From NCBI RefSeq assembly GCF_003075435.1, contig NZ_QCZJ01000001.1, positions 372,001-436,000 of the forward strand: a stretch of DNA of 64,000 bases, written 5' to 3'. The translations under genes were made by a program, and so were the position numbers. This document shows, one piece after another, positions 1-64,000 of the stretch. Positions within the stretch are counted from its first letter, which is position 1; the number at the start of each line of letters is the position of its first letter. The notes under the pieces were generated by a model. The model ran no database searches. It saw only the letters and a program-made list of their open reading frames with translations, and was not told where the DNA came from. This stretch comes from Terrimonas sp. (GTDB taxonomy: Bacteria > Bacteroidota > Bacteroidia > Chitinophagales > Chitinophagaceae).

Positions 1-521
1 CAGGCACACTGATTGCCTGCAACTCCGGCGCCAACACCCATACTGAAGCATCTCCGGGAACAGCTGTTGAAACGCACTCGCAGGCAGGCGTGGTAGATAA
101 CATCTCTCAGCCAAATGTAGTGCAGGTCGCCATTGGCAGTGCAGACCACAGTACTTTGGTGAAAGCAGTAAAAGCTGCCGACCTGGTGACTTCGCTGAGC
201 AATGCAGGCCCTTTTACAGTGTTTGCTCCCACCAACGCTGCTTTTGACAAGCTCCCGGCAGGCACAGTGGAAGACTTGCTGAAACCCGGAAAGAAAGACG
301 CTTTAATTGATGTTTTGCAGCATCATGTGTACGTGGGCGTGCTTAAAGCCGGACAACTGCAGGACGGCCAAAGCCTTGGTATGGTGGATGGAAAAAATAT
401 AACGATCAAAATAGTAAACGGCAAGCCGCTGATCAACGGAAAGGCAAATATCGTTGCTTCCGTGCCGGCGTCAAACGGGATCGTTCATGTAATAGACGAG
501 GTGTTAACACCCGCGCAATAG
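1..521 (+). CDS. Fasciclin (FAS1) domain lipoprotein, 5' end outside the window
   Basis: The reading frame is open from base 3, so the true start lies upstream; a GTG at 90 is in frame but is not the natural start. The first visible residues include LIAC, a lipobox, so the protein is probably an exported lipoprotein with a short Thr/Ser-rich linker. One FAS1 domain follows, with both hallmark boxes visible: GPFTVFAPTNAAFDKL near the start and GIVHVIDEVLTP at the end. FAS1 domains are cell-surface adhesion modules of about 130 residues, and this one looks complete. A clear terminator follows the stop. Family assignment is firm; the ligand is unknown. Confidence 0.93.
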   Translation, partial: GTLIACNSGANTHTEASPGTAVETHSQAGVVDNISQPNVVQVAIGSADHSTLVKAVKAADLVTSLSNAGPFTVFAPTNAAFDKLPAGTVEDLLKPGKKDALIDVLQHHVYVGVLKAGQLQDGQSLGMVDGKNITIKIVNGKPLINGKANIVASVPASNGIVHVIDEVLTPAQ

Positions 522-542
522 ATTTTTACACTATGACTGTAT

Positions 543-575
543 AAACAGGAGTTTCCAAGGGCTCCTGTTTTTGTT
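543..575 (+). terminator. Rho-independent terminator after the fasciclin gene
   Basis: A perfect 9-bp inverted repeat (AAACAGGAG at 543-551, CTCCTGTTT at 562-570) is followed directly by TTGTTT. It lies 21 bases after the fasciclin stop codon. Confidence 0.8.
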
Positions 576-761
576 TATCAGGCATATTGATGACAAAGTG
601 CATATCAGAGGTTGCTGTTTAACGGCCTCACCTGTTTTTTCTATGCCACAAATTCCGGCGTCCTGCGCGGCAGGATCATACTCTTTCACTATAATATTTC
701 GCCAGCCGACAGAGATAATTCCCGGCGCTGCATTTGCCTGATCGTATACGCTGTTGTGATG

Positions 762-1610
762 TTACAAATCCTTAAACTGTGTTGGCGTCATGCCGGTTTG
801 CAATCTGAAGAACTTTGAAAAATTAGCGTGATCGTAAAACCCCAGCGCATACACTATATCCTTTACCGACATTTCCGAAACCTTCAACAGCCGCTTTGCC
901 TCCAGTAAAATGCGGTCGTAGATAAGCGAGGAAGCGGCCGCATGCAGGTTTTTCCTGCAAACAATATTGAGATAATTGGCAGAGATATGCAGCTTACCGG
1001 CATAAAATGCTACCGAATGCTCCTGCTTAAAATGCTGGTCAACCAGGGCTATATATTTTGTTATAACAGGGTTGGAATGATATCCCTCAAAATCTCCGGA
1101 AGCGCTTTCCACGATCTTGCTGATCAGCAAGCAGATCAACTGGCAACGGGTTTGCACAAGCTCCCAGGCAGTGTTTGTTCCGCTCAATTCTTTTTGGATC
1201 GCCCTGAATTCATACAGCAGCAATTGATAATGCGCTTCTGAAATATTCATTACAGGATGGCTCTGGTAATAGGATGCAGAGAACCGCAGAGAAGGGCGGA
1301 ACCACTCAAACCATTCGCGGCTGATCATCAGTTGGTAGCCGATGGTTTGCTGCGTCATTTTCCACTGGTGCACCTGGCCGGGAAAAAGCAGGTGAACCTG
1401 GTGGCTTTTGATCCTGTGAGGTATAAAATCTATCGTATGTGTGCCGCTGCCACGCTCAAACAGCATGATCACAAAAAAATCATGCTTATGCGGATCATCA
1501 ATCGAATGCGCTCCCCTCAGCTCATGAAATAAAACATTACAGCGCGTGGACTGGCCTTCGCTGAACCCGCTGATGCTTAAAACCGGGAAGTGACCGGGCG
1601 GATGCTTCAT
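762..1610 (-). CDS. AraC-family transcriptional regulator
   Basis: This 282-residue protein has the usual AraC layout. The N-terminal half is a cupin-like sensing domain (HKHDFFVIMLFERG, then a glycine-rich turn and LLFPGQVHQW). The C-terminal 95 residues hold the double helix-turn-helix, including SVKDIVYALGFYDHANFSKF and the closing TGMTPTQFK. The start at 1610 gives a normal family length. It faces the fasciclin gene tail to tail, and the 240 bases between them carry no gene. Its targets are not evident; the ankyrin and amidohydrolase genes lie on the same strand but upstream, 70 bases away, so they need not be regulated by it. Confidence 0.9.
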   Translation of the reverse strand: MKHPPGHFPVLSISGFSEGQSTRCNVLFHELRGAHSIDDPHKHDFFVIMLFERGSGTHTIDFIPHRIKSHQVHLLFPGQVHQWKMTQQTIGYQLMISREWFEWFRPSLRFSASYYQSHPVMNISEAHYQLLLYEFRAIQKELSGTNTAWELVQTRCQLICLLISKIVESASGDFEGYHSNPVITKYIALVDQHFKQEHSVAFYAGKLHISANYLNIVCRKNLHAAASSLIYDRILLEAKRLLKVSEMSVKDIVYALGFYDHANFSKFFRLQTGMTPTQFKDL

Positions 1611-1679
1611 ACAGCTTCAAAACTTGTTGCTTAAAAATAGGACATTCCGAACCAATACCCGGCGCTTATTCCTGCGCCT

Positions 1680-2348
1680 CTATCTTTCCAGTATTTCGGC
1701 GATCTCCTTAAAGCCCCTCGACCGTGCATGTTGTAAAGGCGTGACGCCATCTTTATCCGCAATGGTAAGGTTGGCGCCGGCATCTTTCAGTATCTGTACG
1801 ATCTGCCGGTAGCTTTCACTTCCGTTGCCCAAAATAACAGCCTCTAACAATGCCGTCCAGCCGAGGCGGTTCACATGATCAATGGGAAAACCTTTTGTAT
1901 TAGCCAGTATTGTAACGGTTTCCACATGCCCCCGCTCGCAGGCAGGGATCAATGCCGTGCCGTTGTAGCGGTTGAACCGATCAAAGCGTGCGCCGTTCGC
2001 TAAAAACAGCTTTACCAAAGCGGTTTGCCCGCTGGCGCCTGCATAAAGGAACGGACTGTCAAGGTTATCAGCCTGCAGGTTCACATCAGCTCCGTGTGTT
2101 ACCAATAGCTTTGCCATCTCCGCCTGCTGCTGTATAGTAGCGATCAGCAATAATGACCGCCCGCTTTTATCTCTTGTATTCACATCCGCACCGCCGCTCA
2201 ACAGCTTCTTCACAGCCTCCATATCATTCTTCTTTACAGCCTCAATAATATTTTGTTGCTTATGCATTGTATAAGTTGAAGGTTCAATAATAGTCGGCTG
2301 ACATGCATTAAAAATGACGAATGAAAATAACAATAGCAATAGCTGCAT
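1680..2348 (-). CDS. Ankyrin-repeat lipoprotein
   Basis: I place the start at 2348 because the protein then begins MQLLLLLFSFVIFNACQ, a good lipoprotein signal peptide with lipobox FNAC. A longer start at 2387 would overlap the upstream gene and bury the signal. The mature part is about six ankyrin repeats of roughly 33 residues (GADVNTRDKSGRSLLLIA, HGADVNLQADNLDSPFLYAG, NRLGWTALLEAVILG, DKDGVTPLQHARSRG). Such repeats form a protein-binding solenoid, here probably in the periplasm. It starts 16 bases after the stop of the amidohydrolase gene, so the two are likely co-transcribed. Partner unknown. Confidence 0.85.
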   Translation of the reverse strand: MQLLLLLFSFVIFNACQPTIIEPSTYTMHKQQNIIEAVKKNDMEAVKKLLSGGADVNTRDKSGRSLLLIATIQQQAEMAKLLVTHGADVNLQADNLDSPFLYAGASGQTALVKLFLANGARFDRFNRYNGTALIPACERGHVETVTILANTKGFPIDHVNRLGWTALLEAVILGNGSESYRQIVQILKDAGANLTIADKDGVTPLQHARSRGFKEIAEILER

Positions 2349-2364
2349 AGCCGGAATATTTAAT

Positions 2365-3696
2365 TTAAAATACCACCTTCCCCTCATAGATCAGCGACTC
2401 CACCTGCGAAACCCTCGACACCGCTTCGGCAGAGCAACTGGCATTCAAAAGTACCAGGTTGGCTTTGTAACCTGCCTTAGGCCATTGGCGGTTGCCTTTA
2501 TCATTCAACGGCAGCACACCGGCTGTTGCCAGCCCCAGGCTTCTCGACAAACCGAACTCGGTAGAATAGCCATATAGTTGCGCCGCCAGGTTGGCTTTGT
2601 GCAGCACACTGCCTGTGCCGAAAGTATTCCAGTGATCTACAATGCTGTCGTTACCGGTCATTACTTTCACTTTGTGTTTATACAATGTGGGAATGGGCAT
2701 GATCAGTCCGCCGAATGGAATGGTGGAGTTGATGCCTATTTGTGCAGCACCCAGCTTTTCAGCGATCTCTTCCTGCCTGGCGTTGTCTAATTTTCCCAGC
2801 ACAAAGCAATGACTGATGTAGGTCTTTCCTTTCAGCACCGGGTTTTCATTTACCTTGTCTATTAAATATTCCACCGTTTTCAATCCTGATTCGCCTGTTT
2901 CGTGCAGGTGAATGTCAATGCCCTTATTATGATCCAGCGCCAGTTGAACGGTAAAGTCAATCGTTCTTTCAATAGCGCCATCAATAGTGTAAGGATCCAG
3001 TCCTCCAATGAAATCAATATTCATTTTGGCTGCTTCCTTCATGTAAGGAGCGGAGTTGGTATAGAATACACCGTGTTGCGGAAAAGCCACGAGTTCCGCG
3101 CCAAAGCTGTCTTTCCTGTTTTCCAGGGCTTGCTGAAGGTGCGCTAATGATTCCAGCTTAGAGACAGGCTCTATATTCACATGACTACGTGCAAAGCCCG
3201 TGCCTTTTGATTGCAGCAGCTCCATCATTTTTTCCGCTTTGAACGTGGAATTTTTCAGCATTTCAGGGAGTATCTTTTGCTCCAGCGCGATCATTCCCTT
3301 TACGCCGCCTGTTCTTTTCCGCGTTGCCCGCCAGCTATCGCCGTAAAAGGTTTTATCCATGTGGATATGCATGTCCTTAAAAGAAGGCAGCATCAGGTAA
3401 CCTTTTGCATCAATGGCATTGGCGTTGGGCTGGTTGGGAGATATGGCTGCAATGTTGCCGTTCTCTATCTCAATATAAAACAACCCAGTGGTGGTTGCCG
3501 TTACTTCACCGTCCTCGTATACAAAGCCGGTTTCCAGGCGAACATTTTTGAGGCTTAATTTATTTTTACCTGCTGCGGGTGTATTACCCGTAGCAGCTTT
3601 TAAACCCGGTATGCACGGTGTTATGGTTAATCCTGCCATGGCTAAAGCTGAATTTTTGATAAAATTTTTACGGGAGATATTGTTTTGTGCATTCAC
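2365..3696 (-). CDS. Exported amidohydrolase, cytosine-deaminase-like metal-dependent hydrolase
   Basis: The 443-residue protein opens with a Tat-like leader (SRKNFIKNSALAMAG), so it is probably exported. The catalytic part belongs to the amidohydrolase superfamily: a metal-binding HIHMDKTF motif near residue 110, later histidines in DIHLHETGE and ISHCF, and an aspartate in TGNDSIVDHW that would complete the site. This order resembles CodA-type deaminases acting on cyclic amides. The substrate cannot be read from sequence. The ankyrin lipoprotein is the next gene in the same direction. The 245-base gap upstream, shared with the divergent RNase H gene, should hold both promoters. Confidence 0.85.
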   Translation of the reverse strand: MNAQNNISRKNFIKNSALAMAGLTITPCIPGLKAATGNTPAAGKNKLSLKNVRLETGFVYEDGEVTATTTGLFYIEIENGNIAAISPNQPNANAIDAKGYLMLPSFKDMHIHMDKTFYGDSWRATRKRTGGVKGMIALEQKILPEMLKNSTFKAEKMMELLQSKGTGFARSHVNIEPVSKLESLAHLQQALENRKDSFGAELVAFPQHGVFYTNSAPYMKEAAKMNIDFIGGLDPYTIDGAIERTIDFTVQLALDHNKGIDIHLHETGESGLKTVEYLIDKVNENPVLKGKTYISHCFVLGKLDNARQEEIAEKLGAAQIGINSTIPFGGLIMPIPTLYKHKVKVMTGNDSIVDHWNTFGTGSVLHKANLAAQLYGYSTEFGLSRSLGLATAGVLPLNDKGNRQWPKAGYKANLVLLNASCSAEAVSRVSQVESLIYEGKVVF

Positions 3697-3941
3697 CTGT
3701 TATTCTTTTGCAGCAAAAGTACTTTTAACCAGGTTCAGATAAAGGTAGATGTTATAACAGGTACGGTAGGATTTATTATCGTTCATTGGGAATATGTAAT
3801 ACTGCCCCTGAAAAACATCCCAGGATGTCTACAGTACTGATAAATTTTTGTACTAAATTCGACTAACCGTTGGCTAACTGTTAATAAACGTAAATCTGCC
3901 GGTATAAGATATCTCGCAACAGAAAACGCCAAACACCGGGA

Positions 3942-4574
3942 ATGGCAAAAACAAAATATTATGTAGTTTGGGTCGGACGACAGACTGGCGTCTTTGAAAC
4001 ATGGGAAGAGTGCAGCGCGCAAGTATCCGGTTACCCTAAAGCTGTTTATAAATCCTTTAAAACAAGAGAACTGGCAGAACAAGCTTTTAAAAGTTCGAGC
4101 AGGGAATTTATCGGGAAAGATTTTTTTGAATCAGAATTAACTCCCGAACAGCTTGCTTTACTGGGAAGCCCGGTCAAAGAAAGTATTTCAGTTGATGGAG
4201 CCTGGGACACGACAACAGGAGTTGCAGAATACCAGGGTATTCACACAGAAACCGGCAAAATTTTGTTTAAAGGAGGACCATTTGAAGACGGAACAAACAA
4301 TATTGTTGAATTTTTAGCAATTGTTCATGCTTTAGCCTATTGTAAGCAAAATAGCCTGAAACTTCCAATTTACTCAGACAGCAGAAATGCCATTGGCTGG
4401 GTAAAGAACAAAGAGGCAAGAACCAATCATAAGAGAAGTGATAAAAATAAGAAACTGTTTGAACTTATTGACAGAGCAGTTAAATGGCTGAATGAAAACA
4501 CCTATGACAATGAAATACTGAAATGGGAAACGAAAGCCTGGGGAGAAAATCCCGCCGACTTTGGAAGAAAATAA
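3942..4574 (+). CDS. Ribonuclease H with N-terminal viroplasmin-type hybrid-binding domain
   Basis: The 210-residue protein has two parts. Residues 1-50 (KYYVVWVGRQTGVFETWEEC, then GYPKAVYKSFKTRELAEQAF) are the caulimovirus viroplasmin domain that binds RNA/DNA hybrids in RNase H1. Residues 80-210 are an RNase H fold with plausible acidic catalytic residues: Asp in SVDGAWD, Glu in NIVEFLAIVHAL, Asp in YSDSRNAIGW and Asp in ENPADFGRK. It would cleave the RNA strand of RNA:DNA hybrids. The helicase gene follows 33 bases downstream on the same strand, so the two are likely co-expressed. Another RNase H for housekeeping probably exists elsewhere in the genome. Confidence 0.9.
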   Translation: MAKTKYYVVWVGRQTGVFETWEECSAQVSGYPKAVYKSFKTRELAEQAFKSSSREFIGKDFFESELTPEQLALLGSPVKESISVDGAWDTTTGVAEYQGIHTETGKILFKGGPFEDGTNNIVEFLAIVHALAYCKQNSLKLPIYSDSRNAIGWVKNKEARTNHKRSDKNKKLFELIDRAVKWLNENTYDNEILKWETKAWGENPADFGRK

Positions 4575-4607
4575 ACCTTCCTGTTAAACAAACAACTGAA
4601 TAAGCTT

Positions 4608-6785
4608 TTGGAAAATATAATAAAAACCGATTTAAGTGCGCTAAACGATAAGCAGCGTGAAGCGGTTGTTAGCGAGGACAAGCGTATACTGGTTTTAGCC
4701 GGTGCCGGCTCGGGTAAAACAAAAACACTTTTACAGAAAATTATCTACCTGATAGAAGAAAAAGGTGTAAACGCCTCCAGCATACTTGCCATTACATTTG
4801 CCAAAGATGCAACAAATGAAATGATAGACAGATTAATCATTTCAGCAGACACAAGTGGAAACTATAAGAAGCAGCTACTTGACGAAACCTTAAGCAACGT
4901 AAAAAAGGATAAAGAGAGACATATCCAGCAGAAAAATTACGCGTTGACAAATAACCTGACCATCAAAACATTCCATTCATTTTGCTTCAGTATTCTTCGC
5001 GATGACGGAGCTAAGGTATTCGATAATAAATTCAAAATAATCAAAAACACAAAAAAGAACGAAGACGACGAGCTTTCCAAATATACTGCCCGGGAAACTG
5101 CATTCGGAGTAATGCATAAGCTTTTAATCGAACTATGTGAGGATGCCGGCTACTTACTTCAGCTCAAACGATATATACTTGATTATATTATTGACAAAAT
5201 TCACATACAGAATACAGACCAAAGACTTCCACCGAAAGATGGAAAGTATTTCACGACTCTTGACGGAACGAAAGTTCGGTCAAAATCAGAACAATATATT
5301 GCTGACTGGTTTTACAGGCACAACATCAGGTATGAATATGAACCCCGGGTAAATGTAAAAGACTTTCCATTCCGCCCGGATTTTTATATTCCTGATGCAG
5401 ATCTTTATATAGAACATGTCAGCGATAAGAGCTATACGATCAGAGATAAGGAAGAACAATTTAAAAAAGGCAATTTACTATTGATCAAAACCTCAGACAG
5501 CATAACGAAAGACTCAACTCTTTTTAATCAAACGCTTGATGAAATTGTAAAGAACCGGCTGTCATCTTATTATCACAAAACCGTAACCCTCGATTTTAAA
5601 GAGGAATTCAATGGCTATCATGAAAATGTTAAAGAATTTATTCGGCAGATCATAAGAGTTTCAGACATGATCAAGGTTGAAAATACTGACGCCGGTTTTA
5701 TTTTAGAAAAAGGTAGAAATGACCCGCATGAGAGAGTTCGTAATTTTTATGAACTTGCTGTTCCGGTTATCAAAAAATATATTGATTACTGTACAAACAA
5801 ATCCTATCTTGACTATAATGATTTGCTTTCAAAAAGCATTCCACTCTTTAAGAACCATGCTGATATTGCCAATAAATACAGGGAAAAATATAAATACATT
5901 TTAGTAGACGAATTTCAGGATGTAAATACCTTACAGGTAGAGTTAATCAAAGTGCTCTTAACTGAGGACACCCAGCTTTTCTGCGTTGGAGATGACTGGC
6001 AAAGTATTTACGGATTTATGGGATCAAACATAAGTTATATTATAGATTTTGAAAAACACTTTGCCAACTCGAAAATAATAACACTCAGCTTGAATTATAG
6101 AAGCACGCAAAACATAGTTGGCGCGAGTAATGAAGTAATCAGTTACAACAAATTCAAAATAGACAAAGATGTTCAGGCTTCTAAGATCTCTGAGCACAAA
6201 ATAGTTGTTTATTCAGGAAACAACAGAGAAGAAAATATTCAGTTCTGTATTGATAATATAAAGGAATTGGCAAATGAGGGAGTGAGCAATGACGAAATCC
6301 TGTTTCTCTACAGAAGAAAAAAAATGTACACCTCCTATTTAACCCGGTTTAAAGACGAAGGACTAAGTGTTCAATCAAAAACGATCCATGGCGCCAAAGG
6401 GCTTGAGGCAAAAATTGTATTTATCATCGGCTTAACAGAAGGATATGGAGGCTTTCCTGACATTTGGATGGAGGACAGGATTTTTCAGATAATCAAAAAA
6501 GCTGACCATGATTTGCTATTGGAAGAAGAAAGAAGATTATTTTATGTTGCCATTACGAGAGCCAAAGACAAACTGTTCCTCATCACAGAAAGGGGAAATG
6601 AATCAAGCTTTTTAAAAGAAATTACCGAAGCATTTACTGTAAGAACATCAAACCCCATGAAATCAGTAGTTGACAGGATAATTACTTGCAGCAGTTGCCT
6701 CAGCACATTAGAGAAGCTTTGGGTTTTTTGCCCTTATTGCGGACAGAAAGTATCCGAACAGACCGGGAGACAGGAAAACAAATAA
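4608..6785 (+). CDS. UvrD/Rep-type helicase with inserted nuclease-like domain and C-terminal zinc ribbon
   Basis: I accept a TTG start at 4608: an in-frame stop lies at 4572 and no ATG precedes the conserved start. The 725-residue protein has superfamily 1A helicase motifs: Walker A AGAGSGKT (31-38), motif II VDEFQDVN (about 432), QSIYGF, and motif VI YVAITRAKDKL (about 645). Around residues 219-275 an insertion reads KSEQYIADWFYRHNIRYEYE, then FRPDFYIPDADLYIEH. This has the Glu / Pro-Asp / Glu pattern of PD-(D/E)xK-like nuclease folds known from some UvrD/HelD-like proteins. The last 30 residues hold two CxxC pairs (CSSC, CPYC), a zinc ribbon. Pairing with RNase H suggests R-loop or hybrid processing, or a defence role. 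Confidence 0.88.
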   Translation: MENIIKTDLSALNDKQREAVVSEDKRILVLAGAGSGKTKTLLQKIIYLIEEKGVNASSILAITFAKDATNEMIDRLIISADTSGNYKKQLLDETLSNVKKDKERHIQQKNYALTNNLTIKTFHSFCFSILRDDGAKVFDNKFKIIKNTKKNEDDELSKYTARETAFGVMHKLLIELCEDAGYLLQLKRYILDYIIDKIHIQNTDQRLPPKDGKYFTTLDGTKVRSKSEQYIADWFYRHNIRYEYEPRVNVKDFPFRPDFYIPDADLYIEHVSDKSYTIRDKEEQFKKGNLLLIKTSDSITKDSTLFNQTLDEIVKNRLSSYYHKTVTLDFKEEFNGYHENVKEFIRQIIRVSDMIKVENTDAGFILEKGRNDPHERVRNFYELAVPVIKKYIDYCTNKSYLDYNDLLSKSIPLFKNHADIANKYREKYKYILVDEFQDVNTLQVELIKVLLTEDTQLFCVGDDWQSIYGFMGSNISYIIDFEKHFANSKIITLSLNYRSTQNIVGASNEVISYNKFKIDKDVQASKISEHKIVVYSGNNREENIQFCIDNIKELANEGVSNDEILFLYRRKKMYTSYLTRFKDEGLSVQSKTIHGAKGLEAKIVFIIGLTEGYGGFPDIWMEDRIFQIIKKADHDLLLEEERRLFYVAITRAKDKLFLITERGNESSFLKEITEAFTVRTSNPMKSVVDRIITCSSCLSTLEKLWVFCPYCGQKVSEQTGRQENK

Positions 6786-6863
6786 ACTGGTAGCATTGGT
6801 ACGAAAATTGAGCTGTGGCCGAAATGCATTAACAATGCAATGCTGAACTTCTTTCTGCAGATG

Positions 6864-8324
6864 TTAAGCCTTATCATAAATAATCATAACATCAAAATCA
6901 AAGTTCTTTGAAGATCCTTCAAGTGTAATCGTTACCTCTATAGGAAACTCTTTTTTATAAGGATTTCCCTCCCATACTCCCGCCGGGATATTTATTGGTT
7001 GCTCTAATTCAAATACCGGCTGGTACTGATAAGGAGCGGCAATGAGTGCGACCGGTGGCGCTTCCACGGTAGCTGACCCGGCGCTTATACACTTTATCCT
7101 TATATGCAATCCATTCCTGGCAAGCACTGAGCCCCATTCACCGGGATGCTTCCATTCAAATAATGGTGTTAGTATAATCCTGGTGATCTCAATAAATGAG
7201 CCCTGGTGCTGTAGCATAAATTGTTTGCTTCTGTCTGTATCAGTAAAGCGCATCGCCTGATCTTTTTTAAGCACCCCGGTACCTTCAATAGTATAGTTCG
7301 TTCCTGCGCCCTTGCCGAATTGTATGAGTAATTTACTTACCACCATCTCAGCCAGCATTCGTTTTACAGTGGGTAAAGGAATATCAAGTTTACGGGCAAT
7401 TTCTCCTGAGCGTGATCCCGGGTGATTTTCGATAAAGCTGTATATCATTTTCTCCCGTTGTGACAGCATGCTGGCTTTTTTCTGCACTTCCAGCTTAGCC
7501 ATGAGTTGTTGTTGGATATTAAGCAGGCAATCAAAAAAAAATTCCACCCATGGAGCCACCTCCTCCCCGGGGCGGCTCCGCTGGCATTGCATCAGTACTT
7601 TATAATATTCACTTTTGCGGCTTTCAATTTCATGTTCAAAGCTTACGTACTGGATCCACGAATAGCCGTGTTTCAGCAGCAACAGCGTACCCAGCAGCCG
7701 GCTTAAACGACCATTACCATCCTGGAAAGGGTGGATGCTTAAAAACTCATATACAAACACAGCAGCTTTTATTAAAGGCAATGTTTTTGAATCCGAATAA
7801 TACCATTCCACCAAACTGCTCATCGCATCTTGTGTAGCAAAGCCCGGGTCTGTTGTTTTAAAAATGATCCTTGTTGTTCCGTCTGCTTCCTTTGCCTGAA
7901 CCATATTGCTTTGCTGCTTGTAGTCTCCTCTGTGCCAGCCATCTTTCCTGCTGTATTTCATTAAACCGTTGTGCAGGTGCTTCAGGTTCGTTTCAGTAAT
8001 GGCTATATCCTGGTACGACCCGGAAATTAATTCAAGTGTTTCAAAGTAGCCGGCAACCTCCTGTTCATCCCGCTCCTCCAGCCTGGATATAGCCAGGTTT
8101 TTCAATAGTGATTCCACTTCCGCATCTGTCATTTGAGAACCTTCGATTCTTGTGGAAGCTCCTACGCTTCTTACTGTTGCAATGGCTTTTAGTTGCTTTA
8201 AGGTTTGACCTTCTCTTTTTTCTATCGTTGTCCAGGATGCATCAAAGCGGTCTAACTGGCTGATACGGTTAGACAGTAGCATCCAGTCCGGAGAAAAGGA
8301 AAACGCATATATTTTATCATTCAT
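6864..8324 (-). CDS. Fic-family protein (adenylyltransferase-type) with C-terminal winged helix
   Basis: The 486-residue protein carries the Fic core motif HPFQDGNGR at about residue 200, with the catalytic His and the nucleotide-binding GNGR. Near residues 57-62 the sequence STRIEG fits the (S/T)xxxE(G/N) inhibitory motif, so this is a self-inhibited (class II) Fic protein. A winged-helix region (residues about 290-350, SRSGEIARKLDIPLPTVKRM) follows. The last 110 residues are a beta-rich tail that I do not recognise. It is convergent with the helicase gene. Two blocks of phased repeats lie directly upstream. Fic enzymes usually transfer AMP to a protein target; the target is unknown. Confidence 0.92.
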   Translation of the reverse strand: MNDKIYAFSFSPDWMLLSNRISQLDRFDASWTTIEKREGQTLKQLKAIATVRSVGASTRIEGSQMTDAEVESLLKNLAISRLEERDEQEVAGYFETLELISGSYQDIAITETNLKHLHNGLMKYSRKDGWHRGDYKQQSNMVQAKEADGTTRIIFKTTDPGFATQDAMSSLVEWYYSDSKTLPLIKAAVFVYEFLSIHPFQDGNGRLSRLLGTLLLLKHGYSWIQYVSFEHEIESRKSEYYKVLMQCQRSRPGEEVAPWVEFFFDCLLNIQQQLMAKLEVQKKASMLSQREKMIYSFIENHPGSRSGEIARKLDIPLPTVKRMLAEMVVSKLLIQFGKGAGTNYTIEGTGVLKKDQAMRFTDTDRSKQFMLQHQGSFIEITRIILTPLFEWKHPGEWGSVLARNGLHIRIKCISAGSATVEAPPVALIAAPYQYQPVFELEQPINIPAGVWEGNPYKKEFPIEVTITLEGSSKNFDFDVMIIYDKA

Positions 8325-8330
8325 GTATGA

Positions 8331-8412
8331 TTCGATTTGATACGTTAATATACGATTAATAATCCTACCAAAAAATAATTAATACGATTTGATGCGATTA
8401 TATTCGATTATC
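8331..8412. promoter_or_regulatory. Two blocks of three 10-bp phased repeats upstream of the Fic gene
   Basis: CGATT (or CGTTA) recurs at 8333, 8343 and 8353, then at 8385, 8395 and 8405. Spacing is exactly 10 bp inside each block, one helical turn, and the blocks are 52 bp apart. The first block starts 7 bases upstream of the Fic start codon. This is the geometry of a cooperative operator; the Fic protein's own winged helix is an obvious candidate reader. Confidence 0.55.
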
Positions 8413-9006
8413 AATCTAACTTTAGTACTGACTTCGGGATGTCCGGATAAATTGCGAGAGTAAATTTTCAGGGACATAGACCCATCCTTAGGTGCCAATG
8501 ACAAACAGGAGAGTACATGTTGAACAGTAGTGCAAAATGTTGAACGATTGCACTACCGCTGAATGCTGCACAGCAATCATACCGACCCTAAACCGAAGGT
8601 CGGGAAGGCATCTGCTTCCCGCCAACATTCTTCTCCTGTATACACTACATTCTAACAGATTCCTCCTTCGTGCCAATGACGTATTTTCTAATCGACTATT
8701 TATCAATACTATAAATCCTCGTCATGGCCTTATTGATTTTGCACAGCAAATTTTTTAGTCGGAATACAGGCTGGAGAGCGTGTTGAACAACAGTAATTGG
8801 CAACTAATAAAATTTATTACCTGCCAAAAGTGAATCCAAAAAGATAGGTTTGGCAACCAATAACTAAAGTTGCCGGAGCCGGCTTTTGACCTTTTCAAAC
8901 TTGCATTTATGATCTGTATTTCTCTTCGTATTTCTTTTTGTATGAAATACTGATACTATTGTAACTATTTTTTCTTCCTGGCTATTTTATAAATCAGTAT
9001 AAGTCA
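8413..9006. other. Gene-free stretch with a decayed palindromic repeat
   Basis: I see no convincing gene here. Around 8488-8690 the sequence resembles a worn copy of the dispersed structured repeats found later: a segment reading GTTGAACAGTAGTGCAAAA, and an inverted partner around 8655-8680 reading CAGATTCCTCCTTCGTGCC. The rest (8760-9006) is AT-rich with nothing recognisable. Confidence 0.4.
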
Positions 9007-9177
9007 TCATTTCGAAGTGCGCTTTTTCTTCAGCCTGGCAATATCTTTATCTATGTCTGCCATAGAATAACCCTTTTCCTTACCGCTATCCCATGCTTCA
9101 TACCTTTTTTGAAGGTCATCAACAATGAACTTATCATTCCACCACTTTAGCTTTTTAGTAATAGTGTCTTTAAGCAT
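9007..9177 (-). CDS. Small hypothetical protein, possible antitoxin-like remnant
   Basis: A 56-codon frame runs from ATG at 9177 to TGA at 9007. The product is highly charged (MLKDTITKKLKWWNDKF at the start, RLKKKRTSK at the end) with an acidic/basic helix in the middle. It starts 8 bases after the stop of the broken PIN gene and runs in the same direction, so it was probably part of the same operon. I do not recognise the family. Its size and position suggest an accessory or antitoxin-like protein, but that is inference only. Confidence 0.4.
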   Translation of the reverse strand: MLKDTITKKLKWWNDKFIVDDLQKRYEAWDSGKEKGYSMADIDKDIARLKKKRTSK

Positions 9178-9185
9178 TATACCTC

Positions 9186-9411
9186 TTAAAAGAAATCAGA
9201 TAATTGATTGAGTTCTATTTTTCTAACTTCAAAAAATACACCGTTCAAATGATCAAAATCACTATCGGTTGTTACAAGTTGCAGATCAAGTAACCCGGCA
9301 AGCGATGCTATCCAAAGGTCGTTTTTACCCATATTTCTGGGTGTAAGAAAATTATATTCTCCAAATAACGGGTTACGCCTTTGTGTCAAAAAGCAAATGC
9401 ATACCCGTCAT
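9186..9411 (-). pseudogene. PIN-domain toxin (VapC type), internally deleted
   Basis: The ATG at 9411 overlaps the antitoxin stop (ATGA), the usual coupling in VapBC pairs. The frame begins MTGMHLLFDTKA, which matches the start of a PIN domain including its first metal-binding Asp, and then hits TAA. In another frame the sequence goes straight to the C-terminal PIN half: GKNDLWIASLAGLLDLQLVT followed by TDSDFDHL, with the later acidic residues. About 50-60 residues of the middle are missing. So the toxin has lost much of its active site and should be dead. I infer the deletion from PIN family length (about 130 residues). Confidence 0.7.
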
Positions 9412-9632
9412 TTATTTTGCTCCAATTGCTTCAATGCTTCTTTCCACTCTTCTTCATTAAAAGGTTCTATCTCCGGGCTTGCTTCCAGGGCTTCAATCAA
9501 TTTTTCATTGTTTTGTCCTTTCTTTTTGCCGAAAGCGGTAGTGCCGCCGGCAGCCCATATTTCTTCCGGGGAATATGATTTCCGGTCTCTGAACCCGGAA
9601 GCTTGCATATTATTTTTTATACCTGATCCCAT
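9408..9632 (-). CDS. Putative antitoxin of a VapBC-like module
   Basis: A 74-residue acidic protein whose stop overlaps the start of the broken PIN-toxin gene. The middle reads SYSPEEIWAAGGTTAFGKKK and the tail is rich in Glu (EIEPFNEEEWKEALKQLEQ), typical of a toxin-wrapping C-terminal helix. I do not see a clear ribbon-helix-helix or AbrB fold, so the DNA-binding type is open. The role is inferred from size and coupling to the PIN gene. With the toxin deleted this gene is now an orphan. Confidence 0.6.
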   Translation of the reverse strand: MGSGIKNNMQASGFRDRKSYSPEEIWAAGGTTAFGKKKGQNNEKLIEALEASPEIEPFNEEEWKEALKQLEQNK

Positions 9633-9925
9633 TACATCCTCCTTTTTTTATTAAAATTCAAAACCCTCCTGCTGCACCGGTCATAAAGCTGTGTATAGAA
9701 ATTTTTTCCACTTACTGCTTCCTGCTCATAAATTTACTTACAATTTAATGAATATTGCAACTGTTATCCTTATTTTCCTTTTAATGCCAGCACCACAAAT
9801 CAAAAAGTAAGTAGGGATTTCATTCCCTTCGCCGGGCTTTGCGGTGGGATCGCAAAGACTGTGAGCGGTTGTAAGTATTCCGGGAGGCCAAGTTATCAGC
9901 AAACGCATCAGGGTGCTGTTGCGGA

Positions 9926-10127
9926 ATTCATAGTAGTACAAAAGCTCAATCAAAGCTCCCCCGGAAACATGAAGTTTCACGCAAAGCACGCAGGGGAGCA
10001 ACGGACGCAAAGGAACTGTGACTGAGTTTAATCAGCATTTTGCACCTACGCCGGCAGTAGCATTCCAATAGCTGAAGTCACAGTAGTACAAAAGCTCAAT
10101 CAGGGCTCCTTCCGGAAACATGGGGGT
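9926..10127. repeat. ~40-bp direct repeat pair in a gene-free stretch
   Basis: A block beginning AGTAGTACAAAAGCTCAATC and ending CCGGAAACATG occurs at about 9931-9971 and again at about 10083-10123, 152 bp apart, with few differences. The surrounding 9660-10190 contains no gene I can support. A hairpin GTACTTTTTTG / CAAAAAAGTAC sits at 10153-10180. Confidence 0.6.
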
Positions 10128-10190
10128 AATATGTTTCCGGGGTCTTTTTTTGGTACTTTTTTGGACAAGCAAAAAAGTACAGAAGAAACA

Positions 10191-10515
10191 TCATTGTTTT
10201 TGAAGCCGATCCTTCAAAACCCCTGCTACATGATTCACCTCCCTCACATCCACCAGGTGGGCCGCCTCCAGCAGCTTCACCAGCAGGAAGTAAGCTGCCA
10301 TTATATTAATGCTATGCCTTCCCCTGCTGTGCAACAGCGCCGATCCCACCAGTTTTTCCCAATGCTGTATCCATTGCTGCAGTGGCAGGAATACAAAAAA
10401 TTGCCTGAATGCCCGGTAGGGATCACCAAACTCTTTTTTAGAAAGGCAGTGCGGAAGATCACTCCACTCCCCCGAGTTGGCATAGAGACTGCGATAGTAC
10501 CCCCGGGGTTCATAA
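10191..10515 (-). pseudogene. C-terminal remnant of a homologue of the 28008-28616 gene
   Basis: Read on the minus strand, this stretch encodes about 107 residues aligned with the C-terminal half of the 28.0-kb protein: CLSKKEFGDPYRAF, then a diverged middle, then KLLEAAHLVDVREV, ending in TGA at 10191. Upstream of about 10515 the frame meets a stop and similarity fades, so only the 3' part remains. It is more diverged than the other fragments in the window, so it is probably an older copy. If the full gene is an immunity gene, this is an orphan immunity relic. Confidence 0.75.
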
Positions 10516-10781
10516 GATCACCCTCCGTAATATGGATAGAGCTGCGATGTAAAGTTTATGATGATTCTTATGCTTAAGGAAGCGACATCGAATATACATT
10601 GGTGAAATTCAGTAAGCCTGATTCAATCGCTATGCGAGGTGTCTTCGCCTCGTATGCGTATATTATCGCCTCCTGGCGACGTTCTTGGCATTTTCTCCGG
10701 TTTAGTAACACTGCATACAAAAGTTTAGTTACTTTGGCAATACTTTGCCATTTTCTATACAATTCGATTTAAAAAGGACTA

Positions 10782-12122
10782 ATGAAAAGAAAAGAATTTA
10801 TACAAACCACAGCCGCAGGGGCGCTGGCTTTTTTATTGCCATTTCCATCCTCTGCATCCGGTGCTAAAAAAAAATTAAGAATAGCCCAGGTGGGACTTGG
10901 TTCAATGGGTTTAAATGATCTGAAAGACATCGCTTCTCACCCCGCAGTAGAAGTAGTGGCGCTTTGCGATGTGGATATGAATAAAATAAATGCCGTTAAA
11001 GCAACGTATGCAAACGCCAAAATATTTACAGACTACCGGGAAATGTTCAAAAACATAGCCAACGAAATTGACGCTGTTGTGGTATCAACACCTGATCATG
11101 CACATGCGCCGGTTTCCTTACTGGCAATGGAGATGAATAAGAATGTGTATTGCCAGAAACCACTCACACATTACATTTCAGAAGCGAGGAAGATGGAAGC
11201 TGTGGCTGCGCAAAAAAAGCTGGTAACTCAAATGGGTATCCAGGTGCATTCTTTTTACGATTATAAGTTAGCTACTATACTTATTCAGAAAGGCATTATC
11301 GGAAAAGTGAAAAAGGTGATTGCCTGGTCGCCTAAAGTTTGGGGTTATGATGGCCCAGAACCAGAGGGAAGCGACTCAGTGCCTGAGGGAGTAGACTGGA
11401 ACCTTTGGTTAGGGACTGCTAAACAAAGACCTTATAAAGAAGGATTTTATCTTAACGGCAATTGGAGAAAATGTATTGACTACGGTTGCGGCACATTAGG
11501 CGATATGGGCGTGCATATTTTTGATACACCCTATAATGCTTTACAGTTGGGTGTTCCGTTAACGGTGAAAAATGAGTGCCGCGAACCGAATAGCTTTGGA
11601 CATGCTGAAAAAAACCATGTAACCTATGTTTTTCCGGGAACAAAATATACAGCAAAAACACTTGAATGGGTTTGGTATGACGGACAAGGTGCGCCGGAGT
11701 TGCAGGAAGAACTGAAGCTGCCCAACGATGAAAAGTTGCCTGACCAGGGCGCTATGTTTATTGGAGAAAACGGGCAACGCTTATTGCTCCCCCACTTCAT
11801 GGAGCTTCCAAGATTGATTGTTGACAATGCTTATCAACTCATCGACATCAAAAAATTCGATGCTAAAAGTGAAGCCGGTAAACCAACAGTAAGTTATGAT
11901 GTGGAGGGTCAAAAGCACTATCACCAGTTTGTAGATACCTGTCTTGGCAAGGCAAAATGCAGTGCGCCATTTTCTTATGCAGCAAAGCTTACAGAAGTAA
12001 TTTTGCTGGGTGTGATCGCAGCGCGCTTCCCTAACCAAATATTAAACTGGGATGGTGCAAACGCACGCTTTAAAGAAGATGAAGCCAATAAATATTTGAT
12101 CGGGGAATACAGGAGTTTTTAG
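10782..12122 (+). CDS. Gfo/Idh/MocA-family oxidoreductase, exported
   Basis: The 446-residue protein starts with a Tat-like leader (MKRKEFIQTTAAGALAFLLP), common in Bacteroidota members of this family that act in the periplasm. The Rossmann part begins at about residue 31 with IAQVGLGSMG, the NAD(P)-binding glycine turn. The family's substrate-side motif appears as YCQKPLTHYISEARKM, where the Lys of the KP motif is expected to be catalytic. The C-terminal half matches the Bacteroidota-type C-terminal domain. It would oxidise or reduce a sugar or related polyol. It stands alone, with no obvious operon partner. Confidence 0.92.
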   Translation: MKRKEFIQTTAAGALAFLLPFPSSASGAKKKLRIAQVGLGSMGLNDLKDIASHPAVEVVALCDVDMNKINAVKATYANAKIFTDYREMFKNIANEIDAVVVSTPDHAHAPVSLLAMEMNKNVYCQKPLTHYISEARKMEAVAAQKKLVTQMGIQVHSFYDYKLATILIQKGIIGKVKKVIAWSPKVWGYDGPEPEGSDSVPEGVDWNLWLGTAKQRPYKEGFYLNGNWRKCIDYGCGTLGDMGVHIFDTPYNALQLGVPLTVKNECREPNSFGHAEKNHVTYVFPGTKYTAKTLEWVWYDGQGAPELQEELKLPNDEKLPDQGAMFIGENGQRLLLPHFMELPRLIVDNAYQLIDIKKFDAKSEAGKPTVSYDVEGQKHYHQFVDTCLGKAKCSAPFSYAAKLTEVILLGVIAARFPNQILNWDGANARFKEDEANKYLIGEYRSF

Positions 12123-12159
12123 TAACGACTTGTAAGCTTTTTTGATAGTATCATTATTC

Positions 12160-12245
12160 TATTTCTCAATCGCCGGGGCACGTGCCTTGAAAACGGTACA
12201 TTTATTTAAGAAAAAGTGTTTCGCGAGACGCGAACCACGGCGCCA
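12160..12245. repeat. Dispersed repeat with hairpin, copy 1
   Basis: An ~85-bp segment that recurs at 15547-15632. It ends in the hairpin TTCGCG-AGA-CGCGAA (12220-12234) followed by CCACGG. The second copy carries paired base changes that keep the stem. It lies just after the oxidoreductase gene. Confidence 0.6.
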
Positions 12246-12262
12246 GAATTACCGCCACACTT

Positions 12263-13144
12263 CTAAAATGCTTCTTTCACCGGCAGCCCGCGCCAACTTG
12301 CTGGCATTTTCAATCCAAGCAGCCAGGCAATGGTTGCGCCGGTATCATACGTTATAATGGGGGTTTGCAGTTCCTTGTTCTTCTTTACTCCCCTGCCATA
12401 CAATATCCAGGGTATTAACACTTCATCCAACGATTTACCGCCATGCCCTTTATGAATGCCACCATGATCGGCCGTTACAATAATAACTGTTTCATCAGCA
12501 ATGCCCGCCTCAGTTACCACGGCCACTATTCTGCCGATACGGGCATCCACCTTCTTTAACTCCTCATAATATTCCTTTGTGCGATGCCCTATATTATGTC
12601 CAACACCATCAGGTTCATCAAGGTGAATGAAAGTGAGCACAGGTTTTTGGCTGATGATAACAACAACCGCCGTATCTACGCAAACATCATCCTTATTATT
12701 TCCCGCAAACCTGAAATCGGTAGCGCCCTTTTCCACCAGCGGGTCAATACCCTGCCAGCTAAATATAAGCGCTGTTGACGCGGAAGGTTTCTGCATTTTC
12801 AGCAGGCTGAAAACAGAAGGAAATATTCCTCCCGGTGTTGTATCGGCAGAAGGTATTTCCGGTACCACGCTGTTCCATTCCGTATAACCGTGCATGGTTG
12901 GTCCCGCCCCCATCAGTATAGAAGCCCAGTTTACCGCGCTGGAAGACGGAAGCACAGCACGCGCTTTTAACGACCATGCGCCGTTCTGCATCAGCTTTTT
13001 TAATTCGGGCATATCGGCATGAGGCACGGCGTAGGCGCCAAAACCGTCGCAGCCTATTAATACCACATGCCTGATTTTTGACGGCTGTGCACAAAGCTGA
13101 AAGCAGCACCCGATAGCAATAAGAAATGAAAAGCGTTTATACAT
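12263..13144 (-). CDS. Type I phosphodiesterase / alkaline-phosphatase-superfamily protein
   Basis: I set the start at 13144, giving MYKRFSFLIAIGCCFQLCAQ, a signal peptide; the longer frame to 13258 adds an unlikely leader. The mature protein (293 residues in all) begins HVVLIGCDGFGAYAV, where the Asp is the first metal ligand of the nucleotide-pyrophosphatase/phosphodiesterase family. SAVNWASILMGAGP supplies the expected Ser/Thr region near residue 70, and VTADHGGIHKGHGG the later Asp-His metal site. It is probably a periplasmic phosphate-ester hydrolase. The exact substrate is not evident. Confidence 0.88.
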   Translation of the reverse strand: MYKRFSFLIAIGCCFQLCAQPSKIRHVVLIGCDGFGAYAVPHADMPELKKLMQNGAWSLKARAVLPSSSAVNWASILMGAGPTMHGYTEWNSVVPEIPSADTTPGGIFPSVFSLLKMQKPSASTALIFSWQGIDPLVEKGATDFRFAGNNKDDVCVDTAVVVIISQKPVLTFIHLDEPDGVGHNIGHRTKEYYEELKKVDARIGRIVAVVTEAGIADETVIIVTADHGGIHKGHGGKSLDEVLIPWILYGRGVKKNKELQTPIITYDTGATIAWLLGLKMPASWRGLPVKEAF

Positions 13145-13530
13145 TGTAGTGTTAAGTTTAATTGTGAGAAGATAAGCGATAAATGTGAGAATCTCACATT
13201 TGGCAGGACTGCTGCAAATGGCAGTAAATATGAGGCTGCATACAACGGTATGCAACAAAATAGCGGTGTATTATACAGCCCCTGCCCGGTATCTTACCTG
13301 CCCGGGTAATAAAGGGAATTGTTATAGCTGCTGCCGTACACAATCACCAGGCTGAATGAGTGGTGTATTATTATTTTTGGGTAGCCGGCAGTTGGATTTC
13401 TATTAGGCTTTTCTTGCGTCGCACTCTTGTACGTTCGGTTCATTATTCAGCATATGCATTGCACCGCGGCCTGTCATTCCGACCCAAGGAGGAATCTGCA
13501 CCAAGCGTAATTCCATAACGCTTTTGCAAC
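13145..13530. other. Gene-free stretch with a short dispersed-repeat fragment
   Basis: No gene is supported. Around 13470-13500 the sequence GTCATTCCGACCCAAGGAGG followed by AATCTG matches the edge of Bacteroidota-type dispersed palindromic repeats; a related inverted edge is seen near 8655-8690. Confidence 0.4.
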
Positions 13531-14405
13531 CAGACTTTAAAATAAATGACATTATTCAACGATCCACTATTCACGACTCCTATGGAGGAAGTCGCCAGTC
13601 TGGAATTTCCGTTTCTGCTACCCAGCCTTACATTTTCATTTTTTCAGGTACTACCGGCCATAAACATGGTTACAAAGATCAATGAGAAAACGAGAGCGTA
13701 TTTTCTTATACCGGAGAAGGCCAAACAGGGAATATGAATTTTGTGAAGGGGAATTTAGCTTTATTGGAACATAAGAAAAACAATAAAAGCATTTTTCTTT
13801 TTGAATATGTTGCAAAAGGATTTGTACAATATAAAGGAGAGCTGGAGTTAATTGATTATGGCTTTTTCACGGGGCCGGCACCGGGAAGGAAAAGAAAGAA
13901 ACGCGATTAAATTCTTTTTTAAGAAAAAGGGAATAACGCTTAGCTACCGGGAAGATTTCCAGGAATTGATTATGGAAGATCCACCTGCCGAATATGGCAC
14001 TCAAATTCCAAACGAAACTGAGCGCAAAGGATTGGTTACATCCCGAATAGGGCAGGGAGCTTACCGCAAAAGTGTATTACACCGTTGGAAGTTTGCGTGC
14101 GCTGTAACTGGTTATACAAAGCATTAAATTTTAATTGCTTCTCACATTGTAACATAGCGCTTTTGCCAACAATAATGAAAGATCAGATGTGCACAATGGT
14201 ATATTACGCTCACCTGCTTACGATGCATTGTTTGATCAGCATCTGATCAGTTTTGAAAACAATGGTAAAAATTATTTTATCAGACACTCTCAAGGAAAGT
14301 GACTATTATAGAATAGACATTAGTGGAAGGAAAATGATCAAAAACCTGTCACTGGAAAATCACGACTATCTAAGCCGACACAGGCAGGAGATGAGGTTGG
14401 TATAG
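13531..14405 (+). pseudogene. Broken SRA-like/HNH modification-dependent endonuclease
   Basis: Joining frames recovers one protein. From 13531: IHDSYGGSRQSGIS, IFIFSGTTGHKHGYKD, an in-frame TGA, then YTGEGQTGNMNFVKGNLAL and FLFEYVAKGFVQYKG, which resembles an SRA/PUA-like modified-base reader. A frameshift near 13895 leads to a second part with GLVTSRIGQGAYRKSVLHRW, CAVTGYTKH, then stops, then ILIASHI, NNERSDVHNGILRSPAYDAL and FDQHLISF, which is an HNH nuclease domain. I count at least two in-frame stops and about three frameshifts. Such fusions cut DNA bearing methylated or hydroxymethylated cytosine. The gene is clearly dead. Confidence 0.75.
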
Positions 14406-14569
14406 ATAACTCGTCATTTACCGATAAGGAGCGAAAACCTCTTTCGTACTTAATCCTACCAAAAATTTATAATTAAGTGATTTTTATATAATTGTACTTT
14501 AAGTACATTCTATCGACAATACTCGCGTGCTTAAGTCGTTAATTATATCAACCCCTTATTATTGTATTT

Positions 14570-15271
14570 ATGGCAGAATTTCTAACTACTCGAGAGACAG
14601 TTGCCAAAATTGAAGATATCATTCGGAACGCTCAATCTACATTAGTATTAATCTCGCCTTACTGGCAGCTATCCGAAAATTGGTTTGTTCGTATTAGCGA
14701 TGCAGCTAAAAGAAATACGCCAGTAACTATTTTAATTGGCAAAGATTCTAAGCCTGAATGCGTAGGCAATTTACTTTTACTAAAAAATATTGCCATTAAA
14801 CACCTGAAGAACTTACATGCGAAATGTTATTTTAACCAAGATAGCATGGTCATCAGCTCCATGAATATGTATGAGTTCTCTGAGAAGAACCGAGAAATGG
14901 GCATATATATCAGACGAGATACAGACAAACAATTATTTGAGGTTGCAAAAAAGGAAGCAGAACATTTTTTTCAACATGCAACACCTCTTTCATCGTTGCA
15001 ATCAGAAGATTCAATCAATTTCACTGCAAAAATTCCAAGTATTGGAATGTATGTAAAAAAAGACGGTGTTTGCATAAGGTGTAGTAATAATCTAAAATAC
15101 AATCCTGAAAAACCTTTATGTACTAACTGTTATAATGCGTGGTCAAAATGGAAAGATGGGCTATACCCCGAGAAATATTGCCACTCCTGCGGAAAGAAAG
15201 CAGATACAAGCATAGCATATCCAGAATGTTATAGCTGCTACAAATCAAACTCTAAAATGATTGCCGGTTAG
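14570..15271 (+). CDS. Phospholipase-D-like protein with C-terminal zinc-binding motifs
   Basis: The 233-residue protein has a single PLD-like domain (residues 1-140). It opens TLVLISPYWQLSENW, and the motif region LHAKCYFNQDSMVISSMNMY supplies the His and Lys of HxK followed by the asparagine-rich strand. One HxK per chain implies a dimer. The C-terminal 70 residues hold four Cys pairs (CIRC, CTNC, CHSC, CYSC), probably two zinc ribbons. Proteins of this type often accompany restriction or defence genes and may act on nucleic acids. It lies 0.5 kb before the left direct repeat of the R-M island. Activity is inferred from family only. Confidence 0.82.
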   Translation: MAEFLTTRETVAKIEDIIRNAQSTLVLISPYWQLSENWFVRISDAAKRNTPVTILIGKDSKPECVGNLLLLKNIAIKHLKNLHAKCYFNQDSMVISSMNMYEFSEKNREMGIYIRRDTDKQLFEVAKKEAEHFFQHATPLSSLQSEDSINFTAKIPSIGMYVKKDGVCIRCSNNLKYNPEKPLCTNCYNAWSKWKDGLYPEKYCHSCGKKADTSIAYPECYSCYKSNSKMIAG

Positions 15272-15347
15272 TAAGATATTTTTTTAAAACCCCTATGCAG
15301 GCAGTCCATTAGTAATCTCCTGCTAACTCTATCTATACCAATAAAAT

Positions 15348-15450
15348 CTTTGATATTTCCAAAAAACATCTTACCTTAAAGCATACTTATAATCCTTCAA
15401 TCTTTTGACTGCCTGCCGCTACCCGAACCCAATTCAAAAAATATAAGTGA
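15348..15450. repeat. Left ~100-bp direct repeat flanking the R-M island
   Basis: This segment shares most of its bases and its orientation with 23953-24053, including an identical core CCTTCAATCTTTTGAC and later ACCCGAACCCAATT. The two copies bracket the methyltransferase and restriction genes. No other gene lies between 15272 and 15847. Confidence 0.75.
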
Positions 15451-15546
15451 CTTTGTAACTGTGCTCCAAATGTAAGCTGGAGTAGCAATGCCTCTTTGTA
15501 TATTCGTTTTTGAGCAAATGCAGGAGAGTGTTACAAAAAGAGCTTT

Positions 15547-15632
15547 TATAGTTTCTCAACCGCACGAGCCTTGAAAGCGACACATTTATTTATTTAAGAA
15601 GAAGTGTTTCGTGAGACACGAACCACGGGGGA
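15547..15632. repeat. Dispersed repeat with hairpin, copy 2
   Basis: Matches 12160-12245. The hairpin here is TTCGTG-AGA-CACGAA (15608-15622), differing from copy 1 by a compensating C:G to T:A change, and is again followed by CCACGG. Confidence 0.6.
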
Positions 15633-15830
15633 TGTTGAGACGTTATCTAAAATTACTAAGGATACTTGAGACGGATTTGGGGGTAAGTTGTTGCTAAAAG
15701 TCAAAATGAAGTTTTATTTACACAGAATGAATAATGGAATTAATAGGATAAGCCGAATATTGTGAAATGATATATATAATACTGATTATCAATTATTTTA
15801 GATAATTTATCAACATGAGTGCATAACTTA

Positions 15831-15838
15831 TATTTTTG
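15831..15838 (+). promoter_or_regulatory. Possible Bacteroidota -7 element for the four-gene cassette
   Basis: TATTTTTG fits the TAnnTTTG consensus of the Bacteroidota housekeeping sigma factor. It would place the transcript start near 15843, a few bases before the first ATG. No clear -33 box is seen, so this is tentative. Confidence 0.3.
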
Positions 15839-15847
15839 CATTCGTTT

Positions 15848-16915
15848 ATGAATAATAAAAAAATGCAGGCTGTTGATTTATTTTCGGGAGCAGGCGGCAT
15901 GTCTGAAGGCGCAATTGCTGCAGGTATAGATGTAAGACTTGCCGTTGAAAAGGATCGATTTGCAGGAATTACCTTTCAAGCAAACCATCCCAATACGGTT
16001 CTCTTCAATGATGATATAAGAAAGCTGGATTTAGATCAAAGCATTTTCGATAATGCTCATTTAAAAGTTTTATTTGGAGGCCCTCCTTGTCAAGGATTTT
16101 CTACATCAAATCAAAAAACTCGAAATAAAACAAATAATGAAAACTGGCTTTTTAAAGAATATATAAGAATTGCCCGAATTTTAAAACCAGACTGGATAAT
16201 TGTTGAAAATGTAAAAGGACTTGTAGAAACAGAATCTGGATTTTTTTTTGAAGCGATAAATAAAGAATTAAAAAAGCTGGGATACAACTCTAGTTTCGCG
16301 ATTTTGAATGCAGCTGATTTTGGGGTACCCCAAGTAAGAAATAGAGTGTTCATCGTCGGTTCGCTACATGGAATAAGTTTTAAATTTCCTAAGCCTACTG
16401 TTTCAAAATATTTAACGGTAAAGGAAGCGTTGTCAGATCTTCCTGCTCTTCCCAATGGAGCAGATTTCGATGAACTTGACTATAGATGTGATACCGAAAC
16501 AAAGTATCAAAAAGTGATGCGAGGCACAGAAAAAACATCTCGCAATAATTTAGTGACACGAAATAACAATCTCGTACTTAAACGATATCAGCATATCCCT
16601 GAAGGAGGTAATTGGGAAAATATTCCTGCAAGGTTAATGAAGAATTATAAAGATCACACACGTTGCCATACAGGTATATATTTTAGGCTGAAACAAAACG
16701 AGCCTTCTGTAGTTATAGGAAATTATAGAAAAAATATGCTTATTCATCCTATTGAGAACAGAGGCTTAAGTGTTAGAGAGGCAGCTAGACTACAATCTTT
16801 CCCAGATAAATTTCGTTTTTTCGGAAGTATTGGGTTTCAACAACAACAAGTTGGAAATTCCGTACCTCCTCTACTAGCAAAAGCGATCTTCGAACAATTA
16901 AAGAATCAAAGCTGA
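15848..16915 (+). CDS. DNA cytosine-5 methyltransferase (first gene of four-gene cassette)
   Basis: I choose ATG 15848; ATG 15863 (MQAVDLFSGAGG) is an equally good alternative, while a TTG at 15836 is unlikely. The 355-residue protein has all C5-MTase motifs in order: I DLFSGAGGMSEG, IV GGPPCQGFS with the catalytic Cys, VI VENVKG, VIII QVRNRVFIVG, a target-recognition region, and X QQVGNSVPP. It would methylate C5 of cytosine in a short site that cannot be predicted. No endonuclease is adjacent; instead three coupled genes follow on the same strand, the next after 3 bases. The region is more AT-rich than the flanks, suggesting transfer. Confidence 0.95.
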   Translation: MNNKKMQAVDLFSGAGGMSEGAIAAGIDVRLAVEKDRFAGITFQANHPNTVLFNDDIRKLDLDQSIFDNAHLKVLFGGPPCQGFSTSNQKTRNKTNNENWLFKEYIRIARILKPDWIIVENVKGLVETESGFFFEAINKELKKLGYNSSFAILNAADFGVPQVRNRVFIVGSLHGISFKFPKPTVSKYLTVKEALSDLPALPNGADFDELDYRCDTETKYQKVMRGTEKTSRNNLVTRNNNLVLKRYQHIPEGGNWENIPARLMKNYKDHTRCHTGIYFRLKQNEPSVVIGNYRKNMLIHPIENRGLSVREAARLQSFPDKFRFFGSIGFQQQQVGNSVPPLLAKAIFEQLKNQS

Positions 16916-16918
16916 GAT

Positions 16919-17983
16919 ATGTCTTGGACTAAACAGAAAATTGAATCAAAACTACACGAAAAACTAAGTAAAGATTTCCTGGAATCTCCTTCTGATGTTG
17001 ATAAATTTTATGGATACTACACAAGCGCACGAGACTTGTTGATATCAGATAATATATATAAAGACATCAAGTTTATTCAAAAAGATCTGTCAGATCATGG
17101 TGAAGATCATATTATGGATGTAATGAGATATGCAGAAAAATTGCTTGGGAATGAAATTGAAGACTTACACGCTATCCAAATTTACTTTATATGTATGCTA
17201 ATACTCTTCCATGATGTAGGTAATCTGACTGTTGATAGAATGAGGCATCATGAGCAAGACGTGATCAGAGAAATATATGACTATATAAGGGGTAGAAAGA
17301 GAGAATTCGATGAAGAGAGAATATTAGTTCCAGAAGTTGCCAGTAAGCACTCTGGAACAGCAAGCGATGGTTCAAAGGATACAATAAATGAGTTGTCAAT
17401 ATTGCCACCACATTTATTTGGTTGCGAAATTTACTCAAAAAAAAGTGCGGCTCTTTTGCGATTTGCTGATGAATTGGCGGAAGGTCCACACAGAACATCT
17501 ATTTTTATGAATAAATATTATAATTATCCGTATTCCCAAAATTCAATTATATACCATAAATACGCCGAAATCACTAAGACTAACGTTGACAGGCAAAATG
17601 AGCGAATTTGTTTAACATATAATTTTTCGATCCAAGCAAACAAGGGAGTCATTTCCGAGAAAACTCATGTCGAATTTATTGATCTTTTCCGATTTACAAT
17701 TGGAAGAATGTTAAAACTTGAAGCGGAAAGGAAGTATTGTAAATATTATTGTGATTGGCTAAGTCCTTTCAAAAAAACACATGTCACCTTTAATTTTCTT
17801 ATAGAAAACATAGACGATGAAAGATCCAAAGCGATAAGGATAGATCCGGGTATTTCTGAATTATTCCTTGATGACCTAACTCTACCTGTTGGAGAGAATC
17901 CAGATAAATTTTTTTCCCATAATAATAAATACTCTCCCGAGGAAGTATACAATTCTATAAAAATTGAATTTAATGGAAAATAA
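16919..17983 (+). CDS. HD-domain phosphohydrolase-like protein of the four-gene cassette
   Basis: The 354-residue protein has an HD fold in residues about 55-190. HGEDHIMDVMRYAEKLL supplies the first His, ILFHDVGNL the signature His-Asp, and the later HHEQDVI and SKHSG further candidate ligands. HD proteins of the HGEDHI...HDVGN type occur in several bacterial conflict systems, where they may cleave nucleotides or phosphodiesters. The C-terminal 150 residues are unfamiliar. It starts 3 bases after the methyltransferase stop and its last 11 bases overlap the ATPase start, so the genes are translationally coupled. Substrate unknown. Confidence 0.8.
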   Translation: MSWTKQKIESKLHEKLSKDFLESPSDVDKFYGYYTSARDLLISDNIYKDIKFIQKDLSDHGEDHIMDVMRYAEKLLGNEIEDLHAIQIYFICMLILFHDVGNLTVDRMRHHEQDVIREIYDYIRGRKREFDEERILVPEVASKHSGTASDGSKDTINELSILPPHLFGCEIYSKKSAALLRFADELAEGPHRTSIFMNKYYNYPYSQNSIIYHKYAEITKTNVDRQNERICLTYNFSIQANKGVISEKTHVEFIDLFRFTIGRMLKLEAERKYCKYYCDWLSPFKKTHVTFNFLIENIDDERSKAIRIDPGISELFLDDLTLPVGENPDKFFSHNNKYSPEEVYNSIKIEFNGK

Positions 17984-19724
17984 ACTACCCATAAATCCAT
18001 TTGAGTTTGAGGCTGCTGTAAATTTTGCTACAGATGAACTCATTGAATACTTTGTTGAAGATCATAATTATTCCAGGTTTATCCAATCTAGTAGAAATAT
18101 TTTCATAGTAGGCGAAAGGGGATGTGGTAAATCCATGACCCTTTTATATAATTCGTATCAAAAGCAATTGAGAAAGGCTGAAAAAGAAAATAAAGAATTT
18201 GATTATTCAAAAATAGGAATATATATACCATGTACAAACGTTCTTTTTTTCAAAAAAGAATACGAACTTGTAAATAATGATTTCAAGGTATCTGTTCTTT
18301 CGGAGCATTTTTTTGTTCTATCCATTGCACACGAGATGGTGAATGTTTTGTCACTAATTCCAAACCTTTTCGATACACAAAAGGAAGAAGAAATACGATC
18401 AGATCTAAAATATATTCTAAATATTGATGTGCCGAATGGAGCGCCGATTTTTAAAGGGCTAGTTAAGTATTTTCAGAAGCTTAGTAATGAAACTCAAAAT
18501 GAAATAAATAATTCCGATGGCTCATTCAGTGAAAAGTGCGTTTCTTTTTTTTCATTGATAATTCCTCTAATAAGAATAGTAAAAAGTATTGAACATTTGA
18601 ATAGGTTACATTTTTTATTTCTTATTGACGATGCACATGATTTAAACTCTTATCAAGTGAAAGTTTTAAATTCATGGATAGCCTATAGAGACCATACTGA
18701 CTTTAGCTTTAAAGTAGCAGTGGCTAAGGTTAGACCACATATGTATATTACTGCGACCGGAAGTTCAATTATTGAAGGACATGACTTTCTTAAAATAGAT
18801 ATGGAGAAACCTTATCAAAACAAGTTCTCTGATTTTGGGCTTTGGGCAAAAGACATTGTTAAGCGAAGACTTGAAAAATTTGGAGCAAACAATACAGATG
18901 TTTACACTTTCTTTCCGATAAATCCTAAAGTTGAATCTGATTTTATTTCTGCCGAACAAGTTATAAGAAAGAGAGCAGAGGAACTATATAAAAATCAAGA
19001 TAATGCTGCAAAAAAGATTAATGATTATGTTTATAAATATGCCAGAGCAGAATATTTTAGAACTCGCTCATCTAAAGCGAATTTACCTCAGTACTCCGGA
19101 TGGGAAACCATTGTTCATCTTTCAACAGGAGTTGTTCGAAACTTACTTCAGCCATGCTATTGGATGTTCGATAAAGAAGTTTCCAAATTAAATGATGAGA
19201 ATAAAGATCCAAAAGCGATATCAAGTATTCGTCCTAGCTATCAAGATGAGGTGATTAAAGAACAGAGTAATCAGTTATGGAATAAAATAGAAAATGATTT
19301 GTTTAATAATATTGATAATTGTTCAACCAAACAAGGTGCAGAAATTAAGAATTTATTTGAACAGATAACATTACTATTTAAAGAACGGCTCCTAAATGAA
19401 AACTCTTCAGAACCAAGGGCTATTACTTTTTCCATATCTGCTTGGAGCGACCTAACGAAAGAACAGTCTGCAGAAATGGATGAATGGATAAGAATCTCTA
19501 GAGAAGCATTAATTCTCTATGATAGGAAATCATCCGCAAAAGAATTTGGCGAAAAGGAGACAATTTATATACCTAATAGAATATTGTTCCCTAGTAGGGG
19601 GCTCGATGTAATAGGCCAGCATTCAAGGGTTTCTATTAAAGCTAAAGAGCTTTATGATGCAGCAACCAAGAACAAAAAAATAAACGCCAAAGAAGTCACA
19701 CAGCAAACTTTATTTGATTTATGA
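17973..19724 (+). CDS. Large P-loop ATPase (ORC/CDC6-like) of the four-gene cassette
   Basis: I choose ATG 17973 (MENKLPINPFEFEAAV), which overlaps the HD gene by 11 bases; a TTG at 17964 is less likely. The 583-residue protein has Walker A GERGCGKS at about residue 50 and Walker B FLFLIDDAHD at about 220, where the acidic pair is followed by His-Asp. TATGSS looks like a sensor-1 strand. The overall form recalls AAA+/STAND ATPases of the ORC/CDC6 kind, which bind DNA or act as switches. The C-terminal 250 residues are helical and unfamiliar. Its stop overlaps the next start (ATGA). It is the likely motor or switch of the cassette. Confidence 0.8.
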   Translation: MENKLPINPFEFEAAVNFATDELIEYFVEDHNYSRFIQSSRNIFIVGERGCGKSMTLLYNSYQKQLRKAEKENKEFDYSKIGIYIPCTNVLFFKKEYELVNNDFKVSVLSEHFFVLSIAHEMVNVLSLIPNLFDTQKEEEIRSDLKYILNIDVPNGAPIFKGLVKYFQKLSNETQNEINNSDGSFSEKCVSFFSLIIPLIRIVKSIEHLNRLHFLFLIDDAHDLNSYQVKVLNSWIAYRDHTDFSFKVAVAKVRPHMYITATGSSIIEGHDFLKIDMEKPYQNKFSDFGLWAKDIVKRRLEKFGANNTDVYTFFPINPKVESDFISAEQVIRKRAEELYKNQDNAAKKINDYVYKYARAEYFRTRSSKANLPQYSGWETIVHLSTGVVRNLLQPCYWMFDKEVSKLNDENKDPKAISSIRPSYQDEVIKEQSNQLWNKIENDLFNNIDNCSTKQGAEIKNLFEQITLLFKERLLNENSSEPRAITFSISAWSDLTKEQSAEMDEWIRISREALILYDRKSSAKEFGEKETIYIPNRILFPSRGLDVIGQHSRVSIKAKELYDAATKNKKINAKEVTQQTLFDL

Positions 19725-20620
19725 AATACGTTATAATTTCAGTCCTCAGTTGGGAGGAGCGGTTTATACAAGGGTTAAAACAAAATATATCAAATCACCC
19801 CGGGAGCATGCTTCTGATGTTCAAATATAATAATCCGCTTACCCACGAGTGGAAGAAAGCGAACTTGGAAGAAACTAGGAGCCTCATGGAGGGAAAGCTG
19901 GTTGAGGTTGAAATTGATCCAGCAAAACCGTATGAAAATTGGTTTATTTTTCGAGACCGTATTGTTAGTAACTGTAAAAATTCTATCGTTCTGGTAGATA
20001 TTACAACTATGACGCGTGAAGCTATATGGCTGACATTATATAATTGCAGACTTGTCTCTTCTGAAACTCATTTTATTTATTTTAGACCTCAAGGATATAC
20101 CACTGAATGGATAAGCCGAGATCCAGGAAAACCACGTTTGCTATACAAAATGTCAGGAATTGCTCAATTAGGACTTCCCACATTACTAATTGTCACTGGA
20201 GGCTACGATATACAACGTTTAGACAGCCTCATTTATAACTTTGAACCAAAAACAACTATTTTATATTTTCAGGATAGCGAAAATGAGCGTAACCGTGATA
20301 TAGTTGAGAAGTGTCAAGAATTATTTAAATCTAAGTACAATGTAAGATTGATATATAAATATAATCCTTATGACATTCAAAAATCGTATAATCAAATTGT
20401 TGAAAAACTGTCAGAAATTGAAATTGGTACCAATGGAACTTATTTTGACAATTATAATATTATTTTGAACTCTCTTGGAGCAAAGACCTCAGCATTAACA
20501 TTGTTTAAATTGTGGCTTAATTATCCGCAGCTTGCGTTAAGTTATATACCCTCTAAAGAGTATAATAAGGAATATTCATATGGAACAGGTGAAGCATATT
20601 TCGGTAAAGTAGAAGAATAG
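19721..20620 (+). CDS. Rossmann-like protein, unknown function, last gene of the four-gene cassette
   Basis: The 299-residue protein starts in the stop codon of the ATPase gene (ATGA), so its translation is coupled. I do not recognise a named family. Its layout suggests two Rossmann-like halves: MKYVIISVLSWEERF opens one strand, NSIVLVDITTMTREAIW looks like a strand with a conserved Asp and Thr, and the second half starts LPTLLIVTGGYDIQRL with a strand/turn that could bind a nucleotide. That is reminiscent of CARF-like sensors, but the likeness is weak. No signal peptide or membrane segment is seen. I infer a sensor or effector role from position only. Confidence 0.65.
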   Translation: MKYVIISVLSWEERFIQGLKQNISNHPGSMLLMFKYNNPLTHEWKKANLEETRSLMEGKLVEVEIDPAKPYENWFIFRDRIVSNCKNSIVLVDITTMTREAIWLTLYNCRLVSSETHFIYFRPQGYTTEWISRDPGKPRLLYKMSGIAQLGLPTLLIVTGGYDIQRLDSLIYNFEPKTTILYFQDSENERNRDIVEKCQELFKSKYNVRLIYKYNPYDIQKSYNQIVEKLSEIEIGTNGTYFDNYNIILNSLGAKTSALTLFKLWLNYPQLALSYIPSKEYNKEYSYGTGEAYFGKVEE

Positions 20621-20917
20621 GCATGCTTCACAATATTCATTATCCTTAGTTGTTCCTGTAATGGCTTTGCAAGTAGTTATTAGCTTTATTTATATAATGC
20701 CATTCTATGAAGCCCTTATATAGTTAGCCATAGGATTCGAAAAAGGTCAAACCTATAAGCTTTGCAGGCGATTTTATCTGAGGACTTCAATAATATTTTG
20801 GCATTGCATTTCTCGTACTTGTACAGCTTATCCAATATTTATCCTTCCTGCAAACTCCAACCCAGAAAAGAGCCGCAATTTTACCAACACACCCAGCCAT
20901 TTGACTAATTTTACGAG
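20621..20917. other. Spacer between the four-gene cassette and the R-M module
   Basis: About 300 AT-rich bases without a gene. It presumably contains the promoter of the vsr-MTase-endonuclease operon, but no element is clear. Confidence 0.5.
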
Positions 20918-21325
20918 ATGGACGTATTAACCAAAGAACAGAGACGGAAAAATATGCAGGCCATTCGCAGCAAAGAGACAAAGGACGAAGTTCTTTTGGC
21001 TAAAGCCCTTTGGCAACGAGGGCACCGTTACCGAAAAAATGATAAGACTGTTTTTGGCAAGCCTGATCTGACTTTTAAGCGATATAAGCTTGCCATCTTC
21101 GTAGACAGTGAATATTTTCACGGAAAAGACTGGGATACTGAAAAACACCGTATTCAGACCAATCGGGACTTTTGGTGGGCTAAAATTGAGGGTAATATGA
21201 AGAGGGACAGTCGGGTAAATGAAGAACTTGTGAAAACGGGGTGGAAAGTTTTACGGTTTTGGAGTAAAGAAATACGAAAAAATTTAGCAAATTGCATAAA
21301 TAAAATTGAAGAAAATTTAATATAG
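20918..21325 (+). CDS. vsr: Very-short-patch repair endonuclease (Vsr)
   Basis: The 135-residue protein matches Vsr: [19 protein letters not shown] at the N-terminus, [20 protein letters not shown] containing the catalytic Asp, and a C-terminal [13 protein letters not shown]. Vsr nicks next to T:G mismatches made when 5-methylcytosine deaminates. It usually travels with a C5-methyltransferase, as here: the MTase gene starts 5 bases after the stop. Unlike E. coli Vsr, it has a single cysteine, near the C-terminus, so the structural zinc site of that enzyme is absent. The preferred mismatch context should be the site of the neighbouring MTase. Confidence 0.92.
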
Positions 21326-21330
21326 TACGA

Positions 21331-22551
21331 ATGGCGACTTATAGTAAAATAAAGGAGAAACTTAATATAAATGTGGACAAGCACTTAAATGACGGCTTTG
21401 CCCACCTGACCCATTATTGGCAGAACCACAAAAATGGCGTTTCTCAATATTTCAAGCCATCTGCAAAAGAGTATCTGTTCGAGGAGATTCTATCTGTTGT
21501 TGAAGAACCTGAACAACTTTATATCCCGTTAAAATTTGATGTGCCATTTCCGCCTAAAGTAAACCCTAAGTTCAAATTTATTGACCTTTTTGCAGGTATT
21601 GGCGGTATCCGCCTGGCGTATCAAAATTTAGGAGGCAAATGCGTTTTTACAAGCGAATGGAACAACTTTGCCAAGAAAACTTACGAAGCTAATTTTGGAG
21701 AAGTGCCGTTCGGCGACATTACCAAAATCAGCGAAAAAGCAATTCCCGACCATGACGTTCTATTGGCAGGCTTTCCCTGCCAGCCGTTTTCAATAGCAGG
21801 TGTTTCAAAGAAAAACGCATTAGGGAAAAAACACGGCTTTTTGGATGAAACGCAGGGAACATTATTTTTTGATATCGCAAGAATTTTGGAACATAAAAAG
21901 CCAAAGGCTTTTATGTTGGAAAATGTCAAAAACCTTGTTTCACACGACAAAGGCAACACATTTAAAGTTATTAAAAATACGTTGACAGAGTTAGGTTATT
22001 CAATCCATTATCAGGTTTTGGACGGTAAACATTTTGTGCCTCAGCATCGTGAAAGGATAATAGTCGTAGGTTTCAGAAATAACATCTTCAAGGGCAAAGA
22101 AAACTTTCAATTTCCCAAACTTCCAGACCCAACCGCAAAAATTAAAGACATCCTTGAAGAAGAAATAGAAACTAAATACACCTTGACCGATAAACTTTGG
22201 GACTACTTACAAAACTACGCTGCAAAGCATAAGGCACAAGGCAACGGGTTTGGGTTCGGGATGACAGATTTAAACGGAATTTCAAGAACAATTTCTGCAC
22301 GTTATTACAAAGACGGCTCGGAAATTCTGATACCGCAGCATGGTATCAACCCAAGACGACTGACACCAAGAGAATGTGCAAGATTACAAGGCTTCCCGGA
22401 CGAGTTTGTTATTCCCGTTTCAGACAATCAGGCTTACAGACAATTTGGAAATTCCGTAACTGTTCCTCTTATTCAGGCTGTGGGCAAACAATTAGTAAAA
22501 TCATTATTAGCAATAGATGAATCTGCAAAATCTCAAAAAGCTATTTGCTGA
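21331..22551 (+). CDS. DNA cytosine-5 methyltransferase of the MvaI-type R-M module
   Basis: The 406-residue protein has an N-terminal extension of about 85 residues, then C5-MTase motifs: [31 protein letters not shown] with the catalytic Cys, [31 protein letters not shown], and [12 protein letters not shown]. It is clearly a different enzyme from the one at 15848. The context (Vsr before, MvaI-family endonuclease after with a 35-base overlap) makes it the protective methyltransferase for a CCWGG- or CCSGG-like site. That specificity is inference from the partner enzyme. Confidence 0.95.
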
Positions 22552-23833
22552 TTATGGCTGCCAGAAAATTTATGTAAAAAAACTTTCACCCAACGATAAC
22601 TCTAAAAATCAGGTTTATTTAGGTGGTAGTTTTGAGATATTGAATATTCTGCCAATCGCTGAAATCAAAACGGAAGAAGCGGGCGATTGGAACAGAGAGC
22701 GTTTTAAAGCATCAATCAAATTTTCGTGGATTGGTGATGATGGAAATATTTATCCGGCCCCTAACTCACAACTGATACTTTATCCGAAATATCCCGAAGT
22801 AAGATTCTCAGGCTTTTTAGCCAAGTGTGAAAATCCGCCTTCATATCTAATGACACGGCGTTTAGCTGACAGATTATTGTTTTTAAGCGTTTCTAAAGCA
22901 GGAATTATATTAGGTTATGTTGTTGCACCAGATTCTGAAATGGCACAGGAGTTTAACTGCATTATAGCTGATGATGAAGTTGGTGTTTTCAAAGTTATTG
23001 AACTTCCACAAGCTGTAAACAACAAAGAGAAGTTGCTTGTAGAGCTTTACCGCATTTATCAATTGAATTGGATTACGTCCAAAAGGTTAGATAGGAATGG
23101 AAATATTTTACCATGCATTTCTTCAAATTGCGGTGGTTACACTTTAGAAGCTGAATTAGGGATTACACCAAACGGGTACTCTGAACCTGATTATTTAGGC
23201 TGGGAAGTAAAACAATTTGGTGTTAAAAACTTCGACCGTATTACTACCTCGGTTATTACGCTAATGACGCCCGAGCCTACAGAAGGAATTTACAAAACGC
23301 AGGGAATAGAGGTATTTCTAAATAAATACGGCTATTTTGACAAAACAGGCAGAGAGGATCGAATAAACTTTGGTGGCGTTCACAAAGTAGGATTGCGGCA
23401 CTCTTTAACAAACCTTGAGCTGCAACTGATTGGCTTTGACAATGCAAGTGGCAAAATCAGAAATTCAAATGGCCGTATTGTATTGGTTGACAATCAGGGC
23501 AACGAAGCTGCAGCCTGGAGTTTTGCATCACTTCTTTTACATTGGAACAGAAAACACAATCAGGCCTGCTACGTTCCATCACTATCAAACAAGATAAACG
23601 AACGACAATACAAGTACGGGAACAAAGTTATTTTAGGTACAGGAACAGACTTTCAGCTTTTCCTAAAGCAAATGGCAATAGGAAATATTTATTACGATCC
23701 TGGCATAAAAATGGAAAATCTTTCAATTAAGCCAAAGGTTAAGAGGCGAAGCCAGTTCAGGATCAGATCACTATATTTACGTAATCTGTATAATAACAGT
23801 GAAATCGTAACTCTATCCCAAACCAACGTATAA
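22517..23833 (+). CDS. MvaI/BcnI-family type II restriction endonuclease
   Basis: The 438-residue protein matches the MvaI/BcnI family through its C-terminal half. [11 protein letters not shown] leads to the catalytic strand [14 protein letters not shown], where PD-x4-ExK is the nuclease motif. [25 protein letters not shown] and the closing YYDPGIK and [12 protein letters not shown] follow. Family members cut CCWGG (MvaI) or CCSGG (BcnI) as monomers. An N-terminal region of about 200 residues precedes this core. Its ATG lies 35 bases inside the methyltransferase gene, so expression is coupled and toxin-like escape is limited. The gene looks intact. Confidence 0.93.
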
Positions 23834-23952
23834 GCAGACTCATTACGGCATACAAAAACTAACACACAAATCGTACAAAAGATCCTAGCCCTTTGTACTG
23901 ATATATGTTTAGCTAGCAACAATGCAGAAAATATGGTCTGCCACAATTAAGT

Positions 23953-24053
23953 ATTTGATATTATCAAAAAACATCTTATCTTGAAACACGCTTAATCCTT
24001 CAATCTTTTGACAGCCTGCCACTACCCGAACCCAATTTTAAAAATTTTAGTGG
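23953..24053. repeat. Right ~100-bp direct repeat flanking the R-M island
   Basis: Second copy of the 15348-15450 segment, same orientation, 120 bases after the endonuclease stop. The remaining 24054-24335 holds no gene I can support, only AT-rich sequence leading to the Fic/Doc gene. Confidence 0.75.
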
Positions 24054-24335
24054 TTAGAAACATGCGCCAGTATTAGCTGAAACTGTGATGTCTTTGTATG
24101 TGCCTGATCTTATAGGAAACTGCAAAAATGAAGCATGCGGTTGGAAGCGGTGAAGCTATTCTGATTACTCGTATACAAACGCTTAGAAACATCTAAATAC
24201 GGATACAGAGATTGTATTGGCGATATAAACCAATGTAAAATGTATACCCTAAATGCTTTTTTAGTACTTTGTAATTTTAATTATTTCGTGTAATAGCATG
24301 AATATAAACGTTGTGCGTCACTATAAAAAACTTCC

Positions 24336-25205
24336 ATGTTCGACAGTCAAATAATTCAGCAAGAGTTTGAAAGAAATCTAGCCTTAATCGAAGACGACCC
24401 CTTTGATTCTGAAAAAATGATTTCTTATAAAGAAATTTTAAAAGCTCATTTCTTAATAATTGACTTCTTTTCATCAAACACAGAAAGTATCACTTATGGT
24501 GTAAAGGACTTTAATTTGTTAGGTTCAACATTGGGACGTCAACTTGCCGGTTATGGAGGCTTTCAAAAATGGAAAAAGCCAGAGGAGATTTGCGCGACCC
24601 TATTCTATGGTATTGTAAAGAACCACGCATTCCATGATGCAAACAAGCGAACAGGACTTCTGACATTAATATATCACTTGTTAAAGTATGGACGTACTAT
24701 TGATACTCAGCAAAAAGAATTTGAAAAACTTGCTTTGTGCGTTGCCGCTGACCGATTAACAGATTTCAAAAATTTCAAAGAAAGGAGATATCAGAAATTA
24801 GAAGATAAGGAAATTATTTTTATTTCAGATTTTATAAGACGCAATACAAGAGAAATTGAAAAAAAATATTATCCGGTTACATATCAAGAATTCGACAAGT
24901 TATTAAAGAGGCAAGGATTTCACTTTGAAATTTCAAATGAAGGGTTTGTCGATGTTGTTGGAGAAGCTACCCAAAAGAAGTTTTTTGGATTAATTGAACA
25001 GAGATATCAAAAAAGGTATATTCAAGTCGGCTTCCCTGGTTGGAAAAGACAAATCAATCCAAAAGCAGTAAAAGAAATTTTAAAAGCCACTGGATTGACG
25101 GCTGAAAATGGAATTGATTCGAAAGTATTTTTTTGGGATGCTGAACCATTGACGGGTCTAATTGATCAATATAAGAATCCGTTAATTAGGCTGAAAGACA
25201 AATAG
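24336..25205 (+). CDS. Fic/Doc-family protein with C-terminal extension
   Basis: The 289-residue protein has a Doc-type Fic core at residues about 60-130: KNHAFHDANKRTGL matches HxFxDANKRTxx, the form seen in Doc toxins (a phosphotransferase on EF-Tu in the phage P1 system). The C-terminal part from residue 190 opens VTYQEFDKLLKRQGFHFE, loosely like a HicA-type beta-alpha module, and continues YIQVGFPGWKRQINPKAVKE. I am unsure of that fold. No clear (S/T)xxxE(G/N) inhibitory motif and no Phd-like gene are seen next to it. It may be an orphan toxin or a Fic enzyme controlled in another way. Confidence 0.85.
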   Translation: MFDSQIIQQEFERNLALIEDDPFDSEKMISYKEILKAHFLIIDFFSSNTESITYGVKDFNLLGSTLGRQLAGYGGFQKWKKPEEICATLFYGIVKNHAFHDANKRTGLLTLIYHLLKYGRTIDTQQKEFEKLALCVAADRLTDFKNFKERRYQKLEDKEIIFISDFIRRNTREIEKKYYPVTYQEFDKLLKRQGFHFEISNEGFVDVVGEATQKKFFGLIEQRYQKRYIQVGFPGWKRQINPKAVKEILKATGLTAENGIDSKVFFWDAEPLTGLIDQYKNPLIRLKDK

Positions 25206-25376
25206 CAAACGCATAACATTTTCCATACTGATGGGCGTTTTCACACACCAGTAAAAAAGTAAAATCAATCAGACCTGCAGTGTTTTCTAAAGAGATTACT
25301 GTAAAAAGAATTATACGACTAAAAAACAATAACCAGCTCACAGCATTCAGTTGTTAATAATTCCAAAACTCAATAC

Positions 25377-25883
25377 ATGATACAGCCTGAAGATATATTT
25401 AAAAAAAAAGATTTCGTTGACTCCACATACTCATATAAACTCGCAAGGGTTTATATAAGTGAAAAATATAAGGAAATACTTTTTGTTCCTATGGGGAAAG
25501 TGAATGAGGGTACCTATATGGAAACATTTGAAATAATAAGAGATCAATGGCCTTGTGATTTTGGAGAAATGGAAATTAATCTCGAAAACATGCTGAATAA
25601 ATATAATCCCCAAATGGAGAGACATGAGGATTTTTGGCCTGCATATAAAGCAAGTAAGGCAAAATCTCGAAAAGCGTTTACTGAACATTATATACTGCTA
25701 CGGCTTGAATCTGATTATAAAAATAGCTATGGCGAAGGTGAAGCAGAAAGAATAAATGTTAGGGCCCAGGCTAGTCCGCTTGAAACAAGTTATTATCTTA
25801 TTGCACAAAAGCACTTAATAGACACTAATTTAGCACAAGCAGTAATTGATATTTTTAATGCATGTATGAAAATTCGATCTTAA
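25377..25883 (+). CDS. Hypothetical protein, 168 residues
   Basis: I do not recognise this protein. It starts MIQPEDIFKKKDFVDSTYSY, has no signal peptide or membrane segment, and is of mixed charge with about 10% aromatic residues. YISEKYKEILFVPMGKVNEG could form a beta hairpin. Codon use and AT content match the Fic/Doc gene 170 bases upstream. It could be an immunity or antitoxin partner, but nothing in the sequence shows it. Confidence 0.5.
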   Translation: MIQPEDIFKKKDFVDSTYSYKLARVYISEKYKEILFVPMGKVNEGTYMETFEIIRDQWPCDFGEMEINLENMLNKYNPQMERHEDFWPAYKASKAKSRKAFTEHYILLRLESDYKNSYGEGEAERINVRAQASPLETSYYLIAQKHLIDTNLAQAVIDIFNACMKIRS

Positions 25884-25975
25884 GTTTTTTCTAACGGGCG
25901 CTTCGCACCCGGCGGTGAGAAGTTTTCCAATTATTGTTATAAACTCGAATACTTCAACATTAATTTTTCTGATCA

Positions 25976-26491
25976 ATGCTACTTAAACCTTCAACCTTTA
26001 TTCTGCTTTGCTTGCTTGTTTATAGTTATTCTTCAAATGCGCAGCAGGCAAAAAAGCCACAGTTGGAAGTAACCGGTTCTATAGATTTTGCATTAAATGA
26101 GGGATATCCACTTTGGGGAGTTGGAAGCCATGTAAAGCTCCTATTTCCCGTTGGCAAGAAAAGCAATGCTTTAGTTGCTACGTTGGGCATTGACAGGCTG
26201 TATGAAGATTTAGATTACGACGCATATAGCTATACTTTTGCACTTACTTCTATTGGATATCGAAAAAATATAAAGTCGGCTTTTATTGAGCCCAAAGCAG
26301 GTTTTGGCATTAATATAGAAGGCGGTCATGACGATTTTTGTGGCTTTATTGGTATAGAACCGGGTATTCAAAAACGGAAATTTACTTTTTCAATTGATTA
26401 TCGTTTTATTTCTTCTGATGGATTGGCTTACGGGGATCATTTCCACACATTCGCTATCAGGATTGGTTATAAAATTCTCGGAAATAAATAG
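25976..26491 (+). CDS. Small outer-membrane beta-barrel-like protein
   Basis: The 171-residue protein has a signal peptide (MLLKPSTFILLCLLVYSYSS, cut after NAQ). The mature part is alternating beta strands with aromatic girdle residues (ALTSIGYRKNIKSAF, FTFSIDYRFISSDG, FAIRIGYKILGNK), as in small Bacteroidota outer-membrane barrels. Its last 60 bases and about 200 bases downstream recur in damaged form at 50377-50590. No function is suggested by neighbours. Confidence 0.65.
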   Translation: MLLKPSTFILLCLLVYSYSSNAQQAKKPQLEVTGSIDFALNEGYPLWGVGSHVKLLFPVGKKSNALVATLGIDRLYEDLDYDAYSYTFALTSIGYRKNIKSAFIEPKAGFGINIEGGHDDFCGFIGIEPGIQKRKFTFSIDYRFISSDGLAYGDHFHTFAIRIGYKILGNK

Positions 26492-26690
26492 CCGTGAAAA
26501 CTATAGTTAACACCGCGCCTTGCTGAATAGCGCACAGAACGTACCACCGATATTCATCGGGGTGCTTCATGAGCAGTTGAATAGTATTGATGAAGCACAA
26601 GTGAGTGACACAACGGAAGCTGATAGTAGCAATGTAGCCGGCTACATAAAAATATTAAAAAACATCATCCTGTTTCCCAACGGCTTAACG
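26430..26690. repeat. Duplicated segment, copy 1 (end of barrel gene plus downstream)
   Basis: The end of the barrel gene (GGGGATCATTTCCACACATT and on to the stop) and the following ~200 bases match 50377-50590, including GTGAGTGACA and the stretch CATAAAAAT before AAAAAACAT. Copy 1 carries the whole gene and is probably the source. Confidence 0.6.
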
Positions 26691-26817
26691 TTTGCCGGTC
26701 TTTTTCAGCATCGCTTGCAAAGGTTAATTGATTTTTCCCAGAGCGTTCCCGGAGGTCTTTAATTCTCCTGGCTATTTTCTCTTTTAAGACCAGATCAATA
26801 TTGTCCAACTTAGGCAT
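26665..26817 (-). pseudogene. Truncated XRE-family regulator
   Basis: A 50-residue frame from ATG 26817 to TGA 26665: KIARRIKDLRERSGKNQLTF then QTLSRWETG, the first three helices of an XRE helix-turn-helix. The rest of the domain is missing; the sequence runs into the duplicated segment of 26430-26690. It is probably a remnant. Confidence 0.55.
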
Positions 26818-26898
26818 GATTGCAAGGTGAATAATCTATAAAAAAATAATGTCAGCCGGCAATAGACGGTCTAATTTCTAAACCCTTTACATATAAAT

Positions 26899-27141
26899 TC
26901 AATCCTCAAAATCAAACTCAAAATCCAGCAGCTTTTTAGGATGTATTTCCAAACCCTTAGCGAGTTCTAATAGCGTCAACATTGTGATGTTGGCTTTTCC
27001 CTTTTCAATTTTGCTTATATCGCTGTAATCTATATTACAGTTCTGGGCTAGTTTTCTATAACTTAGTTTCTTCTTCTTTCTAAACTTTTCAACTTGCTTT
27101 CCAAATTGAACTAAAAAATCACTATCAGGAACCTTTTCCAT
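26899..27141 (-). CDS. XRE-family helix-turn-helix regulator
   Basis: The 80-residue protein is one Cro/C1-type helix-turn-helix: FGKQVEKFRKKKKLSYRKLA, NCNIDYSDISKIEKGKANIT, then MLTLLELAKGLEIHPKKLLD. It has an acidic tail. The start at 27141 sits 7 bases from an inverted repeat that probably serves as its operator. It is divergent from the toxin-like gene at 27451, about 300 bases away, and may control that gene too. Confidence 0.88.
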   Translation of the reverse strand: MEKVPDSDFLVQFGKQVEKFRKKKKLSYRKLAQNCNIDYSDISKIEKGKANITMLTLLELAKGLEIHPKKLLDFEFDFED

Positions 27142-27147
27142 AATACA

Positions 27148-27175
27148 TTTTGTAGTAAGGTCTTACTCTACAAAA
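27148..27175. promoter_or_regulatory. Inverted repeat next to the XRE start, likely operator
   Basis: TTTGTAG-TAAG and CTTACTCTACAAA pair almost perfectly around a two-base centre, allowing for a two-base gap. It lies 7 bases upstream of the XRE start codon, where binding would block transcription. Confidence 0.5.
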
Positions 27176-27209
27176 AAATAAATGTGGGAATAAATCCCCA
27201 CTTTATAAT

Positions 27210-27235
27210 ATTTCTTTGTATATTTACAAAGAAAT
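27210..27235. promoter_or_regulatory. Perfect 11-bp inverted repeat in the XRE upstream region
   Basis: ATTTCTTTGTA (27210-27220) and TACAAAGAAAT (27225-27235) are separated by TATT. It shares a TTTGTA core with the repeat at 27148 and is probably a second operator or the promoter region of the divergent transcripts. Confidence 0.5.
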
Positions 27236-27286
27236 TATTTTTGCGATTACTTCATAAAAACATTTGAAGCAATTCGCTTTGAATCT

Positions 27287-27396
27287 CGAACTGAAACGTC
27301 GGAAATTTCAATTGCAACGAGATGATAAGCAGAATGGCTCACGACCTAGGCGTGAGCTCTCTTATCCGTTGCAGGGCCTCCGACGGCCTCAGTTCG
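27287..27396. other. 110-base nested hairpin of five helices
   Basis: Five perfectly paired segments nest inside each other: CGAACTGA (27287) with TCAGTTCG (27389), GTCGGA (27298) with TCCGAC (27379), GCAACG (27314) with CGTTGC (27367), GATAAG (27324) with CTTATC (27361), and GCTCACG (27337) with CGTGAGC (27351). Together 33 base pairs with internal bulges. It ends 55 bases before the toxin-like gene, so it may be a structured leader RNA or a folded-DNA recombination element. It does not fit attC closely. Confidence 0.6.
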
Positions 27397-27450
27397 GTAA
27401 GTTGAGCGCCACGCCTTTTTTGTGCGGGTGCCAGCCTAAAACTTTTTGTT

Positions 27451-27957
27451 ATGAACAACGCCGTTGCCACACCTGCACAAAACACCAACATCCATTTCAA
27501 CGAAACCCAATGGCTGCAGGCCCTGTTCCTGCTGGCAGATACCCAAAGCTGGCTGCAGCAATTGCAGGAGGGGCTTATCTGGCAACTGCCGGTAAAGCAC
27601 CGTAAAAAGCTGCTGCGTAAAGGCTCCTACCTAAGCAGCAAAGCCCTGGCGCATATTTTAGAGCGCCATTACTACAAAGTGCCGCGCCACCCGCTTACCG
27701 GCAAGTTTACCATACCCATACCGCAAATTGTAGCCTGCATAAGAGATGCCTGCCAGCAACCGCCCCAACCCCTGCCCGTACCGAAAGGGGCGGGAGTGCC
27801 CTGCAGTCCCCACCTGCAGCGGGTACTGGATACCGGCACGCCGCTCGGCCACGATACTTCCGGCAATACCGTAACAATTATTACGGTCATTACCAGCACC
27901 GGCGGAGAGATCATCACCGCCTTCCCCGGCATAATACCGCCGCAGCAAGACCTATAA
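27451..27957 (+). CDS. Toxin-like protein resembling polymorphic-toxin nuclease tips
   Basis: The 168-residue protein has no signal or membrane segment. From residue 50 it reads KHRKKLLRKGSYLSSKALAH, then ILERHYYKVPRHPLTGKF, and ends TGTPLGHDTSGNTVTIITVI before TSTGGEIITAFPG. This pattern of a basic helix, ILERH, and a final pair of strands ending in Gly-Glu-Ile-Ile-Thr-Ala-Phe-Pro-Gly recalls C-terminal RNase modules (BECR fold) of contact-dependent and polymorphic toxins. The assignment rests on pattern, not on a named match. It lacks any delivery domain, so it would be a detached tip or an intracellular toxin. The next gene, 50 bases on, is its likely partner. Confidence 0.55.
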   Translation: MNNAVATPAQNTNIHFNETQWLQALFLLADTQSWLQQLQEGLIWQLPVKHRKKLLRKGSYLSSKALAHILERHYYKVPRHPLTGKFTIPIPQIVACIRDACQQPPQPLPVPKGAGVPCSPHLQRVLDTGTPLGHDTSGNTVTIITVITSTGGEIITAFPGIIPPQQDL

Positions 27958-27980
27958 GGTTTTTGAAACCTTATAGGTCT
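27948..27980 (+). promoter_or_regulatory. Perfect 15-bp hairpin across the toxin-like gene's stop codon
   Basis: AGACCTATAAGGTTT and AAACCTTATAGGTCT form a perfect stem around a TTG loop; the TAA stop (27955-27957) lies in the left arm. No T-run follows, so it is not a standard terminator. It could tune the ratio of the two gene products or stabilise the upstream mRNA. Confidence 0.6.
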
Positions 27981-28007
27981 ATACAAGCCTCACCTAAAAA
28001 TAAAAAG

Positions 28008-28616
28008 ATGAAAACCAAACACCACAAAGACCCGTTTACCACCCAATGCTGGCTCTGCGAATGCATTACAGACCCTTACCAGGTAATTGCCCACTTCTTT
28101 GCCGAAGCCCATGTGCACCATTTTCGCAGGCTCATCAAAAAGCTCGTGAGCCATGCCAGCGGGGCAGGTATATACAAAGGACACCCGCCCGGCGATATAC
28201 TTTTAGACAGCAAGCTCATCCGCTCGCTTATACAAGCCACCCATGCTTTGAGGCATAAAAAGCACAGGTCGGTTACCATTAAAAAAGAAGAGCTCTTCCA
28301 TAAAAAATACTATTGCAGCCATTATGTTAGCGCTGATGCGTGGAAGGAGTTCCCACGCTGCCTGTCTGAAAAAGAATATAGTGATCCCTACCGGGCATTT
28401 CAACGGTTTTTCGATTACCAGTCGCTCAATGACTGGCTGCAGTGCTGGGAGCAGGTAGTGGAGAATGCCCTGAACAGTGATACTACTGCTATAGCAGCCC
28501 CGCTAACAGTATGCACCCATTTGATAAAGCTGGTAGAAGCCGCGCACCTGGTGGATGTAAGGGAGGTAACGCATGTGGGTGAATGTGTAAAGAATGGCAG
28601 GTCGTTATCATTATAA
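28008..28616 (+). CDS. Partner of the toxin-like gene, candidate immunity protein
   Basis: I start at ATG 28008 (after a short A/G-rich stretch) instead of a TTG at 27963 that lies inside the hairpin. The 202-residue protein is rich in His, Trp and Cys (TTQCWLCECITDPYQVIAHF, AEAHVHHFRRLIKKL) and has no signal peptide. I do not know its family. Its C-terminal 30-80 codons recur as fragments at 10191, 30845, 32120, 47711 and 48599. That pattern fits an immunity gene kept as orphan copies or one captured by a repeat. Function as immunity is inference from coupling to the toxin-like gene. Confidence 0.6.
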   Translation: MKTKHHKDPFTTQCWLCECITDPYQVIAHFFAEAHVHHFRRLIKKLVSHASGAGIYKGHPPGDILLDSKLIRSLIQATHALRHKKHRSVTIKKEELFHKKYYCSHYVSADAWKEFPRCLSEKEYSDPYRAFQRFFDYQSLNDWLQCWEQVVENALNSDTTAIAAPLTVCTHLIKLVEAAHLVDVREVTHVGECVKNGRSLSL

Positions 28617-28702
28617 TGGTATTTGCTGCAAGGGGGATGATTCTCTTGTACATTTTCCATATGCTGTCCGCGCTGGCTTGGTTATAATGACTGCATACTC
28701 AT

Positions 28703-30734
28703 CGTCATTTCGAACCCGCCCACAGGTTGTATTTAATTAAGTGCATGTTGCGGCGGGTGAGAAATCCGTTGGGCAGTAGTGCGAATGCTGAACATCAGTA
28801 CCAAAGCCCGGCAGATTTCTCCCTCGCATAAGAGTGATTCAACTACAGTGTTCGTGTTGGCTCAGTCGAAATGACGGTGCACATCGTCATTTCGAACCCG
28901 CTCTCAGGTTGTATTGAATTAAATTCATGTTGCGGCGGGTGAGAAATCCGTTGGGCAGTAGTGCGAATGCTGAACATCAGTACCAAAAAACCGAGCAGAT
29001 TTCTCCCTCGCATAAGAGTGATTAAACTACAGTGTTCGCGTTGGCTCGGTCGAAAGGACGGAAACCGCTACCGTCATTTCGAACCGCCCACAGGTTGTAT
29101 TGAATTAAGTGCATGTTGCGGCGGGTGAGAAATCCGTTGGGCAGTAGTGCGAATGCTGAACATCAGTACAGAAAACCGAGCAGATTTCTCCCTCGCATAG
29201 GAGTGATTAAACTACAGTGTTCGTGTTGGCTCGGTCGAAAGGACGGAAACCGCTACCGTCATTTCAAACCTGCCCTCAGGTTGTATTGAATTAAATGCAT
29301 ATTGCGGCGGGTGAGAAATCCGTTGGGCAGTAGTGCGAATGCTGAACATCAGTACCAAAGCCCGGCAGATTTCTCCCTCGCATAAGAGTGATTCAACTAC
29401 AATATTCGTGTTGGCTCGGTCGAAAGGACGGAAACCGCTACCGTCATTTCGAACCCGCCCTCAGGTTGTAATACACTAAACGACTATTACGGCGGGTGAG
29501 AAATCCGTTAGGCAGTAGTGCAAAAGATGAACATTAGTACCAATGCCCGGCAGATTTTTCCCTCGCATAGGAGTGATTCAACTACAATATTCGTGTTGGC
29601 TCAGTCGAAATGACGGAAACCGCATCCGTCATTTCGAACCCGCCCTCAGGTTGTAATAAATTAAACGGCTATTGTGGCGGGAGAGAAATCTGTTAGGCAA
29701 TAGTGCAGATGTTGAGCATTAGTACCAATGCCCGGCAGATTTCTCCCTCGCATAAGAGTGATTAAACTACAGTGTTCGCGTTGGCTCAGTCGAAAGGACG
29801 GAATCCGCATCCGTCATTTCGAACCCGCCCTCAGGTTGTAATAAATTAAACGGCTATTGTGGCGGGAGAGAAATCTGTTAGGCAGTAGTGCAAATGCTGA
29901 ACATCAGTACCAAAGCCCGGCAGATTTCTCCCTCGCATAAGAGTGATTAAACTACAGTATTCGTGTTGGCTCGGTCGAAATGACGGAATCCGCATCCGTC
30001 ATTTCGAACCCGCCCTCAGGTTGTAATGAATTAAACGGCTATTGCGGCGGGTGAGAAATCTGTTAGGCTGTAGTGCAAAAGATGAACATTAGTACCAGTG
30101 CCCGGCAGATTTCTCCCTCGCATAAGAGTGATTCAACTACAGTGTTCGTGTTGGCTCGGTCGAAAGGACGGAAACCGCTACCGTCATTTCGATCCCGCCC
30201 CCGGGTTGTAATGAATTAAATGTATCTTGCGGCGGGTGAGAAATCTGTTAGGCAGTAGTGCAAAAGATGAGCATTAGTACCGAAGTGGGCAGATTTCTCC
30301 TTCGCAAAAGTTACATTAAATTATAACGTTCGTGTTGGCTCGGTCGAAATGACGGAAACCGCTACCGTCATTTCGAACCCGCCCTCGGGTTGTAATGAAT
30401 TAAATGCATGTTGCGGCGGGAGAGAAATCTGTTAGGCAGTAGTGCAAAAGATGAGCATTAGTACCAAAGCCCGGCAGATTTCTCCCTCGCATAAGAGTGA
30501 TTCAACTACAATATTCGTGTTGGCTCGGTCGAAAGGACGGAAACCGCTACCGTCATTTCGAACCGCCCTCGGGTTGTATTGATTTAAATGCATATTACGG
30601 CGGGAGAGAAATCTGTTAGGAAGTAATGCAAATGTTGAGCATTAGTACAAATGCCCGGCAGATTTCTCCCTCGCAAAAGTTGCATTAAACTATAGTGTTC
30701 GTGTTGGCTCGGTCGAAATGACGGAAACCGCATC
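28703..30734. repeat. Tandem array of 11 structured ~185-bp repeats
   Basis: Units start at 28703, 28885, 29072, 29257, 29442, 29627, 29812, 29997, 30182, 30366 and 30551. Each is 182-187 bp and begins CGTCATTTCGA. Each ends just after TCGAAATGACG (or TCGAAAGGACG), its inverted partner. Inside are two more inverted pairs, CCCGCC/GGCGGG and GAGAAATCTG/CAGATTTCTC, so each unit can fold into a three-armed structure. No reading frame is kept across units. Single or double copies occur at 48080-48494 and 48836-49019. The array begins 87 bases after the partner gene. Confidence 0.95.
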
Positions 30735-30741
30735 CGTATTC

Positions 30742-30844
30742 GCCATCCAAAAATATATTTCACCAATACGGATATACAGCTCCCGGTGTTCTTCCTGGTG
30801 ATTCATAACTCACTTAATTTACAAAATGCTGTGTAATGCAATCT
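30742..30844. repeat. ~105-bp module E, copy 1
   Basis: Begins CGCCATCCAAAAATATATTT and ends GTGTAATGCAATCT. Recurs at 32016, 48495 and 49026, and a 17-base stub stands at 33044. It always follows a 185-bp unit or its remnant and, in three of four cases, leads into a fragment of the partner gene. Confidence 0.9.
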
Positions 30845-30963
30845 ATTTGGTAAATCTGGTAGAAGCCGCGCACCTGGTTGATGTAAGGGAAGTAACGCAT
30901 GCGGGTGAATGCGTAAAGAATGGCAGGGCGTTATCATTATAATGGCATTTGCTGGAAGGGGAT
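30845..30963 (+). pseudogene. 3' fragment of the partner gene, copy F1
   Basis: Matches 28519-28636, encoding LVEAAHLVDVREVTH and the tail of the 28.0-kb protein, and continues through its stop and about 20 bases beyond. Only the last ~33 codons are present, joined to module E. From 30964 to 31189 I see nothing else. Confidence 0.8.
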
Positions 30964-31189
30964 GGCTTTCCTTGACACTATTTTCCGTACTGGTTTGTGT
31001 CTTTACCCGTCCTGGTTCATCTTTCCGGCACACAAGGCTGATCACAGGCAGACATTACTGAGAACATCATGAAAAGCTGAGAGGAAAAAGAAAGATTTGG
31101 GGATGTTCATGCTTTATCAGATAACTATCGGGTAAAACAAATGATCGGCAGGAGATCCAGAGGTGCGAACCACGGCGGGAATGTTCACA

Positions 31190-31525
31190 CTATTTGTCAG
31201 CATTTAAACTTTCTATAATTAATTTGATTGTTTTGTCATCTATGCTATCAAATTCCGATTTGTCATAAATTGTCAATAAATAAACTTCTTTGTTGTCAGT
31301 AACAAAATAAGTTATAACTCTGGCTCCGCCACTTTTTCCTTTTCCTTTGCTTTTAATAGCAAGCCTGATTTTATAAGTTTCATTTCCTAAAGGTGTTCCC
31401 GTGTCTGGTTCTTTTTCTAATATAGCACCTAAGCTGGCAAGCTCTTTTTTGAGAGATGGAAATTTCCTGATAAGCCGTTTCGCTTCCCGCTTAAACTTAT
31501 CGCTGGGAATAACACTAAAGCTCAT
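31190..31525 (-). CDS. RelE/ParE-superfamily toxin
   Basis: The 111-residue protein has the RelE/ParE pattern: SDKFKREAKRLIRKFPSLKK at the start, TYKIRLAIKSKGKGKSGGAR with basic residues in the middle, and ITYFVTDNKEVYLLTIYDKS as the final strands. RelE-type toxins cleave mRNA on the ribosome; ParE-type act on gyrase; the sequence alone does not decide. Its start overlaps the antitoxin stop by 11 bases on the same strand, the normal order for such pairs. Confidence 0.88.
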   Translation of the reverse strand: MSFSVIPSDKFKREAKRLIRKFPSLKKELASLGAILEKEPDTGTPLGNETYKIRLAIKSKGKGKSGGARVITYFVTDNKEVYLLTIYDKSEFDSIDDKTIKLIIESLNADK

Positions 31526-31733
31526 TTAAAAACTCGTTTAGTGTCTGCTTATGTCCTTTTGCTTTTTTAAGACTTTCGACTTGTTCAAATGCCTCTTTAA
31601 GGTCTGATTTCAGCTTTAAAGCCTGTTCATACTTTTTTAGCTTATTCAGTACTTTTTCCCATTCTGTCAGGGGTAGCTGAACAGCATTTGTCCTGCCATT
31701 CATGTCGTTAACATATTGAAGTGCAATTTTCAT
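31515..31733 (-). CDS. Antitoxin of the RelE/ParE pair
   Basis: The 72-residue protein precedes and overlaps the toxin. It starts MKIALQYVNDMNGRTNAVQL, followed by a long charged helix (EWEKVLNKLKKYEQALKLKS) likely to wrap the toxin. No classical DNA-binding motif stands out, so autoregulation is uncertain. Confidence 0.8.
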   Translation of the reverse strand: MKIALQYVNDMNGRTNAVQLPLTEWEKVLNKLKKYEQALKLKSDLKEAFEQVESLKKAKGHKQTLNEFLNEL

Positions 31734-31816
31734 AGTTCAAATTTACATTGTTTTGTTGAATCCTACATTGTTGAGAAAAGCTTTTAGCGCGCAGAAAAGC
31801 GTAGATTTGATTTGCC

Positions 31817-31975
31817 GTGAAACCCAAAAAACAAATAAAATCAGCAAAGCTAAAGCTCTCCAAATATTTTAGTATTGATAAAGCCCTGAACGGGAATTCT
31901 GATGATCAGCCGCTGTTTAAAGATAAAGTTGACTGGGCAAATCGTATTCTGAAAACGGTAGGGTTTCCTAAGTAA
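31817..31975 (+). CDS. Small hypothetical protein, 52 residues
   Basis: A GTG-initiated frame gives a basic N-terminus (KPKKQIKSAKLKLSKYFSID) and ends VDWANRILKTVGFPK. The composition is protein-like, but no family is recognised. It may be the C-terminal remnant of a larger gene, as the region is full of fragments. Confidence 0.3.
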   Translation: MKPKKQIKSAKLKLSKYFSIDKALNGNSDDQPLFKDKVDWANRILKTVGFPK

Positions 31976-32015
31976 TAAATTACTTGTCGTTATACGGAAA
32001 CTGCAACCGTCATTT

Positions 32016-32119
32016 CGCCGTTCAAAAATATATTTCACCAATGCGGATATACGACTTCCGGTGTTTTTCCTGGTGATTCATAACTCCCTTAATTTACAAA
32101 ATGCTGTGTAATGCAATCT
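32016..32119. repeat. ~105-bp module E, copy 2
   Basis: Second copy of the module at 30742, again preceded by a stub of the 185-bp unit (CCGTCATTTCG) and followed directly by a partner-gene fragment. Confidence 0.85.
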
Positions 32120-32239
32120 ATTTGATAAAGCTGGTAGAAGCCGCGCACCTGGTGGATGTAAGGGAGGTAACGCATGTGGGTGGATGCTTGAAGAAGGACG
32201 GGGCGGTATCGTTATAATAGCATTGGCTGCAAGGGGGAT
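32120..32239 (+). pseudogene. 3' fragment of the partner gene, copy F2
   Basis: Closely matches 28519-28640, including the GTGGATGTAAGGGAGGTAAC form of the full gene and the GGCTGCAAGGGGGAT just past its stop. The end of the reading frame has diverged (GGATGCTTGAAG). Confidence 0.8.
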
Positions 32240-32344
32240 AAAGGGTGTATATCCTATGGAGAAAACGCCAGTTATAAAAATAAAATCACTCTTACGCCAT
32301 TCCGGGTAATCAATAAGGCGGAGCATCAATCATAAAAGCGATAA

Positions 32345-32770
32345 CAGAGATTGCTTCGCCGCGTATCATTCTTAATATTTGAGGTCGCTTCGGCGGCTCG
32401 CAATGACGGCGAGTGGTTGAGTAAATGTATGCTTTGCCTTAGTGCTGATTGCAAAAACAAAACACTTTTACCGTCACTGCGAACCCGCCCGCATGAAGAT
32501 TTGAATTAAAAGAATGTTACGGCGGATGAAGCAGTCTCGTTCATCATTCAAGCGTGAGATTGCTTCGCCGCAGAACAGCATGACATTGCAAGACTGTGCA
32601 GGCGGCTCGCAATGACGGCGTGTGGTTGAGGCATTGTATACTTTGCTTTAGTGCTGATTGTAAAAACAAAACACTTTTACCGTCACTGCGAACCCGCCCT
32701 CATGAAGATTTGAATTAAAAGAATGTTACGGCGGGTGAAGCAGTCTCGTCCGTCATTGAAAGCTGAGATT
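32345..32770. repeat. Second structured repeat family, ~209-bp period, about two copies
   Basis: CGTCACTGCGAACCCGCC starts units at 32472 and 32681, and GGCGGCTCGCAATGACGG recurs at 32392 and 32602. The two edges are inverted partners (CGTCA-TGCGA / TCGCAATGACG). The stretch GTGCTGATTG-AAAAACAAAA also appears near 48045 and 48806 in altered form, linking this family to the other one. The last unit runs into the broken ParE gene. Confidence 0.75.
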
Positions 32771-33039
32771 GCTGACGACTTAAATGATATTGGGATTATA
32801 CTTTTGAAAAATGGTCTGAAAAGCAGGCTGACAGATATTATTTGACATTGAAGTTTACCTGCATGCAAATTGGAGAAAACCCGGAACCTGGAAAACAATA
32901 CGATGGAATAAGCAGTAACTTACTCGGACTAAGAACCGGGAAACACATAATATTCTATCAACAAATTGCGGAAGATGAAATCGAAATCATCAGAATTCTA
33001 CACGAACGAATGGACTTAAAAAACAGAATTGACGAATAA
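32771..33039 (+). pseudogene. RelE/ParE toxin, 5' end replaced by repeat, frameshifted
   Basis: From 32771 one frame reads ADDLNDI; a one-base loss near 32793 shifts to WDYTFEKWSEKQADRYYL, and on through GKQYDGISSNLLGLRTGKH and FYQQIAEDEIEIIRIL to the stop at 33039. This is a ParE-type toxin that has lost about its first 12 residues where the 209-bp repeat ends. No antitoxin gene remains upstream. It should be inactive. Confidence 0.7.
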
Positions 33040-33064
33040 AACTGCCATCCAAAAATATATTTTT

Positions 33065-33826
33065 AGTTCTCCGCAGAGTCTCAATGCCCAGCTATGTGTG
33101 TTGGCTGGACTCTGCGGTAGGCGGGGAATAGGGGTATTAGTTTAAGGTAATGTTTTCATATCTTAGTATTAACCTATGCCGGTGCGCCGCCAGATATCAG
33201 AACCATTTGGAATATATTCCATCACATTTACGTGTGCCAGGTGGTTGCATCTTTTCTCGCTTACCAATGGCTATTATGCAGTTTACAATTGGTTTAATTA
33301 TCTGAAAATACAAGGACATTATATTGTAGGTTACGTAATAATGCCCAATCATGTGCATGCAGTAATAGGTTTTATGAATACCGGTAAATCTATTAATACT
33401 ATAGTGGGCAATGGTAAACGTTTCATGGCATACGAGCTGGTATCACAACTGGAGCAACGAAATAGTTATAGCATATTGGTGCAACTACAAAAATTGGTGA
33501 ATGACACAGATAAATCTCATAATAAGAAACATGAAGTATTTGAGCCTTCATTTGATCACAAAGAGTGTATAAGTGTTAATTTTATTGAGCAAAAGTTGCA
33601 GTACATCCATATGAATCCATGCAGATGGAATCCAGCACTTGCGATACAACCTGAAGATTATATGCACAGTTCTGCCAAATATTATATTACCGGGGAACAG
33701 GGTGTATATGAAGTTTATAACTACATGTTATTACAGGATGTAGATTTGACAAGGCAACGTTGATGAGTATGCCTCGCAGAGTCCAGCCAACACACATGGC
33801 TGGGCATTGAGACTCTGCGGAGAACT
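33065..33826 (+). mobile_element. RAYT transposase inside 52-bp inverted repeats
   Basis: 33065-33117 and 33775-33826 are inverted copies with one mismatch in about 52 bases. Each copy is itself an imperfect hairpin (CCGCAGAGTC / GACTCTGCGG). The RAYT gene sits between them. This is the arrangement expected of a REP-associated unit. The left edge abuts a 17-base stub of module E (33044-33060). Confidence 0.8.
33176..33763 (+). CDS. REP-associated tyrosine transposase (RAYT, IS200-like Y1)
   Basis: The 195-residue protein has the Y1 transposase fold: YSITFTCARWLHLFSLTNGY at the start and the metal-binding HUH motif VIMPNHVHAVI near residue 60. The C-terminal IEQKLQYIHMNPCRWN followed by SSAKYYITGE resembles the usual RAYT ending; a tyrosine in the central helix should be the nucleophile. 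RAYTs move or maintain REP palindromes instead of a whole insertion sequence. The frame is full length, so it could be active. Confidence 0.9.
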   Translation: MPVRRQISEPFGIYSITFTCARWLHLFSLTNGYYAVYNWFNYLKIQGHYIVGYVIMPNHVHAVIGFMNTGKSINTIVGNGKRFMAYELVSQLEQRNSYSILVQLQKLVNDTDKSHNKKHEVFEPSFDHKECISVNFIEQKLQYIHMNPCRWNPALAIQPEDYMHSSAKYYITGEQGVYEVYNYMLLQDVDLTRQR

Positions 33827-33922
33827 GAATAGATAAAACAATTTTTACACTTATTTAAAGCCTGACCTGCCTGCGCCTAACACTGAAAGACCAGCAGGGG
33901 CATAAAAATTGGTAAGTTAATT

Positions 33923-34465
33923 CTATTTCTTTTCACCAATTTTATCATTATCAGGCTGTTTATATCTCTCTTTGAGTCTTGAAATCAGCGCACGTCTGTT
34001 AAACTTTTCATCGAAAGCATAAGCAGGTATAAATCCAGCGATCCAGATAGCCAATGTTGACAACCCGGAAAGATCAAATTCAATAGAAATAAATACAGAC
34101 AACATCAGTAGTCCAAATCCAACCCAGGAATAATAGGTTGCCTGTTTAACCTTCAGGTAATATCCATCATCCCTAAAATTCTGTTTTACTGCAAAATGTA
34201 TAAGCGGAATCCACAGAAAATAAAAAAAGTTTTTTTGAGCAAGACTCAGATCATCAAAAACTAATTTTCGTATAGCACTTTCAAAATTTGACTCAACAGT
34301 TTCTTTATAAGTTTTTATATCAGCTTCAGAAATTTCCCTCTTCGAAAGTTCTTCCAATGCAATTTTAACTGCCGCATCTGTATACTCAAATTTATTATCT
34401 ATTATGTCAAGCAATTTTTCTGTCGGGGCTTCAGCATATGTTTTCCTCAGATCTTCGGGGTTCAT
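33923..34465 (-). CDS. Small membrane protein of unknown function
   Basis: I choose ATG 34465 (MNPEDLRKTYAEAPTEKLLD) over a longer start at 34504. The 180-residue protein has a soluble helical N-terminal part of about 95 residues, then two or three membrane segments (FFYFLWIPLIHFAV, YSWVGFGLLMLSVFIS, TLAIWIAGFIPAYAF) and a basic tail. The N-terminus (LLDIIDNKFEYTDAAVKIAL) resembles short helical domains often placed before such segments in Bacteroidota proteins. Function unknown; it is divergent from the 34553 gene. Confidence 0.65.
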   Translation of the reverse strand: MNPEDLRKTYAEAPTEKLLDIIDNKFEYTDAAVKIALEELSKREISEADIKTYKETVESNFESAIRKLVFDDLSLAQKNFFYFLWIPLIHFAVKQNFRDDGYYLKVKQATYYSWVGFGLLMLSVFISIEFDLSGLSTLAIWIAGFIPAYAFDEKFNRRALISRLKERYKQPDNDKIGEKK

Positions 34466-34552
34466 AACATGGTTTAAGATGTTTAAAAATATGCATAAAA
34501 ACAATTGTTTTTTATTACCTTAAAAACTATTTGGAGTAAATAAACAATTGTA

Positions 34553-35434
34553 ATGCTATATCGGAGTTTTGAATTTTTTTTAATTATTACCATCGTTTTT
34601 GCATACAATCGTAAGGAAAGAGATCGTATAACTGAATTACCGGAAACTGCTTCAAAAATTATTCATTACCTGGATAGTAATACGATCCAGGAATATGACA
34701 GTGTACGTTTTAATGCTAAAAGAAATGCTAATAAGTATGAGTGGGTATTTGCAGATAAAGAGCATATCGCATTTATATATTCTATAGGATGGGGAGCAAC
34801 CATTGCAGAAATTCCAAATCCAAAAGATAGTGTGGAAAGGTTCTGGATCTCTGATTCTGCGTATTTTTTACGGATGTTTCCACTATATGTAACCCTCCCT
34901 CCTTTTCATGTTGAGATGATAAAACACTGGGATAGTACAATCAGCGTAACAAGTAGCTGGGATTACGAAGTAGTAAACGAAGACACTGTATTTTATGATA
35001 ACTTAAAACCTGCAGACCTGTTTAAAGGAGAAGATGCATTTGAATATTTCAGAAAACGCAATGATATCATGGATAGTCTCGGCATTCATGGCATAAACAG
35101 GTGGAGAGGTAGTAATTGTTTATTGATAACCCTGCATTCCCGAAATGAATTTTTGTTCTACCGGCAGGATCGTACCGATGATGATATTATGGTAACAAAG
35201 GAATTAGACAGCATACTTGCAACAGGTAAAAAAATAAATACATACTGGACATATGTCTATAACCCATCTTTAAAAAATAAGCCCTTTCTGAAACCTCTTG
35301 TTCTGCTTAATTGTGCAGTTTATGGTAAAGCTTTGATTAATAATCTTGCTACAGACTTAAGCCGGCTTCACAGGAAGGAGTTTAGCAGGAGCAACCTTAT
35401 CTATATGAAGCTTTTTAACTTGAATATCCAATAA
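34553..35434 (+). CDS. Hypothetical protein whose C-terminus is a captured DUF1016 fragment
   Basis: The 293-residue protein starts with a hydrophobic segment (SFEFFLIITIVFAYN), so it may be exported or anchored. The main part (residues 30-253) is unfamiliar. The last 40 residues (CAVYGKALINNLATDLSRLH to the end) come from a DUF1016-type N-terminal domain: the DNA from 35313 to 35457 matches 49508-49649. The original C-terminus therefore seems to have been replaced in frame. A one-base loss in a T-run then ends the frame after NLNIQ. It may be non-functional. Confidence 0.5.
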   Translation: MLYRSFEFFLIITIVFAYNRKERDRITELPETASKIIHYLDSNTIQEYDSVRFNAKRNANKYEWVFADKEHIAFIYSIGWGATIAEIPNPKDSVERFWISDSAYFLRMFPLYVTLPPFHVEMIKHWDSTISVTSSWDYEVVNEDTVFYDNLKPADLFKGEDAFEYFRKRNDIMDSLGIHGINRWRGSNCLLITLHSRNEFLFYRQDRTDDDIMVTKELDSILATGKKINTYWTYVYNPSLKNKPFLKPLVLLNCAVYGKALINNLATDLSRLHRKEFSRSNLIYMKLFNLNIQ

Positions 35435-35457
35435 GTGAGAAGCCTTCTCACTTATTG
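35313..35457. repeat. Duplicated DUF1016 fragment, copy A
   Basis: 145 bases similar to 49508-49649 inside the DUF1016 gene. Copy A keeps four bases (ATAA) that copy B lacks, but has one T less in a T-run. It ends in the hairpin noted next. Confidence 0.85.
35429..35457. terminator. Perfect 13-bp hairpin between convergent genes
   Basis: CAATAAGTGAGAA and TTCTCACTTATTG pair around GCC. It came with the DUF1016 fragment but now lies between two convergent genes, where it could end both transcripts. No T-run follows, so strength is uncertain. Confidence 0.5.
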
Positions 35458-35465
35458 ACGGCAAT

Positions 35466-35939
35466 TTAAGGTAAAGCCAATCTTGCTACCGGCTTGATGT
35501 TGTTCTGAATAGCTCGCCTGTATTGTGCAGAATTGGGTAAAATATGAAAACCGTTAGATTGAACCCAGTAAAAGGGATGCCTGCTTGTAGCTTTTATAGC
35601 ATTAATACGTGGAGCTTTATTGTGAAGCCAATCTTTTAGCCATTGCAGCTTTCGTATAACGGTACTTACTTCTCCTGTATCAGCAGAATGTACTTCAACA
35701 AAAAAAGTTTCGCCTTTATAAGAAAAGCAATAATCCCACCTGTTGTCTTGCGGGTAAATTGCCACAGTAGTCCCATCTATATCAACACTTCCTTCGCATC
35801 TTCCGGGATCTTGCAATACTACCTTATTACTATATCCTCCTAATGCCTGCAAACCGGGGCAATATGCATTACTTACATCGGGGGTGTTTTTTACGGCTTC
35901 TTTAAAAGTATCTTTTGCCTGCTTTTTACCTTTACTCAT
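35466..35939 (-). CDS. 157-residue protein, possible nuclease-like effector of the ATPase cassette
   Basis: No named family is recognised. The N-terminus is basic (MSKGKKQAKDTFKEAVKNT). The centre reads RWDYCFSYKGETFFVEVHSA, where an Asp on one strand and Glu-x-His on the next resemble a variant PD-(D/E)xK core. LQWLKDWLHNKAPRINAIKA follows as a helix and then a further strand. Its start overlaps the end of the ATPase gene by 8 bases, so the two are coupled. By analogy with two-gene ATPase/effector systems it is the likely effector, but this is inference. Confidence 0.55.
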   Translation of the reverse strand: MSKGKKQAKDTFKEAVKNTPDVSNAYCPGLQALGGYSNKVVLQDPGRCEGSVDIDGTTVAIYPQDNRWDYCFSYKGETFFVEVHSADTGEVSTVIRKLQWLKDWLHNKAPRINAIKATSRHPFYWVQSNGFHILPNSAQYRRAIQNNIKPVARLALP

Positions 35940-37086
35940 CTGCTGTTACTTTTAAAATAATATCCGATGCTTTTGTACTAAAAGAAGACAATCCCCCCCA
36001 TTCAGCTATGCCTTTATCATCACTGCCTGCATCCAGACTGCTAATATTTTTAATAGAAACACTTTCATTGTCGCCTCTGTCAAAATAATAAGTACAAATG
36101 TTTTTCTTCAAAACATCATTCAGCATTTCTTTTAGCGGAGGTGTTAGTTTTTTAACATCAAACAGATCAGCCAAAGATTTATAATCACCACCTTTCTCTT
36201 TCAGGAATTTAAAAGCCCAGGCAAACTCCAACAAGACAGGAGAATGTGTAGATATTATTACCTTATATCCTCTGCTCATTAAATCCATTACCTGCAAAAT
36301 GACTGATTTAATTGCCTGCGGGTGAAGTCCCATTTCCGGCTCTTCAATAATAACATAATCTATATTCTCTTTCTTGCTTGTTTTCGATGGCGGGCACAGC
36401 CAATAAAAACTTAAAAGCAACGGCATAAATTCCTTTTGCCCGGCGCTCCATGCCATAAACGGGATGCTTGAACCACCTAAATCAAGCTTAAATCTTTTCT
36501 TTCCGGTTTTATCTATGGTGATCCTGCCGTCGTGAAATATGCTTTGATTAAATGATGCCCGAAGTGGTTCTTTTAATCGTTGCGATTGAGGAAATATAGT
36601 ATCGCTTCTGCCTATGCCATGCTCCAGTAGTTGGCGCAGTGTTTCGCTAAACTGCCTCAACACATAAGGAACAGAATCTTCATACTCGGTAAAATATCGG
36701 GGCCATCCGTTTTGTAAGCACACAACTCTTTGAGCCGGTACATAAAATAATTGCTCCTCTGCTCCTTTAATGCTTTCTTTTCTCTTAGGCAACAAAAAAC
36801 TCAAAGGATAGCTCTTATTATTAAAGGTAATTTCTGTCTTACTATCCCAAACACCTGACATTCCCTCTCCGAAATAACGATCTAAAATTTGGGCTTCTTT
36901 ATTACCCCAAATAAACCCATATTGCTCAAGCGTTTTTCTAATATGTTTTTTATCAAGCAGGAGCTTAATAAGTTGTAGTAATATACTTTTCCCACTTGCC
37001 TGCGGACCTACAAATAGGGTTAGGTCGGCAAATTCTATATCTGCTGATCTTATCGGCCCAAGTTTATTTATAACTAAATGCTCCAT
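35932..37086 (-). CDS. AAA/ABC-type ATPase (OLD/SMC-like) of a three-gene cassette
   Basis: The 384-residue protein starts MEHLVINKLGPIRSADIEFA, then Walker A GPQASGKS at residues 27-34. Late in the chain come Walker B YVIIEEPEMGLHPQ (about residue 250) and a switch histidine in ISTHSPVLLEFA. This is the compact AAA_15/AAA_21 type found in OLD-like and PARIS/Septu-like defence ATPases. There is no TOPRIM domain fused to it. It follows an HTH gene by 12 bases and overlaps the 157-residue gene. A sensing or clamp-loading role in a defence cassette is likely; the exact system is not one I can name. Confidence 0.85.
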   Translation of the reverse strand: MEHLVINKLGPIRSADIEFADLTLFVGPQASGKSILLQLIKLLLDKKHIRKTLEQYGFIWGNKEAQILDRYFGEGMSGVWDSKTEITFNNKSYPLSFLLPKRKESIKGAEEQLFYVPAQRVVCLQNGWPRYFTEYEDSVPYVLRQFSETLRQLLEHGIGRSDTIFPQSQRLKEPLRASFNQSIFHDGRITIDKTGKKRFKLDLGGSSIPFMAWSAGQKEFMPLLLSFYWLCPPSKTSKKENIDYVIIEEPEMGLHPQAIKSVILQVMDLMSRGYKVIISTHSPVLLEFAWAFKFLKEKGGDYKSLADLFDVKKLTPPLKEMLNDVLKKNICTYYFDRGDNESVSIKNISSLDAGSDDKGIAEWGGLSSFSTKASDIILKVTADE

Positions 37087-37098
37087 ACTTATTTTTCA

Positions 37099-37518
37099 TT
37101 ATTTAGTCTTACTCCTTCGAGATACTGACTTGTATTGTTTTAATTCTTTTATCTTCCTAAATTCTTTAAGGGCAGAAACAAGAGATTTGTTTAGACGGAT
37201 TTCGCTATTAATTTGTGACGACAATTTGTCGGGCTCAAATCCGATGTAGTAAGCAAATCGGTGAATGTCTGATACTGAAAACTTGACGGGGTTTCTGAAC
37301 TTATTAGAAAAACGCCCGTGATTAACTCCTATTTCGTCAGCCATGGCTTTTGAAAAAAGAGGCTCTAACTCTTTAAGGGCATTCAAATTACCACTATCAA
37401 TGATTGATTTAATAGAAAGACACTTGGATTTAATGTCCTCTTGTATATCTTCAAGAGTTTTTACCTTACGCCCCTTTTTAGGTTTTTCAGAAACCGTTTT
37501 ACTAATTGATTTACCCAT
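37099..37518 (-). CDS. Helix-turn-helix regulator of the three-gene cassette
   Basis: The 139-residue protein has a lysine-rich N-terminus (SEKPKKGRKVKTLEDIQEDI). A Cro-like helix-turn-helix lies in the centre (MADEIGVNHGRFSNKFRNPV, then SVSDIHRFAYYIGFEPDKL). It is the first gene of the operon, 12 bases before the ATPase. The upstream region has a perfect palindrome at 37614 that could be its operator. It probably represses the cassette. Confidence 0.7.
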   Translation of the reverse strand: MGKSISKTVSEKPKKGRKVKTLEDIQEDIKSKCLSIKSIIDSGNLNALKELEPLFSKAMADEIGVNHGRFSNKFRNPVKFSVSDIHRFAYYIGFEPDKLSSQINSEIRLNKSLVSALKEFRKIKELKQYKSVSRRSKTK

Positions 37519-37613
37519 CTAAAAAAAACTGAGCTTTAAAAGTCATTAAACTGCTTTAAATTTAATTTTTTATTTACATACAAAACAATAACATAAACAA
37601 AATATATACAAAA

Positions 37614-37630
37614 ATATACGTTTCGTATAT
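37614..37630. promoter_or_regulatory. Palindrome upstream of the three-gene cassette, likely operator
   Basis: ATATACG and CGTATAT flank TTT in a very AT-rich stretch about 95 bases upstream of the regulator's start codon. It is the only strong dyad in the upstream region. Confidence 0.45.
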
Positions 37631-37673
37631 ATTAATTAATTATATTGTATTTTATAGTTCTTCATTTGTATAT

Positions 37674-37900
37674 AGCCTCTCCTTTTCGGGAGAGATAACT
37701 GTATAGAATAATGAGCTTTGTGCTCAACTTACTTAATAAGTAGAGGGCGCTCAACTTGTCCCAGCTTCTGAATCTGGCGATTCAATCCAGTACGAGAATG
37801 AGATTAAGTGCCCAGCTACCTTTGTTTACAAAGGGGGTGGGCCTTCTTAGCATTTATACTGGGTCCGTTCTCCGGAACGGTCGGCTTTGTCAGGGCACAA
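37674..37900. other. Region of several small hairpins, possible structured RNA
   Basis: Short stems with tight loops follow one another: CTCTCC/GGGAGAG (37676), TGAATC/GATTCA (37766), CTTTG/CAAAG (37832), CCGTTC-TCCG-GAACGG (37867) and GCTTTGT/ACAAGC (37883). No gene is supported in 37519-38031. GGCGCTCAACTT at 37747 is the exact reverse complement of 27399-27410, just beyond the large nested hairpin. The group could be a small RNA gene or a decayed mobile structure. Confidence 0.4.
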
Positions 37901-37972
37901 GCTATTCTTATAATGATTGATAAAAAAATACTCGTCTACCTAGTAATTAAAAAATCATTGCAAAAAACAATC

Positions 37973-37996
37973 GCCTATAGGTTAGTATTTTAATAA
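37973..37996. repeat. 24-bp motif flanking an XRE gene, copy 1
   Basis: Starts GCCTATAGGT with a perfect CCTATAGG palindrome and ends TTTTAATAA. It matches 38314-38337 at 22 of 24 positions, same orientation. One lies on each side of the XRE gene. Confidence 0.6.
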
Positions 37997-38031
37997 AAAT
38001 TAACTATCTTAGCGGATAAAGAAGAATATTC

Positions 38032-38262
38032 TTATACAGGTTTTTTAGGCAGGAAGTCCTGCGGGCTGCATTTTAGAATTTTGGCGAGTTCATTCAGGTG
38101 CTTAATATTATAATGTGATGTATATCTTGGACTCTCAACTTTTCCAATAAATCCAACTGACACGCCTAATTCAAAAGCCAAATCTGCTTGAGAAAGATTT
38201 CTTTCAAGCCGTTTGTTTTTTATTTGTTCTATCACATACGTATCGATCTTTGTTTTAACCAC
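38032..38262 (-). CDS. XRE-family helix-turn-helix regulator
   Basis: The 76-residue protein is one XRE domain: IEQIKNKRLERNLSQADLAF, ELGVSVGFIGKVESPRYTSH, then HLNELAKILKCSPQDFLPK. It is typical of the small stand-alone regulators of Bacteroidota accessory regions. Copies of a 24-bp motif with a CCTATAGG palindrome stand 52 bases upstream of its start and 36 bases downstream of its stop, and are plausible binding sites. Confidence 0.88.
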   Translation of the reverse strand: MVKTKIDTYVIEQIKNKRLERNLSQADLAFELGVSVGFIGKVESPRYTSHYNIKHLNELAKILKCSPQDFLPKKPV

Positions 38263-38313
38263 TTGCTAATAAGTAAGTAGCAAAGATTTATCAAATGTTG
38301 AAACAAGTCAATT

Positions 38314-38337
38314 GCCTATAGGTAAGTATATTAATAA
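38314..38337. repeat. 24-bp motif flanking an XRE gene, copy 2
   Basis: Second copy of the motif at 37973, in the upstream region of the XRE gene, where a bound regulator would affect its own promoter. Confidence 0.6.
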
Positions 38338-38736
38338 TTGCGCCTGATGTTAGTATTTTATAAATATTATTCTATTTTCTACTTCCGGTCTTGCAGATTT
38401 TTTATTACTGCGATCATGCGAAGAACACCTGCCCTAACACTTTTTTATTCTGCACTATATATAAATAGTGATATAGATTATCTGCACGTACAGTTACCCG
38501 CTTTTTATCATTCCTATATCCTACTCTTTGCCCGCAAGCCCAAAAACCCGGTGTAAGTACCTGGCAACGGGCAGGAGCTGTGGCATAGTTTTTAAAGTTT
38601 TTCTCATGTTTTACTATAGCCGTCACCGGCTCCTTCCCCTTGCCGATTCTTCAATATTTATGATTGGCTTGCTGCTTCTCCCCGTACCTGCGGGGTAAAC
38701 AGCGGTTGTTTTTTATGTACTAAACCAACTGCAAAA
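38338..38736. other. Gene-free stretch before the TlpA/SusC/SusD operon
   Basis: No gene is supported. A small hairpin CCCCG/CGGGG lies at about 38679-38694, close to the expected promoter of the downstream operon. Nothing else stands out. Confidence 0.4.
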
Positions 38737-40020
38737 ATGAAATGGATTTTTTGCTTAATGGCATTACTATGCCATAACCCAAGCACTGCACAAACCAGTA
38801 ATAATATAAAGCCCCTCAGTATAGGAGATACCCTGCCCGCCGGCCTGGTGCTTACCAATGTAGTTAACTACCCCGGTTCTGAAATACAACTATCCGAATA
38901 TAAGGACAAGCTGATTATCCTGGATTTCTGGTCATCGTGGTGCGGAGCCTGTATAAAGCTATTCCCGTACATGGATTCCCTGCAGCAACAGTTTAAAGAC
39001 GATATTAAGATAGTGCTTGTGAATGGCAGAAGCAAAGCATCTGGTGATGATGAAAAGAAAATCAGGAAAATAATAGACGGCGTTGGAAAGAGAACGGGCA
39101 AGCCTGTTAGTTTGCCGGTAACATTCGATAACCCTCTGTTGGATGATTACTTTCCTCATCAGTATTTGCCTCATGAAGTTTGGTTGGATAGTAATGGAGT
39201 TGTACTGGCTATTACATCTTCTGAAGAAGTAACGCCGGATAATATTAAGGCCTTCCTGAGCGGCGAACGCCCATCCTTGCATATAAAAAATGACCTGAAA
39301 AATTTTGATGTGAACAAGCCGCTGTATGTTAACGGAAATGGCGGTAATGGAGAAGTGTTCTTATCACGCTCTGTTTTTACCGGGTATATAGAAGGATTAA
39401 AAAATAACATAGGGCAGGTAAATACAGCTACTACAAGCCGGCTTTATGCATTCAATCAGCCATTCTCAATTATTGTAAGAATGGCCTACCCTGAAGAAAT
39501 GAAATTGCCGGCAAACAGGATAATGCTTCGAGGTATGGCTGCTGAAAAACTGATGGGGCCGCCAGATAGCAGCGCTCCCTATCAGCAGCTATATTGCTAT
39601 GACCTGGTAGTTCCTTTAACTTCTGAAAAAGCGCTTTATAGTCACCTGAAATCGGATATGCAGAGAACCTTTGATCTTAAAGTAACTAAAGAAAAACGAA
39701 AGCTGGACTGCTGGGTACTTACCGCCACTCCGGGCGTTGCCAAGGCCTATACCAAAGGGGGAGAAACAAATTGGGATTTAGATGCTTACAGCAAGGATAA
39801 GTTCATGCAAAATCAACCCATTGGTACGGTGGTTTATGTATTAAATGCTTTCTTTTCTACACCACTTATTGATGAAACAGGATTGTCCCAAAATATTGAT
39901 CTTAAGCTGCCTCAAAACCTGAATGATACCAGCGCACTTATTAAATCATTACAAGATGCCGGTTTCCGGGTTGAAAAAGCAATACGGGAACTACCTGTAA
40001 CTATTATCACCACCAATTAA
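38737..40020 (+). CDS. TlpA-like thioredoxin-domain protein, first gene of a SusC/SusD operon
   Basis: The 427-residue protein has a signal peptide (MKWIFCLMALLCHNPSTAQ) and then a thioredoxin fold with the redox pair in DFWSSWCGACIKLFPY at about residue 70. The usual cis-Pro region follows (LPHEVWLDSNGVVL). From residue 190 a second part of unknown fold continues to the end. TlpA-like proteins keep periplasmic thiols reduced and are often placed before SusC/SusD pairs in Chitinophagaceae. The SusC gene starts 17 bases after the stop, so they form one operon. Confidence 0.88.
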   Translation: MKWIFCLMALLCHNPSTAQTSNNIKPLSIGDTLPAGLVLTNVVNYPGSEIQLSEYKDKLIILDFWSSWCGACIKLFPYMDSLQQQFKDDIKIVLVNGRSKASGDDEKKIRKIIDGVGKRTGKPVSLPVTFDNPLLDDYFPHQYLPHEVWLDSNGVVLAITSSEEVTPDNIKAFLSGERPSLHIKNDLKNFDVNKPLYVNGNGGNGEVFLSRSVFTGYIEGLKNNIGQVNTATTSRLYAFNQPFSIIVRMAYPEEMKLPANRIMLRGMAAEKLMGPPDSSAPYQQLYCYDLVVPLTSEKALYSHLKSDMQRTFDLKVTKEKRKLDCWVLTATPGVAKAYTKGGETNWDLDAYSKDKFMQNQPIGTVVYVLNAFFSTPLIDETGLSQNIDLKLPQNLNDTSALIKSLQDAGFRVEKAIRELPVTIITTN

Positions 40021-40037
40021 TCAAAAAATTAAACTGC

Positions 40038-43000
40038 ATGAAACTAATCTACCTGTTAGCTGCGGTGCTTTACATTCAGCCCTTGCTGGCACAGCAATCA
40101 AATCCTTACATTTTGCAAGGCGTCGTTCTGAACAAAGAAAACAAACCAATTGCAGGCGCCACCATTTCTATACACGGAAACAACACTGTAAGTGATATTT
40201 CGGGACGATTTTCCATTATAGGAAAATATGCTGATACGCTTACTGTCAGCCATACCGGCTATAAATCAATAGTACTGATGGTTAACTCCTCTACTCCTTT
40301 TCTTACCGTTCACCTGCAGCAACTCGTAAAAGTATTAGAGGACATTGCCATATTCAGCAATGGTTACCAATCTCTGCCAAAGGAAAGAACAACAGGTTCT
40401 TTTACACAAGTAGATAATAAAACCCTTAACCTCCAGGTTAGCACGGGCATTATAGACCGGCTGAAAGGGGTAACAAACGGAATGTTGTTTGAAAACAAAA
40501 CAGACAACCCTACAGGATATACTATCCGGGGGCTGAGCACTATTAACGGCCCTAAAGCCCCACTCATTATTGTAGATAATTTCCCCTACGAAGGAGATAT
40601 AGCAAATATTAATCCCAACGACGTAGAAGATGTCACTATTCTTAAAGATGCTGCGGCTGCTTCGGTTTGGGGTACACGGGCAGGTAATGGCGTGATTGTG
40701 ATCACCACTAAGCGGGGCCGGTTTAACGAGCCCTTGAGGATTGAATTTAACAGCAATATGGTTATTGCCGAAAAACCCAACCTTTATTACCTGCCACAGA
40801 TGTCATCTAAGGATTATATAGGCGTGGAAAAATTCCTTTTCTCCCAGGGCTATTACAATAGTTATGAATCCAATCCTAATTTCCCTGCTCTTTCCCCGGC
40901 TGTAGAACTAATGATCAAAGAAAGAGACGGCATACTTTCCGGCACAGAAGTGGCTGCGCAACTTAATGCCCTGGGCAATAAAGATATCCGGGACGATTAT
41001 CAAAATTATGTTTACCGGAAAGCGGTCAACCAGCAATACGCTATAAGCCTCCGCGGCGGAGGTAATGTGATGAACTATTTTCTTTCCGGCGGTTATGATA
41101 AGAACATTGGCGCACTGCAAGACCGGTATGACCGTGTAAATCTGAATATGGCAAACAGTTATCAGCCGTTCAAAACCTTACGTGTTAATATGGGCATTTT
41201 CTATACCATGAGTAAAACAGAAAATGGCAGAGGCGGTTACGGCAATGCTACTATTGGCGGGAGACAAATACCCTATCTAAGCCTGGTTGATGAAAATGGC
41301 AATCCTGCAGCCGTTGCCAACACCTACCGGGAAGGGTTTACAGATACTATTGGCGGTGGTAAACTATTAAACTGGAAATATTACCCACTTGATGACTGGC
41401 GGCATAACCGGCAAACCACATCATCAAAGAGCATGGTAGCAAATATGGGGATCAACTGGCAGATCATTCCGGCTCTTGGCATTGATCTGCTTTACCAATA
41501 CCAAAACCAACAAACAGATTCCAGGTATTTGAAGGACATGGAAAGTTTTGAAACAAGAAACCTGATCAATACCTTTTCCCAAATAAATACACCTGACGGT
41601 CAGATCAGATATTATGTGCCACCAGGTTCTGTTTTAACCACGGGAACAGGTGTATTTGTTTCACATAATGGTCGCGCACAGATCAATCTCAACAAAACAT
41701 CAGGAGATCATAGCATTGCTTTTATTGCAGGTTCCGAGATCAGGCAAACGCATAGTTATAGCAATGCGTTCACTACTTATGGATATGATAATGATTTTCT
41801 AACTACCGGTGTAGTAGACCCTGTTAATCCTTATCCTACCATCTTTGGAGATAGCCGATACATTAGTAATTCTCCGTCATTTGCAGACAGGATCAACAGG
41901 TTTATTTCTTTTTATGGCAACGGTGCATATACATTCCGGGGAAAATATACGCTTTCGGGAAGTGCCCGGAGGGATGCCTCCAATTTGTTTGGCGTAAAAA
42001 CCAATGACAAATGGACTCCGCTTTGGTCTGCGGGCGCAGCATGGCATATATCTAAGGAGGCGTTTTATAAAGCAGGATTTATTCCTTACTTAAAGATGCG
42101 GTTAACTTACGGGTATAGTGGCAATGTAGACCAAAGTAAATCTGCAGTAACTACCATGAGTTATTATGGCGCTCCGGATTATCTGACCAATCTTACTTAT
42201 GGGATGGTTGAGCAGTTCTACAATCCACAACTCCGGTGGGAAAAAGTAAGTACTCTTAATGTCGGGTTCGATTTCTCCTCAAGTAAAGACATATTATCAG
42301 GGAGTATTGAATACTACAAAAAACACGGTAAAGACCTGTTTGGCCCGTCACCAATTGATTATACTGCCGGGCTGGGTATAAACACCGTGATTAAAAACAT
42401 AGCAGATATGAAAGGAAGCGGTTGGGATATTAGTTTACAATCCAAAAACATTGACGGGATATTTAAATGGTATACTAATGTCATCTTCAATATCAACAGT
42501 AGCAAAACAGCAGACTATTATACTCAACCCGGTGTAACATGGGGTGGAACATTTGGTGAAAGTATTACTCCTATTATTGGGAAACCCCTGTATGCCATTT
42601 TCAGCTATCCCTGGGCAGGGCTTGATCCGGCAACCGGCGACCCGAGAGGTTTTATTAATAAAATGCCCTCTGCTGACTATTCTGCCATTATTAATACTTT
42701 CACAACTCCTGACAGCCTTATTTATCATGGACCGGCTACGCCAAAGTACTTTGGAGCATTGGGTAATACATTCCGTTACAAAGACATTTCACTAACAGCT
42801 AATATATATTACAAGTTTGGTTATTTCTTTCGGCGTGCTACCATTAATTACGATCAACTGGTAAATGCAGGTATCGGGCATTCTGATTATGAAAATCGCT
42901 GGATGCAATCTGGAGATGAAAACAAGACAACAATTCCTTCGTTCATATACCCGGCTAACGCACTCCGGGATGCCTTTTATGCACTGTCAGAGCCAACCGT

Positions 43001-43217
43001 TACCAATGGCAGCTACATTCGGTTACAATTTATCAATTTAAGTTATGAGCGGATAATAGCATTTACGAAGAATAAATTTTCTACCCTAACACTGTACGTG
43101 AATGCTTCAAATCTTGGATTGCTCTGGAAAGCCAACAAACTGGGACTTGATCCCGAATCACCCGATAATATTCCTGCACAGAAAACGTACGCAATAGGCA
43201 TTAAAGCCACTTTTTAA
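40038..43217 (+). CDS. SusC/RagA-family TonB-dependent outer-membrane receptor
   Basis: The 1059-residue protein has a signal peptide (MKLIYLLAAVLYIQPLLAQ) and a carboxypeptidase-regulatory-like domain (NKPIAGATISIHGNN, VSDISGRFSI). The plug contains the family signature (YTIRGLSTINGPKAPLIIVD, then ILKDAAAASVWGTRAGNGVI). The remaining 800 residues are the beta-barrel. It would import an oligomer or chelate with TonB energy, working with the SusD protein encoded 16 bases downstream. No glycosidase is in the operon, so the substrate may not be a glycan; peptide or metal complexes are possible. Confidence 0.96.
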   Translation: MKLIYLLAAVLYIQPLLAQQSNPYILQGVVLNKENKPIAGATISIHGNNTVSDISGRFSIIGKYADTLTVSHTGYKSIVLMVNSSTPFLTVHLQQLVKVLEDIAIFSNGYQSLPKERTTGSFTQVDNKTLNLQVSTGIIDRLKGVTNGMLFENKTDNPTGYTIRGLSTINGPKAPLIIVDNFPYEGDIANINPNDVEDVTILKDAAAASVWGTRAGNGVIVITTKRGRFNEPLRIEFNSNMVIAEKPNLYYLPQMSSKDYIGVEKFLFSQGYYNSYESNPNFPALSPAVELMIKERDGILSGTEVAAQLNALGNKDIRDDYQNYVYRKAVNQQYAISLRGGGNVMNYFLSGGYDKNIGALQDRYDRVNLNMANSYQPFKTLRVNMGIFYTMSKTENGRGGYGNATIGGRQIPYLSLVDENGNPAAVANTYREGFTDTIGGGKLLNWKYYPLDDWRHNRQTTSSKSMVANMGINWQIIPALGIDLLYQYQNQQTDSRYLKDMESFETRNLINTFSQINTPDGQIRYYVPPGSVLTTGTGVFVSHNGRAQINLNKTSGDHSIAFIAGSEIRQTHSYSNAFTTYGYDNDFLTTGVVDPVNPYPTIFGDSRYISNSPSFADRINRFISFYGNGAYTFRGKYTLSGSARRDASNLFGVKTNDKWTPLWSAGAAWHISKEAFYKAGFIPYLKMRLTYGYSGNVDQSKSAVTTMSYYGAPDYLTNLTYGMVEQFYNPQLRWEKVSTLNVGFDFSSSKDILSGSIEYYKKHGKDLFGPSPIDYTAGLGINTVIKNIADMKGSGWDISLQSKNIDGIFKWYTNVIFNINSSKTADYYTQPGVTWGGTFGESITPIIGKPLYAIFSYPWAGLDPATGDPRGFINKMPSADYSAIINTFTTPDSLIYHGPATPKYFGALGNTFRYKDISLTANIYYKFGYFFRRATINYDQLVNAGIGHSDYENRWMQSGDENKTTIPSFIYPANALRDAFYALSEPTVTNGSYIRLQFINLSYERIIAFTKNKFSTLTLYVNASNLGLLWKANKLGLDPESPDNIPAQKTYAIGIKATF

Positions 43218-43233
43218 CCATAAACAATCTGTT

Positions 43234-44595
43234 ATGAAAAATAAGAATTTAATACAACTCTCGCTTGCAGCTCTTTTTTCCTTATTTCTTTTCTCTTGCA
43301 AGAAGTATCTTGACCTGAAGCCCGATAAAAAATTAGCGGTTCCTTCTTCAATAAAAGATTTACAGGCTTTACTGGATAATAACGGAATCATGAACCAAAA
43401 ATCTCCAACCTATGATGAGGCATCTTCGGACAATTACTTCGTTCCGTGGCAAAGTTATCAGGCAATGTCCCTTAACGAAAGAAAGGCATACATTTGGGAG
43501 AACTACGAATATTATTATCAGAACGATTGGTCGCAAATATATGACGTGATCTATTATGCCAACGAAGTTTTACACAATCTTAAGAACATTGAACGCACTT
43601 CTGTAAATAGAAAGCAATGGGATAATGTAAAAGGGTCTGCATTAGTATATCGGGCTGAATTTTTCCTGAAAGCCAGTTGGATATTTTCAAAAGCATATGA
43701 CATACAAACAGCCGATACTGATTTGGGAATTGCGCTTAAAGTTGACCCTGATTTTGACCACGGTACTAATAGATCATCGATAAAGCAATCATATGAGCAA
43801 ATCATCAATGATCTTGTAACTGCGTCTCTATTATTGCCGGATCGCCCATTAAATGTAATGCGTCCATCAAAACAAGCAGCTTTTAGCATATTATCTCGAA
43901 CGTATTTATCAATGAGAAACTATGATAGTGCGTTCAAGTACGCTAATTTATCCCTTAACATTCATGATGAGTTAATAGACTATAATAATCTGGATAGCAC
44001 ATCAATTTTTCCATTTGAAGAATTTCCGAATAAAGAAATAATTTTAAATGGACAAACAGGAATAATGATGTATGGGATTGGTGTCGGCGTAGCGAGAGTG
44101 GATTCTAACCTATACAACACTTACAGTAATTTTGATTTAAGAAAAAAGATTTTTTTTCGCCTAAGACCTGATGGCTTTCAATTCAAGGGAACATATACCG
44201 GGGACCTTGGAAATTATTTTACAGGCTGTACCACCTCAGAAATGTACCTAACAAGGGCAGAATGTTCTGCAAGAGAAGGAGATATAGTTAAAGCCATGAA
44301 AGACTTAAATACTGTTTTACGGAAAAGGTTTCTTGCTGGGACATTTGTTGATCTTACAGCATCTAACGCTAACGAGGCGCTCAACATTGTTTTAGCAGAA
44401 AGAAGGAAGGAATTAGTATTTAGAGGGTTACGGTGGATGGATATTAAGCGCCTTAACAAGGAAGGGGCTAATATTATTCTAAAAAGGAATTTAGATGGGA
44501 CTATTTATACTTTGCATCCTAATGAGAACAGATACGCCCTGCCTTTACCGGCTGATATTATTTCGATGACAGGTATGCCTCAGAATCCTCTTTAA
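43234..44595 (+). CDS. SusD/RagB-family surface lipoprotein
   Basis: The 453-residue protein has a lipobox (LFLFSCKKYLDLKP) and the SusD architecture: an N-terminal helical TPR-like region (SSIKDLQALLDNN, IYDVIYYANEVLHNL, KGSALVYRAEFFLKA) and a C-terminal part ending ERRKELVFRGLRWMDIKRLN and NRYALPLPADI. It caps the SusC barrel and captures the substrate. It is slightly short for the family but ends normally. A strong hairpin follows the stop. Confidence 0.95.
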   Translation: MKNKNLIQLSLAALFSLFLFSCKKYLDLKPDKKLAVPSSIKDLQALLDNNGIMNQKSPTYDEASSDNYFVPWQSYQAMSLNERKAYIWENYEYYYQNDWSQIYDVIYYANEVLHNLKNIERTSVNRKQWDNVKGSALVYRAEFFLKASWIFSKAYDIQTADTDLGIALKVDPDFDHGTNRSSIKQSYEQIINDLVTASLLLPDRPLNVMRPSKQAAFSILSRTYLSMRNYDSAFKYANLSLNIHDELIDYNNLDSTSIFPFEEFPNKEIILNGQTGIMMYGIGVGVARVDSNLYNTYSNFDLRKKIFFRLRPDGFQFKGTYTGDLGNYFTGCTTSEMYLTRAECSAREGDIVKAMKDLNTVLRKRFLAGTFVDLTASNANEALNIVLAERRKELVFRGLRWMDIKRLNKEGANIILKRNLDGTIYTLHPNENRYALPLPADIISMTGMPQNPL

Positions 44596-44596
44596 C

Positions 44597-44643
44597 AAAA
44601 CTACAGGTAACCGGTAAAATTACCGGCTACCTGTGTAGTTTTT
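44597..44643. terminator. Bidirectional terminator between SusD and the convergent gene
   Basis: AAAACTACAGGTA with CCGGTAA pairs with TTACCGG and TACCTG-GTAGTTTT, giving a long stem with A-tract and T-tract on the two sides. It serves both convergent genes; the minus-strand stop codon lies at its edge. Confidence 0.8.
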
Positions 44644-45031
44644 AGGGATTCTGATTTCCAACAGCAGTCACACCACTTGCTGTTGAAGTCTTAGGATTCA
44701 AGTGAGTCCCTACAACATTTACCTCAACTGATTTTGGTCTTATAATTCCGCTGATCATTTGGGTACTATCTGTTCTCAACCTACATCCGTCATTTGGCTT
44801 GTTACAATTTGCATATGTATCTGTATATTCGTCTGCGCTTATCTGTGCCCATTTAGTCACGTCCTGTTCTTGCCCTGGTGATCCGGTAAAATGGAAATAC
44901 GTCGGTGCAAATACAATTTTCCCTTCAACCTGTTCTTTTGCTGGTTCCTTCTCTTTAAAAGCACTAAGTGCAATTATCAATGTTGCTATAACAGCGAATA
45001 CGGGTATCATCACCCTTTTATACTTAATCAT
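44642..45031 (-). CDS. Small exported hypothetical protein
   Basis: The 129-residue protein starts MIKYKRVMIPVFAVIATLII, a signal or anchor segment. The mature part has a cysteine pair (YANCNKPNDGCRLRT), which may form a disulphide, and an N-terminal FAPTYFHFTGSPGQEQD. The layout recalls small Bacteroidota periplasmic proteins found near SusC/SusD or sigma/FecR genes (DUF6520-like), but I cannot confirm the family. Confidence 0.6.
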   Translation of the reverse strand: MIKYKRVMIPVFAVIATLIIALSAFKEKEPAKEQVEGKIVFAPTYFHFTGSPGQEQDVTKWAQISADEYTDTYANCNKPNDGCRLRTDSTQMISGIIRPKSVEVNVVGTHLNPKTSTASGVTAVGNQNP

Positions 45032-45811
45032 GATTTAAAAGTTTTATGATTTAAAAAAATTACCTGCTTTTATGCCCGTAAGGCAACGGCAGCAGGCATT
45101 CCCAGTAACCACGGCGAAATGTGCCAATAGAAATAAATAATTATAAAGCCGACCTTATTTTCCAGATTACAGAACGATCCTTTACGCCCTTGTTCCGTAC
45201 TATTACAACGGTAGTGGGTAGGCACTACGATGCCAGAGTTACTTTTATATACTGGAATAATTTTATCCGATCTAATAAATCCTATTCAATATTCCGGAAA
45301 GATAGAAGGGCCGGAAATTCGCCTGTCTGTATTCCTTGCGCATAGAAACGCAGTCCGGCTTTTGTTGCAACAAATATTTTATATAAGCAGCATCAATATT
45401 CTAGCAATGCTGTTTGATATATACTACTGTGCAGATTATTTCCGCATAAGCTATACACTATTTAAAAAAAATCTTTTAAACTTACTATTGTCTTCTGAAT
45501 ACTCATTAAAGTATAACTTACTGCTAAGCTTTACAATCACACCTTGGGCAATAGTTGCTTCGTAATGCTCTTCATTTTTTTATTGAGGCATTTCCTGCTA
45601 ATTACTTTTATTTCTGAAACATTCTTTTTATCTTGGCAGTACCAGCAACGGTTTTCTACCCTTATATACATCCTCCCGCATATAGACTCGAAAAAAAACA
45701 GGTTTCGTACCATCCGAAGGGCAACTTTTTTTGAACTTTTTTGGTAAAGCATCATCTGCTGAGTTTCAGTTGACCTGTTTCTCGCAGACTATTACCGGCT
45801 AACATTATGTT
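45032..45811. other. 780-bp stretch without a supported gene
   Basis: Several short frames are open on both strands, but none has family features or clean starts and they overlap each other. The last 100 bases should hold the promoter of the sigma factor gene. I see no repeat from the other families here. Confidence 0.45.
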
Positions 45812-46390
45812 ATGGAGGAAATACTTAAATATGACGGATTCGATCTTTTCAGGCAGTTGGGAACACATTCCGGATCGGCTGAAGCAGCGTTGTCGGCTAT
45901 TTACAGGGCTTTCAAAACCGTGCTCGTGCTGTATATCAAAAACTATATCCGCAACGATGAGGAACTTATTAAAGACGTTATTGCAGAGACCATGCTGGTA
46001 TTGTGGACGCAGCGGGAGGAAGCAGCCCGAAAAGAAAAACCTTTACCCTGGCTGCTAACCATCGCCCATCATATAGCTATTGATAAAATAAGAGCGAGAA
46101 AAAAATATTACACAGAACCGTTGGAAAACCATCTTTCCTTATCCGGAAACGACTACACAGCAGGAGAGACAGAACGTAAAGAACTGGAGGAGCTTTTCAG
46201 GAAAGCTGCGGAAAGGCTGCCTCCACAGGAGAGAAATATACTGCTGCTGAGCAAAATAGAAGAAGTGTCGCACAAGCAGATCGCTTTACAATTCAAGGTA
46301 TCCGTACAAACCGTAAAAAACCAGTTGAGCCGGGCTTTGAAAAAAATTAAGCGCTATATGGGAGATGCCTTAAGCAGCTTTTTTATTTGA
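45812..46390 (+). CDS. ECF RNA polymerase sigma factor
   Basis: The 192-residue protein has sigma region 2 (LIKDVIAETMLVLWTQREEA, then WLLTIAHHIAIDKIRARKK). Region 4 follows (RLPPQERNILLLSKIEEVSH, KQIALQFKVSVQTVKNQLSR). It is of the FecI-like type that in Bacteroidota drives SusC/SusD operons. The FecR-like gene lies 20 bases downstream on the same strand. The likely target is the SusC/SusD operon upstream. Confidence 0.95.
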   Translation: MEEILKYDGFDLFRQLGTHSGSAEAALSAIYRAFKTVLVLYIKNYIRNDEELIKDVIAETMLVLWTQREEAARKEKPLPWLLTIAHHIAIDKIRARKKYYTEPLENHLSLSGNDYTAGETERKELEELFRKAAERLPPQERNILLLSKIEEVSHKQIALQFKVSVQTVKNQLSRALKKIKRYMGDALSSFFI

Positions 46391-46410
46391 GGATGTAAAA
46401 AGTAATTACA

Positions 46411-47700
46411 ATGATCCACCAAGCTGGTTACGTTAAAGAACTGATCAAAAAATATATAGAAGGCTCGATAACAGCCATCGAGCTTGAGCGGCTGAAAGCC
46501 TGCTGGAAAATATATGAAGAAGAAGAGCTGCTCGACATGACCGCGGCAGTATTGTATGCCGTGGGAAAGCAGGAGACGGACGATGCTTTAAAAGGTTGGG
46601 AGCCTGACTTTGCAAAGATCATCAGCAACGCGCAGACCATACGGCGCAACAAAAAAATATTGCTATACGAAAAACTGGCAGGAGCTGCCTTCCTGTTACT
46701 AGTGATGGGGATGCTTATCAATTATTTTATTACCGAACAATGGCCAGGCAGCAATACAATAGGTGATTGTGAGAATATGCCTACCCGGAATGAAATACCG
46801 AAGTCGGAATTTACCTGCTTTATCCGGTGGGGTGATACTATTGTTTTAACTGTTGACAGCGGTTCTACAGGGTCAGTTACTCAGATCAATAACCTTAATA
46901 TCCGCCAGGAAGCGCCGGGCGTACTGGCAATTACTCGTCTGGCAGGAACAACGCCGGTGGATACAACACGAGACCCATTTTTGGAAGTGCTTACAGCGGC
47001 TCGCAGGCAGTATATCATCAAGCTGCCGGGCAGCGTTAGTATCCACCTGAATGCAGGCTCTTCCCTGAAGCTCCCTTTTATCAGTACAGGTAAGGACACC
47101 TGTTATGTGCAGATCAGTGGAGAAGCCTATATTGAAATGCCGGTAAAAGGAAAGCCTGGAAGATTAATAGTGGAAACCTCCAACAGCCAGTTGCAAACTG
47201 TCAGTGGCAATTTTGCTGTATTTGTACGTCCAGATTTTACCAAAGCCACGCTTATCAGTGGCAGCCTTGCAACACTCAGCAGGCAGGGCTGTTGCAGTAA
47301 GAAGCTGAGCTGCCCGGGAGATCAAATCGTTGTTAGAAGCTACTCTAAAACCAATAATGCTGTAACGGATTCCATATTTTTTAGGCAAGATGTTGATATC
47401 AGGGAAGCACTGGTTTGGACAAAAGCCACCCGGAACTATCGAAACGTATCGTTACGGCAGTTTGTAGTAGACATGAGCCAATGGTACGGCTTTAAGGTGG
47501 AGAGCCTTAATTGTATCCCTGAGCAGCTACGTATTAATACTTCCATATGCTACCGGGCCTCCCCTCAAGAGGTATATTCGGAAATCCGCAGAATGGGTAT
47601 TACGGTATATGAGAAGGGCGAAAAGATCAGCTTTTGCGACCCCGCAAAGAAAAACGGCCTCTTACCGATGCAAACGGCTTTTAGAAAGTCTCTGCATTAA
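46411..47700 (+). CDS. FecR-family anti-sigma factor
   Basis: The 429-residue protein has a cytoplasmic N-terminal part that would hold the sigma factor, and one membrane segment near residue 95 (LAGAAFLLLVMGMLINYFIT). A periplasmic FecR domain follows (RRQYIIKLPGSVSIHLNAGS, KGKPGRLIVETSNSQLQT, GNFAVFVRP), and then an STN/DUF4974-type end (VDIREALVWTKATRNYRNVS, RRMGITVYEKGEKISFC). It relays a signal from a SusC-type receptor to the sigma factor. The last 35 residues after this end (AKKNGLLPMQT...) are short and unremarkable. Confidence 0.93.
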   Translation: MIHQAGYVKELIKKYIEGSITAIELERLKACWKIYEEEELLDMTAAVLYAVGKQETDDALKGWEPDFAKIISNAQTIRRNKKILLYEKLAGAAFLLLVMGMLINYFITEQWPGSNTIGDCENMPTRNEIPKSEFTCFIRWGDTIVLTVDSGSTGSVTQINNLNIRQEAPGVLAITRLAGTTPVDTTRDPFLEVLTAARRQYIIKLPGSVSIHLNAGSSLKLPFISTGKDTCYVQISGEAYIEMPVKGKPGRLIVETSNSQLQTVSGNFAVFVRPDFTKATLISGSLATLSRQGCCSKKLSCPGDQIVVRSYSKTNNAVTDSIFFRQDVDIREALVWTKATRNYRNVSLRQFVVDMSQWYGFKVESLNCIPEQLRINTSICYRASPQEVYSEIRRMGITVYEKGEKISFCDPAKKNGLLPMQTAFRKSLH

Positions 47701-47710
47701 GAAGAGCATT

Positions 47711-47944
47711 ACCTACCGGGCATTTCAGCAGTTTTTCAGCTACCAGTCGCTCAGCAACTGGCTGCAGTGCTGGGAGCAGGTAGTGCAGAATGCCCTGAAC
47801 AGTGATACTACCGCTATAGCAGCCCCGCTAACAGTATACATTTATTTGACAAAGCTGGTAGAAGCCGCGCACCTGGTTGATGTAAGGGAAGTAACGCATG
47901 TGGGTGAATGTGTAAAGAATGGCAGGTTGTTATCAGCTACTTAA
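47711..47944 (+). pseudogene. 3' fragment of the partner gene, copy F3 (longest)
   Basis: Encodes 77 residues matching the C-terminus of the 28.0-kb protein: TYRAFQQFFSYQSLSNWLQC, then ALNSDTTAIAAPLTV and LVEAAHLVDVREVTHVGECV. It begins 11 bases after the FecR stop, without a start codon of its own. It ends LLSAT instead of SLSL because the sequence leaves the gene at that point and enters the spacer repeated at 48700. Confidence 0.85.
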
Positions 47945-49133
47945 AAGGTATTACAATAAAAGAGGGTTGATGAGGGAATTGAGATTCCGTTTCCTATAGG
48001 TGCGGTAGCATAATGACCGTGTGGTTCAAAAATTACAAACTTTGCCTTAGTGCTGACGGCAAAATACAAACACTCTCGCCGTCATTTCGATCCCGCCATT
48101 CTGAAAATTAAATTAAAAGCATCTTGCGGCGGGAGAGAAATCTGTTAGGCAGTAGTGCAGATGTTGAGCATTAGTACAAATGCCCGGCAGATTTCTCCCT
48201 CGCAAAAGTTGCATTAAACTACAGTGTTTGTGTTGGCTCGGTCGAAATGACGGAAACTGCATCCGTCATTTCGAACCCGCCCTCAGGTTGTAATACACTA
48301 AACGACTATTACGGTTGGTGAGAACTTTTCTCACCGAAGGTAAACCTGCCTGCCGGCAGGCAGGTCTGTTAGGCAGTAGTGCGAATGCTGAACATAAGTA
48401 CAAAAAGCCGAGTAGATTTCTCCCTCGCATAAGAGTGATTAAACTACAGTGTTTGTGTTGGCTCGGTCGAAATGACGGAAACCGCATCCGTATTCGCCAT
48501 CCAAAAATATATTTCACCAATGCGGATATACAGTTCCCGGTGTTCTTCCTGGTGATTCATAACTCACTTAATTTACAAAATGCTGTGTAATGCAATCTAT
48601 TTGGTAAATCTGGTAGAAGCCGCGCACCTGGTTGATGTAAGGGAAGTAACGCATGCGGGTGAATGTTTGAAGAATGGCAGGTCAGTATCAGCTACTTAAA
48701 ATGTATTACAATAAAAGAGGATTGATGAGGGAATTGAGATTCCGTTTCCTATAGGTGCGGTAGCATAATGACCGTGTGGTTCAAAAATTACAAACTTTGC
48801 CTTAGTGCTGACGGCAAAAATACAAACACTCTCGCCGTCATTTCGATCCCGCCATTCTGAAAATTAAATTAAAAGCATCTTGCGGCGGGAGAGAAATCTG
48901 TTGGGCAGTAGTGCAGATGTTGAGCATTAGTACAAATACCCGGCAGATTTCTCCCTCGCATAAGTTGCATTAAACTATAGTGTTCGTGTTGGCTCGGTCG
49001 AAAAGACGGAAACCGCATCCGTATTCGCCATCCAAAAATATATTTCACCAATGCGGATATACAGCTCCCGGTGTTCTTCCTGGTGATTCATAACTCACTT
49101 AATTTACAAAATGCTGTGTAATGCAATCTATTT
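47945..49133. repeat. Composite repeat block: spacer, 185-bp units, module E, gene fragment, twice
   Basis: Order: spacer (47945-48079), 185-bp units at 48080 and 48264, module E (48495-48598), partner fragment F4 (48599-48699). Then the spacer again (48700-48835), a unit at 48836 and module E (49026-49133). The two spacer copies are nearly identical. The unit at 48264 has an extra ~40-bp piece containing CCTGCCTGCCGGCAGGCAGG. No gene is present. Confidence 0.88.
48599..48699 (+). pseudogene. 3' fragment of the partner gene, copy F4
   Basis: About 33 codons of the partner gene's end, joined to module E exactly as in copies F1 and F2, and leaving the gene at the same point as F3 (TATCAGCTACTTAAAA). 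Confidence 0.8.
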
Positions 49134-49338
49134 CCCATCGGTATATGTCTTCACATGCCGAAATACTCACTCTTTTATGCTGGTATATGAATACACATAC
49201 CAGTAGAAAAAAGAGGAACTCCCATAAAATTTTTCATTCATCCTTTGTGTACCCGCCTGCCGCAACGGGCAGGTTTTATGAATGAAAAATTTCATGTACG
49301 TTTGATCAATATTTCGCTTATAAAAAATTTTGCTACTT

Positions 49339-50342
49339 ATGAACAACCTGACCAATCAAAAGGATTATAACGAGCTTGTCAGCCAGATCTCTGCCACTTA
49401 CAACCAGGGAAGGCAACAAGCCGTTCAGGCCGTAAACATACAGTTAGTAACTACTTACTGGGAAATAGGCCGCTATATTGTTGAATTTGAACAGGGTGGC
49501 CTGGAACGTGCGGTGTATGGTAAGTCTTTGATTAATAATCTTGCTACAGACCTAAACCGCCTTCACGGTAAGGGGTTTAGCAGGAGCAACCTCATCTATA
49601 TGAGGCTTTTTTACCTGGAGTATCCAGTGAGAAGGCTTCTCACTTATTGAGCTGGTCGCATTACGTGGAATTATTGAAAATTGAAGATAAGCTTGAGCGT
49701 AGCTTTTACGAAAAGCAGTCCATTCTTGAAAAATGGTCTATCCCGGAATTAAAGCGACAGAAAAAGGCATCTCTATTCCTCCGCCTGGCTGCTTCTAAAG
49801 ACAAAGAGGGCATTTTACACCTGGCAAAGCAGGGGCAATCTGTTTCCAGGCCTGAAGATGTTATCCGCGACCCTTATATACTGGATTTCCTGAAAATACC
49901 GGAGCTGTACCATTATAGCGAAACCGGGCTGGAAAGCCGGATCATTGAGCATCTTCAGCATTTTTTGCTTGAGCTGGGCAAGGGCTTTGCTTTTATTGGC
50001 AGGCAATACCGGGTTACGCTGGGCAACAGGCATCATTATGTTGATCTGGTTTTTTACCACAGGATCCTCAAGTGCTTTATTTTAATAGATCTCAAGAAAA
50101 GCGAGGCCGGATACGAAGATGTGGGACAAATGAATATGTATCTGGGGTATTTTGAGAACGAAGAAAAAACGGAAGGAGATAACCCGCCTATCGGTATTGT
50201 GCTGGCAAGAGAGAAAGATGACCTGCTGATACAATATGCTATGCACAATGTTTCTTCGCAATTATTTGTAAGTAAATATCAACTGTACCTGCCCAACAAA
50301 GAGGAACTACGGGCAGCGATAGAAGAAACGCTTAATGAATAA
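49339..50342 (+). pseudogene. DUF1016 (YhcG-like) PD-(D/E)xK nuclease, broken by a 4-base deletion
   Basis: The first frame (49339-49650) encodes the DUF1016 N-terminal domain (YNELVSQISATYNQGRQQAV, YGKSLINNLATDLNRLHG) and stops after YPVRRLLTY. A second frame (to 50342) continues in register with LSWSHYVELLKIEDKLERSF and ends with the nuclease core HHYVDLVFYHRILKCFILID followed by LKKSEAGYEDVGQMNMYL. The related fragment at 35313 contains ATAA at the break; adding these four bases here restores one frame (YPISEKASHLLSWSHY). Separate expression of the second part from a TTG at 49647 is possible but unusual. Confidence 0.8.
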
Positions 50343-50376
50343 ACCTGCTATATCGAATACAGGAAATTATTTTTCA

Positions 50377-50590
50377 AACGGGGATCATTTCCACACATTC
50401 GCTATCAGGATGGGTTATAAAATTTCCGGGAAATAGATAGCTGTGAAAACTTAGATGACACTACGCCCTTGCCTAATAGCGTACAGAACCCTGAAGTGAG
50501 TGACAACGAAAGCTGCTATCCTGCCGGCAGGATAGCAGTGCGGCCGGCCACATAAAAATCAAAAAACATTTTCCCTGCTAACAGGCATCT
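50377..50590. repeat. Duplicated segment, copy 2 (fragment of the 25976 barrel gene)
   Basis: GGGGATCATTTCCACACATT and the next ~40 bases encode the last residues of the barrel protein (FAIRMGYKISGK) and the stop; similarity continues about 150 bases. An insertion of TCCTGCCGGCAGGA-type palindrome is visible near 50518. The rest of 50343-50822 holds no gene I can support. Confidence 0.6.
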
Positions 50591-50822
50591 CTCAACCTGA
50601 TAAAAAGGCTTTCTTGCTAATCAAATTACGTTTGATCAGAATAGCAACAGCTCCGCTTACCTAACAACAATTATATTACCTGAATATTAAATAACACATG
50701 ATATTTCTCATCTGTGGGTTTGATCATTTTCAGTAATTATGCAGCTATAAAATGTTTGCTTTACAGAACATTTATAGCGGGTATTAAGCGGACTGCTCAA
50801 TGATCCGGTTTAAAATTCTATT

Positions 50823-51674
50823 ATGAAAAAGATATTGGTTCCTACCGATTTTTCAGCATGTGCCAACAATGCATTGAATGTTGCCGTGCAAATAGCCAGG
50901 TTCCTGCAGTGGAACATTGTTTTGGTGCATACCATTGAAAGCGATGCAGGCATGTATATGGATTATATGGGCGTGCAAAAAGACCAGGAAGAGCAGCTGC
51001 TGGGAGAAGCAAGGCAAAAGCTGAAATTACTGCAGGAAGCCATACGCGAAACGGAAGCTGTAGCTGTTGAGGCACAGCTTAAAACAGGCAGTGTAAAAGA
51101 CAATATCCTTTCATCAGTTAAAGATACGAATGCCGACCTGGTGGTAATGGGCACAATGGGAACCGCCGGGGGAGCAGGAGAAAAACTGTGGGGCACCAAA
51201 ACGGCAGCCATTACCGGGAGCAGCACCGTGCCGGTTATTGCCGTACCTTACAGCTATGCATGGAATGAGCCGCATGACATTCTTTTTGCCACCAACCACT
51301 TTGAAAAAGATGCAGCATTGATTAACCCGGTATTTGACATTGCCCGCTTATTTAAAAGCAATATACATGTGGTGGTATTTACAGATGAAGACAGCAGCAG
51401 CGGACCTGATTTTGTTGATCACAGCCGCAACCTGGATGATTACAAATATTTTTTAACGAAAACATACCCGAAACAAAATATAATAACAGCACATATTTCA
51501 GGAAGCAGGTTTGAAGAAACATTGCAGCAGTATATCAAAGACCATAATATAGAAATGGTTGCAATGGTGAGTCAGCAACGGGGCTTCCTCAGCAGGCTGG
51601 TTCAACCCAGTGCTACCAGGAGCATGGCCTATCATACCACAATTCCTTTGCTTATTATACCGGACAGGCGTTAA
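50823..51674 (+). CDS. Universal stress protein, two UspA domains
   Basis: The 283-residue protein has two tandem Usp domains. The first starts MKKILVPTDFSACANNALNV and has an ATP-binding-like GTMGTAGGAGEKLWGTKTAA pattern ending VPVIAVPY. The second starts DILFATNHFEKDAALINPVF and ends TIPLLIIPDRR, without a clear ATP loop. Such tandem proteins are common in Bacteroidota and respond to growth arrest or stress. It is a single-gene unit, convergent with the Crp/Fnr gene. Confidence 0.93.
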   Translation: MKKILVPTDFSACANNALNVAVQIARFLQWNIVLVHTIESDAGMYMDYMGVQKDQEEQLLGEARQKLKLLQEAIRETEAVAVEAQLKTGSVKDNILSSVKDTNADLVVMGTMGTAGGAGEKLWGTKTAAITGSSTVPVIAVPYSYAWNEPHDILFATNHFEKDAALINPVFDIARLFKSNIHVVVFTDEDSSSGPDFVDHSRNLDDYKYFLTKTYPKQNIITAHISGSRFEETLQQYIKDHNIEMVAMVSQQRGFLSRLVQPSATRSMAYHTTIPLLIIPDRR

Positions 51675-51813
51675 CGGTAGTGCTATGTCAAACGTGAAAT
51701 GTGAGCAATGAAATACGTCTTTCATTTTTATCCACTGTATGCCGGCAGGCAAGCCTCACTTTTCACATTAACATACAAACATAATTGACTTGACTTAGCA
51801 GCAGTTTTCTTTT

Positions 51814-51874
51814 ACCATTAAGGCATTAAGAACATTAAGTTTAAAAGTCTTAACTAACTTAATTTCTTAATGGT
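51814..51874. terminator. Long imperfect hairpin between convergent genes
   Basis: ACCATTAAG (51814) pairs with CTTAATGGT (51866), and inner ATTAAG/CTTAAT-type repeats can extend the stem. It lies between the universal stress gene and the convergent Crp/Fnr gene and may terminate both. Confidence 0.45.
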
Positions 51875-51883
51875 TCCACAACT

Positions 51884-52468
51884 TCAAATCCTCACCGAAT
51901 TAATAAGCTTGCTGAAATTGGTTGGGTCAATGCCAAGATAGTTTGCGAGGTATTTATGCGGCACTAATTGCAGTATATGCGGGCTTCGTTTCAGCAGTTG
52001 CCTGAACTTTTCTTCTGAAGAAAAACATTGCAGTTCAACTATACGTTCCAGCACACCGGAAAGCGCATCTGTTACGCCCTTGCGGATCAGTCTTTCAAAA
52101 TTGGCGCTGCTGTCCATCAGTTGTTGTATCTCGTCAGAGGAAGTGCGCAAAAAAGCGGATGGCGTAAGCGTTTCATAAAAATACCTGGATGGTTGCTGCG
52201 TTAAAAAAGCATCCAGTACGCCGCCGAAAGAAGGTGGATAGGTGAAAACCACAGTGGCTTCCCTGCCCTGCTCATCATAATACACCACCCGCTGCACACC
52301 TTCCAGCACCAGGTAAAGATATTTCTCCGTTTCGCCCTGGCGGGTAAGCAGTTCTTTTCTTTTAGCGCTGAAGGGACGCCAGATACCGGAAAAATCAACC
52401 CATTCCTGCGTTGTAAGCGGTTGCACAGCACTGATCATTTGCCTTATATGAGATAATGCTTCATCCAT
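51884..52468 (-). CDS. Crp/Fnr-family transcriptional regulator
   Basis: The 194-residue protein has a cyclic-nucleotide-binding-like domain (KYLYLVLEGVQRVVYYDEQG, REATVVFTYPPSFGG) and a C-terminal winged helix (RSPHILQLVPHKYLANYLGI, DPTNFSKLINS). It lacks Fnr-type N-terminal cysteines. It is divergent from the DUF1549 operon, 111 bases away, and may regulate it. Confidence 0.92.
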   Translation of the reverse strand: MDEALSHIRQMISAVQPLTTQEWVDFSGIWRPFSAKRKELLTRQGETEKYLYLVLEGVQRVVYYDEQGREATVVFTYPPSFGGVLDAFLTQQPSRYFYETLTPSAFLRTSSDEIQQLMDSSANFERLIRKGVTDALSGVLERIVELQCFSSEEKFRQLLKRSPHILQLVPHKYLANYLGIDPTNFSKLINSVRI

Positions 52469-52579
52469 AAAGGCGAATGTAGCATGTATTTTTACTACTA
52501 TTGCCGGGTTTGTTTTAACTTTAAGGCATTAATAGTGAAACCCTGTTAACACACTTAAAGGAGTGTCCACAAAAGCCAC

Positions 52580-54901
52580 ATGAAAAAAATATACATCGTT
52601 GGGTTGGTATGTTTACTGGGAGCAGCAGCCGTGTATATATTCAGGTACGCATTGCCGTTAGATTCGTCCGGGCAATCTTCGTCCGGCATGATCAGCTACA
52701 ATTTCCAGGTACGCCCTATTCTTTCAGACAAATGCTTTAACTGCCACGGACCGGATGCTAATAAAAGAGAAGCCGGGCTGAGGCTTGATGTTGCAGAAAA
52801 TGCATATAAAGCATTAAAGGATAATCCAAAAGCACATGCGCTGGTGCCCGGTAAACCGGAATTATCTGAGCTATTTCTCAGGGTAAGCACCACCGATACT
52901 GCTGTTATTATGCCGCCGGTATCAAGCAACCTGCCGGCTTTAACCGCTGCCGAAGTGGCTGTTATAAAAAAATGGATTGAGCAGGGGGCAAAATATGAGC
53001 GCCACTGGGCTTTTGTTGCACCGGTTAAAGCGCCACGACCCAAAGTGGAACATGAAGAGTGGGCAAAGAACGATATTGATTTTTTTGTGCTGAAGAAAAT
53101 GGAGGAAAAGGGTTTATCGCCTAATACAGAAGCTGACAGGGAAAGGTTGCTCCGCCGTATATCATTGGATATTACAGGGCTCCCTCCTACCCCTGGCTTG
53201 ATTGATAGTTTTGTAAACGATACCGACCCCAATGCATATGAAAAAATGATTGATGCATTACTGCAGCGGCCAACTTATGGTGAGCGCATGGCAATTCCCT
53301 GGCTGGATGTGGCGCGATATGCGGATTCGCACGGATACCAGGACGATAATTACCGCAGCCAGTGGCCCTGGAGGGATTGGGTGATATATGCTTTTAACAA
53401 AAATCTGCCTTACGATAAATTTATTACCTGGCAACTGGCAGGTGATCTTTTGCCTGATCCTACCAAAGAACAAATTCTTGCTACAGGCTTTAACCGCAAT
53501 CATAAAATAACAGAAGAAGGCGGCGTGATTGATGAAGAATATAGAGTAGAATATGTGATTGACAGAACAAACACGTTTGGCACTGCCATGCTCGGTATGA
53601 CCATTGCCTGTGCGCAATGCCACGATCATAAATACGACCCGGTATCGCAAAAAGAATTTTACCAGCTTTCATCTTTCTTTAACAGCATAAAAGAAGTAGG
53701 TTTAGAATCAACCGTGGGTGGACATGAAACTTTTGCTAAAAACCCGAGAATGGATGTTACCCAGGAAGATTTGAATGGCATATTGAGTTTTTTAAACCGC
53801 AGCGATACTGCCGGCTTACAGGTTTCTGTAATGAAAGATATGGATACCGCCCGCAAAACTTATATACTTTCCCGCGGAGTATATGATCAGCGGGCAGAAG
53901 AAGTTTTTGCAGGAACACCTGAATCCATCATGAAGTTTGCTGATACCTTACCTAAGAACAGGCTGGGTTTGTCGGAATGGCTGTTTGATCCGCGCAACCC
54001 ATTAACGGCAAGAGTATTTATTAACCGCGTATGGCAGGAAATTTTTGGCGTTGGCATAGTGAAGTCCGCAGGAGATTTTGGTATGCAGGGTGATTTACCC
54101 ACCAACCCTGAATTGCTTGACTGGCTTGCGGTTGACTTCAGGGAAAACGGCTGGGATATTAAACGGCTGATGAAGCAGATCTATATGTCGGCCACTTACC
54201 GCCAGTCATCTGTGGTTATGCCCGAAAAATTAAAAGCTGACCCGCAGAATATTTATTTATCCTACGCCCCACGGATACGCATAAGCGCAGAAATGGTTCG
54301 CGACCTGGTATTATCAAGCAGCGGATTATTGAATACTACCATCGGCGGACCGAGTGTAAAACCTTACCAGCCGCCGGGATTATGGGAGCTGGCTACTTCC
54401 GGCAGGGGATTACTCGCCACATATAAGCAGGATCATGGGGATTATTTATACAGGAGGGGAATGTATACATTCATCAAACGCACTGTGCCTCCGCCATCTA
54501 TGATGATCTTTGATGCAAGCAACCGCGACCAGTGCGAAATAAAACGCTCAAGAACCAACACGCCTTTACAGGCGCTGATCATGATGAACGACCCTACAGT
54601 ACTGGAAGCTACAAAAGCGCTTGCGGATAACCTGATACAACAAAAACAAACCGCCGGAGCATCTGTAACCAATGCGTTCATGCGCATCATTAACCGGCAT
54701 CCGAAAAAAGCAGAGCTTGACCTGCTAACCAATTACCTGCAGGAACAGGAAATGTATTTTAAATCACACCCCGGGGATATTGAAAAAACATTGAAGCCGG
54801 GTGAATATACATTGAAGTCAGCGCCTTCACCTGAACTGGCTGCCATGATGCAAACCATACAGGTGATGTATAATATGGATGAAGCCATCACAAAAACATA
54901 G
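52580..54901 (+). CDS. DUF1549/DUF1553 protein with planctomycete-type cytochrome c domain (PSD1-like)
   Basis: The 773-residue protein has an N-terminal membrane segment (IYIVGLVCLLGAAAVYIF), then a planctomycete-type cytochrome c domain with the haem motif CFNCHG near residue 51. DUF1549 follows (NDIDFFVLKKMEEKGLSPN, DITGLPPTPG) and DUF1553 after about residue 460 (GLSEWLFDPRNPLTARVFIN; RTNTPLQALIMMNDP). CAQCHDHKYDP near residue 345 is a second CxxCH. It is probably periplasmic and anchored. These proteins accompany oxidative sugar pathways in Planctomycetes and Bacteroidota; their reaction is not established. Confidence 0.92.
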   Translation: MKKIYIVGLVCLLGAAAVYIFRYALPLDSSGQSSSGMISYNFQVRPILSDKCFNCHGPDANKREAGLRLDVAENAYKALKDNPKAHALVPGKPELSELFLRVSTTDTAVIMPPVSSNLPALTAAEVAVIKKWIEQGAKYERHWAFVAPVKAPRPKVEHEEWAKNDIDFFVLKKMEEKGLSPNTEADRERLLRRISLDITGLPPTPGLIDSFVNDTDPNAYEKMIDALLQRPTYGERMAIPWLDVARYADSHGYQDDNYRSQWPWRDWVIYAFNKNLPYDKFITWQLAGDLLPDPTKEQILATGFNRNHKITEEGGVIDEEYRVEYVIDRTNTFGTAMLGMTIACAQCHDHKYDPVSQKEFYQLSSFFNSIKEVGLESTVGGHETFAKNPRMDVTQEDLNGILSFLNRSDTAGLQVSVMKDMDTARKTYILSRGVYDQRAEEVFAGTPESIMKFADTLPKNRLGLSEWLFDPRNPLTARVFINRVWQEIFGVGIVKSAGDFGMQGDLPTNPELLDWLAVDFRENGWDIKRLMKQIYMSATYRQSSVVMPEKLKADPQNIYLSYAPRIRISAEMVRDLVLSSSGLLNTTIGGPSVKPYQPPGLWELATSGRGLLATYKQDHGDYLYRRGMYTFIKRTVPPPSMMIFDASNRDQCEIKRSRTNTPLQALIMMNDPTVLEATKALADNLIQQKQTAGASVTNAFMRIINRHPKKAELDLLTNYLQEQEMYFKSHPGDIEKTLKPGEYTLKSAPSPELAAMMQTIQVMYNMDEAITKT

Positions 54902-54905
54902 TGCT

Positions 54906-56363
54906 ATGGAAAAAGAAATTCTGGAACATGGGTTGAACATCAACAGGCGCAAATTTTTGTCGCGCCTGAGTATAGGACTGGGCAGCGCAGCGTTGGGCTC
55001 ATTGCTTATTCCCGGCTTGTTTGATGGCAATGCCGCTGAAGAGGAAGCTGGCTTTATTCCCGGTATTCCGCATTTTGCGCCAAAAGCAAAAAGAGTGATC
55101 TATTTGTTCCAGAATGGTGCTCCATCCCAGTTGGAAACATTTGACTACAAGCCTACGCTTGTAAAAATGATGGGGCAGGATCTGCCGGAGTCTATCCGTA
55201 ATGGTCAGCGGCTTACCGGCATGACTTCTTCTCAAAAATCATTTCCGCTGGTTGGCTCCTACTATAAGTTCAATCAATACGGTCAATCAGGAGCGTGGGT
55301 AAGCGAAGTTTTTCCGCACATGTCAAAAATCGTGGATGATATATGCATCATTCATTCTTTGCATACAGAAGCCATCAATCATGATCCTGCATTAACTTTT
55401 TTTCAAACCGGGGCACAACAGGGTAACCGTCCAAGCATGGGCTCATGGGTGAGCTATGGTTTGGGCACAGAAAATAAAAACCTGCCGGCATTTTGTGTAT
55501 TGTTATCCCGCGGAAAAGGAAACGGGCAGGGTGTATACTCCAAGCTCTGGTCAAACGGGTTTTTAGATTCCATTCACCAGGGTGTACAATTCAGCAGTGG
55601 TGAAAACCCGATATTATACCTGCAGGATCCTGATGGAATGGACAGGGAAAACCGCCGTAAGATGCTGGATAAAGTTGCAGCATTGAATGAAATGCAGTTG
55701 AAAGAATTTGGCGACCCTGAAATAGCAACAAGGATACAGCAATATGAAATGGCATACCGTATGCAAACCGCCGTGCCTGAAATTATGGATGTATCTAAGG
55801 AGTCTGATGATATTGTAAAACTATATGGCCCTGAATGTTTGGTGCCCGGTACTTATGCCGCCAATTGTTTGCTGGCACGTAAACTGTCTGAAAATGGCGT
55901 TCGGTTTATTCAGCTATACCACCAGGGATGGGACCAGCACGGTAACCTGCCTAATGAAATGCGCGGGCAGGCAAAAGATGTTGATCAGCCATCAGCAGCG
56001 CTTATTACCGATTTAAAACAAAGAGGATTATTAGATGAAACTTTAGTGATATGGGGCGGAGAATTTGGAAGAACCAATTATTGCCAGGGCAAGATGAGTG
56101 TAGATAATTATGGCCGCGATCACCATCCGCGCTGCTTTACTGTTTGGATGGCAGGCGGTGGCATTAAACCCGGCATGGTATACGGCGAAACAGATGAGTT
56201 TGGATATAATATCGTAAAGAACCCGGTGCATATAAACGACTTTCATGCAACGATACTGAATCAACTGGGCTTCGATCACGAACGCCTTACGTATCGTTTC
56301 CAGGGAAGGCGTTACCGGCTTACGGATGTATCCGGGCATGTGGTGAGGGATATTATTGCGTAG
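54906..56363 (+). CDS. DUF1501 protein, Tat-exported
   Basis: I choose ATG 54906, 5 bases after the upstream stop; a start at 54879 would overlap it. The 485-residue protein has a Tat leader (NRRKFLSRLSIGLGSAALGS), then the DUF1501 features: APKAKRVIYLFQNGAPSQLE, a metal-site-like HTEAINHDPALTFFQ, and VIWGGEFGRTNYCQG before GRDHHPRCFTVWMAGGG. The fold is of the alkaline-phosphatase/sulfatase type. It always pairs with a DUF1553 partner, as here, and both are exported. Confidence 0.93.
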   Translation: MEKEILEHGLNINRRKFLSRLSIGLGSAALGSLLIPGLFDGNAAEEEAGFIPGIPHFAPKAKRVIYLFQNGAPSQLETFDYKPTLVKMMGQDLPESIRNGQRLTGMTSSQKSFPLVGSYYKFNQYGQSGAWVSEVFPHMSKIVDDICIIHSLHTEAINHDPALTFFQTGAQQGNRPSMGSWVSYGLGTENKNLPAFCVLLSRGKGNGQGVYSKLWSNGFLDSIHQGVQFSSGENPILYLQDPDGMDRENRRKMLDKVAALNEMQLKEFGDPEIATRIQQYEMAYRMQTAVPEIMDVSKESDDIVKLYGPECLVPGTYAANCLLARKLSENGVRFIQLYHQGWDQHGNLPNEMRGQAKDVDQPSAALITDLKQRGLLDETLVIWGGEFGRTNYCQGKMSVDNYGRDHHPRCFTVWMAGGGIKPGMVYGETDEFGYNIVKNPVHINDFHATILNQLGFDHERLTYRFQGRRYRLTDVSGHVVRDIIA

Positions 56364-56461
56364 TGCTTATCCTGCCCTTGCAGAAGTCTGCTGCCGGAAA
56401 TACATTTTCAAATTACCACAACTTCAAATTTTCAAATTAAAAAAGTACTCAAAAGATATTT

Positions 56462-57487
56462 ATGAAAAGAAGAGCCTTTATTCAGAAAGCCGGATTAGCC
56501 ACAGCTTCGTTTGCTATTGCCAAAGATATGTTTGCAGGTAAAAATGATCCTGTATATGGCCATAATAATATGCGCTTTAAAATGAACGCGGCATGGGGAG
56601 CGCTTAACCCTGCCCAATACCCGGTAAATGATTGCCATGAAATGGTGCAGGACAGGAAAGGAAGGATCATACTCCTCACCAACGAAACAAAAAATAATAT
56701 TCTCATCTACGATAAAAAGGGAAAGCTTTTAGAAAACTGGGGACATGAATTTCCCGGTGCGCACGGGCTTACCTTACAACGCGCCGGCAAAGAAGAATAT
56801 CTTTTTATTACAGATACCAACAAGCACCAGGTATATAAAACCACGCTTGATGGTAAAATATTATTGACCATAGATTATCCCGCGGAAACCGGCGTATACG
56901 AAAAGAAAGAAGCTTTTGTGCCCACTGAAACAACCGTATTGGAAAATGGTGATTTCTATATTGCAGACGGATACGGCGCACAATACATTATGCACTATGA
57001 TGAGAACGGAAAGCTGAAACATTTTTTTGGCGGAAAGGGCGATAAGCTCGAAAATCTTGATAATGCCCATGGCATCACTGTTGACCGGCGGCAAAAAGAA
57101 CATACCCTGCTCATTACCGACAGAACAAAAAATTGCTTCAAGCGTTTTTCCATGGATGGAAAACTGATTGAGGTAATTGAATTGCCCGGTGCATGTGTAT
57201 GCCGGCCTGTTATTCATAAAGATCATTTATATGCCGCGGTGCTGCGCTCACCAAACTTACAGGCAGAGCAAACAGGCTTTGTAACCATTCTCGACAAAAA
57301 CAATAAAGTAGTTTCAAACATTGGAGGTACCGAACCCGTTTACATTGATGGCAAACTGCAACCTATGGCGCAGGCTGAAAAGATCTTTGTTCATCCGCAT
57401 GATGTATGTGTAGATGATGAAGGCAATGTATATGTAGCACAGTGGGCATCCGGCAAAGTATATCCATATAAATTCACGAGGGTATAA
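56462..57487 (+). CDS. Exported six-bladed beta-propeller (NHL/SMP-30-like)
   Basis: The 341-residue protein has a Tat-like leader (MKRRAFIQKAGLATASFAIA) and then repeated strands of the NHL or SMP-30 type: KGRIILLTNETKNNILIYDK, GHEFPGAHGLTLQRAGKEEY, ADGYGAQYIMHYDENGKLKH, and VHPHDVCVDDEGNVYVAQW. Propellers of this kind act as lyases, lactonases or binding scaffolds. It lies in the DUF1549/DUF1501 operon, 98 bases after the DUF1501 gene and overlapping the next gene by one base. Confidence 0.88.
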   Translation: MKRRAFIQKAGLATASFAIAKDMFAGKNDPVYGHNNMRFKMNAAWGALNPAQYPVNDCHEMVQDRKGRIILLTNETKNNILIYDKKGKLLENWGHEFPGAHGLTLQRAGKEEYLFITDTNKHQVYKTTLDGKILLTIDYPAETGVYEKKEAFVPTETTVLENGDFYIADGYGAQYIMHYDENGKLKHFFGGKGDKLENLDNAHGITVDRRQKEHTLLITDRTKNCFKRFSMDGKLIEVIELPGACVCRPVIHKDHLYAAVLRSPNLQAEQTGFVTILDKNNKVVSNIGGTEPVYIDGKLQPMAQAEKIFVHPHDVCVDDEGNVYVAQWASGKVYPYKFTRV

Positions 57488-59643
57488 TGCGAAAAATCAC
57501 GAAGATCGCGTCAGGTGTATTATTTGGCAGCATGGTATTTTTATTTTTCCTGGTAGTATTTCAAAACATTATGGAAATACCAGCCTGGCTGGCCGTTGCC
57601 GGAAGAATGCATCCCATGTTTCTGCACTTCCCTATTGTATTATTATTACTCTCCTTTTTTACCGTATGGATACCTAACGCAAAAAGCAACACTGATGAAT
57701 GGCTGAACCTGCTGAGGCTTGCGGCGGCTTTATCAGCATCCATCACTGCCATTATGGGCATGCTGTTATCTTTTGAAGATGGAAGATCAGGCGAAACACT
57801 GGAGCTGCACAAATGGGGTGGCGTTATAGTTTCGATACTGGGGTATCTTTTTTATTCTTATTTCCCGCAGCTCTCCGGGCATATTGCTTTTACAAGATCA
57901 TTTACTGCCGTTGCTGCTATAGCCATTATCTTCACCGGGCATTGGGGCGCTGACCTTACCCACGGCAGTGATTATGTGCTGGCGCCTATAAAAGGGTATC
58001 AGCAACAGGTTGTGCCACCAGACCAGGCAATTATTTTCGCGGATATTATTCAACCCATATTCGAAAAAAAATGCGTGAGCTGTCATGGTGAATCCAGCAC
58101 AAAAGGCAAGCTGAAATTATCTGACCTGGAAAGCGTTTTGGCAGGAGGAAAAAACGGCGCGTTATTCATACCGGGCAATCCTGATACCAGCCTGATCATT
58201 CATCGTATTCATCTTCCTGCAGAAGATAAAAAGCGTATGCCGCCGGCTTCAAAACCGCAGCTTACTGAAATGGAAGCTGCTATTTTATATAACTGGATAA
58301 AATCGGGCGCTGCTACAGAAGCGAAACTGTTCAGCCTGCCTGAAACAGATTCATTCAGGATATTATCAACAGCTTACCTCATCCCTGGCGGAGAAAACAC
58401 CGCTTCCGCAGAACCGGTATATAGTTTTGAAGCAGCGGATGAAGAGAAAATTCTTGCGGTAAATAATAATTACCGGGTAGTTGTTCCCCTGGGTAAAAAC
58501 TCACCGGCACTGGTAGCCAATTTATATGGAAGAAATGTATACACGTCAAAATCGCTGGAAGAATTATTACCGCTGAAAGAACAGATAGTGGAACTTAATC
58601 TTGCACGTATGCCGGTGAAGGATGATGACATGAAAGTAATTCAGCAAATGCCTAACCTGCGAAGGCTCAACCTGAATTATACTGACATTACAGATAACGG
58701 CATCGCATTATTAAGCAATGTAAAAAGCCTGCGTGAAGTGGCGCTTTCAGGCACAGCCACCACGGCTAATGCGCTGGAAAAAATCTTACCGTTGCCAGAC
58801 CTTTCATCCGTATATATCTGGGATACAAAGATTGATACAACAGCATTGCAAAGGCTTCGCACTAAATTTCCAAAGCTGGTAATAGAAAGCGGCTTTGTAG
58901 ATAAAGGCGGTGAAATGATGGCGTTGAGCGCCCCGGTAATAAAGCCTGCAGCAGGTATTTTTGAAAAAGATATTGAAGCTGAGATCAAACACCCGTTTAA
59001 AGGGGTGGAAATAAGATATACTACCGATGGCACCGAGCCGGATAGTGTGAACAGCCCCGTATATTCAGCACCATTTGCCATTACAAAAAATACCACGCTA
59101 AAGGCAAGGGCATTTAAGCCGGGATGGTATGGCAGCGGTTCCACGCAATCTTCATTCATACACAGGAGTGTAAAACCGGATTCCGTTGTTCTGATCACCC
59201 AAACCGATGGGAGGTATAAACCCACCTCTGAAAAAGCATTAACTGATGGCGAGTTCGGCAGCTTTGATAATGTTGCCAATGGCGACTGGTATGGCTACCA
59301 GAAAGATGAGGCGGAATATTATATGCTGTTCAATAAACCCACCTTCGTTAAATCTGCCGTAGTAATAGCAGCAAAAAATTTAGGGCGCTATATATTCCCT
59401 CCCGAAGCAGTGGAAATTTGGGGCGGAGCAGATCAGAAAAACCTGAAATTGCTTGGCAGCATTAAGCCCACACCTGCTCAAAAAGGAGAACTTTCCGAAC
59501 ACCTGCAATTACAGGTTGCCTTTCCATCCACCGAAGTGCAATGTATGAAGATAATAGCCAAACACCTGCGCACCATTCCTGAATGGCACGGCGGCAAGGG
59601 TCAGCCAGGTTGGGTATTTGTGAGTGAAGTGGTATTGGATTAG
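57487..59643 (+). CDS. Membrane c-type cytochrome protein with LRR and chitobiase-like domains
   Basis: The 718-residue protein starts in the TAATG overlap with the previous stop. Residues 1-160 hold four to five membrane segments of the DUF2231 type (MFLHFPIVLLLLSFFTVWIP, LGYLFYSYFPQLSGH). A planctomycete-type cytochrome c domain follows with CVSCHGESSTKGKLKLSDLE near residue 198. Then come leucine-rich repeats (LRRLNLNYTDITDNGIALLS), a chitobiase C-terminal-like domain (VEIRYTTDGTEPDSVNSPVY), and a final jelly-roll of the discoidin kind. It would carry electrons from the periplasmic enzymes of this operon to the membrane. Confidence 0.88.
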   Translation: MRKITKIASGVLFGSMVFLFFLVVFQNIMEIPAWLAVAGRMHPMFLHFPIVLLLLSFFTVWIPNAKSNTDEWLNLLRLAAALSASITAIMGMLLSFEDGRSGETLELHKWGGVIVSILGYLFYSYFPQLSGHIAFTRSFTAVAAIAIIFTGHWGADLTHGSDYVLAPIKGYQQQVVPPDQAIIFADIIQPIFEKKCVSCHGESSTKGKLKLSDLESVLAGGKNGALFIPGNPDTSLIIHRIHLPAEDKKRMPPASKPQLTEMEAAILYNWIKSGAATEAKLFSLPETDSFRILSTAYLIPGGENTASAEPVYSFEAADEEKILAVNNNYRVVVPLGKNSPALVANLYGRNVYTSKSLEELLPLKEQIVELNLARMPVKDDDMKVIQQMPNLRRLNLNYTDITDNGIALLSNVKSLREVALSGTATTANALEKILPLPDLSSVYIWDTKIDTTALQRLRTKFPKLVIESGFVDKGGEMMALSAPVIKPAAGIFEKDIEAEIKHPFKGVEIRYTTDGTEPDSVNSPVYSAPFAITKNTTLKARAFKPGWYGSGSTQSSFIHRSVKPDSVVLITQTDGRYKPTSEKALTDGEFGSFDNVANGDWYGYQKDEAEYYMLFNKPTFVKSAVVIAAKNLGRYIFPPEAVEIWGGADQKNLKLLGSIKPTPAQKGELSEHLQLQVAFPSTEVQCMKIIAKHLRTIPEWHGGKGQPGWVFVSEVVLD

Positions 59644-59957
59644 GGCAGGGTTGGAATAGTGAATGAGGCAATGTGCTTTTAACGCGAGTCCCTCATGAAA
59701 ATTGATTTTCTATTCTTATATTTTTTCAAATCAGGGCTCTACAGGAGCTAAATTGCAGGAATAAAAAAGTTTACTTTCCGGGCAGCAGTAATGTAAAAAA
59801 ATACGCAATGCCCCACGGCCCTAAAGGTATATTCATAAAGAAAGAACCTTCATCCTCTTCGCCCGAACTCATCTAAAGCTATCAAATATAAGATTGATTG
59901 TCTGCCACTGGCGATCGTCAATGATAAAGTCCAAAGGTATCTCATTACCGGAGCACA

Positions 59958-60298
59958 CTAAATCGGGCTTGCTGTTTAACTCCATTTTGGTGATATTCCG
60001 ATAAAGATCATTGTATATTCATGCTTTGGTTATTAAATTGCCGCAAGGGTTTTGAATCAAATTTTTCAAAAACCATGCAGTTGTTTCGCCATAATTAAAT
60101 TTTACGAACCTTTTTTGCCTCCACAGCCGGCGGGCTGCGTAACCGGAACGCCGCTGCTTTTTGTCTTTTGAAAAAATATGCTTCGCATTTTTTCAATTTC
60201 ACCTTCGGCGAAACCATACAAAAAGAGGCGGCTAACCCGGTTACTGGTAAAAACTTAAAAAAATAAATGCCGGGAGTTAAACAGCAAACCCTAAATCG
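59958..60298. mobile_element. MITE-like element with 18-bp terminal inverted repeats and 8-bp target duplication
   Basis: GGCTTGCTGTTTAACTCC (59966-59983) and its inverse GGAGTTAAACAGCAAACC (60273-60290) match at 17 of 18 positions. CTAAATCG lies directly outside both ends (59958-59965 and 60291-60298), as a target-site duplication would. The 325-bp body has no gene but has further inverted pairs, for example GTAACCGG (60139) with CCGGTTAC (60237). It sits 69 bases before the antiporter gene. The flanks 59644-59957 are gene-free too. Confidence 0.7.
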
Positions 60299-60366
60299 TT
60301 GTATCCTGCTTTTACTCTATTTTTGATTGAGGTATAACTAAGAATAAAAGGCTTAATAAAAACCTG

Positions 60367-61611
60367 ATGAATAATTATACGATCATTCTCATTATAATGG
60401 CATTAATGATAAGCGCATCTGCCATTGCCGAGAAAATAAAAATTCCTGTTCCTGTTTTACTGATACTTGTAGGGATTGCCGTAGGTATAATGCCGGCAAT
60501 GCCCGAGATGGAATTAAGCCCGGAAATAGTAATGCTGATTTTTTTGCCACCGTTATTATATGATGCCGCATTTAATATTTCACTTCAGGATTTCAAAACA
60601 AATATGAACACGATCAGTGCGTTGGCTATTGGATTGGTGTTTATGACTACTGCAGGCATAGCTGTTGCAGCACATTACCTTATACCCGGCATGACATGGC
60701 CTGTTTCTTTTGTATTAGGCGCTATACTTTCTGCCACAGATGCCGTTGCCGCCATAGGCATTACAAAAGGGTTAGGTTTATCTCACAAAACCACTACAAT
60801 ACTGGAAGGCGAAAGCCTTGTAAACGATGCTTCCGCACTTGTTGCTTATCACTTTGCTGTTGCGGCGGTTACGGGTATTGCATTTGTTTTCTGGAAAGCA
60901 TTTCTCAACTTTATGTTTGTGCTTGGCGGCGGCTTTTTAATTGGACTTTTAATAAGCTGGCTAACGGGATATGTACTGAGGTATTTCAGAAGCAATGATA
61001 TGTTTATCATAAGCCTGACCTTATTAATGCCTTTTGTTGCCTATCTCGTTGCAGAACATTTTAAAGTATCAGGCGTAATTGCTGTGGTAAGATTCGGTTT
61101 AGGTATGTCGTGGTTAAGCCGGGAAAAATTTCCTGACAGGCTAAAGGCACAGTCCCGCAATTTTTGGGAAGTGATTATTTTTTTACTTAATGGTTTAATC
61201 TTTGTTTTAATAGGTTTGCAGTTTCCGATCGTACTTAAAAAAATGGAACCTGCAAAAGTGTGGTCGTATGTTGGTTATGCAGCAATTATTACAATAGTAG
61301 CATTTGCTATAAGACTGGGAAGGGTTTACTGGCAACAAATAAGTTTGCTGCGGGCTTTCCGGGGGAAACGTAAAGTGAGTGAAGAAGCATTATATGACAG
61401 TAAAACAAGTTTAATTATTTCCTGGTCGGGCATGCGTGGTATAGTATCGCTTGCCATCGCAATAGGCCTTCCTACCATATTAGAAGATGGAACTGCTTTT
61501 CCGATGCGGGAAGATATTATTTTTCTCTCCATCGCGGTAGTCCTTTTTTCGCTTATCGGGCAGGGGTTTTCTCTACCGTGGATCGTAAAAAAGATCAACA
61601 GCAAAAAATAA
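60367..61611 (+). CDS. Na+/H+ antiporter, CPA1 family
   Basis: The 414-residue protein has about 12 membrane segments. The family core is visible: LSATDAVAAIGITKGLG and LEGESLVNDASALVAYHF, which contain the conserved ion-binding acidic residues, and a C-terminal SWSGMRGIVSLAIAIGLP. The N-terminus (YTIILIIMALMISASAIAEK) is the first segment. It would exchange Na+ or K+ for protons at the inner membrane. It lacks a long cytoplasmic tail. The upstream MITE-like element may affect its promoter. Confidence 0.92.
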   Translation: MNNYTIILIIMALMISASAIAEKIKIPVPVLLILVGIAVGIMPAMPEMELSPEIVMLIFLPPLLYDAAFNISLQDFKTNMNTISALAIGLVFMTTAGIAVAAHYLIPGMTWPVSFVLGAILSATDAVAAIGITKGLGLSHKTTTILEGESLVNDASALVAYHFAVAAVTGIAFVFWKAFLNFMFVLGGGFLIGLLISWLTGYVLRYFRSNDMFIISLTLLMPFVAYLVAEHFKVSGVIAVVRFGLGMSWLSREKFPDRLKAQSRNFWEVIIFLLNGLIFVLIGLQFPIVLKKMEPAKVWSYVGYAAIITIVAFAIRLGRVYWQQISLLRAFRGKRKVSEEALYDSKTSLIISWSGMRGIVSLAIAIGLPTILEDGTAFPMREDIIFLSIAVVLFSLIGQGFSLPWIVKKINSKK

Positions 61612-61696
61612 GCTTCATTTTAAACAAAATGCATTGCCTGCCAATGGGAATAAACGCTGTTTTTTGGCATAAGCATGTTTCAGTGAAAAGGCAATA

Positions 61697-62272
61697 TCAA
61701 TTTATTCTTCTTACATAAAACTCTCCTTCAGTTATAGAAAACTCCTTTGTATAATCGTTATTATATAAAGTTCCTGAGAAACTGCCTTTAAGATATGCAG
61801 ATGCAGCTTCTGTTATTTTTACCTGGGCGTTCGTTTTTGTTCCTGATGGAATAGCAGGGGCAAATTCTTCCGCCCATGATAAATATGCATTACCTGCGTC
61901 ATCCAGATAAACTATATTCAGCACCTTTGCTTTTTCGGATCCGCTGGTTGCAGTGGTATAATTTGTATAAGTAACCCCTGTTTTATTCTCCGCTTCCGTA
62001 CCCAATATAACAGACATATTATTTTTACCTGCAACCAGTGCTTCTTTTAGCCCGGCAAACGAAGCCGCGTAGCTTGACGAAGTGGCTTTATTAAAATTGC
62101 CCTCCGCCTGTCCTTTGTGTTCAATAAGCGCTCCGTTAATCCTGAATCTCATATAGTAATCGGATCCGCTGCCGTTTGGAGTATCACTATTTTTTTTACA
62201 GGCGCCTGAAAAAAATAAAGAAACAGCAACAATAAAATGGCATATTAGTTTTGATAAAGAAACAATTTTCAT
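61697..62272 (-). CDS. Lipoprotein of unknown function
   Basis: The 191-residue protein has a lipobox (LFFSGACKKNSD) and a beta-rich body (YYMRFRINGALIEHKGQAEG, FSGTLYNNDYTKEFSITEGE). The ending is typical of small Bacteroidota lipoproteins that begin with a ligand-like domain on the surface or in the periplasm. No partner is adjacent, and the upstream 316 bases to the next gene hold its promoter and that of the LiaF-like gene. Confidence 0.75.
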   Translation of the reverse strand: MKIVSLSKLICHFIVAVSLFFSGACKKNSDTPNGSGSDYYMRFRINGALIEHKGQAEGNFNKATSSSYAASFAGLKEALVAGKNNMSVILGTEAENKTGVTYTNYTTATSGSEKAKVLNIVYLDDAGNAYLSWAEEFAPAIPSGTKTNAQVKITEAASAYLKGSFSGTLYNNDYTKEFSITEGEFYVRRIN

Positions 62273-62541
62273 ATTACATCATTTTAAAACCCCGGCATTA
62301 TTGCCAGGCAAAAATACATACTGCCATAGTTTTTTTACTCAGAGCATTGTACACTATCGCGTTCTGTTTATTGATTATGGTAGTTCATTTATTTTTTGCC
62401 GCACCTGCTTTATTAATTGCAGTACAGCAACCAGATATTGGCAAAATGGCGCGAATTAAGATAAATTTTTCAGCGATAAGAATTTTTGCCGACAAAAAGC
62501 TGCATTTTACCGGTAAAACAACACTTATTACCTCTTAGCCA

Positions 62542-62572
62542 TTGCTTCATACCTGTTACAGGCATAGTTTTG
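62542..62572 (+). promoter_or_regulatory. Probable Bacteroidota promoter before the LiaF-like gene
   Basis: TTGC at 62542 and TAGTTTTG at 62565-62572 match the -33 and -7 elements at a spacing of 20 bases. The transcript would start near 62579, ten bases before the ATG. Confidence 0.45.
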
Positions 62573-62588
62573 ATAAAAAATAAACAAA

Positions 62589-63374
62589 ATGGATCGCGAA
62601 AAATTGAGAAACGAAGGAAGAACAGGTTCGGTGCTGGCAGGATTATTCCTGTTATTGATCGGTGTCGGCTTCTTTTTAAAACAAACACTGTCTGCCGACT
62701 TTCCATCCTGGATAATGAGCTGGCCAATGTTAATGATCGTGATAGGAATATTTATTGGGTTAAAACATGGATTCAGGGGTGTGGGCTGGATAGTGCTGAT
62801 TGGTTTGGGATGTATTTTTTTAGTAGACAGGGTTGTGCCTGAAGCGAACCTCAGACCTTATCTCTGGCCATTTGTAATTATGGCGGTAGGGTTGGTAATG
62901 ATCTTTGGCGCTGGCTCCAGGAAAAGATGGCTTCGTAACCAATCCCGGGCAAGGGAAGAAAATCTTCAAAACACCTCAAGCAATGTTAATATAGCCGGCT
63001 TCCCGGAATACAGCGGACCAAATGCCAATGACCGAGAAGATTTTATTGAAAGCACCGCGATATTAGGCAGCACAAAAAAAATAATATTCTCTAAAAATTT
63101 TAAAGGTGGTGATATTACCAATTTCATGGGCGGCACTGAAATCAACTGCTCACAGGCAGATATCAATGGCAGGGTGTTACTTGATATAACCCAGATATTC
63201 GGAGGTACAAAAATCATTGTTCCGCCTCATTGGACAATACAATCTGCAGCCACTTCCATATTTGCCGGTTTTGAAGACAAGCGCCCGGCTCATATCACTG
63301 CAACAGACCCTAATAAAGTACTTGTGATAGATGGTACGTCAATATTCGGCGGTATAGAAATTAAAAGTTATTAA
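62589..63374 (+). CDS. LiaF-like membrane protein (DUF5668 plus cell-wall-response domain)
   Basis: The 261-residue protein has four membrane segments in residues 15-115 (LAGLFLLLIGVGFFLKQTLS, WPMLMIVIGIFIGLKHGF, VGWIVLIGLGCIFLVD, LWPFVIMAVGLVMIFG). A C-terminal beta-helix domain follows (ILGSTKKIIFSKNFKGGDIT, NFMGGTEINCSQADINGRVL, ITQIFGGTKIIVPPHW). The same layout occurs in LiaF/VraT-type proteins that modulate envelope-stress kinases. A histidine kinase gene begins downstream, which fits that role. The DUF4288 gene starts 18 bases after the stop. Confidence 0.85.
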   Translation: MDREKLRNEGRTGSVLAGLFLLLIGVGFFLKQTLSADFPSWIMSWPMLMIVIGIFIGLKHGFRGVGWIVLIGLGCIFLVDRVVPEANLRPYLWPFVIMAVGLVMIFGAGSRKRWLRNQSRAREENLQNTSSNVNIAGFPEYSGPNANDREDFIESTAILGSTKKIIFSKNFKGGDITNFMGGTEINCSQADINGRVLLDITQIFGGTKIIVPPHWTIQSAATSIFAGFEDKRPAHITATDPNKVLVIDGTSIFGGIEIKSY

Positions 63375-63392
63375 TTTACCAAAGCAATTGTT

Positions 63393-63752
63393 ATGAACTG
63401 GTTCCTCGCAAAAATTGTATATCGTATTATTTGTGGTGATGGTGATCATACGCCGCAGTTTGATGAACAGCTGAGGCTCGTTACCGCGGAAAATGAAAAA
63501 GACGCATTACAAAAAGCCTTTAGCATCGGCAAACAGGAAGAAGATTGTTTTTACAACAATGCTGAAAAATTAGTGCAGTGGAAATTTATTAATGTTGCTG
63601 AGCTCTATAAAATTGCAAACCTCATTGATGGCGCGGAATTATACAGCAGGATCGAAGAAAAAGAAAATGGCGATCTTTATACAGAATTAGTGCATAAAAG
63701 AGCAGCGCATTTGCAGTTAAACAGCACCCAACAATATTTACAGCCATTATAA
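63393..63752 (+). CDS. DUF4288 domain protein
   Basis: The 119-residue protein starts MNWFLAKIVYRIICGDGDHT and continues FDEQLRLVTAENEKDALQKA and VQWKFINVAELYKIANLIDG, matching the DUF4288 pattern of short cytoplasmic proteins. Function is unknown. It sits between the LiaF-like gene and the kinase gene in one likely operon. Confidence 0.85.
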   Translation: MNWFLAKIVYRIICGDGDHTPQFDEQLRLVTAENEKDALQKAFSIGKQEEDCFYNNAEKLVQWKFINVAELYKIANLIDGAELYSRIEEKENGDLYTELVHKRAAHLQLNSTQQYLQPL

Positions 63753-63762
63753 AAATAGCTCA

Positions 63763-64000
63763 GTGTTTTTATCAGTTTTCACAAAAAACAAGTTCAGGCT
63801 ATACTTTGTGCTGTTTTGGCTGGCATGGAGCTCTGTACATGTATGCATATTACTTGAATGGAATTATACGCTTGAAGAAGCCTGGATTGACAGCAGTGTA
63901 AGCAATATACTTTTGGCTGCAATCAGTGGTGCTGTAATCATTAGTTTAAAATATTATCTTCCGCGTAAAGATCAGTTATTGTATTATACGCTTACCTGCA
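63763..64000 (+). CDS. Membrane N-terminus of a probable LytS-type histidine kinase, 3' end outside
   Basis: From GTG 63763, 10 bases after the DUF4288 stop, a frame runs open to the window edge. It reads KFRLYFVLFWLAWSSVHVCI for a first membrane segment, then ILLAAISGAVIISLKYYLP for a second, with a basic loop. Such helices and spacing open the membrane part of Bacteroidota LytS/YpdA-type kinases. The kinase domain is beyond the window, so the call is tentative and rests on context (LiaF-like neighbour). Confidence 0.5.
   Translation, partial: MFLSVFTKNKFRLYFVLFWLAWSSVHVCILLEWNYTLEEAWIDSSVSNILLAAISGAVIISLKYYLPRKDQLLYYTLTC

What the first reader, a model, noticed from the sequence alone, without database searches (positions are those of the whole stretch)
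15848..20620. Four coupled genes (C5-MTase, HD protein, ATPase, Rossmann-like protein): candidate undescribed defence system
Seen: 3-base gap, 11-base overlap and ATGA overlap join the four genes on one strand in an AT-rich stretch bounded by direct repeats. Known: HD proteins and ORC/CDC6-type ATPases occur in conflict systems, and C5-methyltransferases mark self DNA. Inference: methylation labels self, the Rossmann-like protein senses, the ATPase switches, and the HD protein destroys a nucleotide or nucleic acid. The set does not match BREX, DISARM, Druantia, Zorya or other systems I can recall.
Basis: partly seen in the sequence, partly recalled or inferred. Interest (0 to 1): 0.85.

Follow-up and report, generated by a model that had tools for sequence, protein, structure and literature searches.

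The report
Methylase-guarded nucleotide-attacking defence operon
Four joined bacterial genes form a widespread, horizontally moving set, probably a defence in which DNA methylation marks the cell's own DNA and an enzyme of a nucleotide-destroying family is switched on against invaders; its parts already have names in databases, but some relatives carry their own spare thymidylate synthase, which may be a new clue to how it works.

Summary
In detail: C5-methyltransferase, HD, ATPase and Rossmann genes lie at 15848-20620, joined as stated. They are not undescribed: they match Pfam HD-CE and ORC-CDC6-like and PADLOC CARF6, by recall described for predicted nucleotide-targeting immune systems. The unit is real: of 57 loci from many phyla, CARF6 follows the ATPase in 57, HD precedes it in 52, and the same methylase subfamily lies within the fetched stretch in 48. 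The ATPase was not found in 37 of 37 other relatives. HD, ATPase and CARF6 co-evolve; the methylase reassorts but keeps one conserved target-recognition region. Distant versions swap HD for calcineurin-like or PRTase-CE genes, and mostly carry N6/N4 methylases. This favours an R-M-like logic: methylation marks self, ATPase-CARF6 switches, a nucleotide-attacking effector acts. Trigger and substrate are inferred. Possibly new: a dedicated thymidylate synthase (ThyA or ThyX) adjoins the module in 12 of 63 loci and is extra in 9 of 10 genomes searched; the window lacks it. Verdict: new member of a known, experimentally open kind.

The parts
15848..16915 (+). C5-cytosine DNA methyltransferase (355 aa); motifs complete (PCQ, ENV, QxRxR; motif names recalled)
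   Evidence: Pfam DNA_methylase 1.8e-68; P80, C81, E120-N121-V122, Q162, R164, R166 in 57 of 57 rows; nearest solved relative DNMT1, the match including part of the target-recognition region
16919..17983 (+). HD-CE phosphohydrolase (354 aa), predicted effector; invariant H60, H64, H98-D99, H110, H144, D184
   Evidence: Pfam HD-CE 1.5e-16, 61.3 bits against cut-off 27; those residues invariant in 47 of 47 rows of A5 (56-57 of 58 in the set, which holds fragments); model pLDDT 93.5; weak matches to GppA/PPX HD domains and class I PDEs
17973..19724 (+). ORC/CDC6-type AAA+ ATPase (583 aa), Walker A GERGCGKS, Walker B LIDDA; predicted switch and DNA-binding subunit
   Evidence: Pfam ORC-CDC6-like 4.5e-91; G47, R49, G50, G52, K53, D219, D220 in at least 64 of 68 rows
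19721..20620 (+). CARF6-family protein (299 aa), two tandem CARF-like Rossmann lobes; predicted sensor
   Evidence: PADLOC CARF6 4e-26; AlphaFold2 pLDDT 94.6, pTM 0.93; Foldseek to the Csa3 CARF domain, probability 1.00, rmsd 3.2-4.4 over 124-133 columns, best rank 8
15339..15449 (+). left copy of a dispersed repeat of about 110 nt
23944..24052 (+). right copy of the same repeat; bounds the module plus the neighbouring Vsr/MTase/REase genes

Best explanation
A four-gene anti-invader module that works like a restriction-modification system with an abortive, nucleotide-attacking arm in place of a restriction enzyme. Step 1 (enzyme class shown, role inferred): the C5-MTase methylates a fixed short motif on host DNA. 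Step 2 (inferred): the ORC/CDC6-type ATPase and the CARF6 protein form a unit with the HD protein and survey DNA; unmethylated incoming DNA, with or without a nucleotide ligand in the tandem CARF lobes, changes the ATPase state. Step 3 (class shown, substrate inferred): the HD-CE hydrolase is released or activated and hydrolyses nucleotides, most likely dNTPs, so that replication of the invader and of the host stops. In some relatives a dedicated thymidylate synthase is added, which suggests that the thymidine pool is part of what is attacked, sensed or protected.
For: Gene classes and complete active sites. Of 57 loci: ATPase-CARF6 adjacent in 57, HD upstream in 52 (one of them split by an insertion, one cut by a contig end), same-subfamily MTase within the fetched stretch in 48, exact order MT-HD-ATP-CARF in 39; two more have the MTase just beyond the fetched stretch. 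HD, ATPase and CARF6 identity matrices correlate at 0.80-0.87, the MTase with them only at 0.15-0.23 (45 loci; Mantel), and MTases cross the two deep ATPase clades: three parts behave as one machine, the MTase as a partner acting through DNA. The MTase target-recognition region is 50% identical at core identity 0.35-0.45 (161 pairs) against 24% in control C5-MTases (76 pairs). In distant versions the effector becomes calcineurin-like or PRTase-CE and the MTase becomes D12 N6A or N6/N4 class, while ATPase and CARF6 stay. Sporadic: ATPase in 0 of 37 other relatives, 11 of them congeners. Sits beside a Vsr/C5-MTase/MvaI-type R-M set and a Fic gene.
Against: No activity is shown for any component. 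Nothing here shows that the absence of methylation is the trigger. 9 of 57 loci have no subfamily MTase in the fetched stretch: 3 begin at a contig end and were not followed (L048, L056, L093), 2 have it just beyond (L055, L082), 2 have it on another contig (L052, L080), and L054 and L086 had only weak C5-MTase hits genome-wide. Of the distant versions, L096 has no MTase next to the module and L099 is an ATPase without the partners. The MTase subfamily also occurs in a genome where no ORC-CDC6-like hit was found (L125), so its fixed target region is not a property of this module alone. L051 has MT-ATP-CARF without HD. The HD fold matches are weak (best E 4.7e-3), and CARF structures are not the top-ranked matches of the sensor.
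Confidence: 0.55

Rival explanations
1. Guard model: the MTase is bait. The ATPase-CARF6-HD unit monitors the MTase or its product, and fires when a phage blocks or degrades it (a DNA mimic, a SAM-depleting enzyme), rather than reading unmethylated sites on incoming DNA.
For: The MTase keeps a fixed target-recognition region across phyla and is present in most loci (48 of 57 in the fetched stretch), as bait would be.
Against: Distant versions use unrelated MTase classes with the same ATPase-CARF6 core, and the MTase tree is decoupled from the other three; a directly contacted bait should co-evolve with its guard.
Confidence: 0.12
2. The HD protein is an off-switch: it hydrolyses a signalling nucleotide that binds CARF6, so that the ATPase is the effector or controls another one.
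For: CARF-like sensor; the profile of the HD family aligns weakly with class I cyclic-nucleotide phosphodiesterases.
Against: HD is replaced at the same slot by calcineurin-like and PRTase-CE genes, families described as effectors (role by recall). No nucleotide cyclase model hit the ten genes 14570-25883.
Confidence: 0.15
3. The HD protein is a DNA or RNA nuclease, making this a plain restriction system with a novel ATP-driven nuclease complex.
For: HD domains can be nucleases (recalled: Cas3). The ATPase family is named after DNA-binding ORC/CDC6 proteins; its profile touches ORC5 only at E 0.8.
Against: The exchangeable partners at this slot are phosphoesterase and phosphoribosyltransferase families, and thymidylate synthase and dUTPase neighbours point to nucleotide pools.
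Confidence: 0.13
4. Not defence: an epigenetic or replication-control cassette of mobile elements, or a stabilising toxin-antitoxin-like cassette.
For: Sporadic distribution; found on plasmids; ORC/CDC6-type ATPase.
Against: Interchangeable effectors, CARF6 sensor and neighbouring R-M, Fic and AIPR genes fit defence better.
Confidence: 0.05

Closest known systems
HD-CE / Calcineurin-CE / PRTase-CE nucleotide-targeting effectors with ORC-CDC6-like ATPases (Pfam PF24391, PF24390, PF24389; by recall Nicastro et al. 2023, NAR 51:11479; paper not held; seen only as a reference entry)
   Same: HD and ATPase proteins match these families above cut-off; the same slot is filled by PRTase-CE and calcineurin-like genes in relatives.
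   Different: Whether that paper lists this exact four-gene set, the methylase reassortment or the thymidylate synthase cannot be checked here.
CARF6 family (PADLOC PDLC01917; by recall from the CARF classification of Makarova et al. 2020, not held)
   Same: 4e-26 over residues 5-298; 10 of 10 relatives scanned, swapped-effector versions included, hit CARF6 models. PADLOC also holds a fused CARF6-kinase-AAA model, and L097 here is such a fusion.
   Different: The PADLOC name lists three CARF units; the model here shows two clear Rossmann lobes. No nucleotide cyclase model hit the ten genes around it.
Clover (CloA dGTPase plus CloB; PMC12265719, abstract and passages read)
   Same: HD-type nucleotide hydrolase as defence effector, controlled by partners; nucleotide-pool logic with dTTP as a cue.
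   Different: No CloB-type nucleotidyltransferase among the four genes or six neighbours; regulation by ATPase, CARF6 and an MTase instead (inferred).
Ssp and other Orc/CDC6-containing systems (PMC10853773, passages read)
   Same: DNA-modification system in which an ORC/CDC6 AAA+ ATPase takes part.
   Different: Phosphorothioation rather than cytosine methylation; in the passages read, no HD or CARF6.
Thymidylate-synthase-bearing system validated by DefensePredictor (PMC13092281, section 5 and passages read)
   Same: A thymidylate synthase domain was newly validated in defence.
   Different: The terms 'HD domain', 'ORC' and 'CARF' do not occur in the text searched. Its figure legend lists thymidylate synthase among domains such as dNMP kinase and 5-hmdU DNA kinase, so it may be a DNA-modification system (inference).

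Membership tests
ORC-CDC6-like/HD-CE/CARF6 conflict module | ORC-CDC6-like ATPase with Walker A and B | tested here: met
   4.5e-91, 306.7 bits against 27; motif residues in at least 64 of 68 rows
ORC-CDC6-like/HD-CE/CARF6 conflict module | HD-CE hydrolase with complete HD metal site | tested here: met
   1.5e-16, 61.3 bits against 27; invariant H60, H64, H98, D99, H110, H144, D184 in 47 of 47
ORC-CDC6-like/HD-CE/CARF6 conflict module | CARF6 gene next to the ATPase | tested here: met
   adjacency in 57 of 57 loci
ORC-CDC6-like/HD-CE/CARF6 conflict module | effector hydrolyses nucleotides and protects from phage | not testable with these tools
   needs biochemistry and plaque assays
Type II restriction-modification | cognate restriction endonuclease in the operon | tested here: not met
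   no REase model among the four genes; the MvaI/BcnI REase at 22517-23833 lies beside its own MTase and Vsr
CBASS or type III CRISPR signalling | nucleotide cyclase making the CARF ligand | tested here: not met
   no cyclase model among ten genes 14570-25883; rest of genome not tested
Clover | CloB nucleotidyltransferase partner | tested here: not met
   no nucleotidyltransferase hit in the four genes or six neighbours
BREX, DISARM, Druantia | core helicase/PglZ/DrmAB/DruE genes | tested here: not met
   in PADLOC the four genes give MTase models (DruM, DrmMII, Type II and others; 25 of 63 shown) and CARF6, CasR and CARF3 models only

The most novel reading that the evidence does not exclude
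The module is a thymidylate-centred immune system. Its HD effector (or the PRTase-CE and calcineurin-like substitutes) strikes the thymidine-nucleotide pool to force a thymineless arrest, and a dedicated extra thymidylate synthase has been recruited at least three separate times (ThyA, long ThyX, short ThyX) as built-in immunity, recovery or pool sensor. The DNMT1-like methylase of fixed specificity is an exchangeable self-label read by the ATPase-CARF6 core.
Probability: 0.25. Interest if true: 0.75.

Novelty: new member of a known kind. Interest (0 to 1): 0.5.

Why it matters
It gives a compact, phylum-crossing example of how an R-M-like self label could be coupled to nucleotide destruction instead of DNA cutting, with exchangeable labels and exchangeable effectors around a lasting ATPase-CARF6 core. 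The thymidylate synthase link makes the substrate question directly testable (dTTP/dTMP first). The methylase is nearest, among solved structures, to DNMT1 and has a conserved target-recognition region, so one specificity measured once may hold for the whole family.

Tried and rejected
Rejected: an apparent CARF6-MTase fusion in L068 (646-aa ORF). A six-frame search showed the CARF6 gene in another frame (9857-10747); the ORF was over-extended.

Rejected: the direct repeats as module-specific ends; they are a dispersed genus-level repeat and bound a larger stretch.

Led nowhere: viral-contig scan with the single ATPase (no relative); the phage collection gave two records of one phage, one of which was read (L036, a distant PRTase-CE version); plasmids gave 7 records, of which 4 were read. 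Solved-structure profile searches of CARF6 (hits are to designed SAKe proteins over 17-18 residues, not meaningful) and of the ATPase (ORC5 at E 0.8). ATPase hits below full length were mostly short Walker-A matches (102 of 395 genomes at E<=1e-3, 25 over cut-off, of which 4, own included, are near full length). The first two tries at the target-recognition control split too few control MTases (8 of 29, 7 of 28); only (20 of 28; L125, which belongs to the module's MTase subfamily, and L127, the window's own, left out) is used.

Weak points of counts: the 57 loci come from one pattern scan seeded by 5 ATPases (145 stretches matched, 57 confirmed), so they favour this branch; L032, L058, L061 and L072 are closely related. 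Searches use 45 loci (near-copies L032, L061, L075 and broken L064 dropped). In one search, 103 of 106 neighbour genes were scanned (both L064 neighbours and L071:1-441 left out). Structure alignments hold 52 of 65 CARF6 and 47 of 56 HD sequences then in hand, window included.

Papers: search listings only for (two found none); passages of PMC12839542, PMC12265719, PMC10853773 and PMC13092281, and section 5 of the last in full. Nicastro 2023 and Makarova 2020 are recalled, not read. That thymidylate synthase has not been linked to this module in print rests only, and the most relevant paper is not held.
Full report
What is there. Four + strand genes at 15848-20620 are translationally coupled (3-nt gap, 11-nt overlap, ATGA overlap), at 31-35% G+C inside a low-G+C stretch of about 14-27 kb. 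They encode a C5-cytosine DNA methyltransferase (Pfam DNA_methylase 1.8e-68), an HD hydrolase (Pfam HD-CE 1.5e-16), an AAA+ ATPase (Pfam ORC-CDC6-like 4.5e-91) and a protein of the CARF6 family (PADLOC 4e-26). Of the four, NCBIfam has models matching only the methyltransferase. Their neighbours are a PLD-like gene (14570), a Vsr/C5-MTase/MvaI-BcnI REase set (20918-23833) and a Fic/Doc gene (24336).

Co-occurrence. A scan of genome contigs with a profile of five ATPases (A1) gave 57 loci from Bacteroidota, Pseudomonadota, Planctomycetota, Acidobacteriota, Gemmatimonadota, Ignavibacteriota, Bacillota and others (titles; many are MAG contigs). Profiles grown from the window proteins were used to label genes. 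Of 57 loci: 39 have exactly MT-HD-ATP-CARF; the CARF6 gene follows the ATPase in 57 (56 as called ORFs, L068 after a six-frame check); HD precedes it in 52 (split by a transposase-like gene in L064, cut by a contig end in L052); a same-subfamily MTase lies in the fetched stretch in 48. The five without HD are three loci whose ATPase starts at a contig end (L048, L056, L093), and L086 and L051, where a six-frame search found none. Median spacings are 0, -4 and -4 nt. Of four plasmid loci read (7 records matched), L032, L033 and L034 carry the same four genes and L035 has ATPase and CARF6 at the record's end. Six loci without the MTase in the fetched stretch were followed into their genomes: in L055 and L082 it lies on the same contig just beyond the stretch, in L052 and L080 on another contig, and L054 and L086 had only weak C5-MTase hits. 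The ATPase is in 1 of 12 genomes of the window's genus and in 1 of 38 relatives in all, the window's own: a sporadic, mobile pattern. The nearest relative is a Ferruginibacter contig (L037, ATPase 70-71% identical).

Two evolutionary behaviours. In the 45 loci with all four genes, mean pairwise identity is 0.53 for the MTase, 0.29 for HD, 0.33 for the ATPase and 0.27 for CARF6. Identity matrices of HD, ATPase and CARF6 correlate at 0.80-0.87; the MTase correlates with them at only 0.15-0.23 (Mantel MT-ATP 0.194 with 3 of 2000 permutations as high, so weak but not nil, against 0.856 and 0.872 with 0 of 2000). The ATPase tree has two deep clades at full support (12 and 33 rows); MTases cross them, for instance L042 (clade with the window) pairs with L073 (other clade) at 100/97. 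Yet the MTases keep one target-recognition region: length 137-140 in the 44 of 45 that could be split, and identity 0.50 when the catalytic core is 0.35-0.45 identical (161 pairs), against 0.24 in control C5-MTases (76 pairs; 20 of 28 controls could be split). The nearest solved structures are DNMT1 (2.1e-43, with separate matches to 5-183, 188-261 and 294-351), ahead of HaeIII and HhaI methylases, whose best stretches stop at about residue 199. My reading: HD, ATPase and CARF6 form one machine; the MTase talks to it through a DNA mark of fixed sequence, so copies can be exchanged. The MTase subfamily is not exclusive to this module: one control genome (L125) has it with other neighbours (L136) and had no ORC-CDC6-like hit.

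Slots. In more distant ATPase relatives the CARF6 partner stays (10 of 10 relatives scanned hit CARF6 models) while the other slots change: PRTase-CE in L094 and L036 (with a dUTPase_2 gene in L036), calcineurin-like phosphoesterase with wHTH-Calcineurin_assc in L095 and L096, and a kinase-like (below Pfam cut-off)-ATPase-CARF fusion in L097 with no separate effector gene seen. The MTase is a D12 N6-adenine enzyme in L095, N6/N4-class enzymes in L094, L097 and L098, and one annotated as a type I MTase subunit in L036 (not scanned). Against this, L096 has no MTase next to the module and L099 is an ATPase without the partners. An MTase is thus mostly retained across non-homologous replacements, which argues that the methyl mark itself is needed. 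The three -CE families were, by recall, described together as nucleotide-targeting effectors (Nicastro et al. 2023; not held here).

Structure. CARF6: AlphaFold2 on 52 sequences, pLDDT 94.6, two Rossmann-like lobes in one chain. One lobe matches Csa3 CARF structures, a cA4 complex among them, at probability 1.00 and rmsd 3.2-4.4 over 124-133 columns, best rank 8; the ranks above are whole-length matches with poor rmsd (cation-chloride cotransporter cytoplasmic domains, KaiC, a tandem universal stress protein). Invariant residues include R14, D93, Y120, G161, R166 and Y275; R14 and R166 lie just after the first strand of the two lobes. HD: pLDDT 93.5, weak matches to GppA/PPX HD domains (best E 4.7e-3), profile match to class I PDEs over residues 60-105 (E 0.0028), and an invariant metal-site residue set in 47 of 47. 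So the enzyme should act on a phosphate ester; the substrate is unknown.

Thymidylate synthase. The commonest recurrent neighbour is thymidylate synthase. Of 63 loci looked at (window, L032-L093), ThyX is in 9 (L032, L033, L046, L050, L053, L058, L061, L068, L072) and ThyA in 3 (L042, L051, L073). Among 103 immediate neighbour genes scanned, Thy1 has 9, AIPR and its N-terminal domain 4, Thymidylat_synt 3, Vsr 3, and the rest 2 or fewer. Counted on the 57 loci it is 10 of 57; the window has none. ThyA overlaps the MTase by 4 nt in all three; ThyX lies 2 nt upstream of the MTase (L046), overlaps CARF6 by 4 nt (L050), overlaps it convergently by 11 nt (L033), or lies 3-33 nt from the core in the other six. 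The enzymes look functional: the PCH cysteine and the GVPFN asparagine in 3 of 3 ThyA, the ThyX signature recognisable in 9 of 9 (L053 read by eye) (meaning of the motifs recalled). In 9 of 10 genomes searched another thymidylate synthase exists elsewhere, in L046's a weaker, partial match; the exception is the L050 genome, and the two plasmid hosts were not searched. The three module ThyAs are 75-79% identical to each other, and the other ThyAs of the three genomes are 69-70% identical to the L073 module copy. There are two ThyX lineages, a long one (44-97%) and a short one (L046-L050, 57%). So a dedicated enzyme was taken up at least three times. ThyA and ThyX share the reaction dUMP to dTMP (recalled), so that reaction is the probable reason. 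Against over-reading: it is absent from most loci; the ThyA-MTase pair seems to move together, and L051 has ThyA without HD, so the tie may be to the MTase or to the module as a whole rather than to HD.

Mechanism. Best supported: methylation marks self; ATPase-CARF6 senses foreign or unmarked DNA, perhaps with a nucleotide ligand; the HD-CE effector then attacks nucleotides. Shown here: gene classes, intact sites, co-inheritance, slot exchange, sporadic spread. Inferred: trigger, ligand, substrate, protection. Rivals are a guarded methylase, an HD off-switch, an HD nuclease and a non-defence cassette; each has a stated refuting test.

Novelty. The locus is a new member of a kind already named in Pfam and PADLOC, so 'undescribed' does not stand. 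To my knowledge it lacks an experimental name (recall; in the searches I saw no experimental report of this set, but most hits were seen as listings only). The methylase reassortment with a fixed target-recognition region and the repeated thymidylate synthase recruitment are the parts I did not find in print, with the caveat that the central paper could not be read.

Noticed in passing
window 20918-23833: Vsr, Dcm-like C5-MTase and MvaI/BcnI-type REase form a neighbouring R-M set. Vsr also lies next to or near the module in L033, L066 and L082.
   Followed up: partly
window 15339-15449 and 23944-24052; L132-L135, L141-L146: A dispersed intergenic repeat (about 110 nt, or a 65-70-nt part) with 6 matches in this genome and 24, those included, in 6 of 12 genomes of the genus; one copy lies just upstream of a 769-aa gene that looks SIR2-like (L138:1879-4188, by eye).
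   Followed up: partly
window 14570-15271: PLD-like domain with a C-terminal zinc-ribbon-like stretch, weakly similar to DISARM DrmC; role with the module unknown.
   Followed up: no
L055, L071, L075, L082, L088, L090: The module or its MTase sits beside a multi-gene set with AIPR and, by eye, a MORC-like ATPase and Z1/DUF4420-like genes; in L055 and L082 the MTase lies at the far end of that set, so the two systems may share one C5-MTase.
   Followed up: partly
L036:4356-8794: PRTase-CE version in a record labelled Acinetobacter phage, but flanked by host-like genes; it carries a dUTPase_2 gene directly upstream, another thymidine-pool enzyme.
   Followed up: partly
L064:5639-7986: HD gene split by a transposase-like gene on the other strand; described only.
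   Followed up: no
L136:1-10974 (G057): A same-subfamily C5-MTase (355 aa) lies in a run of long genes without the ATPase that were not identified; possibly another system using the same label.
   Followed up: no
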